DNA of 27,259 nt from a virus, in the IMG/VR virus record IMGVR_UViG_3300035670_001062, positions 1-27,259 of that record; one strand, 5' to 3'. The notes under the pieces were generated by a model. That model did not search any database and was not told the DNA's origin. It saw only the letters and a list, made by a program, of their open reading frames with translations. Below, piece after piece: positions 1-27,259 of the stretch; within the stretch, counting starts at the first letter, position 1; the number at the start of each line of letters is the position of its first letter. The position numbers and the translations under genes are program-made.

Positions 1-149
1 GACTTACAGCCGACGATGAAGTCGGTGATCGCCTTCTTCACCGCTGGCTCAAGCGACTGCCCGTCAGCCTGCTGGACGGCGGCGATGTACCGCAGGGCGT
101 CCGGGTCGCCTGACAGGATGGGCCGCATGAGCCTGGGATTCATAGCCAT
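1..149 (-). CDS. Partial phage virion protein (N-terminus), possibly LamG-type
   Basis: The frame opens at ATG 149-147 and runs off the left edge with no stop, so only the first 49 codons are visible. The product begins MAMNPRLMRPILSGDPDALR and continues with an Ala/Gln/Asp-rich helix and a hydrophobic stretch ending in Val-Gly-Cys-Lys. From memory, N-termini of this style occur in phage proteins that continue into a LamG-like jelly-roll domain; that domain would lie outside the window, so this is an inference. The start overlaps the stop of the preceding 36-codon gene (TAATG), which suggests translational coupling. A tail fibre or glycan-binding virion protein would fit, because no large fibre gene follows the tape measure gene. 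Confidence 0.6.
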   Translation of the reverse strand, partial: MAMNPRLMRPILSGDPDALRYIAAVQQADGQSLEPAVKKAITDFIVGCK

Positions 150-259
150 TACAAGTCGTCCCCGTCATGGTCGATGTATGCGTACCCGTCACCGCAGCGG
201 ATGACGTTTTCGTCGGCGGGGTGCGGCTCTTGCGGCTCGTTTTCTTTGTCGTCGGTCAT
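149..259 (-). CDS. Hypothetical acidic micro-protein, 36 aa
   Basis: This short reading frame starts at ATG 259-257 and stops at TAA 151-149, where TAATG joins it to the next gene. The product is very acidic, beginning MTDDKENEPQEPHPADENVI and ending in an Asp-rich His-Asp-Gly-Asp-Asp-Leu tail, with no membrane segment. I do not recognise it. The tight overlap and the matching strand support a real gene, but there is no clear Shine-Dalgarno sequence in front of the ATG, so it could instead be leader sequence for the next gene. Confidence 0.5.
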   Translation of the reverse strand: MTDDKENEPQEPHPADENVIRCGDGYAYIDHDGDDL

Positions 260-295
260 GGTGGCGCGGCCGTACAGTAGGTTGATCTAAGGAAA

Positions 296-574
296 TCAGT
301 TTTTGCCAGGGTCAAGCTCGGTCACGTCAACCGTCCGCAGACCCACGACAGGCTTGCCGGATTGTATGGACAGCAGCAAGCGCGTCTGATCGCTCACCGC
401 GTCGGCGATCTCTCGCTGCGTCTCGCGGACCTCTCGAAGCGTCAGCCTGTGCTCATCCAGCAGCGGGATCAAAAGATCTTGCCGGATGAACCACGCCAAG
501 CCAACGGCGACAACGGTCGAAAAACCGTACTTGGCGAGCATCTCCATGAGCGTGTCTTTCGTCTCCGCTGTCAC
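296..574 (-). CDS. Small membrane protein with coiled coil, holin-like candidate, 92 aa
   Basis: I chose the GTG start at 574-572 because an AGGAGG Shine-Dalgarno sequence precedes it by about nine bases and the GTGA overlaps the stop of the upstream gene. The protein has one hydrophobic helix (about residues 16-32, FSTVVAVGLAWFI), then a charged helix rich in Arg, Glu and Leu (about 40-65) that looks like a coiled coil, and a soluble tail. One transmembrane segment followed by a coiled coil is common among small phage holin-like or spanin-like proteins, and the neighbours (a second small membrane protein, a lipoprotein and a cysteine protease) fit a lysis region. There is no family-specific motif, so the function is inferred from context. 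Confidence 0.7.
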   Translation of the reverse strand: MTAETKDTLMEMLAKYGFSTVVAVGLAWFIRQDLLIPLLDEHRLTLREVRETQREIADAVSDQTRLLLSIQSGKPVVGLRTVDVTELDPGKN

Positions 575-912
575 CGCTTCGCCTCCTGCCGCATCACCAG
601 CATCATCACCCGGTTGCTGCGTCGCTCGAGCCACCACCGCAGCAGCACCTGAAACACCGCTGAAGCCAGGGCCGTGAGCAACAGCGTCCAGATCATGCCG
701 TACTGGTGCTGGCGGATCTGCCGCCGCACGCTGCCAACGCTGGCCTCGGCAACCATCGCACGCTCGGCGTCGTCCTGGCACTGGCCGAGCACCTCGGCAG
801 GCCACGTCCGCACGTACTGCTCGACGATCTTGGCAATGCGACCGCGGCCGGCGAGGTACTTCCTCGGGCCGAGCTGGTCCCACACGTAGTCCGTGAGCGT
901 GTCGCTGGTCAT
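571..912 (-). CDS. Small membrane protein, 113 aa, probable lysis region
   Basis: It starts at ATG 912-910, overlapping the stop of the lipoprotein gene as ATGA, with GGTAAGG just upstream. The first 70 residues are soluble and mostly helical. A hydrophobic helix follows at about 73-90 (MIWTLLLTALASAVFQVLL), then a basic tail rich in Arg and Lys. This is an N-out or N-in single-pass layout with a positively charged C-terminus. I do not recognise a family. Its place between a lipoprotein and another small membrane protein makes a holin, antiholin or spanin role possible. Confidence 0.72.
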   Translation of the reverse strand: MTSDTLTDYVWDQLGPRKYLAGRGRIAKIVEQYVRTWPAEVLGQCQDDAERAMVAEASVGSVRRQIRQHQYGMIWTLLLTALASAVFQVLLRWWLERRSNRVMMLVMRQEAKR

Positions 913-1163
913 TGCACCTTACCCGTGCCGCCGCATGGCTGGCACTTCACCTTGACGGTGCCGTCGCCCACGTAGCCGCGGCCGTCGCAGTTGGGGCACT
1001 TGTCACCCGGCTTCGGCTTGTCGTCTGGCACCTCGGGTGCGGCCCGCAGCTGCACGACGCCACGGGCGAGCTCGCAGGCCAGGTCGGCCGAGATGGTGGC
1101 GTCGTTGGGCAGCGTGGCAATGCAGCCGGCCAAAGCGATGAGCGACAGGATGAGAAACCTCAC
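909..1163 (-). CDS. Small lipoprotein with DnaJ-type CxxCxGxG zinc motif
   Basis: The start is GTG 1163-1161, overlapping the stop of the protease gene (GTGA), with GGGGGA upstream. The first 14 residues (MRFLILSLIALAGC) are a classic lipoprotein signal: a positive charge, a hydrophobic core and an LAGC lipobox, so Cys14 is the likely lipidated residue and the mature protein would be about 71 aa. The C-terminus holds two CxxCxG(R/T)G motifs (CPNCDGRG and CQPCGGTG), the repeat pattern of the DnaJ central zinc-binding domain. The protein is therefore probably an exported, membrane-anchored zinc-binding protein. Within a suspected lysis block it could act as an outer-membrane spanin-like subunit, but that is inference. 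Confidence 0.8.
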   Translation of the reverse strand: MRFLILSLIALAGCIATLPNDATISADLACELARGVVQLRAAPEVPDDKPKPGDKCPNCDGRGYVGDGTVKVKCQPCGGTGKVQ

Positions 1164-2083
1164 AGCACGTCCCCCGTCCAGTCAGGAAGCTTGGTCGGCT
1201 TGAACCCGCTGTAGCCGGCGTAGACGTACGAGTCCTTGCCCTTGAGCATCTTGGTGCAGGTGTCGGCGTCGATCCAAAACGAGCAGTTGCGGACCACCGT
1301 CGGCATCGTCTCGGGGTAGTGCTTGCCGACGGTGTTGCTGTCGCCCCATGAGTTAAAGCACAGCAGGCCGGGACGTTTACCCCACCTGCAACCGGCCAGA
1401 GTCATACAGTGCCACCACACGCCACCGGGCCGGCAGAAGCCGTCGCTGTCCCGGCTCATGGAGAAGCCTTGGCCAGAGCACACCACGACGGGGTAGCCGT
1501 TCTGGATCGCCGCAGCCGCCTCCTCAAACGTCGTGGCCAGCGTCGTCTCGCTGCACCGTCGCAGGAAGGCAAACCGCTCAAGGGCGTCGGGCACGCCGTT
1601 GCGGCCCCAGTCCCGGTCTCGCTGCTGCTTGTTCTCCTCGAGGATCACGGTGCCGCCGTAGTCGACGCCGTAGTGCAGGGCTCCGAAGTCCCGGATGGCC
1701 TTGGCGGCATGGAAGCCGGTGCTGCCATCGCCGCCGTTGTTGCGGCTCTGGCCGCGGGCCTCGACCCTGCTAAAGCCGTACAAGCTCGCCTCGATCGTGC
1801 GGCCTCGCACGACCTCGCCTTCGCGCCGGTGGACGATGTCGCAGGCGGCCACAAAGTCGACGCCGAGGCTCGCGCCCCAGCCGACACAGGAGCCCACGTT
1901 GCCCTGCGAGCCGCGCCTCCACTTGGGCAGGCATCGCAGAAGGGCCGGGTACAGCATCACCTCGCGCTTGTCGTCGGCCACGAATCCTGGGGCCGCGCTC
2001 GCCAGCGTGGGGTGCGGCAGCGTGGCGACGAACGCATCAGCGCCGGCCGGGTCGGGCAAGTACCCAAAGGCGTGAGGTTCCAT
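1160..2083 (-). CDS. Papain-like (C1-type) cysteine protease
   Basis: The start chosen is ATG 2083-2081, with GAGGTGA upstream; the frame is open a little further but has no better signal there. The 307-aa protein shows the papain catalytic set in order and with suitable spacing: Gln60 in SQGNVGSC, nucleophile Cys66 six residues later as in papain, His225 in WWHCMTLAG, and Asn244 in FNSWG, which matches the NSWG box of the C1 family. No signal peptide or propeptide is evident. In a phage such an enzyme could be an endolysin-like peptidase, a virion-associated protease or a factor acting on host proteins. The neighbouring membrane proteins and lipoprotein favour the first, but substrate specificity cannot be read from the sequence. 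Confidence 0.85.
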   Translation of the reverse strand: MEPHAFGYLPDPAGADAFVATLPHPTLASAAPGFVADDKREVMLYPALLRCLPKWRRGSQGNVGSCVGWGASLGVDFVAACDIVHRREGEVVRGRTIEASLYGFSRVEARGQSRNNGGDGSTGFHAAKAIRDFGALHYGVDYGGTVILEENKQQRDRDWGRNGVPDALERFAFLRRCSETTLATTFEEAAAAIQNGYPVVVCSGQGFSMSRDSDGFCRPGGVWWHCMTLAGCRWGKRPGLLCFNSWGDSNTVGKHYPETMPTVVRNCSFWIDADTCTKMLKGKDSYVYAGYSGFKPTKLPDWTGDVL

Positions 2084-2087
2084 TGCG

Positions 2088-2687
2088 TCACCTCGTGCCG
2101 GCCCAGGCAATCGCCTCTGCCACCTCAGCGTAGGAGGCCCGCATTTCCGGCGTAACGGGCACGGAATCCAGGCCCATTGCAGACCGCAAGGCAGTCTCGA
2201 CAGCCTCTCTCAGGCCATCCACGGAGCCAGGGCGAGCGTCCCCGAGGCGACGCCACGCAACGTCGAGGGCCACCGTCGTGAAAAGCCGCAGGCTCGGCGT
2301 GTCCCTAAACACCTCGACGCTCGAGGTGCCCTCGGCCTTCACCACCAGGGCGGCTTTCGTCCAGGTGGCGGCCCACAGGGCCTTCTTGTCGGCAGGCAGG
2401 CCGGCGAGGGCCTGGGCGACGGGCTCGACGAGCCGCTGCATCTCGGGGCTGGGCGTCGGCACGGTAACGGCCGGCACCACGGGCAACGCAAACTCTGGCA
2501 GCGGGATTTTGCCCCAGGCGGCAGCCACGATCAGCCCTGCGGCTGCGATGCGGCCGAGGAGTGCACCGTGCTTGCGGGCGGCTGCGGCGGCCTGAGATCC
2601 GAGAGCGGCGATTTGCTCCCAGTACGGCGCAGCAAGCAGAGCAGCTGCGGCAGCGACGGCGAGGGTGCGAAGCATGGCATCGGTCAT
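2088..2687 (-). CDS. Ala-rich membrane-associated protein, 199 aa, unknown
   Basis: It starts at ATG 2687-2685, three bases after the stop of the preceding gene. The N-terminal 75 residues carry two hydrophobic Ala/Leu-rich helices (about 5-21 and 45-60), so the protein probably spans the membrane twice. A Pro/Val-rich linker and a soluble, mainly helical C-terminal domain of about 110 residues follow. I do not recognise a family. Two N-terminal membrane helices directly upstream of a protease gene would fit a holin, but the large soluble domain would be unusual, so I leave it as unknown. Confidence 0.75.
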   Translation of the reverse strand: MTDAMLRTLAVAAAAALLAAPYWEQIAALGSQAAAAARKHGALLGRIAAAGLIVAAAWGKIPLPEFALPVVPAVTVPTPSPEMQRLVEPVAQALAGLPADKKALWAATWTKAALVVKAEGTSSVEVFRDTPSLRLFTTVALDVAWRRLGDARPGSVDGLREAVETALRSAMGLDSVPVTPEMRASYAEVAEAIAWAGTR

Positions 2688-2691
2688 GTGG

Positions 2692-2991
2692 TCACTTCAC
2701 GCCAGCAAGGCTCAGCGAGTACCGAATCAGATCCTCGCCCTGAGGCGTCTGGGCCACTGCCGCCAGCCGGCGGACGAGCTGGTCGTCCACGTCCGAGTCG
2801 GTCTGAGCGGCAAGCCACTCGGCGGCCTCACCGGCAATCAGGCCCTTCTTGTACGGGTCCACCTCGGCGATGAACTTCTGCCCGTAGGTGATGAGCGGCG
2901 ACCACGCTTGCAGTAGCCGAATGGCTTGCCAGATGTTGAGCGTGCTGCCGTACTGCTGCTGTTCGGCGGCGGTCATGGCGTACTGAGGCAT
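2692..2991 (-). CDS. Hypothetical protein, 99 aa
   Basis: The ATG at 2991-2989 overlaps the previous stop as TGATG, and GGAG lies eight bases upstream, so I prefer it to the second Met five codons later. The protein is soluble and mostly helical, with no cysteine, no membrane segment and no motif I can name. It sits in a run of small genes between the sugar-modifying pair and the membrane/protease cluster. Confidence 0.72.
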   Translation of the reverse strand: MPQYAMTAAEQQQYGSTLNIWQAIRLLQAWSPLITYGQKFIAEVDPYKKGLIAGEAAEWLAAQTDSDVDDQLVRRLAAVAQTPQGEDLIRYSLSLAGVK

Positions 2992-3263
2992 CAGTCGGTC
3001 TCCGGTGGCTCTTCCGATTCTGCGTCTTTGTCGTCGTCCCTTGCAGTTGCGTACCAGAGGATGGTGTCCTGCAGGTGCTGGTACACGCTGTCAAAGCACT
3101 CCTTGGCCTCTTCTTTCACGTCTTTGAAGTCAAGGCGAAAAGGTTGTTTGAAGGCCTCCTCCTCGAGCACCTTGCCGTCCTGGTCAGTGATGTAGACGTA
3201 GGCGTACAGCCGGCCGTACTCGATGACGATGCGGCGGTAGACGTAGTCCTTTTCCTGGGCCAT
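2991..3263 (-). CDS. Hypothetical acidic protein, 90 aa
   Basis: Its ATG overlaps the stop of the upstream helix-turn-helix gene by one base (TGATG). The N-terminal half is rich in Tyr, Val and Ile and alternates like beta strands (YVYRRIVIEYGRLYAYVYI). The C-terminal 25 residues are strongly acidic and probably disordered. I cannot assign a family. Tight coupling on both sides supports the reading frame. Confidence 0.72.
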   Translation of the reverse strand: MAQEKDYVYRRIVIEYGRLYAYVYITDQDGKVLEEEAFKQPFRLDFKDVKEEAKECFDSVYQHLQDTILWYATARDDDKDAESEEPPETD

Positions 3264-3610
3264 CAGTCGTCCTCCTGCCCAGGCACCTCAACGTCGTGCA
3301 GGTCGATCTGCCGCACGGTGACGTGCTGCGTCTTCTGCACAGCCCGCAGCTCACGGGTCCGTTCGTCCCACGTCGCTTGAATCCGCAGGCAGGCGGCCTC
3401 AATCTCGGCCTGCGTCGGGTCGCGCTGCCGCTTGGGCTTGGCTCGCAGCTTGCGGTCGTGACGCAAGGGCAAGGCCCACACGTCACGCAGCCGGATCACC
3501 TGATCCTTGGTAATGCTGTACTGCTCGCACAGCTGCACGATTGGCGTGTGGTCGAGCCAGTCGGCCCGGAACCGGTCAATGCTGATCGTCGCCGTGTTGC
3601 CCGCCGCCAT
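3263..3610 (-). CDS. Helix-turn-helix protein, 115 aa
   Basis: GGAG precedes the ATG by eight bases, and the gene begins inside the last 35 bases of the glycosyltransferase gene. Residues about 20-48 (PIVQLCEQYSITKDQVIRLR) read as a helix-turn-helix that would bind DNA. A basic linker and a Asp-Pro-Thr...Glu-Ile-Glu...Trp-Asp-Glu-Arg helical segment follow. The 122-aa protein at 5489-5857 has the same plan: an N-terminal helix-turn-helix, a linker, then a helix containing Trp and ending in repeated Arg. The two are likely distant paralogues. A regulator is the simplest reading; a small terminase subunit is possible but no terminase gene is in view. Confidence 0.7.
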   Translation of the reverse strand: MAAGNTATISIDRFRADWLDHTPIVQLCEQYSITKDQVIRLRDVWALPLRHDRKLRAKPKRQRDPTQAEIEAACLRIQATWDERTRELRAVQKTQHVTVRQIDLHDVEVPGQEDD

Positions 3611-4493
3611 CGGATGGCTCCTCTGCCTCTGCCAGCCAGGTCATGACGCAACGCTGTGCCGGGTTGAGATGCACGGTCCATCCTTTGTCCTTCATCATGC
3701 GGTGGAAGTTCACATGCTCGCAGTCGCCGTTGTCGCCGCTGTACTCGGCCTCGAGGTACGCCTGCGTCTTGTACAGGCCGCACCCGCCAAACGCCGAGTT
3801 GACCTCGATGGGCGGCGCTCCTGGCGGCGGCAGCCAGAACGTGAACCATGGGCCAATGCGTGGCGTCCAACCAAGCCAGCGGTATGCCCAGTTGTCGTAA
3901 TGCGCCCACGGTGCCTTGCCGTCAATCAAAGTGCCAGAGTGCTTGAACAGCGACGTGCTCGCCATGCATCCGGCCTTTGGCATCCGAGCGTGCCAGCCGA
4001 TGCCGTTGATGATGCCGTGAATGCTCCACCCGCCCCAGGCGTCGAGATCCAGCACCAGCACGTAGTCGGCGTCTGGCATGTGCCGACGCACCATCTCCCG
4101 GCAGCGGTTGCGGTAGTCGGCCAAAGCAACCACACGATCACGCTCAAACCCGTGCAGGTGCGGCCGGCCGTTGTCGACGAGCTGCACCATGACGTGCTCC
4201 GGGTCGTCAATCGCCCACTGCTGGAGGATTTCCTTCGTGCCGTCCGTGCTGTCATTCTCGAACACCACTGCCTTCCACTCGGCAAAGTGTTTGACCGTGT
4301 CGGCGATCCGCTTGAGGCTTACCGGCAGGATCCCGGCGATGTTGCGAGCCAGGCCGACGACGCAGACCTTGCTACGAGCTGCCACCAAGGCACCCTCGCA
4401 GGTGGCGTCGGCGTACATGCCGGCAAACTCAAAGTCGACGGGCAACGCCACGTCTGGGTGGTGGCTCTTGTCAAAGGTGATGGTGACGCTCAT
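3576..4493 (-). CDS. Glycosyltransferase, GT-A type
   Basis: I chose ATG 4493-4491, which overlaps the stop of the methyltransferase gene (ATGA); the frame is open six codons further back without a signal. The 305-aa protein has a nucleotide-sugar binding start (VCVVGLARNIAG, about residues 43-54), then FENDSTDGT (78-86), which is the conserved D-S-x-D-x-T strand-turn of GT-A enzymes, and LDLDAWGG (148-155) in the position of the DxD metal site. It should transfer a sugar from an activated donor, using a divalent metal. It is coupled to an FkbM-type methyltransferase, so the pair may build a methylated sugar on virion proteins, phage DNA or the host surface; the sequence does not tell which. 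Confidence 0.8.
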   Translation of the reverse strand: MSVTITFDKSHHPDVALPVDFEFAGMYADATCEGALVAARSKVCVVGLARNIAGILPVSLKRIADTVKHFAEWKAVVFENDSTDGTKEILQQWAIDDPEHVMVQLVDNGRPHLHGFERDRVVALADYRNRCREMVRRHMPDADYVLVLDLDAWGGWSIHGIINGIGWHARMPKAGCMASTSLFKHSGTLIDGKAPWAHYDNWAYRWLGWTPRIGPWFTFWLPPPGAPPIEVNSAFGGCGLYKTQAYLEAEYSGDNGDCEHVNFHRMMKDKGWTVHLNPAQRCVMTWLAEAEEPSDGGGQHGDDQH

Positions 4494-5071
4494 GGCTCCA
4501 CAAAAATCCATTCATGCCCTTCGGCGGCGTCGGGATGCGGATGCTTAATGACTTGGCAGGTGACGTACCCAAGCCTGTTGAGTTGCTCACCAACGCCGGA
4601 ACTCATGTTGTGGCTCTCAATAAGCCAGCGGCAGCGTGAGAAGCACGGCAGCGTGGCTCCTACCATCGCCTCAACCTCGGCCCCCTCGATGTCGACCTTG
4701 ATGAGATCCGGCGGCCCGTGCTCGCAGGCCAGGTCGTCAAGCGTCACGGTCTGGACCGTCACTCGCTCGATAACCTCCACCGTCGCTTTTCCGTCGCCGA
4801 CTCCATGAACTGGCAGCAGCGACGTTTGCAGGGCGCTCGTGCGGCGGTACAGCGTTTCCTCGCCGCTCTCGCTCCACACGGCTCGCCGGTCGTACGTCAT
4901 GCCGGCCGGCGGCTCGCACCGCTCGTCGGGCTCTAGGGACACCACCTTGGTGAACAGGCCGGCGAACAACTCCGACCAATCGCCAGCGTTGGCTCCGATG
5001 TCCCATGCCATATGCCGAGGACAGGCCTCGATCATCGGCATCCACTGCTGCAGCCACGGCTCGCTCTTCAT
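4490..5071 (-). CDS. FkbM-family SAM-dependent methyltransferase
   Basis: The 193-aa product carries the SAM-binding motif WDIGANAGDWSELFA at residues 23-37, an acidic end of strand 2 (SLEPDE, 45-50), the TLDDL segment typical of the family, and PDLIKVDIEGAE near residue 120-131, the FkbM signature. FkbM enzymes are O-methyltransferases that often act on sugar hydroxyls. The gene overlaps the RusA stop upstream and the glycosyltransferase start downstream by four bases each, so the two sugar-modifying enzymes are made together. The length is slightly short for the family but all core motifs are present. Confidence 0.85.
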   Translation of the reverse strand: MKSEPWLQQWMPMIEACPRHMAWDIGANAGDWSELFAGLFTKVVSLEPDERCEPPAGMTYDRRAVWSESGEETLYRRTSALQTSLLPVHGVGDGKATVEVIERVTVQTVTLDDLACEHGPPDLIKVDIEGAEVEAMVGATLPCFSRCRWLIESHNMSSGVGEQLNRLGYVTCQVIKHPHPDAAEGHEWIFVEP

Positions 5072-5466
5072 GTCACCCTCACGGTCGTGCGGCCTTCGGC
5101 TCCCCAGGACTTTTCGACGACCAGCCGGCTGACGTTCGTGTCGTCGCCCATTACGTCTTGCAGAGCATCCAGGCAGGCCTTGGCGATGTTGTCGACATCG
5201 GGCCTGGGCAGGGCCGGGGCCGTCGCCTTGACGCCCGACTTGGTCAGGTGCGACTTGGGCCGGCCGAAGACGGCGTCCACGATCACGCTCACCGGGCCGG
5301 TTGCCTCACGCAGCCCAGCTGCTCGAGCAGCGAGGGCCACCGCCTGGCGGTAGGCGTGGATGGCGTGCGACTTCGGCACGTAGGCACGGGCAAACCCGCC
5401 CACAGTCGAGACTCTCGGCCTCGGTTGCGGAACGGGATCGCCGGGCACGGAAAACGTGATTGCCAT
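5068..5466 (-). CDS. rusA: RusA-family Holliday junction resolvase
   Basis: I start the protein at ATG 5466-5464, 22 bases after the upstream stop, because the family begins at this point: MAITFSVPGDPVPQPRPR. The 132-aa product has the RusA core, with RPDVDNIAKACLDAL (residues 88-102) providing the paired aspartates D90 and D92 and MGDDTNVSRLVVEK (106-119) providing a further pair D108/D109. RusA cuts four-way DNA junctions made by recombination or replication. It would process the joints made by the RecT system in the same transcription direction. The ribosome site is weak. A copy of the repeated GTGTCAAGCG element lies just before this gene. Confidence 0.9.
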   Translation of the reverse strand: MAITFSVPGDPVPQPRPRVSTVGGFARAYVPKSHAIHAYRQAVALAARAAGLREATGPVSVIVDAVFGRPKSHLTKSGVKATAPALPRPDVDNIAKACLDALQDVMGDDTNVSRLVVEKSWGAEGRTTVRVT

Positions 5467-5485
5467 GCCGCCGATGGTGGCGAGC

Positions 5486-5495
5486 GTGTCAAGCG
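5486..5495 (-). repeat. Repeated gene-boundary element TTGACAC, copy E
   Basis: On the minus strand this reads CGCTTGACAC, and its TGA is the stop codon of the gene at 5489-5857. Together with its flank it shares 16 exact bases (5477-5492) with the copy at 16451-16466. It is one of five copies, all at gene boundaries. It resembles a -35 box, but RusA begins only about 20 bases further on and no -10 box is visible. Confidence 0.6.
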
Positions 5496-5857
5496 TAGCG
5501 AGCGCGCCGGCGACGAGCCGCTTGGCCAGTGGCAAACGTCTCCATGATCGTCACGGTCATCGGCTCGCCGTCCCGCTCCTTCTGACGCCGGAACTGCGCC
5601 GCCCTAGCCGCCACCCAAGGCGACAGCGCCAGCGAGTCCCGCGACAGAAGCTCCTCGGCCTCGCTCGGGGCGTCGGTGATCTCGCCGCTCGGCGTCGAGA
5701 TCCGGGAGTGCAACCCGTAGCCGTGGGCCACCTTGCGCAGTTGCCCCGTGCTCAAGCCAAGCCGCAAGGCCACGTCCTCGGTCCTGAGCGTGTCGTCGTG
5801 CCACAGCTTGAACATTAGCGGCACGTTCACCTCGTACTTTCGTCGTCCTCGTCTCAT
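5489..5857 (-). CDS. Helix-turn-helix protein, 122 aa
   Basis: The start is ATG 5857-5855, with GAGGTGA five bases upstream; that signal overlaps the stop of the small membrane protein gene. Residues about 20-45 (LRTEDVALRLGLSTGQLRKV) form a clear helix-turn-helix. The middle is a Ser/Pro/Glu linker and the C-terminal half is basic and helical. The layout matches the 115-aa protein at 3263-3610. It is probably a DNA-binding regulator of this operon, but it could be a small terminase-like protein. Confidence 0.7.
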   Translation of the reverse strand: MRRGRRKYEVNVPLMFKLWHDDTLRTEDVALRLGLSTGQLRKVAHGYGLHSRISTPSGEITDAPSEAEELLSRDSLALSPWVAARAAQFRRQKERDGEPMTVTIMETFATGQAARRRRARYA

Positions 5858-5861
5858 GTTG

Positions 5862-6005
5862 TCACCTCGCTGCGATGTAGAGTCCGATGTTGCTGAACGC
5901 ATACCCGGCGTAGGCGAGGGCGAGCCCGTGCTTGCCCTGCCACGCCAGGTCGCACGCCACGTAGGCGTAGATGCAGCCCGTCAGGGCGATGAGCCAAGCC
6001 GCCAT
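5862..6005 (-). CDS. Small membrane protein, 47 aa
   Basis: The ATG at 6005-6003 overlaps the DnaN stop as TGATG. The product is almost entirely hydrophobic: residues 2-20 (AAWLIALTGCIYAYVACDL) and 27-44 (GLALAYAGYAFSNIGLYI) form two membrane helices joined by a short charged Trp-Gln-Gly-Lys-His turn. Such two-helix hairpins are common among phage small membrane proteins of unknown role. Its fixed position directly after the clamp gene argues that it is real. Confidence 0.7.
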   Translation of the reverse strand: MAAWLIALTGCIYAYVACDLAWQGKHGLALAYAGYAFSNIGLYIAAR

Positions 6006-7111
6006 CAGTCGGCCGCCAGCGGCATGATGACGCCCTTGTACGGCCCGCAGGTGATGAGCACCCGGCTCTGGCCGTCCTTGACGTACACGTCGACCTGGGG
6101 CTCCTCGTCGTCCGGCAGATGCCGCAGGAAGTCGATGATGAACCGCGGGTCCAACTTGACGGGTGCCGTGGTGCCGGCCGCCACGATGTCGCACTGCACG
6201 GTCGACTCGCCGTACTCAGCCGAGCGGCCCGAGATGACGAGCGTGTTGCTCGTCCACGTCAGGTCCACGCCCTTGCTCTGCTCGCTCGTCACGATGGCGG
6301 CGGCCCGCACCGCAGAAAGCCAGTCGCTCCGCTCGAGCACCGTGGGCTCGCCCTCGGGCTTGCCCATCACGTCACGCCACCGAGGGAACCGGCCCTCGAC
6401 GAGCCGGCCGGTGATGATGGTGCCGTCGATCTCAAACCGCACCTCGCTCGCCGTGGCCTCGACCTGCACGCTGCCGCTGCCGGCCATGCCGGCCACGATG
6501 TCGAGCACACGGCGAGGCACCAGCACGTCCCGGTCATCGACGGCCTGGTCGGTCTCGGTCTCCACGAGCGAGAGCCGCCGGCCGTCCGTGGCCACCCAGG
6601 TCGGATTGCCGTTCTTCACCTCGAGCAGCACGGCCCCGAGGGCGTAGCGGCTGCTCTCGGTGTCCGTGGCGTACGTCGTGCCCTTGGCGGCCCGGGCAAA
6701 CTGGTCGGCCGGCAGCCGGCAGACGGCCTCAAGGTTGCTCGGCTCCCACGTCGGGAACTCATTCACGTCCTCGGTCGGCAGCGTCCACGAGCCGCCGCCG
6801 CAGGTGACGACGACGCTCGTCTTGCCGGCCTTGAGCGTCACCTCGTCGCCCGTGGCGGCCCGCACAATGGCGAGCAACCGAGCGTGCGGAACCAGGAACG
6901 GCTCGCAGTGCTCCGAGATGGCCCTGTCGATCCGCACCTCCAGGTCGGTGCCGGTGACGAGCCCGTCTCCGATGCGGACGTTCTGCAGTACCGGCTTGGG
7001 CGACCGAGCCACGATGGCGTGGTTCACCGCCACCAGGGCGTCGAGCAGCTCAGTTCTTAGAAGGGTCGTAGTACTGGAAGCCTTCGGCTTCGTAGCGGTT
7101 GCGGTCGTCAT
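6005..7111 (-). CDS. dnaN: DNA polymerase III beta subunit (sliding clamp)
   Basis: The 368-aa protein has normal length for a bacterial DnaN. After a 13-residue Thr/Ala-rich lead it shows LLDALVAVNHAIVARSPKPV, matching the first helix of the clamp, and the repeated three-domain pattern, with TGTDLEVRIDRAI in domain 1, ATDGRRLSLVETE in domain 2 and the closing C-terminal strand VLITCGPYKGVIMPL of domain 3. DnaN forms the ring that tethers the polymerase to DNA. The start ATG 7111-7109 follows AAAGGA. The gene begins inside the previous small gene (62 bases of overlap). A phage carrying its own clamp probably recruits the host polymerase to its replication forks; no polymerase gene is visible here. 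Confidence 0.93.
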   Translation of the reverse strand: MTTATATKPKASSTTTLLRTELLDALVAVNHAIVARSPKPVLQNVRIGDGLVTGTDLEVRIDRAISEHCEPFLVPHARLLAIVRAATGDEVTLKAGKTSVVVTCGGGSWTLPTEDVNEFPTWEPSNLEAVCRLPADQFARAAKGTTYATDTESSRYALGAVLLEVKNGNPTWVATDGRRLSLVETETDQAVDDRDVLVPRRVLDIVAGMAGSGSVQVEATASEVRFEIDGTIITGRLVEGRFPRWRDVMGKPEGEPTVLERSDWLSAVRAAAIVTSEQSKGVDLTWTSNTLVISGRSAEYGESTVQCDIVAAGTTAPVKLDPRFIIDFLRHLPDDEEPQVDVYVKDGQSRVLITCGPYKGVIMPLAAD

Positions 7112-7226
7112 GGTGAGAGTCCTTTCTCTTCTGGGAAACAGCGATGCCCACGGAACACCCGAGGACAAAGGTCAACACGTTGAACAACATGCCCAACGCA
7201 ATGCAGGTGAACTCGCTGACGCTCAT
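7050..7226 (-). CDS. Single-pass membrane protein, 58 aa, overlapping dnaN
   Basis: It starts at ATG 7226-7224 in an ATGA overlap with the preceding gene. Residues 7-31 (CIALGMLFNVLTFVLGCSVGIAV) form one membrane helix, followed by a basic and polar tail. The last 62 bases are shared with the start of dnaN in another frame. Unknown function. The hydrophobic helix and coupling support the call, while the long overlap lowers confidence slightly. Confidence 0.62.
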   Translation of the reverse strand: MSVSEFTCIALGMLFNVLTFVLGCSVGIAVSQKRKDSHHDDRNRYEAEGFQYYDPSKN

Positions 7227-7465
7227 GCGGCACCTCCTTGCTGCGGCCCGTAGTGGAGGTGGAACAGGTGCGCGGCGTCGGCCTCGGCCTGGTCCCGGTC
7301 GTGGGCCAACTGGGCGTTCTTGGCACACAGGCCACGCACGGTGTCGGCGGCCCACTCGAGCAGCTTGCGGCTGTGGTCGTCGATGTGGTTACTCCAAGAG
7401 TGCATCGCCAGCATGTTGGCGAGCACCAGCGGAGCCGGGCACGGGTACGGGTTCTGCGTGGCCAT
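7223..7465 (-). CDS. Hypothetical protein, 80 aa
   Basis: GGAGGG lies seven bases before the ATG and overlaps the end of the LexA-like gene. The protein begins with a Pro-rich segment (TQNPYPCPAPL), continues as a helix rich in His, Asp and Arg, and ends in a Gln/Gly tail. I see no known motif. It sits between a DNA-binding protein and the clamp gene. Confidence 0.7.
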   Translation of the reverse strand: MATQNPYPCPAPLVLANMLAMHSWSNHIDDHSRKLLEWAADTVRGLCAKNAQLAHDRDQAEADAAHLFHLHYGPQQGGAA

Positions 7466-7468
7466 CGA

Positions 7469-7711
7469 TCAGCCCTCCAAGATCGGCACGATGGAGTTGG
7501 CCCGGCCCGGCGTACGCTTCACGTAGCCACGCTTCTCGAGGTACGTCAGGTGGCAGTACGCGCCGCCCGGCGATGCGAAGCCGAAGGCCTCGCTGATTTG
7601 CCGGATGCCAACGCCTGCGCCGGTCTCGGCGTACGTGGCACAGATCCAGTCGTACACGGCACGCTGCCGGTCGGTGATGCGGGGACGGGTGTCGGTCGTG
7701 GTGGTGCTCAT
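7469..7711 (-). CDS. LexA-type winged-helix DNA-binding protein lacking a peptidase domain
   Basis: The 80-aa product matches the LexA N-terminal domain along its whole length: ITDRQRAVYDWICATYAETG, then VGIRQISEAFGFASPGGAYCHL, then the wing LEKRGYVKR and the final RANSIVPIL. The C-terminal Ser-Lys autoprotease domain is absent, so it cannot self-cleave in response to DNA damage. AAGGAGGAGG precedes the ATG, and the start overlaps the replication gene stop (ATGA). It may act as a phage repressor or as a competitor for host LexA sites. Possible targets are the palindromes at 12155-12168 and 12627-12640, though that link is untested. Confidence 0.85.
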   Translation of the reverse strand: MSTTTTDTRPRITDRQRAVYDWICATYAETGAGVGIRQISEAFGFASPGGAYCHLTYLEKRGYVKRTPGRANSIVPILEG

Positions 7712-8532
7712 AAATCCTCCTCCTTGAGTTTCAACGTCGATGCAACTGCGGCGACTTCCTTGGGCGACCTGTACGGTGCCGGCCGGTACTGGTCTTTCCA
7801 CACCTTCGGTGGTGGCTTTTCGTCTGGCCGGCGTCCCGGCTCCCGGTTGGTGCCGCCTTTGTCCTGGCACCGCTGCAGCCACCCGACGAGGAACCGTCGC
7901 CAGTTGCGGCGGCCGGCTCGCTTCGGGTTGGCCTTGAGCCACGCCGTGGCCTTGGCGAGCTCCTGGTCGAGCACGGCACCGGGGAACGCTGCGGCCCACT
8001 CCTGCCGGTCGGTGTCCGTGATGCCCGTCCACCCTGCGTCAGCAGCCCACGCCACCGCAGACTTCGCCCGCGAGCGAGACGGCGTAGCCGGCTTGCTCGT
8101 GGGAACCGGCGAAGCCGGTTGCTCTTTGTCCTCTCCTGTCCTGTCTTCTCCTGTACTGTCCTGTGGTAACGCCGCACCGTTACGCCCCTTCTTACGATGC
8201 GTGTCCTGGCGTCGGGCGTTGCCGGCCCGAGCCTTTGCCGCACGGGAAAAACGCTTATCCCAACCCTCGATGACGACGGTGCCGCTCAAAAACGACACCC
8301 ACCCGACTCGCTCAACAGCGAGCCAAAAGTCCGCGTCACCGCCGGCCACCATGGCGAGCCGAGCAGGTGTGGCCCGGATCGTCCCGTCTGCCGTGTTGAG
8401 GGCCGCCCACGACCACAACTGGATGAGACGCCACCCGACTACCTCAACAGGCAGCCCGGTCTCGTCCACCAGCTCGAGCACCTCGGGCTTCATGCCGAGG
8501 TTGCAGTCAACGGGTATCCACTCACCGGCCAT
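7708..8532 (-). CDS. Phage replication initiator-like protein
   Basis: The ATG at 8532-8530 follows AGGGGG. The N-terminal 100 residues (WIPVDCNLGMKPEVLELVDE onward, with a VVGWRLIQLWSWA helix and GWVSFLSGTVVIEGWD strands) resemble the winged-helix start of phage replication organisers. The middle is a long charged, Ser/Pro/Arg-rich linker. The C-terminus has a helical block containing LAKATAWLKANPKRAGRRNW and RRFLVGWLQRC, similar to the end domain of such proteins. It probably binds the origin or loads the helicase, next to the clamp gene. The exact family cannot be fixed by eye. Confidence 0.65.
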   Translation of the reverse strand: MAGEWIPVDCNLGMKPEVLELVDETGLPVEVVGWRLIQLWSWAALNTADGTIRATPARLAMVAGGDADFWLAVERVGWVSFLSGTVVIEGWDKRFSRAAKARAGNARRQDTHRKKGRNGAALPQDSTGEDRTGEDKEQPASPVPTSKPATPSRSRAKSAVAWAADAGWTGITDTDRQEWAAAFPGAVLDQELAKATAWLKANPKRAGRRNWRRFLVGWLQRCQDKGGTNREPGRRPDEKPPPKVWKDQYRPAPYRSPKEVAAVASTLKLKEEDL

Positions 8533-8541
8533 CCTGGCCCC

Positions 8542-9108
8542 CTAGCTGCGGCTAATCAGTTCCCGCTCGGCGACAAACCCAAGTGGCGTTTCTTCAGCCA
8601 CCAAAACTTTGCGAGTCTTGTGATGGCGTCGATATGAGTTGACAGATAGCGTGTCTGGGTGCAACTCAAACCGCATGAGCTTTATTAGCTGTTCGAGACA
8701 AATGTCTTTCCAGACAATCTCAAAATCAGAAGCTCTGTTAAATCTGCCCCATTCGATTAGGGCTGAGTCGAGCGGGCTTGTGCCGTCCATTCGCACGAAC
8801 GAGACGCCGTAGTTGAATATTGCCTGACCTCTGAACTGAAGGTAAGGCATTGTCGTTGCGTGCTTCTTTCGGTACGTGTCGACCTGGCTCTGAGTTAAGT
8901 TGCCGGATCGCGTCTTTACCTCCGTCTCCATCATGGCCTGCACCTCACGTGTGCCTTGCTTGTCGACACACGTGATGTACCGATGAATGAAAGTGTCGAC
9001 GTCTGTTTGAACCCAGCCGCAATCCGGCGACCAGGACGGCAAAAGCTCGCAAGACCTGCACCACGCCATAAAGGGCACGTCAGAGCCGAACAGGCGGTCT
9101 CGAGTCAT
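8542..9108 (-). CDS. PD-(D/E)XK nuclease-like protein, 188 aa
   Basis: The start is ATG 9108-9106, overlapping the methyltransferase stop (ATGA). Residues 61-75 read ETEVKTRSGNLTQSQ, the E-x-K followed by Gln that marks the active-site strand and helix of PD-(D/E)XK enzymes; Asp49 or Glu55 could be the upstream acidic residue. The N-terminus has a CxxC pair (Cys17, Cys20) and Cys30, perhaps a small zinc site. The family is very divergent, so this is a motif-level call. By eye the base composition is less GC-rich than the neighbours on either side, and the gene is coupled to a DNA methyltransferase, so the two may have been acquired together. Confidence 0.55.
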   Translation of the reverse strand: MTRDRLFGSDVPFMAWCRSCELLPSWSPDCGWVQTDVDTFIHRYITCVDKQGTREVQAMMETEVKTRSGNLTQSQVDTYRKKHATTMPYLQFRGQAIFNYGVSFVRMDGTSPLDSALIEWGRFNRASDFEIVWKDICLEQLIKLMRFELHPDTLSVNSYRRHHKTRKVLVAEETPLGFVAERELISRS

Positions 9109-10256
9109 TTGCTGGCCTCCTGGATACGCTCGCTAGCTCGAGCAAGGTTTGCTTCGTCAATCTCAAACGCAGCCCACTTGCGACCAAGGCCGATGCATGC
9201 GACTGGCGTGGTTCCACCTCCGCAGAATGGGTCAACAACAAAGCCGTCGTTTTCAGTCAAAAGCTCGATGAAGTAACGAGCCTCAGCCTCGGACTGTTGC
9301 CAATCGTGGTGCGACTTCTCGCGCGTGCCTGTCGCCACGTCGTTAACAAAAGTCGTTTTGTCGCCGCGCGTCTCTTTGACAAACCACAGCATTGGCTTCC
9401 AGCCGTTGACGATTCCGTACTCATTCATGCGAAGCAGCGTCGGCCCGCTGTGGTAGCAAGAGCACGTCCACCAGTAGCGAAGGTGCTTGGACAAATCCGC
9501 GACCGCATCTGGCAGCTGTATCTGTCCGATGTAAGCGATAAGGCTTCCGCCTGGCCGCAGCACCCTAGCAGCGAACTCGCCGAGGCCGTCGAACAGCTCG
9601 ATAGCCTTTCGGTCGTATGGCGGGTCAGTGAAGATTAGGTCGACAGAAGCGTCAGGGATCTTGTCGCCGATCTTGCGAAAGTCTCCGAGGTATAGGCCGT
9701 CGACGCTCTTTCGACGCTTGATAGCCTCGGCTTTCTCTGCCGTTCTCTTCGCAGACTGCTGCTTGTCGCGGATTTCGGCCACTGCCTTCTTGCAAGAGAA
9801 GTCCTTTCCCTCCTTGGTAGCTTCCTCTGCCATCGCGTCGATCTCCGATGGATCGACAGCCAGCAGTTTGACGCCGGCAGCGGCCAGGTCTTTGCTAATC
9901 CCTAGCTCCTTCAAGGTCGACGGCCTCGAACTTGAATCGTCAAGGTCGTGTTGGTCGATCTTGCTTCGCTTGCCTCCATGCCTAACAAGCGCGCCGCTGT
10001 TACGCATCGCCTCAGTAAGTTCGCCGATCTTCCTGACGGACTTTGCGTGAGTAGCGCCGCACTTGTTTTGCACTGCCTTGTTGGCGTCAGCCTGCCTCGC
10101 TAGCAGGCGAAGACCAGTAGCCATGTCGTAAGCTCGGATCACACTGTCTGGATCAAACGCCTCGGCAATGGCTCGCTCGACCTGGTGCTGGGCCTTCTCA
10201 ATCGTTGCGGCCGTGATCTCAGATTTCCTGCTGCGTTTCGCTACCGTCGTCGTCAT
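9105..10256 (-). CDS. Beta-class DNA methyltransferase (N6-adenine or N4-cytosine) with N-terminal ParB-like region
   Basis: I start at ATG 10256-10254 because GGAGG lies six bases upstream. The C-terminal half holds the catalytic motif DPPY (211-214) followed later by the SAM-binding motif DPFCGGGTT (342-350); this order defines beta-class amino-methyltransferases, which methylate adenine N6 or cytosine N4. The first 180 residues are a separate helical region with RKIGELTEAM and STLKELGISKDLAAAGVKLL, reminiscent of the DNA-binding part of ParB-like phage proteins. The enzyme could protect phage DNA against host restriction or mark a special sequence. The following PD-(D/E)XK-like gene could be a partner nuclease. 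The recognition sequence cannot be deduced. Confidence 0.85.
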   Translation of the reverse strand: MTTTVAKRSRKSEITAATIEKAQHQVERAIAEAFDPDSVIRAYDMATGLRLLARQADANKAVQNKCGATHAKSVRKIGELTEAMRNSGALVRHGGKRSKIDQHDLDDSSSRPSTLKELGISKDLAAAGVKLLAVDPSEIDAMAEEATKEGKDFSCKKAVAEIRDKQQSAKRTAEKAEAIKRRKSVDGLYLGDFRKIGDKIPDASVDLIFTDPPYDRKAIELFDGLGEFAARVLRPGGSLIAYIGQIQLPDAVADLSKHLRYWWTCSCYHSGPTLLRMNEYGIVNGWKPMLWFVKETRGDKTTFVNDVATGTREKSHHDWQQSEAEARYFIELLTENDGFVVDPFCGGGTTPVACIGLGRKWAAFEIDEANLARASERIQEASK

Positions 10257-10306
10257 CTCTGCCTCCATGCGTGTCGTGTTACCCAGCACCTACCGTGGCA
10301 CGGGCG

Positions 10307-10495
10307 TCAAGTTGCCGTCTCGTGCTTGAACCACTTGGCTGACTTCCTGAGAAGCCGTCGGACAGTCGCCGGGCTGCACTGCTGATGCTCTGCAATCTTT
10401 GCCACGGTCATGCCTTGATTGCGCAACAATCGGGTTACATATTCGCGTGTCACTTGTCGCGTTAGTCGCACGACCATCTCTCGCGTTTCCATCAT
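10307..10495 (-). CDS. Helix-turn-helix regulator, 62 aa
   Basis: AAGGAG sits five bases before the first of two adjacent ATG codons, so I use the first. The C-terminal half contains MTVAKIAEHQQCSPATVRRLL, a clean helix-turn-helix of the Hin/transposase type, and the ends are rich in Arg and Lys. The small size suggests a simple DNA-binding protein. It lies just before the methyltransferase gene and may control it. Confidence 0.75.
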   Translation of the reverse strand: MMETREMVVRLTRQVTREYVTRLLRNQGMTVAKIAEHQQCSPATVRRLLRKSAKWFKHETAT

Positions 10496-10543
10496 TTAGG
10501 CTCCTTGGTGTATTTGCCCGTATCGCCGGGCTCGCGCCGGTGG

Positions 10544-10924
10544 TTACGCGCCACTCCCGGTTGGCGACCCCTGCGGCTGCGATGCGTCAGCCGCTGTGGC
10601 CAGGGCTGGCCGGTCGCGTGACTCCTCTCGTGCCGCCTGCTCGAGCTCGTCGGCCTGGCGGATGAGCCGCTCGCCGATGCGTCGCAGCAGCGGTGCCGCA
10701 GCGGCCAGCGCCAGCGTCCGCGTCGGCTGCCAGTACTGCGAAACCTCCTCTCGGTGCGTCTCCCAGCCTTGCTGATCCAGGCTGCGCCGCCGATAGACGA
10801 CGTACTGCCCGCACGGCGACAGTTCCATCGACGAGCAGAACGTCGGCACCGGCGAGTCTGGGTGCCACAGCGAGAGCGACTGCAGCCCGAAGTGGCCTCG
10901 GTACATGGTCGTGGGCTCGCTCAT
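10544..10924 (-). CDS. Hypothetical protein, 126 aa
   Basis: The ATG overlaps the RecT stop as ATGA. The first 70 residues are rich in aromatic residues and probably beta (YRGHFGLQSLSLW, QYVVYRRRSL). The second half is an Arg/Glu/Ala helix that may form a coiled coil, ending in a Ser/Gly tail. No family is recognised. Its tight coupling to RecT suggests a recombination-related partner, but it does not show the motifs of an exonuclease. Confidence 0.72.
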   Translation of the reverse strand: MSEPTTMYRGHFGLQSLSLWHPDSPVPTFCSSMELSPCGQYVVYRRRSLDQQGWETHREEVSQYWQPTRTLALAAAAPLLRRIGERLIRQADELEQAAREESRDRPALATAADASQPQGSPTGSGA

Positions 10925-11727
10925 GCCACCACCTCGCTCTCGGCCTCGAGGAACTCGACGCGGGCGTGGATGGCGTCAAACAACGAGTCGGCCTGAAACG
11001 GGGCGAAGGTGCCGTCCTTGAGCCGCAGCTCGATCTTGGCCCGCATCCGGTCGAGCTTGGCGATGTCCCGCTCGGCCTCGATGGCGGCCTGAGCGACCTC
11101 GTACGGGTCGACCCGCTCCTCGGCCGGCTGCGGCGGTGCGTCAAACTTGGGGCGCACCACGACGGGCTCGGGCGTGGCCGACGGCGTCGGGTAGTCCTGG
11201 GCCTCCTCGGCGGTGACCATGCCACGCAGGGCGTCGGGGAACGCATCACGCAGGGCGAAGCCTCTGGCCCGCATCTGCAGCATCCGCCTTGGGTACTGCG
11301 TCCACGGGCCGCTCTTGCCCCACAAGCCGGCCTTCTTGGCGTCGGCGACGGTGAACTTGACCACGGTGGGCGTGGGGTAGCCACGCCGTTTGGCGGTGCA
11401 TGTGGCCACCATCTGCTCGCCGTCGCCGTCTACAGACTCGGTCACGTACTCGCAGACCTGGCTGGCCTTGACCACCGCCAGGGCGGCGTCGCCAAAGATG
11501 CTGGGCCGCCCGTTGACCACACCAATCGACTGCAGGGCCTGCATCGGGGACAGCCCAATCTCGGCCCCGGCCTGAATGGCCAGCACGCAGCTAGCAGGCT
11601 TGCCGCGGAAATCCTTTGGGGCGAAGTCGCTCGCCGCTACCATCTCGCCAAACTTCATGGCGTCGGCCATCGTCTGCAACGCTAGTCCCTTGGCCGGCGT
11701 CGTGTTGGTGCTGATCTCTGTGCTCAT
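10921..11727 (-). CDS. recT: RecT-family single-strand annealing protein
   Basis: The 268-aa protein has the RecT core. GLSPMQALQSIGVVNGRPSI (residues 58-77), then a Trp/Tyr-rich PWTQYPRRMLQMRARGFALR and DAFPDALRGMV segment, are the conserved signature. The C-terminal 100 residues are a Pro-rich linker and charged helices. RecT anneals complementary single strands and promotes strand invasion during phage recombination. No YqaJ or lambda Exo-type nuclease is adjacent, so the partner may be the metallophosphoesterase, the PD-(D/E)XK-like protein or a host enzyme. The start is preceded by AAAGGACG. Confidence 0.9.
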   Translation of the reverse strand: MSTEISTNTTPAKGLALQTMADAMKFGEMVAASDFAPKDFRGKPASCVLAIQAGAEIGLSPMQALQSIGVVNGRPSIFGDAALAVVKASQVCEYVTESVDGDGEQMVATCTAKRRGYPTPTVVKFTVADAKKAGLWGKSGPWTQYPRRMLQMRARGFALRDAFPDALRGMVTAEEAQDYPTPSATPEPVVVRPKFDAPPQPAEERVDPYEVAQAAIEAERDIAKLDRMRAKIELRLKDGTFAPFQADSLFDAIHARVEFLEAESEVVA

Positions 11728-11835
11728 CTCTGCGTCCTTTGCGTCTAACGTCCTTTGTCAAAGCCGCTCCCCCGTCCTAGGTCGGCGGCACCGTGCGTCC
11801 TTGCGTCCCCGGCTCCGCCGGGTCTCCTTGTGCGG
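11728..11835 (-). promoter_or_regulatory. recT leader region: repeated AAGGACG and a -35-like box
   Basis: This 108-base spacer has no gene. On the minus strand it contains TTGACA (11756-11761), and AAGGACG occurs three times, the last serving as the recT ribosome site. No convincing -10 box lies at the right distance from TTGACA, so it is only a possible promoter. Confidence 0.35.
11808..11822 (-). other. GC-rich hairpin upstream of recT
   Basis: CCCGGC and GCCGGG are perfectly paired around a three-base loop. No T-run follows on the minus strand, so it is not a standard terminator. It may be a pause or attenuator between the 79-aa gene and recT. Confidence 0.4.
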
Positions 11836-12075
11836 TCAGCCCTCCACCCGCTCGCCAGTCCACTCAAGCTCCCTCGGGTAGTACGACAGCGTCTCGCCGT
11901 TCATCTCGACGAGGCAGTACGTGCCGTTGGTGGCCCGGACGATGCCTCGGGCTCGGTCGCCCAAGAACGGCCGCTCGCCGATCACGATGTCGCCGGGGCT
12001 CGGTCGGTAGCCGTAGGTCGCAGCCATGCCGGCGATCGCGCCGGCCGCTTCGGAATGGTGGGGATCGGTAGTCAT
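11836..12075 (-). CDS. Small SH3-like barrel protein, 79 aa, unknown
   Basis: AGGAGG lies upstream of the ATG. After a 27-residue Ala-rich lead, the sequence alternates like a small beta barrel: PGDIVIGERPFLGDRARGIV, then TYCLVEMNGETLSYYPRELEW. The GD-V start, the G-V centre and the Tyr-Pro end resemble SH3 or KOW folds, and the 77-aa protein at 12336-12569 follows the same pattern. Its role is unknown. A promoter-like sequence lies directly in front. Confidence 0.75.
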   Translation of the reverse strand: MTTDPHHSEAAGAIAGMAATYGYRPSPGDIVIGERPFLGDRARGIVRATNGTYCLVEMNGETLSYYPRELEWTGERVEG

Positions 12076-12106
12076 CTCGGGGGCCTCCTAGCCTGTTGTG
12101 GTGGGT

Positions 12107-12134
12107 ACTGTACGCGTGTCAACCGATGAGTCAA
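12107..12134 (-). promoter_or_regulatory. Promoter-like sequence for the 79-aa gene
   Basis: On the minus strand TTGACT (12129-12134) is followed after 16 bases by TACAGT (12107-12112), about 30 bases before the ATG. A copy of the repeated TTGACAC element lies inside the spacer (12116-12125), which could be a protein-binding site that overlaps the promoter. Confidence 0.5.
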
Positions 12135-12154
12135 GGGGCTGTTTTTTTGGTGCC

Positions 12155-12199
12155 TGCCGATGTCGGCAGTACGGTAGCCGTGTCGGTAGGAAGTGTCAA
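12155..12199 (-). promoter_or_regulatory. Promoter-like sequence with palindromic operator candidate
   Basis: TTGACA (12194-12199) is followed after 17 bases by TACCGT (12171-12176) on the minus strand. The perfect palindrome TGCCGATGTCGGCA (12155-12168) covers the expected start of transcription. The -35 overlaps the stop codon of the 23-aa gene. The palindrome matches the one at 12627-12640 in its core CCGA-N2-TCGG. Confidence 0.5.
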
Positions 12200-12267
12200 C
12201 CGGCCAGCCCAGCGGAAACGATCCGCAGGGCGAGAATCAGCAGCTCGAGCCAGAACTGGGTGTTCAT
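12196..12267 (-). CDS. Hydrophobic micro-protein, 23 aa
   Basis: This is too short for standard gene callers, but AAGGAGGG lies upstream of ATG 12267-12265 and the frame ends at TGA 12198-12196. The product is MNTQFWLELLILALRIVSAG followed by Leu-Ala-Gly, and residues 5-20 form one amphipathic or membrane helix. A strong ribosome site in front of a clean, hydrophobic short frame supports a real peptide. A leader peptide is the alternative, since a promoter-like sequence begins at its stop codon. Confidence 0.5.
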   Translation of the reverse strand: MNTQFWLELLILALRIVSAGLAG

Positions 12268-12335
12268 CTCGTGGCCCTCCTTGGCCGTAGAGTCCTGTGC
12301 CCGCCGGCCCTGGTGCCGGCGGGCGGGGTGGTCGG

Positions 12336-12569
12336 TCAGCCGGCCATCTTTTTTTGCACGGCCCACGGCGGGCAGTCCACCGTGGTGCGGTAGTCCAGCC
12401 GCACGGCGTAGAGCTGAGGCCGGCCAGGAATCAGATTCATGATCTCAACAACCTCGCCAGTTCGCTGGTTGTGCTCGTAGGTGCCTCCGAAGTTGACCTG
12501 CACGCGGTCGCCAATCGTCACAGTGCTGATCGTCTTGCGAGCCATCGACTTCTTGTCAGCCTTGGTCAT
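12336..12569 (-). CDS. Small SH3-like barrel protein, 77 aa, unknown
   Basis: I use ATG 12569-12567 because GGAGA lies seven bases upstream. The N-terminus is basic (TKADKKSMARK). The rest alternates like a small barrel: TIGDRVQVNFGG, RTGEVVEIMNL, QLYAVRLDYRTTV, CPPWAVQKK. The pattern parallels the 79-aa protein downstream. It is the first gene after the operator-bearing promoter at 12623-12650, so it should be among the first products when that promoter is on. Confidence 0.72.
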   Translation of the reverse strand: MTKADKKSMARKTISTVTIGDRVQVNFGGTYEHNQRTGEVVEIMNLIPGRPQLYAVRLDYRTTVDCPPWAVQKKMAG

Positions 12570-12622
12570 CGTTTCGTCTCCTGGTTGGTGTCTTGCGGGT
12601 CTCACTTGCCCGCGTCTGCCCT

Positions 12623-12650
12623 AGTATACCGACATCGGTAGGTAAGACAA
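12623..12650 (-). promoter_or_regulatory. Promoter with palindromic operator candidate
   Basis: TTGTCT (12645-12650), a 16-base spacer and TATACT (12623-12628) give the best sigma-70-like promoter in the window, on the minus strand. The palindrome TACCGACATCGGTA (12627-12640, plus-strand reading) fills most of the spacer and touches the -10 box. A repressor bound there would block transcription of the 77-aa gene and those after it. Confidence 0.65.
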
Positions 12651-12669
12651 GTGGGGATGAGGATTTTTT

Positions 12670-12690
12670 CCGAGAGAGGGTTTTTCTCGG
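12670..12690. other. Hairpin between the regulator and the first promoter
   Basis: CCGAGA and TCTCGG pair around a nine-base loop. An A/T run lies on one side and in the loop, but no T-run follows the stem on the minus strand, so it is a weak terminator candidate for the gene at 12697-13062. Confidence 0.35.
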
Positions 12691-12696
12691 GGGAAA

Positions 12697-13062
12697 CTAG
12701 GTATCTGGCGAGAATCCGCCGGGGGCCGGCCCCTTGGCGATGCCGGCGTCGCGGGCCTTCTGGCGGGCCTTGGCCAGCTTCTTGACCTGCTCGAGGTCCA
12801 GCACCAGGGCTCGGTCGGTGAGCTTGCTGCTCCAGAGCGTGGGCTCGCCGCCGCCCTCGGGTGGCCGACACATCTGCCGGACCCGGCCCATGGTGCAGCC
12901 GAGGATCTCGGCCGCCTCACGGCAGGTGCAGAGCGTTCGCTGCGGTTCTCGTAGTGCCACGATCATGTCCCTGGCAATCCTACCGACGTAGCAACCAGAG
13001 TCAAACGTCGGCACTCCAGTCCTCCCAGGTCTAGTCCTGAGATTCGCCTTGGGGGCGTCCAT
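12697..13062 (-). CDS. MerR/excisionase-type helix-turn-helix regulator, 121 aa
   Basis: Residues about 43-100 hold CTCREAAEILGCTMGRVRQM, a winged helix-turn-helix of the MerR/Xis class, then a wing and VLDLEQVKKLAKARQKARD, the helix that closes such domains. The gene points away from the integrase and lies beside it, so it could be the excisionase, the lysogenic repressor or both. The ATG at 13062-13060 has no ribosome site, but a TATAGT box ends eight bases before it, which would give a message starting at or next to the ATG. An internal ATG at 12966-12964 would still include the whole domain, so the start is uncertain. Confidence 0.72.
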   Translation of the reverse strand: MDAPKANLRTRPGRTGVPTFDSGCYVGRIARDMIVALREPQRTLCTCREAAEILGCTMGRVRQMCRPPEGGGEPTLWSSKLTDRALVLDLEQVKKLAKARQKARDAGIAKGPAPGGFSPDT

Positions 13063-13095
13063 GCCCGTACACTATAGGGGATTCGACCAGGTCTA
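13025..13095. repeat. Direct repeat CCAGGTCTA beside the integrase
   Basis: CCAGGTCTA occurs at 13025-13033 and again at 13087-13095, and GATTCG accompanies both copies. The repeats flank the start of the regulator gene and lie upstream of int. They may be integrase arm sites or regulator sites. Confidence 0.4.
13071..13076 (-). promoter_or_regulatory. -10 box placed for a leaderless message
   Basis: TATAGT on the minus strand ends eight bases before the ATG of the regulator gene, so transcription would begin within about two bases of the start codon. No clear -35 box is visible. Confidence 0.5.
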
Positions 13096-13111
13096 ACGGA
13101 GGGCACGGGAC

Positions 13112-13140
13112 TGGACAGATGTTCAGCCGTAGCCTACGTT
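13112..13140 (+). promoter_or_regulatory. Integrase promoter-like sequence
   Basis: TGGACA (13112-13117), a 17-base spacer and TACGTT (13135-13140) lie upstream of int on the plus strand. A small palindrome, CGTAG-C-CTACG (13128-13138), overlaps the -10 box. Confidence 0.5.
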
Positions 13141-13150
13141 GGGCTGTCCA
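13112..13150. repeat. Inverted repeat TGGACAG...CTGTCCA around the int promoter
   Basis: TGGACAG (13112-13118) and CTGTCCA (13144-13150) are perfect inverted copies separated by 25 bases. The span covers the int promoter-like sequence, so it could be an operator or part of the phage attachment site. Confidence 0.45.
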
Positions 13151-13171
13151 CCCCCAAAAAGGATGCCAACG

Positions 13172-14092
13172 ATGTCAGCCTGCACTCTGCGAGATGTGCT
13201 CGAGAGATACGCCGTGCTCCAGAACCTCAGCGACCGCACGGTCACCCTCTACTCGCACACGCTGGACAGGTTCCGAGATTGCCTTGGTCATGAGCCGACC
13301 GTCGATGACCTCGACGATCTGGTCGTGGCCGGCTTCCTGCGATGGCGGGCCGTCACGCCACACAAGGGCCGGAAGCTCGTGTCGGCGGCCAGCGTCGCCA
13401 AGGACAAGTGCCAACTGGTGGCCATGGCCAACTTTGCGGCCAAGAAGCGGATGCGGAAAAGCAACGGCGAGCTCGTTGAGTTTCTGTCGCTGCCCCGTGG
13501 TCGCACGATCCGCCACGCGCCGCAGGCTTACACCTTGGACGAAGTGCGGCGGCTTATCCTCGAGGCACGCAAGCGTGACGGCCAGGTCGCCGGGTATCCG
13601 GCCGGCTGGTGGTGGTCCACGCTCATCCACACTGCGTGGGAAACGGCCGAGCGGATTGGGGCCCTCCTAGCCCTCAGGTGGGCCGATGTGGATCTTGAGG
13701 CACGGACAGTCCTTTTCCGTGCGGAAACCCGTAAGGGGCGATCCCACGACCTCCTGCGGCCCATTACGCCAGAACTGGCGGCGGTGTTGCGGCGAGAGGC
13801 CAGAAAGCCCCAGGATCTCGTCTGGCCCTGGGACCGGAAGCAGTACACATCGATCTGGGCCAGCCTGCGGCTGTTGGCCAAGCGGGCCGGTGTCCGTGGC
13901 ACCGGGTTTCACAAGCTCAGGAAGTCGTCGGCCTCCTACCTCGCGGCGGCCGGGGGCGACGCTACCGAGCACCTTGGCCACGCCAAACCGGAGGTGACCC
14001 GGCAGCACTACCTCGACCCGAGGATCACTGCGCCCAAGCGGGCCGTCGACTACCTGCCGCCGCTCGACCTGGGCGAGGAGCCGGCGGCGTGA
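13172..14092 (+). CDS. int: Tyrosine recombinase (phage integrase)
   Basis: I start at ATG 13172 because AAGGATG lies about eight bases upstream; the frame is open eleven codons further back. The 306-aa protein has an N-terminal SAM-like core-binding region (about 1-105) and a catalytic domain with the full tyrosine recombinase set: Arg161 in ETAERIGALL, Lys188 in ETRKGR, His247 and Arg250 in GFHKLRKSS, His270 in HLGHAK and the nucleophile Tyr280 in QHYLDPR. It would insert and remove the phage genome at an attachment site, probably the repeat-rich region just upstream. It is the only plus-strand gene in the window. Confidence 0.95.
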   Translation: MSACTLRDVLERYAVLQNLSDRTVTLYSHTLDRFRDCLGHEPTVDDLDDLVVAGFLRWRAVTPHKGRKLVSAASVAKDKCQLVAMANFAAKKRMRKSNGELVEFLSLPRGRTIRHAPQAYTLDEVRRLILEARKRDGQVAGYPAGWWWSTLIHTAWETAERIGALLALRWADVDLEARTVLFRAETRKGRSHDLLRPITPELAAVLRREARKPQDLVWPWDRKQYTSIWASLRLLAKRAGVRGTGFHKLRKSSASYLAAAGGDATEHLGHAKPEVTRQHYLDPRITAPKRAVDYLPPLDLGEEPAA

Positions 14093-14158
14093 GCCGAGCA
14101 AGCGGGGAGGCCACGGGGAAAGGACGAAAACCCGCAGCCTCAACCCGCCGCCCGGCTC
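14091..14158. terminator. Long imperfect hairpin between convergent genes
   Basis: Nested inverted segments pair in order: GAGCCG with CGGCTC, GCGGG with CCCGC, and AGGC with GCCT, around a loop of about 25 bases. It lies exactly between int (plus) and the converging minus-strand gene, and touches both stop codons. Such a structure could end both transcripts, but it lacks a T-run. Confidence 0.45.
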
Positions 14159-14357
14159 AATCTCGACCCTGCCAGTACGTGACCCGCTGCTCGGCCTTGG
14201 CCAACTCCACCAGCAGCCGGCGTCGCTCCTCGAGCAGCCGCATAACGTCGGCAGCCAGCGTCCCCGAGGTGCCGGTCCACGCGCCCTGGAACTTCCGTGC
14301 CCGGTGCTCCATGCGGGTTAGGTCGTCCTCGGTGAGTGCCGGCCGCAGGTCACTCAC
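14157..14357 (-). CDS. Hypothetical coiled-coil protein, 66 aa
   Basis: I prefer GTG 14357-14355, which has GAGGG five bases upstream and lies just before the stop of the Nmad1-like gene; an ATG four codons earlier (14369) has no ribosome site. The protein has a charged N-terminus and a strongly helical C-terminal half (VMRLLEERRRLLVELAKAE) that looks like a coiled coil. No family is recognised. Confidence 0.65.
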   Translation of the reverse strand: MSDLRPALTEDDLTRMEHRARKFQGAWTGTSGTLAADVMRLLEERRRLLVELAKAEQRVTYWQGRD

Positions 14358-14850
14358 GGTTGCCCTCATCGAAGAGGACGATAGCCAGCAGGCTATAGGC
14401 CGACAGGTCCAGTAGCGTGTCCCTCACGCCCTCGTGCACGAGCCGGCCCGTGCGGCAGTAGGTCCGCAACCGCTGCACCTTGTCGGCGATCCGCACCATG
14501 CAGCCTCGCCACGGCTCAATGTTCACGAAGTCGGCCCCGCTGCGGACGTTGGCCAGCGGGTCATCCTCGCTGCCGTAGTCGGCGCTCTTGGATTCGTGCA
14601 GCCGCTGCATCTCCTGGAGCAGGGCCACGAACGCCGTGCTGCTCGGGTGCTTGGCCGGCCGCATCGGCTTGCCCTCGCAGCACGACTCCCGCGAGAGCAG
14701 CTCGGCGGCGCACTGCTGGGCCGGCTCGCAGCCAGCCAACGGGCCGGGCTTGTAGCCCTGCATCTTCTCGTCGGCCGGATCGGTGGCGTCGAGCCGCTCC
14801 TTCACGGCGGCCCGCATCTTCTTGTTGGCTTCCTCCAGAGTCGCAGTCAT
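14350..14850 (-). CDS. Nucleotide modification-associated domain 1 protein (Nmad1/DUF1599-like)
   Basis: The 166-aa product has a variable N-terminus (about 1-70) with three Cys residues, then the family core: LHESKSADYGSEDDPLANV (84-102), the RIADKVQRL helix (120-128) and DTLLDLSAYSLLAIVL (144-159). This all-helical domain occurs in phages and is linked to nucleotide metabolism or DNA base modification. It may hydrolyse or bind a nucleotide. The start overlaps the metallophosphoesterase stop (ATGA). Confidence 0.8.
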   Translation of the reverse strand: MTATLEEANKKMRAAVKERLDATDPADEKMQGYKPGPLAGCEPAQQCAAELLSRESCCEGKPMRPAKHPSSTAFVALLQEMQRLHESKSADYGSEDDPLANVRSGADFVNIEPWRGCMVRIADKVQRLRTYCRTGRLVHEGVRDTLLDLSAYSLLAIVLFDEGNRE

Positions 14851-15923
14851 GCTGTCGCCTTTCTGAGATCACGGTCACAAAACAACGGGTACGCTCGCGT
14901 CACTTCCTGCCGACCGTGGTCGACGATGACCATGCCTTGGCAGGGCCGCTCGGGTGATGCGACACGTTCAGCGTAGGGGGAATGTCCAATCACGCTGCCG
15001 TTGGCGACGTAGCGAGCACCGCGCAGCCAGCCCCAGCAGTGGTAATGACCGAAGATGGTCAAGTCGGCTTTCCTTCCCGCGTCCCAGCGGGCGATGGCTT
15101 TACTAGCCGGCAGGGCCAAGCCGTAGACGCCGCCGGCGTAGCGGATGCTGTGGCCGTGCGTCGTCCGCACCAGGAACCCGTCGAGGTCCACGTAGCCGAG
15201 GTGGCCCTCGGCGATCTGCCACCGCACGTTGGCGTTGGTCTCCTCACGAGCGAGCGTGAAATACATCATCTGCTCCCACGAGTGCTCGAGCTCCGTGGCG
15301 ATGCGGTTCTTCTCGGTGCTGCGGCCGTGGTTGCCGGCGTTTGTGCAGACGATCACCTCGTCGGCGTGTGCGGCGATTGTGTCGATCATTCCCCGCAACC
15401 GCTCGGCGATCCACCGGGTGGCGTTCATCGGCGACAGCTGGGCCACCTCGACGCAGTCCGGGTGAATGTGGCCGGTTATGTGGTCACCTCCCAACCACAC
15501 CAGCACCCGCCGAATGTCGGCCTGGTTCCGCTCGTGCTCGAGGCAGGCCAGGAACCGCTCCTGGAGCTCGGCCATGCGGAGTTGGCACACGTCGAGCGAG
15601 TAGTCGTTTTCCCCGTTGACGGTCTCGGGCAGCACCCGCTCCTCGCAGTGGATGTCCGAGAGCATGAGGATGGCCGTAGCCGGATGCTTGGCGTGTTTCT
15701 TGGCCTTGACAGATTTGGTCAAGGGCTTGGGTGTTACGCCCTGCAACGCCGTGAAACGGTCGGCCCGCTCGCGCTCGGCGTCGATCTGAGCCAGGGCCGC
15801 CTTGTACTTGGTGCGAAGCCCGGCCACCTCGGCCCGCAGCCGGGCGAGCTCGGCGTCGGCCTGGAGCTGCTGCTGCTGGGCCACGTCGGCCAGCACCTCG
15901 TCCTTCAGCGTGCGCTTAGCCAT
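14847..15923 (-). CDS. Calcineurin-like metallophosphoesterase with N-terminal coiled coil
   Basis: I start at ATG 15923-15921, with AGGTAA upstream. The 358-aa protein opens with a coiled coil (residues 13-58, rich in Gln, Ala, Glu and Arg). The phosphoesterase motifs then follow in order: LMLSDIHCEE (D90, H92), WLGGDHITG (D147), NAGNHGR (195-201), TTHGHSIR (H256, H258) and FGHYH (291-295). These bind two metal ions and cut phosphate esters. Members in phages include nucleases, so a role in DNA processing beside RecT and RusA is possible; a protein or nucleotide phosphatase cannot be excluded. Confidence 0.88.
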   Translation of the reverse strand: MAKRTLKDEVLADVAQQQQLQADAELARLRAEVAGLRTKYKAALAQIDAERERADRFTALQGVTPKPLTKSVKAKKHAKHPATAILMLSDIHCEERVLPETVNGENDYSLDVCQLRMAELQERFLACLEHERNQADIRRVLVWLGGDHITGHIHPDCVEVAQLSPMNATRWIAERLRGMIDTIAAHADEVIVCTNAGNHGRSTEKNRIATELEHSWEQMMYFTLAREETNANVRWQIAEGHLGYVDLDGFLVRTTHGHSIRYAGGVYGLALPASKAIARWDAGRKADLTIFGHYHCWGWLRGARYVANGSVIGHSPYAERVASPERPCQGMVIVDHGRQEVTRAYPLFCDRDLRKATA

Positions 15924-16150
15924 TGCGTTACCTGCTTCTCGCCGGGGATGTGCCAGCCACGTTTCTCGCCGGCCGCCTGGATGGCACGGAAGAAGGCCCG
16001 CTTCTGATGCTTTGCCGGGTCGAAGCCGGCCCGCACCTCGAGCAGCTCGGCCTGGGCATTTGGCGGCAGCCGGTCGAACCACGACGACGGGCCAGGCTGC
16101 GACTTGGCGACGTGCTCGAGCACCTCGTCGAGCAGGCTATTCTTTGGCAC
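15905..16150 (-). CDS. Hypothetical protein, 81 aa, possible helix-turn-helix
   Basis: The GTG at 16150-16148 has AAGGAGGT upstream and overlaps the end of the metallopeptidase-like gene. The last 19 bases overlap the metallophosphoesterase start. The C-terminal part (RAFFRAIQAAGEKRGWHIP then EKQVTQWL) reads as a short helix-turn-helix-like module. It may be a regulatory or DNA-binding protein; the family is not known to me. Confidence 0.7.
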   Translation of the reverse strand: MPKNSLLDEVLEHVAKSQPGPSSWFDRLPPNAQAELLEVRAGFDPAKHQKRAFFRAIQAAGEKRGWHIPGEKQVTQWLSAR

Positions 16151-16427
16151 GGGGCACCTCCTTGTATCCGAGCATCGTGAGCACGCGCCGTTGCACTCTG
16201 GCCAACTCGGTGATGCTCTCCTCGCTGATGGCCGGCCCGAGAGCGGCGTGGGCAATCTCGTGCAGGATGGTTTCTAGCCGCTGCAAGCCCTTCAGCCGGT
16301 CGTCGATGAGGATTCTCGGGCTGGTGGCGTTGTCGAAGAACGTCCAGCCCATCGCGTCGCCCTTGAGCCGGGTGAACCGCAAGAGCCACCGCTTGCCGTC
16401 GATGGTGATGTGGTGATCTTCCGCCAC
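16137..16427 (-). CDS. Small HEIAH zinc metallopeptidase-like protein, 96 aa
   Basis: The start is GTG 16427-16425, with AAAGGG upstream. The protein begins with beta strands (RWLLRFTRLKG), then a helix containing LETILHEIAHAAL, in which His56, Glu57 and His60 form the HExxH zinc site; Glu69 or Glu70 could be the third ligand. It ends in a helix closing with MLGYKE. Similar short proteins with a HExxH core and a LGY end are frequent in aquatic phages. With under 100 residues it is near the lower limit for a working peptidase, so the activity is not certain. Confidence 0.78.
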   Translation of the reverse strand: MAEDHHITIDGKRWLLRFTRLKGDAMGWTFFDNATSPRILIDDRLKGLQRLETILHEIAHAALGPAISEESITELARVQRRVLTMLGYKEVPRAKE

Positions 16428-16459
16428 GACGAGCCCTTTCGCCCGTCAGTGTGGCGAGC

Positions 16460-16469
16460 GTGTCAACCG
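16460..16469 (-). repeat. Repeated gene-boundary element TTGACAC, copy B
   Basis: On the minus strand this reads CGGTTGACAC, and its TGA is the stop codon of the gene at 16463-17242. The 16 bases 16451-16466 are identical to 5477-5492. No -10 box is visible after it. Confidence 0.6.
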
Positions 16470-17242
16470 ATGCCGAACTTTCGGCCCAGCTCGTTCAGCT
16501 TCTCCTGACGCTTGGCGCAGCCGCACGGCTTGCCGATCACCTTGCTCACTCGCTCCTTGGTGATGCCGACCGCAGACAGGCCGGCGGCCACCATGTCGCC
16601 CAGGCCCGGCGCACTCTCGGCGTTTTCTTTCTCGCCGACGGCAGTGCCAAACTGATGCGGACGATCCTGCGAGCCGAGCATTTCAATCAACATCGCGAGC
16701 AAGGCGTTCTTCTGCTCCATCTCAGGAGCACCACGGCTCATTTTGTCGAGGTGCACGAAGTGCCGGCCGACTACCTTGGCGTTTGCCGCTAACGCAGGCT
16801 CGCACAACTCAGGCGGCAGCCACTCTGGGCATCCTCCATCTCGTACAAAACGCTGTGGGATCGGGATGATACTTGAGGAGTCACCAACCGTCCGGCCATC
16901 CTGCATGGCAATCGTGATGCTGGGCCACAAAACGCCTGGGTCTGATTCCATCATCGCCCACCTGTCTGTGTAGTCAGATGGAGACCACGGCGCAACAGGG
17001 ATTACATCTTCCTCAAGAAAAATGCGTGCGCCAGATTGTGGCAGGCACGACATCACGCAGTTCAGCGGCGCGCCGATATCCCAGTCTGGGATTTTGCTAC
17101 AGGCATCGCCGCACAAGGGAGATTCGTCTCGAACATGAAAAACGTGCGTCGTGTACGAGTCGCGCAAGTTAACTCGCAGCGCGTGGCACCACGCGGGCAG
17201 AACGTCGTGCCGAGTGTTTGTCGCTGTAAAAACACTAATCAT
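16463..17242 (-). CDS. Glycosyltransferase-like protein with Cys-rich C-terminal tail
   Basis: I start at ATG 17242-17240, in an ATGA overlap with the preceding gene; no ribosome site is needed if it is translationally coupled. The 259-aa protein begins MISVFTATNTRHDVLPAWC, the N-terminal strand-helix of GT-A-like enzymes, and has RIFLEEDVIPVAPW near residues 90-105, which may be the acidic metal site. The C-terminal 50 residues (GLGDMVAAGLSAVGI, then KPCGCAKRQEKLNELG) form a separate Cys-rich tail that I have seen at the ends of other phage proteins. Sugar transfer is likely but less certain than for the gene at 3576. Confidence 0.62.
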   Translation of the reverse strand: MISVFTATNTRHDVLPAWCHALRVNLRDSYTTHVFHVRDESPLCGDACSKIPDWDIGAPLNCVMSCLPQSGARIFLEEDVIPVAPWSPSDYTDRWAMMESDPGVLWPSITIAMQDGRTVGDSSSIIPIPQRFVRDGGCPEWLPPELCEPALAANAKVVGRHFVHLDKMSRGAPEMEQKNALLAMLIEMLGSQDRPHQFGTAVGEKENAESAPGLGDMVAAGLSAVGITKERVSKVIGKPCGCAKRQEKLNELGRKFGIG

Positions 17243-17655
17243 GAGATGGATGCCGATGCGTCTGCGCCGGCTCCTCCGAAAACTGTTGTCCACGTTACTG
17301 CACCGTCAGGCGGGCAGCCGTCGCTTTCAGCGTCGATGATGGCAGCCCAACTTCCAGACGTGTACGGAGCAATTCCACACATAATGACTGAAATAAACCA
17401 CTTCCCGTCGACCGCGGTTCGGCAACTTATGCTTGAAGAAACCCTAAGCCCTGGTATCTGCGTAAAAGTCCCACGGTCTGCAATCGTATACGTCAACGTG
17501 CCTGATGCACCGTTGTTGCTCCAGTTGACCGTGATGGTTTTATTGCACGTCTCGTCACAGACAAACTCCTCTTCCTCGCAGCAGCACTCCTGCTCCGTGC
17601 CGACCTTGTCGTCACGCATCACGACCTTGCCGTCTTGGAACGTTATGAGCGTCAT
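17239..17655 (-). CDS. Cys-rich minor structural protein, 138 aa
   Basis: The start is ATG 17655-17653. The N-terminus MTLITFQDGKVVMRDDKVGT is followed by an unusual cluster ECCCEEEEFVCDETC, and the rest is Ser/Thr-rich and strand-like (TITVNWSNNGASGTLTYTI). I recall similar short 'DGK-RDGKVG-CCC' proteins in tail regions of phages. It is probably a minor virion protein that binds metal or is cross-linked through the Cys cluster. The gene overlaps both neighbours by four bases. Confidence 0.72.
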   Translation of the reverse strand: MTLITFQDGKVVMRDDKVGTEQECCCEEEEFVCDETCNKTITVNWSNNGASGTLTYTIADRGTFTQIPGLRVSSSISCRTAVDGKWFISVIMCGIAPYTSGSWAAIIDAESDGCPPDGAVTWTTVFGGAGADASASIS

Positions 17656-18077
17656 GCCGTCGCCGTGGCGCAAGTGGTGATGCTGTACCACTGAGCGATA
17701 GCACTTGATGTGCTGTGCCCAAACAGCTGAATGTCACCGCTCGAGTAGCCGGGCTGCTTCGTCATGTCGAACCCAATGAGCGACCAGCCCGCCGAGCCTT
17801 TCTTGGCGACCCACCCGTCACCTGGGCCCACGCCAAGGATGACGTTGGTGGCCGTGGCCGTGACGTTGGTGGCCGGGTCAAAGGTGATCGTCGCCGTCTG
17901 GGAGTACGTCCAGGTCGCCGTCCACGAGCAGAAGCGGATGCCAGCGCCGCTTGGTGCATTTTGCAACCGCGGAAAAAACTCAACGCCTTTCCCGTTGCGG
18001 TCGCCAGCCTCCACTTGCCGCACGACCTTGGCGATTCGCGTGGCAGCGCCGGACGTAAACGCGACTTTGTCTGCCAC
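17652..18077 (-). CDS. Hypothetical tail-region protein, 141 aa
   Basis: The start is GTG 18077-18075, with GAGGAG upstream. The protein is rich in Ala, Thr and Ser and strand-like, with a central VTATATNVILGVGPGDGW and a terminal Ala/Thr tail. It has no Cys cluster or membrane segment. Its place in the row of short genes after the tape measure suggests a minor virion protein. I cannot name the family. Confidence 0.7.
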   Translation of the reverse strand: MADKVAFTSGAATRIAKVVRQVEAGDRNGKGVEFFPRLQNAPSGAGIRFCSWTATWTYSQTATITFDPATNVTATATNVILGVGPGDGWVAKKGSAGWSLIGFDMTKQPGYSSGDIQLFGHSTSSAIAQWYSITTCATATA

Positions 18078-18080
18078 GCT

Positions 18081-18449
18081 TTACTCCTCGATGACAGCAA
18101 ACAACAGGCGGTAACCGTCGTCGGCCGCCTTGGCGGCGTAGTCGCCTGACGCAAGCCGCATCGTGGCAATTTCGCCTGGACGCAGTTTGACCATGTCGTG
18201 CATCGTAGTGCCATCGAGTCGGCCAAATGTAATCGTGCATGTGCTTTGCGTTGTGGTGACAAGCGAACGCAGGAATGCATATCCCAAAGAAGACATGGTC
18301 GCCGTCGACAGCTGCGAGGTAGCTGTACCCAGAGAAGGCACCTGCACGTCATAGCCGGTGACAGATACGTCTGCCGTCTGCGTGGCGGCAAAGGTTTCTG
18401 ACAGCTTGCCCTTGGACAAAGACAGGTTCACGTTGACCGACAAAGACAT
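18081..18449 (-). CDS. Hypothetical tail-region protein, 122 aa
   Basis: AAGGAG precedes the ATG. The product is rich in Ser, Thr and Val with alternating strands (MSLSVNVNLSLSKGKLSET), a central hydrophobic helix (YAFLRSLVTTT) and a C-terminal mixed domain. It is probably a short beta-rich virion component, next to the 141-aa protein and separated from it by three bases. Confidence 0.7.
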   Translation of the reverse strand: MSLSVNVNLSLSKGKLSETFAATQTADVSVTGYDVQVPSLGTATSQLSTATMSSLGYAFLRSLVTTTQSTCTITFGRLDGTTMHDMVKLRPGEIATMRLASGDYAAKAADDGYRLLFAVIEE

Positions 18450-18467
18450 AACAAACTCCTTAAAACG

Positions 18468-18995
18468 TCAGGGCGTGGTCGGGTTGCCAAATCCAAGCGA
18501 ACTGCTGCCGCCAGAACCGCCTCCACCACACGGGTCAGGAACAGGCGACGGCGGGTTAACAAACGGTGGCGGCAGACACGGGGCCGGCGGCGGTGATGGC
18601 GGGGTTACGCCTCGATCAGAGTCGCCCGCCGGGCCATCCGGCTCCGGCGGATCTGTACCGCCACAACTTGAGCATGGCAGCGAGCCGGAAAAAGCGACGG
18701 AGCCTTCTATGACTTCCGTAATGAAAACAGCATCCACGACATCAAAATTGATGGCATACCTGCCATCAAGCCAAGAGCATGTGCCGCAGTTTGCAACAAC
18801 TCGCAGATTTTTTTCCGAAATGTTGCCAGAGTAGTTAGCGGTCCCCTCGGAGTAACTGTTAGGAAGTCCAGAAAATAAAGGCTGTCCTTGAGGGCCGAGT
18901 ATGCGCAACCGCGCTCTCGCCATTTCGTTTGGGTGACGACCTGGCGAAGACGCCGTGTGCGTGAATGCGCCGCTGATAACGCTAATGCTGCTCAT
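18468..18995 (-). CDS. Structural protein with Pro/Gly-rich C-terminal tail, 175 aa
   Basis: The ATG overlaps the preceding stop (TGATG). The first 110 residues are a strand-rich domain. The last 65 residues change abruptly to Pro, Gly, Ser and Asp with CxxC near SLPCSSCGG and a repeated PP(S/F/P)P pattern, ending in GGGGSGGSSS. The tail is likely disordered and exposed. A minor virion or adhesion role fits its place, but the family is not recognised. Confidence 0.72.
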   Translation of the reverse strand: MSSISVISGAFTHTASSPGRHPNEMARARLRILGPQGQPLFSGLPNSYSEGTANYSGNISEKNLRVVANCGTCSWLDGRYAINFDVVDAVFITEVIEGSVAFSGSLPCSSCGGTDPPEPDGPAGDSDRGVTPPSPPPAPCLPPPFVNPPSPVPDPCGGGGSGGSSSLGFGNPTTP

Positions 18996-19870
18996 CAGAA
19001 GCTGGGCTCGCCAAAATAGGTTGAGAACTCAGCTGCGCGATGCACCCGCCGAGACAGCAGTCTCGGAGGTTGACCTGGCGGAAGCATCGCCCCATTTTGC
19101 GCTAGAGCTACCGGGTTGGCGGCAGGCAGTCGTTGCTGGTTTCCGTCTTCGTCGACAAACAGAACCCATGCCCGCTTTTTCTCGCCGTTTTCAAGGTAGT
19201 TCCAGCCAACGTCCGGCAGAATCAAAGGCCATCCGGAAGCGCGATACACAAGCTCAGTCGTGATCTGGTAGTAACGCACCTCTGCTTCGTTTACGACTTC
19301 TGTGGTCTGCTGGCCACCGATGCCGGCGCATTTCCATGTAAACGGTTGACCGCCGAGGTACTGACTCCTGTTGACGGTGTTTGTTACAAACGCAGCCAAT
19401 GCCAAAGGAAACGTCGGGCGATTGCCGGTGATGGTCGCCCTAACTTCCGATTCTTCGGTCGTCAGATTTTCAAAGAACTCGCCGGCAGCATTGACAAGCG
19501 GCTGAACTGCGTCCCCGGGCTCGTAGTACGCTACCGCTGGAACCGAAGCGCCACCAACCGAGAAGGACCACACGTCTGGGCGCAGCAGCGGGTTGGGCTC
19601 AAAGCTTTGCGACAGGGACTCGTATTTGTAGGTGACTTCTGCGTGATACGGGCTGCCGGCGTTTTCTGATACAGATGCATCAGTCATCGTCAGCAAGCCA
19701 AACTCGGGATGTGCCGAGCCGTGGCCAATGCCGATGGCGTTGATGACTTGTTGTGTGGGCGTGGCCGTGTTGTCTAGCGTCACCACAAACTTGCGTTCAG
19801 CACTAGGGCTTTCCCCAATGCGATGTTGATATGAACGCGAGGCGATTTCGCGAAAGCTGACGACAGCCAC
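18995..19870 (-). CDS. Tail-region structural protein after tape measure, 291 aa
   Basis: The start is GTG 19870-19868, with GGGAG upstream. The 291-aa protein is strand-rich, with many Val, Thr and Tyr residues, and no membrane segment. Its place directly after the tape measure gene is where distal tail or tail-tip proteins are usually found in siphoviruses, and its size is in the range of Dit proteins, but I see no family signature. The base composition is less GC-rich than the neighbouring core genes. Confidence 0.68.
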   Translation of the reverse strand: MAVVSFREIASRSYQHRIGESPSAERKFVVTLDNTATPTQQVINAIGIGHGSAHPEFGLLTMTDASVSENAGSPYHAEVTYKYESLSQSFEPNPLLRPDVWSFSVGGASVPAVAYYEPGDAVQPLVNAAGEFFENLTTEESEVRATITGNRPTFPLALAAFVTNTVNRSQYLGGQPFTWKCAGIGGQQTTEVVNEAEVRYYQITTELVYRASGWPLILPDVGWNYLENGEKKRAWVLFVDEDGNQQRLPAANPVALAQNGAMLPPGQPPRLLSRRVHRAAEFSTYFGEPSF

Positions 19871-19872
19871 GA

Positions 19873-22155
19873 TTACGCTCCCAAAATATCTACAGGGCGC
19901 ACGCCGATTCGAGCCAACTCCTGCCGAATGCGAGTGAGTTCGGCTAGTTGCGCACGGTTTTGCTCGATCGCAGGATCTTCGCGGCCTGCAGCAAGACGCA
20001 AAAACTCGCCGATTCCGCCAGAGCGAATATCTTGCACCTCGAGGGCCCGCTGAGCGGGACGAGCAAGCTCGGCGTTGATTTCATTTCGGACACGGATGCC
20101 TTCTGCGGAAAGGTTCCGTAGAGCGTTCTTGGCTTCCTCCGGGTCAATCAGCCTTCGCTTGAACGCATCGCGCACCTTGTTGAACTCATCGCCGATGGTC
20201 TGGGCTGGCTTGAGCAGGTTGTTGTCGATGCCGAGGGCCTGGAGCTGACGCTGCCGGTCCTGCTCGCGGGCCACCTCGGCGGCCTGGCCTACGAGGTTCA
20301 GCCGCTCGCGTGCCGCGGCGATGCCGGCCCGGTCGTTCTGCGACCTGGCTGCCCGCAACGCCTCCTCGGCCGCGATCCTCTCTCGGTCAATCGCGACCAG
20401 GTCTTGGGCCAGCTTGATGCGTGACTGCTCGCCGGCCCCGAGCCCGTCGAACGCCAGCTCTTGCGTCCGCCGGCGGGCGTCCTCGCTGGCCTTGCGGATC
20501 GCCTCGGCCGCGTCGGTTGCTACCTTGGCTTCGTCGCGTTGCTTCTTGGTCCGCTCCTCAATGGCGGCGACAAACCGATTGCTCTCCTGCACGAGCTGCC
20601 CAAGCAGGAACCGCTGATTCTTTAGGTCGCCATTGGCACGCTCGGCCAAGGCCTGGATGTTGTTAAAGTCCGACACCAACTCGCGGGGCAGGTTGACCGT
20701 GCCGCCGAGCTCCTTGGCGAGGCCCGAGATAGCTGACTGCGCTGAGTTGATGCTGTCCTGGGCAATGTCGCCGATGGACAGCTGCGGAACCTTGACGGCG
20801 GCCTGGACCTTCGCGCCAAAGTTTTGGGCTGCGTTGCCGGCCTGCTGGAACCGTTCCTCAATCTGTCGGATTTCTTCTTGGACGGACTGGACCGACGCCG
20901 CCGCATCGCCGGACGAAGTGCGGGTCGCCAGACTCCATTCCAGCACTGCACCGGCCGCAAGACCAAAGGCAACAGCCAGCACGCCAACACCAGTCGACGC
21001 CAGCAGCGTGCGAATGGAGCCGCCCAAGATCGCAGTGCCAACCGCTGCCGCTCTGGTTGCCGATCCGTAAAACGTCACCGCCGTGGCAGCTCGGGAAAAC
21101 GCCAGGGCCAATGAAGATATGCCGGCTGCCAGAGCTTGGCGGTTGATAAACGCCAGCGATGCCCCAACGGCCGGCAGCAGAAACCGTGCCAGCGGCGATG
21201 CCACGTTGATGAGCAGCGTGAACGCGCCGCCCAAAGACTGAAACGCCGACACAGCTCCCGAGATAACGGCAGAGAAGTCGATGCCAGCGACAAACGACGC
21301 CAGCGCCTGGCCCGCCTGCCGTATCGCCGGCAACGATTCGCGCAGCGCCTGAACGATTGCCTGGTACGCTGGCTGCAACGAGCTGCCAATCACGGCACGG
21401 ATGTTGGCCCACTCGGCCCCTAAGATCCGCTGCTGGTTGGCCAGCGATCCAGACGTACGCTCGAAATCTCCTTGTGCGTTGCCGGTCTGCTGCAGGATGG
21501 CCAGGTAGGCTGCCTGAGCTCGCACCACCGGCGACAGCGCAGCAGAAGTCACGTCCAGCCCGTTCGCTAGAGCGACTTGCCGCAGCGTGGCATCGCTCAG
21601 CAGGACACCGTACCGGCGAATCGGCTCCGCTTCACCACGCAACGCCGCGCCCAGCGCCTGCACGGCGTCCTCGACGGTGGTGTTGTTGAACGACGCCAAG
21701 TCTGTGGCAAGCCTAGTCAGCGTCAGCGAATATTCAGCGGCCTGGTCGCTGTTGAGCCGGATCGCCGTGAACAGGTTGCCGAACGACGCTGTTGCCTGCA
21801 GAGCCGCTCGAGTCGACAAGCCGATGCCAGACGATGACTGGGCAAACTCTTGGATGGCCGCGGCCGACTCGCCAAAGATTACGTTTGCCTTGCTGGCCTC
21901 CTCGCCGATGGCCACCGACTCGTCTACAAACCCGGCGAGCAGCCTGTTGGCCTGGCCGATGGCGGCCGACACTGCCTGAATCGACGTGATGGCCAGCCGG
22001 CCGATCTCGATGTTTCGCAACACCGTCACATCACTGGCAGTCTTCTTGGCTTGCAGGCCCAGCTTCTGCAGTTCCACGACGCCGGCGTTGATGCCTTGGG
22101 CCATGCCCGCAGCATTTGCCGACAGCTGAAAGCCGATGCCTACTCTGGTCGCCAT
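19873..22155 (-). CDS. Phage tail tape measure protein
   Basis: The 760-aa protein is mostly helical, with the usual tape-measure pattern: an N-terminal region with ANVIFGESAAAIQEFAQSSS, then ALGAALRGEAEPIRRYGVLL, then GDFERTSGSLANQQRILGAE, all characteristic of this family, followed by hydrophobic segments (about 300-400) and long coiled coils rich in Gln, Arg and Glu. It sets the length of the tail and is ejected into the cell membrane on infection. Its size predicts a tail of roughly 100 nm, so a siphovirus. The ATG overlaps the stop of the 102-aa gene (TAATG). Confidence 0.93.
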   Translation of the reverse strand: MATRVGIGFQLSANAAGMAQGINAGVVELQKLGLQAKKTASDVTVLRNIEIGRLAITSIQAVSAAIGQANRLLAGFVDESVAIGEEASKANVIFGESAAAIQEFAQSSSGIGLSTRAALQATASFGNLFTAIRLNSDQAAEYSLTLTRLATDLASFNNTTVEDAVQALGAALRGEAEPIRRYGVLLSDATLRQVALANGLDVTSAALSPVVRAQAAYLAILQQTGNAQGDFERTSGSLANQQRILGAEWANIRAVIGSSLQPAYQAIVQALRESLPAIRQAGQALASFVAGIDFSAVISGAVSAFQSLGGAFTLLINVASPLARFLLPAVGASLAFINRQALAAGISSLALAFSRAATAVTFYGSATRAAAVGTAILGGSIRTLLASTGVGVLAVAFGLAAGAVLEWSLATRTSSGDAAASVQSVQEEIRQIEERFQQAGNAAQNFGAKVQAAVKVPQLSIGDIAQDSINSAQSAISGLAKELGGTVNLPRELVSDFNNIQALAERANGDLKNQRFLLGQLVQESNRFVAAIEERTKKQRDEAKVATDAAEAIRKASEDARRRTQELAFDGLGAGEQSRIKLAQDLVAIDRERIAAEEALRAARSQNDRAGIAAARERLNLVGQAAEVAREQDRQRQLQALGIDNNLLKPAQTIGDEFNKVRDAFKRRLIDPEEAKNALRNLSAEGIRVRNEINAELARPAQRALEVQDIRSGGIGEFLRLAAGREDPAIEQNRAQLAELTRIRQELARIGVRPVDILGA

Positions 22156-22463
22156 TACTTCTTCTTGAGTGCTTCGGCCAGGGCCTTGAGGTTGTCAACC
22201 ACCTGCGTCGGATGCTGCGGCGTCAGTGAGTCAACGGGGATAAAGTCTTCCGGGTCCGGCGGCTTGTGTTTGCTGTAGGGGGCCAGGGTCGCCGAGATCT
22301 GCATGCCGGATTGCAGCCACGGGTCGTCGAGCGGGCGGAACCACCGGCTGTAGGCAATCCACATGGAGAACTCGCGGGAGTCCATGCGGTCGATTTCAGC
22401 CAGTGTCTTGTGCAGGTGCCCGGCCAGACGCAGCTTGAACTGCAGCGTCGGTCGGGCGTTCAT
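22155..22463 (-). CDS. Small tail-assembly-position protein, 102 aa
   Basis: The ATG 22463-22461 overlaps the stop of the 115-aa gene (ATGA). The product, beginning MNARPTLQFKLRLAGHLHKT, has a small helical core with RMDSREFSMWIAYSRWF and ends in a basic KALAEALKKK. In siphoviruses, two genes between the tail tube and the tape measure encode tail-assembly chaperones, often joined by a frameshift. Here the second frame is -1 relative to the first and stays open upstream, but I see no good slippery sequence, so coupled translation is more likely. Confidence 0.75.
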   Translation of the reverse strand: MNARPTLQFKLRLAGHLHKTLAEIDRMDSREFSMWIAYSRWFRPLDDPWLQSGMQISATLAPYSKHKPPDPEDFIPVDSLTPQHPTQVVDNLKALAEALKKK

Positions 22464-22807
22464 TCCCCCGCTAGCTTCTTGATTTCCTCCTCGGTGAGTG
22501 CGTTGTGCTTCAGGGCCGCGTGCCACAGCTTGTGCATCACGTCGCTGCTGCGACGCTTCAGGGCGGCCACGCCTTCGTCGCCTGGGTAGAGCAGCTCGCC
22601 CTTCTCGTCGCAGAGCGTGCGAGCCAGTAGCTCGGAGCGAAAGTCGGGGATCGCCTTTCCCTCGGCCTCGAGCAGCTTGAGCTCGTACGAGTCGCGGTCG
22701 CCGACGCTCATGAGCCTGATGCACACGTCGCCGCCAAGCTCGGGGCACGGCACGGTGAGAATCTTGGCGTCGGTTGCCTGGTCGATCTGGTCTCTAGTGA
22801 GTGCCAT
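22460..22807 (-). CDS. Tail assembly chaperone-like protein, 115 aa
   Basis: The ATG at 22807-22805 begins MALTRDQIDQATDAKILTVP. The product is a mixed alpha/beta protein with a C-terminal helical part (RSSDVMHKLWHAALK, LTEEEIKKLAG). Its place between tail tube and tape measure genes matches the tail assembly chaperone (G-like) slot. No strict motif defines the family, so position is the main evidence. Confidence 0.72.
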   Translation of the reverse strand: MALTRDQIDQATDAKILTVPCPELGGDVCIRLMSVGDRDSYELKLLEAEGKAIPDFRSELLARTLCDEKGELLYPGDEGVAALKRRSSDVMHKLWHAALKHNALTEEEIKKLAGE

Positions 22808-22810
22808 TGG

Positions 22811-23122
22811 TTATCCGAGAATGTCGAAGGTGTACGAGTACCGCGTGACGCCATTCACCTCCGCAACGGCCGCCACGTCAGTACATACTGCTGTCACCGT
22901 CAAGTTGAGACCTCCGCCAGCGATCACCAGCGATCCTCGCGTGCCGTAGATGGCAGTGGTCGCCCCGCCCAGCTGCTCCACCTGCACCTGGCCAAGCGTG
23001 GCTTTCCAAGCCACGCCGCGTCCTTCCGGCATGCCGCTGCCGTAGTTGAACGACAGGCCGACAACCTCAGACAAGGTCGCGCCAGGAAAGGTGGCCGTTA
23101 CGCCGGTTGAGTAAGTCGCCAC
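22811..23122 (-). CDS. Tail tube-like protein, 103 aa, MATY type
   Basis: The start is GTG 23122-23120, with GGGAGG upstream. The product begins MATYSTGVTATFPGATLSEV and is composed of strands with many Gly, Thr and Val. It shares the MATY(S/A)TGV start and similar size with the next gene (23144-23512), so the two are probably tandem duplicates. A minor tail tube or tail-tube-associated protein is likely. Confidence 0.7.
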   Translation of the reverse strand: MATYSTGVTATFPGATLSEVVGLSFNYGSGMPEGRGVAWKATLGQVQVEQLGGATTAIYGTRGSLVIAGGGLNLTVTAVCTDVAAVAEVNGVTRYSYTFDILG

Positions 23123-23143
23123 GGTGGCCTCCCGTGGTTGCGA

Positions 23144-23512
23144 CTACTCGAGCTGGAACTCGGCCGAGCCACGCACGATGTCGTTCAGCGTCAGCGTGAC
23201 GCTGGAGCTCTGACAAGTGGCATTGGCCGAAACGCTCACCGGGCCGCTGATCGACAGTGTGCCGGTCGCGTTTTGGGCGATTGGGGCAGTGCCGATAAAC
23301 TCAATGCTCACCGTTTTGCCGGTGTCGCCGCCAGGCGTGCCCGTCAGCGGCCGAGACAGCGAGATCACGCTGGCTCCGGTCGTCAGGCCCAGGTGGCTGG
23401 CGTCGATAAGGTCAGCGCCGCCGCCTGTCTCGCCCAGCGAATACGTGACGCTCGTGACGGTGTAGTTCGAGCCACCAAACGAGAAGCCGACGCCAGTTGC
23501 GTAAGTGGCCAT
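23144..23512 (-). CDS. Major tail tube-like protein, 122 aa
   Basis: The protein begins MATYATGVGFSFGGSNYTVT, continues with ADLIDASHLGLTTGAS and ends in strands (VTLTLNDIVRGSAEFQLE). It is short, beta-rich and free of Cys clusters, as expected for a siphovirus tail tube. The arrangement after the tail terminator gene and before the tape measure fits the major tail protein. Its neighbour at 22811-23122 looks like a paralogue. Confidence 0.78.
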   Translation of the reverse strand: MATYATGVGFSFGGSNYTVTSVTYSLGETGGGADLIDASHLGLTTGASVISLSRPLTGTPGGDTGKTVSIEFIGTAPIAQNATGTLSISGPVSVSANATCQSSSVTLTLNDIVRGSAEFQLE

Positions 23513-23518
23513 AAGTTC

Positions 23519-23932
23519 CTAGGTCTCCTGCCAGGCTACGTCGAAGGTCTGAGTGATTTGGTACACCGGCGGCAGCTCGCTGCCGTCCAGCTGCACGAAG
23601 CCGTCTCGCTCTGTCTCCAGGGCAACGTGCTTCACTTCTACACCGTACGCGGAACCGCTCCACCCATCCAGAGCCGACCGCAGTGCGTCGGCCACCTCCC
23701 GGGCCTCCTCGTAGGTGACGGCGTACGTCGCCATCTCCACCGATACCCGCGGAACGCCCACGGGCAGGGCCAGCGTCTGGTTCCGCTCAATCAGCGTCCG
23801 CTGGTAGGTGACAAACGGCAGGGCCGCCGACATCGGGGCCAGGGCCGGGTACGTACGGAAGTTCAGGAGCCTGGCCAGCACGGGCGTCGTCTCGATGCGG
23901 TGCTTGAGCACCTGTTCCGGGCTCTTGAGCAT
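23519..23932 (-). CDS. Tail terminator-like protein (DUF3168-like), 137 aa
   Basis: GGAGG lies upstream of ATG 23932-23930, which overlaps the previous stop (TAATG). The protein has a helical N-terminus, then ALPFVTYQRTLIERN, a strand-and-helix pair with YEEAREVADALRSALDGWSG, and terminal strands (VYQITQTFDVAW). This arrangement resembles the small alpha/beta tail-terminator or tail-completion proteins (DUF3168, lambda gpU-like), and its position between the HK97 gp10-like gene and the tail tube matches that role. Confidence 0.75.
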   Translation of the reverse strand: MLKSPEQVLKHRIETTPVLARLLNFRTYPALAPMSAALPFVTYQRTLIERNQTLALPVGVPRVSVEMATYAVTYEEAREVADALRSALDGWSGSAYGVEVKHVALETERDGFVQLDGSELPPVYQITQTFDVAWQET

Positions 23933-24705
23933 TAGATGCCTCCGAAGTCGCCGACTTCCGTCTGGTACTGCTTGGCGGCACGCTGCAGGGCCTTCCGCAT
24001 CTCGATGTCGAGCACGGACTGCATCTGGCCCTTTGAAGACTCAAACGCCTTCTGGAGCGGCCGGCGTGCCGGGGAGGGGCCGACGCCGCCGGTGGTGATG
24101 AAGTCGATGGGGTAGAAGCCACGGTTGGTGAAGGGGCCACGAGTGCGGAACGACGACAGGATGCCGCGAGGGTTGGACGGGGCTTCCTTGATGCGTTGGC
24201 TCAGCGTTCGGATGCGGCCGCCAAGGATGACCCGCCGACGCTTTGTTTGCCGGCTCTTGCCTGGCGTGCGCGGCTTAGTTCCGTACTCCACGAGGTGCGA
24301 GTGGTATGCCCGATTCGGGCCTTTGAGCACGCTGCCACCAGTAAACGCCGGTGTGGCCGATTTCTGGCTCTTGGCGTTGGTCGGCCGGCGAAAACCGATG
24401 ACGACCACACCAACGGGGATCTGCCGTCTGTTGTTGCTGTACTTCCGGTCGACGCTTGTGACGCTCGCCAGCAGGTTGCCCGTCACCTGGCCCAGGGCGG
24501 CCACGTTCCGACGCAGGGCCTCAATGCCGGGCTTGGCAGCCTTCTTGAGGGCCTTGGACTGATACTTGAGGCTGAGTTCTTCCGGCAACGCCTGGAGGGC
24601 GTCCGTGACTTCCTTAAGCGGCTGAGCCTGAAACAGGGCCTTGGCCTGCTTGCCACGGCCCAGGGCAAAGTTGATGACCGGCCGGCCGGCATACGGGTTG
24701 GCCAT
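23932..24705 (-). CDS. HK97 gp10-like head-tail protein, 257 aa
   Basis: The 257-aa protein is basic and helical at the ends. HSHLVEYGTKPRTPGK (about residues 135-150) and ARRPLQKAFESSKGQM (about 217-232) match the conserved parts of the HK97 gp10 family, which completes the tail or joins it to the head. A longer Arg/Lys-rich insertion (about 145-190) separates them, so the protein is larger than most members. The order of neighbouring genes is as in other siphoviruses. Confidence 0.82.
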   Translation of the reverse strand: MANPYAGRPVINFALGRGKQAKALFQAQPLKEVTDALQALPEELSLKYQSKALKKAAKPGIEALRRNVAALGQVTGNLLASVTSVDRKYSNNRRQIPVGVVVIGFRRPTNAKSQKSATPAFTGGSVLKGPNRAYHSHLVEYGTKPRTPGKSRQTKRRRVILGGRIRTLSQRIKEAPSNPRGILSSFRTRGPFTNRGFYPIDFITTGGVGPSPARRPLQKAFESSKGQMQSVLDIEMRKALQRAAKQYQTEVGDFGGI

Positions 24706-24706
24706 G

Positions 24707-25027
24707 TCAGGTGTTCTCCTGGCAGATCAGCTCGTGCTCGCTGCGGTTGTTGTGCTCGAGCAGGCTCACGATCTCAAGCGTGCGGCCACGCCACTGCAGC
24801 CGCATCTGCTGCGTCAGGCCGGTCACGTAACGCAGCCGCACCCGGTGCGTGATGCTGACTTCGATCTGCCCAGCACCGAGGGCCTCGCGGGCCGTCACGC
24901 CTTCCACGCTCGCCCATCGCTCGGCAAACGTCGCCCACTCCAGCGTGGTCTCACCGAGCGAGTTGCGCCGCTCGGTCGCCTGCTGGATCGTCACCCGTTC
25001 GCGGAGCTTGCCGGGGTCAAGTGCCAT
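24707..25027 (-). CDS. Phage head-tail joining protein
   Basis: The 106-aa product begins MALDPGKLRERVTIQQATER and continues with RNSLGETTLEWATFAERWASV, then IEVSITHRVRLRYVTGLTQQ and RLQWRGRTLEIVSLLEHNNR, the order of strands in the phage head-tail joining family (Phage_H_T_join, SPP1 gp16-like). It seals the connector after DNA packaging. The start overlaps the previous gene by 11 bases without a clear ribosome site, so translation is probably coupled. Confidence 0.87.
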   Translation of the reverse strand: MALDPGKLRERVTIQQATERRNSLGETTLEWATFAERWASVEGVTAREALGAGQIEVSITHRVRLRYVTGLTQQMRLQWRGRTLEIVSLLEHNNRSEHELICQENT

Positions 25028-25427
25028 AGATCACGAGCGTGTAGGAAGCAGTGCCGGCGGTTGTCGCGACGCCGTAGTTGCCCGAGACAATGCTGCCCGG
25101 GTTTGCCTCAGAAACTACAAGCAGGTCGTTGTCTGAAAAGCCAGCAATAACATTTAGCGGGCCGCGATAATACGCAACCGGAGGGCCAGACGCCTTGAGT
25201 GCAATGCGTCGCACCGAAGTGAACGCCACCGCATCACCGGCAGCGTCCTTGTACGAAAGCGATGCCGGGCCAATAGTCACGCGAGTGGTAGCAACCGTCC
25301 CCGTCACAATTGCCACCTTGCCCGTCGTGTACTCGGTCGAGTCCTCCAGGCTCACCACCTTGAGCGACGTGGTGCCGTCTGTGTCGTGAAACAGCACGTC
25401 GACGTTGATGCGGCCGTTAATCGCCAT
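25017..25427 (-). CDS. Hypothetical head-tail region protein, 136 aa
   Basis: The ATG overlaps the stop of the connector gene by one base (TGATG). The protein begins MAINGRINVDVLFHDTDGTT and is composed of strands with many Thr, Val and Ser, with no Cys and no membrane segment. Between a connector and a head-tail joining gene it is likely a minor head or decoration protein. Family not recognised. Confidence 0.7.
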   Translation of the reverse strand: MAINGRINVDVLFHDTDGTTSLKVVSLEDSTEYTTGKVAIVTGTVATTRVTIGPASLSYKDAAGDAVAFTSVRRIALKASGPPVAYYRGPLNVIAGFSDNDLLVVSEANPGSIVSGNYGVATTAGTASYTLVIYGT

Positions 25428-26026
25428 CAGCGGTAGCTCCCCCAGCGATGCGTGTCTAGCAGTGCCTTCACCCCAAACTCAATCTCTTTGGAGATGGTGC
25501 CAGTGAGAACGGCGCTGCGATGCTCGTAGAGGCTCCCGATAATCATGAGCATCGCCGAGCGGATCGCGGCCGGCACGCTCGTGCCGTCGGCTCCGTAGCC
25601 GCCCCACCACGTCACACTGACGGCGTTCTCGTCGTAGAGGTGGCCCGGCCAAGTGCCGGCGTACACGGTGCGGATCGCGCCCGGCGTGGCCGCCCGGTCC
25701 ACCCGGTATTCGGCCGTGTCGAGCGTCGCCGTGGCCTGCGTCTCAAGCGTGTATGTCACCACCGTGGCTGTGGTCGTGCCAGACTGCGCCATCGGCGGCC
25801 GGGGCAGCTCAAACTCCCATGGGAACCGGTCCACGCTCATTGTCCACTGAGTGTGAACCAGCGTCCGGTCGAGGTACTCCTCGCAGAACTCACGGGCTGC
25901 CTTGATGATGGCCGAGATAAGCGAGTCGTCGTCGGAGATGTCCACACGCAGGTGGGCCTTCGCCTCGGCGAGCGTCACAGGCTCGACGGCCGGCTCAGTC
26001 GCTCTGGTCAGGCTGCGGTACTTCAT
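25427..26026 (-). CDS. Head-tail connector protein (phiE125 gp8-like)
   Basis: The 199-aa protein matches the phiE125 gp8 pattern: VTLAEAKAHLRVDISDDDSL, then IIKAAREFCEEYLDRTLV, RFPWEFELPRPP, WPGHLYDENAVSVTWWGGYG, and a C-terminal helix VPAAIRSAMLMIIGSLYEHR. These phage proteins form the ring between portal and tail. The start overlaps the 68-aa gene stop (ATGA). The arrangement confirms that the window runs from the end of the head genes into the tail genes. Confidence 0.9.
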   Translation of the reverse strand: MKYRSLTRATEPAVEPVTLAEAKAHLRVDISDDDSLISAIIKAAREFCEEYLDRTLVHTQWTMSVDRFPWEFELPRPPMAQSGTTTATVVTYTLETQATATLDTAEYRVDRAATPGAIRTVYAGTWPGHLYDENAVSVTWWGGYGADGTSVPAAIRSAMLMIIGSLYEHRSAVLTGTISKEIEFGVKALLDTHRWGSYR

Positions 26027-26229
26027 CGTTGCTTCCGGCTCCGCTTTTTCGGCGTGGCGTCGGACGTCCGTACCTCGGGCTCAGCGGTCGCCGTGTCGAG
26101 CAGATCCCGCTGCTTTTCCTCAACGGCGTAGCCGGCCAAAATCATCTCGTGGGCCTGGCCGCCGGGTACGTCGAGGACGGTGCCTCGGTTGTAAGCACGG
26201 AACGGCCGTATGAGTCTTATCTTCTTCAT
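26023..26229 (-). CDS. Small basic head-region protein, 68 aa
   Basis: I start at ATG 26229-26227, which overlaps the glycosyltransferase stop (ATGA). The product begins MKKIRLIRPFRAYNRGTVLD, has a compact VPGGQAHEMILAGYAVEE section, and ends in a basic, probably disordered tail (PKKRSRKQR). It is likely a small structural or DNA-associated protein. Family unknown. Confidence 0.7.
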   Translation of the reverse strand: MKKIRLIRPFRAYNRGTVLDVPGGQAHEMILAGYAVEEKQRDLLDTATAEPEVRTSDATPKKRSRKQR

Positions 26230-26960
26230 TCTGGGGCTCTCCATGCAGTTTCCGGTGGCGTCATGTTCTTGGTGTATTCAGTGGTGAACTGAAAGACCGG
26301 CTTGCCGAGATCCCGGCCTGGCCACGTCACGACATACTCGCCGTGGCCAATGCAGACCCGTGGCGTCACGTAGACCTTGTTGCCAGAGTCTCGCCAGTTG
26401 GCCCAGAACCAAATATCAGAGTCGCGCCGGCCATCGTTCCAGGTGCCGTCCGGGGCCGGCTTGCACCAGAACCAAGGCTTCTTGCACCGCTTGAGCGCCG
26501 CCGTCGAAATGATGGTCAGGCCGAAGTGGGCCGTGTCCACCTCCTGGACCGGCGCGGCAAACCACTCGCGGGGCACGCTGCTCGAGCCGCCTTCGGGCGG
26601 ATTGTCGAGGTTGCCCTTGAGCGTGAGCATCGGCCGGCCGTCCTCCCGCTTGGTCTGCAACGGGGCCAAGGCGTCGCACTGAAACGTGAGGGCCAGGGCA
26701 AACAGGTGCTCGATGTCGGCCTGCGAAAAGAACGAGTCGTAATCGATGCACAGCAGGTACTCGCAGCGGTCGATGAACTGCTCCCAGACTCGGGTGTGCA
26801 CCTGATCCCAAAAAACGCCGGTGCCCATGGTCGGCCGGATGTTTAGCGGCATCAAGGCTTGGACCCAGCTGAACGTGTTGGCTGTGAACGCCAGCCGAGG
26901 CATCGACAGCACGGCCTCAACCCGAACATCTACCTCGCTGTTTCCGACGGTGATTTTCAT
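26226..26960 (-). CDS. Glycosyltransferase-like protein, GT-A fold, 244 aa
   Basis: I use ATG 26960-26958, with GGAG upstream. The protein begins with a strand (MKITVGNSEVDVRVEAV) and has LLCIDYDSFF at residues 69-78, a hydrophobic strand ending in D-x-D as in the metal site of GT-A enzymes, then a long domain rich in Trp and Phe (WFWCKPAPDGTW, DIWFWANWRDSG). It lies inside the head-tail gene row, just after an apparent terminator, so it may add sugars to virion proteins. The call rests mainly on the DxD strand and the overall plan. Confidence 0.65.
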   Translation of the reverse strand: MKITVGNSEVDVRVEAVLSMPRLAFTANTFSWVQALMPLNIRPTMGTGVFWDQVHTRVWEQFIDRCEYLLCIDYDSFFSQADIEHLFALALTFQCDALAPLQTKREDGRPMLTLKGNLDNPPEGGSSSVPREWFAAPVQEVDTAHFGLTIISTAALKRCKKPWFWCKPAPDGTWNDGRRDSDIWFWANWRDSGNKVYVTPRVCIGHGEYVVTWPGRDLGKPVFQFTTEYTKNMTPPETAWRAPE

Positions 26961-26969
26961 GGAGGCTCC

Positions 26970-27010
26970 AGAAAGCGAAACGGCTGGCCAGGGCGAACCC
27001 TGCCAGCCGT
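26970..27010 (-). terminator. Intrinsic terminator after the head protein gene
   Basis: On the minus strand a 9-base and a 4-base stem (ACGGCTGGC-AGGG and CCCT-G-GCCAGCCGT, one-base bulge) close a TTCG tetraloop at 26980-27010 and lead into TTTCGCTTTC. It lies between the partial head gene and the glycosyltransferase gene. Confidence 0.75.
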
Positions 27011-27024
27011 CCACTTTCGGGATC

Positions 27025-27034
27025 GTGTCAAGCG
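27025..27034 (-). repeat. Repeated gene-boundary element TTGACAC, copy A
   Basis: On the minus strand CGCTTGACAC directly follows the stop codon of the partial gene at 27035-27259 and precedes the terminator. It is the same 10-base pattern found at 5486, 12116, 12193 and 16460. Confidence 0.6.
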
Positions 27035-27259
27035 TCAGCCGCTGACCACAGCCGCCACGCCGACCTCGGAAGCCGAAACCGGGCCAACGTCGGCCTTGCC
27101 GAGCCGGGCCACGGAAACCACGCGAGTAGCAAACGTCGGGGTGGCGTTGACCTTGAGGTACCGCTGCTTGCCCCGCAGGTCGACGTTCATGCGGACGATG
27201 TTCGCCGCACCCGTGACCGAGCTCGCCGGGATCGTGAACCCGCCCGTGCCGCCACCGAC
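27035..27259 (-). CDS. Partial phage head or decoration-like protein (C-terminus)
   Basis: Only the last 74 codons are visible, ending at TGA 27037-27035; the start is beyond the right edge. The visible part has GGFTIPASSVTGAANIVRMN, then VDLRGKQRYLKVNATPTFA and a closing segment ASEVGVAAVVSG. The DLRGKQRYLKV strand followed by a Pro/Thr turn resembles short decoration or minor capsid proteins of siphoviruses as I remember them. The position at the head end of the head-tail genes agrees. A terminator follows, as expected for a highly expressed structural gene. Confidence 0.65.
   Translation of the reverse strand, partial: VGGGTGGFTIPASSVTGAANIVRMNVDLRGKQRYLKVNATPTFATRVVSVARLGKADVGPVSASEVGVAAVVSG

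Follow-up and report, generated by a model that had tools for sequence, protein, structure and literature searches.

Covariation of an Xis-like regulator with putative promoter operators in a family of uncultured phages

Introduction

Two matching palindromes sit on promoters in the control region of an uncultured virus, and the question they raise is which protein reads them and to what end. The window, that is, the whole stretch of DNA analysed here, is a 27,259-base IMG/VR virus record of siphovirus type that encodes a tape measure, tail proteins, an integrase, RecT and a DnaN-like clamp. The original prediction took the palindromes for operators of a lysogeny switch and named two candidate binders, a MerR/Xis-type protein and a protein with a LexA-type domain. 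Here, we describe the sites and their promoters, the proposed regulator, and how sites and proteins vary among related phages.

Operator-like sites in three predicted promoters

The palindromes lie at 12155–12168 (TGCCGA-CA-TCGGCA; O-3b) and 12627–12640 (TACCGA-TG-TCGGTA; O-E), both listed on the minus strand and at the coordinates originally given. They had been described as perfect 14-base palindromes, but their 6-bp arms flank a TG/CA centre that is non-palindromic, so that 12 of 14 positions pair. Their placement on promoters was borne out. O-3b covers the expected start of TTGACA-N17-TACCGT, a real promoter match that points left (minus strand), and O-E lies within the spacer of TTGTCT-N16-TATACT, likewise a real minus-strand match and one also found by our promoter scan. 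The half site TCGGTA reported at 12183–12188 is present, but it is half of a third, degenerate site, O-3a (TACCGACACGGCTA; 12175–12188, minus strand), 20 bp from the first palindrome. A fourth copy, the half-degenerate O-auto (TTGCTACGTCGGTA; 12981–12994, minus strand), lies further upstream. In a scan of the window, matches to TACCGACATCGGTA at up to three mismatches were confined to the control region. The core CCGA-N2-TCGG occurs four times in the window versus 0.85 expected, and 0 of 100 shuffles reached four; two of these copies are the palindromes above and the others (23827 and 27060) lie far from the control region.

The promoter scan returned three promoters in the region versus 0.1 expected, and all relevant promoters are on the minus strand, directed away from the integrase. 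The sites sit in three predicted minus-strand promoters, of which two had been named before. Pauto (TTGACT-N16-TAGGAT; 13004–12977) is the regulator's own promoter, with O-auto over its −10. PE (TTGTCT-N16-TATACT; 12650–12623), with O-E in its spacer, starts 46 bp beyond the stop codon of the helix-turn-helix (HTH) gene and is the promoter of the genes after the regulator. P3 (TTGACA-N17-TACCGT; 12199–12171) is the distal promoter and has O-3a in its spacer. In each of the three, a copy of the site ends in the TA with which the −10 begins, and at P3 a second copy follows 20 bp on, over the expected start. Almost every promoter of the set has a 16–17-bp spacer, and the −35 and −10 hexamers are good.

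The surrounding genes are arranged around these promoters. A tyrosine integrase (13172–14092, plus strand) is divergent from the regulator. The first gene from PE (12336–12569, minus strand; ATG at 12569) encodes 77 aa with no assigned function and is replaced by other genes in relatives. P3 overlaps the end of a gene for a 23-aa peptide (MNTQFWLELLILALRIVSAGLAG; 12196–12267, minus strand), the TGA stop of which lies inside the P3 −35 TTGACA; the peptide is hydrophobic and conserved, and the overlap of stop and −35 recurs in relatives. Further on, a conserved promoter without a full operator, P4 (TTGACT-N16-TACAGT; 12107–12134, minus strand), precedes a 79-aa gene (11836–12075) and recT, which encodes a RecT-like annealing protein (10921–11727, minus strand) that served as the anchor for finding relatives. 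P4 (TTGACTC...GTACAGT) is conserved in phages of operator types A, B and C (see below) and may be constitutive or under another regulator. The clamp is a phage-encoded DNA polymerase III beta clamp (6005–7168, minus strand) with all three domains.

A single-domain regulator with a predicted leaderless message

The MerR/Xis-type candidate had been read from the open reading frame at 12697–13062. As Pauto lies inside this listed frame, translation probably starts at Met33 (12966) and not at 13062, which gives an 89-aa winged-HTH (wHTH) regulator of HTH_17 type (Xis/BldC-like; 12697–12966, minus strand), the proposed repressor. The distance from the Pauto −10 to the ATG is 10 nt in the window; of 38 loci, 24 have a distance of 6 nt, 11 one of 7 nt and 3 one of 10 nt. 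With such spacing, transcription would begin on the start codon or immediately beside it, and the regulator mRNA is accordingly predicted to be leaderless, or nearly so, in all 38 loci. The lambda cI mRNA made from PRM is leaderless.

The HTH_17 profile (PF12728) was matched by 18 of 28 family members, with a best value of 4.1e-8. The window's own protein gave a profile match to Rv2175c_wHTH alone, below the cut-off, and its HTH_17 membership therefore comes through its relatives. The best sequence match in the PDB was Pukovnik Xis (4j2n; E 6.5e-5). An AlphaFold2 model (mean pLDDT 80.7) has a wHTH fold with an HTH, a two-strand wing and a C-terminal helix; neither an effector domain nor a dimerisation coiled coil is visible in it. 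The closest structures were BldC (Z 7.3) and Pukovnik Xis (Z 6.8), followed by MerR-type domains, all with middling Z values, and Foldseek alone returned no significant match for the model. Searches for the host and for wider relatives were negative for the HTH protein, both in GTDB genomes, which were searched with an HTH alignment, and in 50,697 phage records; the RecT relatives found were mostly proteobacterial (39–59% identity), and only one such locus had a weak HTH match.

Related phages carry about seven operator types

Relatives of the HTH protein in viral contigs share 63–99% identity over 89 aa. In all 14 relatives from the first scan, TACCGAYRTCGGTA occurs shortly past the HTH stop, and each TTGAC-N16/17-TANNAT promoter that was scored there carries it in the spacer. 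Over the −10 of the regulator's own promoter, the GTCGGTA half is likewise retained in most of these relatives, and P3 persists together with its tandem sites in several. Most phages found through RecT carry, in the same place between divergent int and recT, a highly divergent HTH protein of the same family, and 58 distinct candidates were collected at the equivalent position. Loci with divergent HTH proteins have the same promoter layout (Pauto, PE and P3) but a different operator. About seven operator types (A–G) can be told apart: besides type A, these are type B (TTTACCGATAGCGGTA), type C (CTAACGATACCGCTA), type D (GGTTCCGATATCGGTA), type E (TCTAACGCCGACGCTA), type F (AACTGACGATACCCTA) and type G (GTAGTTGCGATATCGCTA). 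A motif-blind scan, which asked only that a promoter have a palindrome within its spacer or close by, recovered types A and B. Types A, B, D and G form complete or near-complete inverted repeats, and type F is not palindromic; symmetry is lower in types C, E and F, so dyad symmetry is a trait of some types and not of the family. In type A, the site at the regulator's own promoter has only one intact half, whereas the PE site is symmetric.

Operators covary with the HTH protein and not with its neighbours

Covariation of palindrome and protein across related phages had been proposed as a check, and we assessed it with Mantel tests over 38 loci that compared similarity of the PE operator with similarity of each protein. 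The HTH protein tracked the operator (r 0.71; partial r given RecT 0.71; 0 of 2,000 permutations). RecT was related neither to the operator (r 0.02) nor to the HTH protein (r 0.06), and the integrase gave r 0.10 with the operator (partial r −0.13 given HTH) and r 0.27 with the HTH protein. Between the proposed binders, it is the MerR/Xis-type protein whose variation follows the operator; the LexA-domain protein did not track the operator (r 0.036, p 0.28) and was rejected as binder of the sites on this test. Phage pairs with 98–99% identical RecT can have HTH proteins that are only 15–37% identical, together with different operators, and the reverse also occurs.

Because the HTH gene adjoins PE, part of this covariation could be linkage, and the distal site at P3, ~130–1,600 bp beyond PE, served as a control. 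Distal sites matched their own PE operator at 12.5 of 15 positions versus 10.3 for non-cognate operators (0 of 20,000 permutations), and flanking 15-mers used as queries gave nothing (p 0.53 and 0.87). The flanks of the distal sites tracked the HTH protein weakly (r 0.22 and 0.17) in a test that is partly circular, as the sites had been chosen by their match to PE; the PE-operator query is the fair test. An earlier cognate test with O-auto as query was weak (11.1 observed versus 9.9) because O-auto is half-degenerate, and the PE operator was used instead. When the P3 regions of types A and B were aligned, the peptide gene and P4 were conserved, but the operators between them differed.

We then turned to 112 distinct loci outside the training set, which came from four further scans and from type A loci collected earlier. 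In 100 of them, the best operator class was the one expected for the class of the HTH protein; 5 of the 12 exceptions had a type B protein and a variant in which the type B flanks are retained (TTTACCGATACCGGTAAA). As far as sequence comparison can tell, the HTH protein and its sites vary together as one exchangeable unit across more than 100 related uncultured phages. Conservation, fixed position in promoters and covariation with the regulator strongly support the status of the sites as operators, and the two palindromes are very probably operators of the adjacent Xis-like HTH protein.

A putative immunity repressor of the early operon

These observations suggest a model in which the HTH protein would bind at Pauto, PE and P3, within the −35/−10 spacer and across the −10, and block RNA polymerase. 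With 16–17-bp spacers and good hexamers, the promoters should be active on their own, and a bound protein would cover the spacer and the −10, which points to repression by occlusion. PE and P3 would head an early operon of small genes followed by recT and replication genes, which the protein would keep off, and the weaker O-auto site would let the regulator hold its own level low. An own site with one intact half next to a symmetric PE site would fit low, autoregulated expression with PE shut first. Regulator and operators would be swapped between phages as a set, giving rise to about seven or more specificities that resemble immunity groups. We consider it likely that the HTH protein is an autoregulated wHTH repressor of the early operon, exchanged together with its operators in the manner of an immunity repressor. 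Binding, repression rather than activation, and a role in lysogeny and superinfection immunity are what we infer from the arrangement and its variation.

The lysogeny switch of the original prediction would fit the presence of an integrase in 37 of the 38 loci, the immunity-cassette-like exchange and the lack of a match to known repressor families: no Peptidase_S24 or HTH_3 domain scored above cut-off in 16 related records of 29–50 kb, although control genomes matched, and the window's HTH protein itself matched neither. No candidate for the immunity repressor other than the HTH protein was thus seen, and it probably is that repressor; as the related records are fragments, a repressor outside the known families could exist. 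About evenly balanced, in our view, is the fuller picture of a large clade of uncultured temperate phages in which a single-domain Xis/BldC-type protein would be the only immunity repressor, made from a leaderless mRNA, with at least seven operator specificities cassette-swapped between otherwise near-identical phages and an early-operon leader that bears a conserved RNA hairpin. In the literature searched, of which coverage was partial, no HTH_17-type immunity repressor is described. New here are the third promoter, the corrected gene start and the prediction of a leaderless message, as well as the covariation over about seven operator types, the exchange of cassettes and the conserved PE-leader hairpin with its covarying stem. 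If the model is true, an excisionase-type fold has turned master repressor in a phage group without a cultured member known here. Dozens of natural protein–operator pairs within one family would then make the recognition code of minimal winged-helix proteins, and the evolution of immunity groups, directly testable, and would be a source of short orthogonal repressor–promoter pairs for laboratory use.

A parallel exists with lambdoid immunity regions and the repressors of cluster A mycobacteriophages, where a repressor is exchanged along with its operators and both diverge in step, creating immunity groups (for cluster A, PMC6550527). Those repressors belong to other protein families. A point against the model is that the regulator here, unlike CI, is co-directional with the early genes. 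Whereas the stoperators of cluster A are spread over the genome, the sites here are confined to three promoters of one control region. Stoperator-like spread was not seen in relatives, in which extra copies were few and mostly had 2 mismatches, with a reversed control giving similar numbers in some records. In fold, the best structural score is with BldC of Streptomyces, also a minimal MerR-like wHTH protein without an effector domain. BldC is a host developmental regulator that binds direct repeats head to tail (PMC5859096), whereas operator types A, B, D and G of the present phages have arms that are inverted, or almost so. Direct-repeat binding by the related folds of Xis and BldC, together with the non-palindromic type F operators, also counts against the model.

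The main rival, which we regard as unlikely though well short of negligible, is that the HTH protein binds the sites as an early-phase regulator and/or excisionase in the manner of Apl of 186 or Cox of P2, while an unrecognised protein maintains lysogeny. Apl of coliphage 186 is both an excisionase and a repressor of early promoters and acts through cooperative direct repeats at pR–pL and att, beside a separate CI repressor (PMC7498355), and XisF4 of Pf4 likewise regulates the switch beside a separate repressor (PMC7379572). It is because such excisionase-type proteins serve switches without being the immunity repressor that a Cro/Apl-like role has to be weighed. As with Apl, a small DNA-binding protein of a temperate phage would repress early promoters by way of sites that overlap them or lie between them (PMC7498355), repression being what we infer here; moreover, the HTH gene adjoins int, and Pukovnik Xis is among the closest matches in both sequence and structure. 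However, Apl and other recombination directionality factors use direct repeats one helix turn apart (PMC7498355), whereas the promoter spacers here hold discrete 14-bp dyads, and no gene of CI type turned up. Pukovnik Xis is named for excision, but the conserved sites here are at promoters: only O-auto, and no full site, lies between int and the HTH gene; attP was not located. No second regulator is conserved beside int, Int and HTH vary nearly independently, and exchangeable specificity is expected of an immunity repressor and less of an excisionase tied to att. In a few relatives, a second, different HTH_17-like protein is encoded just past the 3′ end of int (L008:4410–4676, L025:1597–1947, L080:1651–1902); it is a candidate excisionase and would free the first HTH protein from that role. 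The int–HTH intergenic regions (L004:5861–5980 and others) contain palindromes resembling TGTACANNTGTACA that recur, and upstream of int in relatives lies a conserved block similar to CATGCCCTCCGCT; both may reflect int regulation or attP.

Much less probable is a MerR-type activator that would sit in the spacer, twist the promoter and switch the early genes on. The MerR-like wHTH fold and the dyads between −35 and −10 would suit it, but MerR activators use 19–20-bp spacers and the promoters here, at 16–17 bp and with good hexamers, need no such help; nor does the model reveal the effector domain or coiled coil. We give slightly less credence still to the sites being LexA (SOS) boxes, read by host LexA or by the phage's stand-alone LexA DNA-binding domain protein (7469–7711, minus strand; E 1.8e-13). 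That the window encodes such a domain speaks for this, yet the protein lacks an S24 peptidase domain and is present in most relatives whatever their operator, and operators differ among the phages with near-identical RecT, whose hosts are probably close. The LexA-domain protein is conserved in the early region of many relatives and is possibly Cro-like or an antirepressor. Chance palindromes in a GC-rich window, to which the two further copies of the core elsewhere might point, are refuted by conservation, fixed promoter position and covariation and can practically be dismissed. The repressor reading is the one that we prefer.

A covarying hairpin in the PE leader

Between PE and the first gene of the operon, the window encodes a hairpin, GCGGG-CAAGUGAGA-CCCGC (12595–12613, minus strand), with a conserved loop (CRNNUGAGA) and a covarying 5-bp stem. 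No Rfam family matches the control region, hairpin included. The hairpin was found at 99 distinct places, 93 of them directly after PE-type promoters of several operator types, compared with 3 for a reversed-loop control. Its stem occurs as GCGAG/CTCGC, GCGGG/CCCGC and TCAGG/CCTGA, and the element could be an antitermination or protein-binding RNA.
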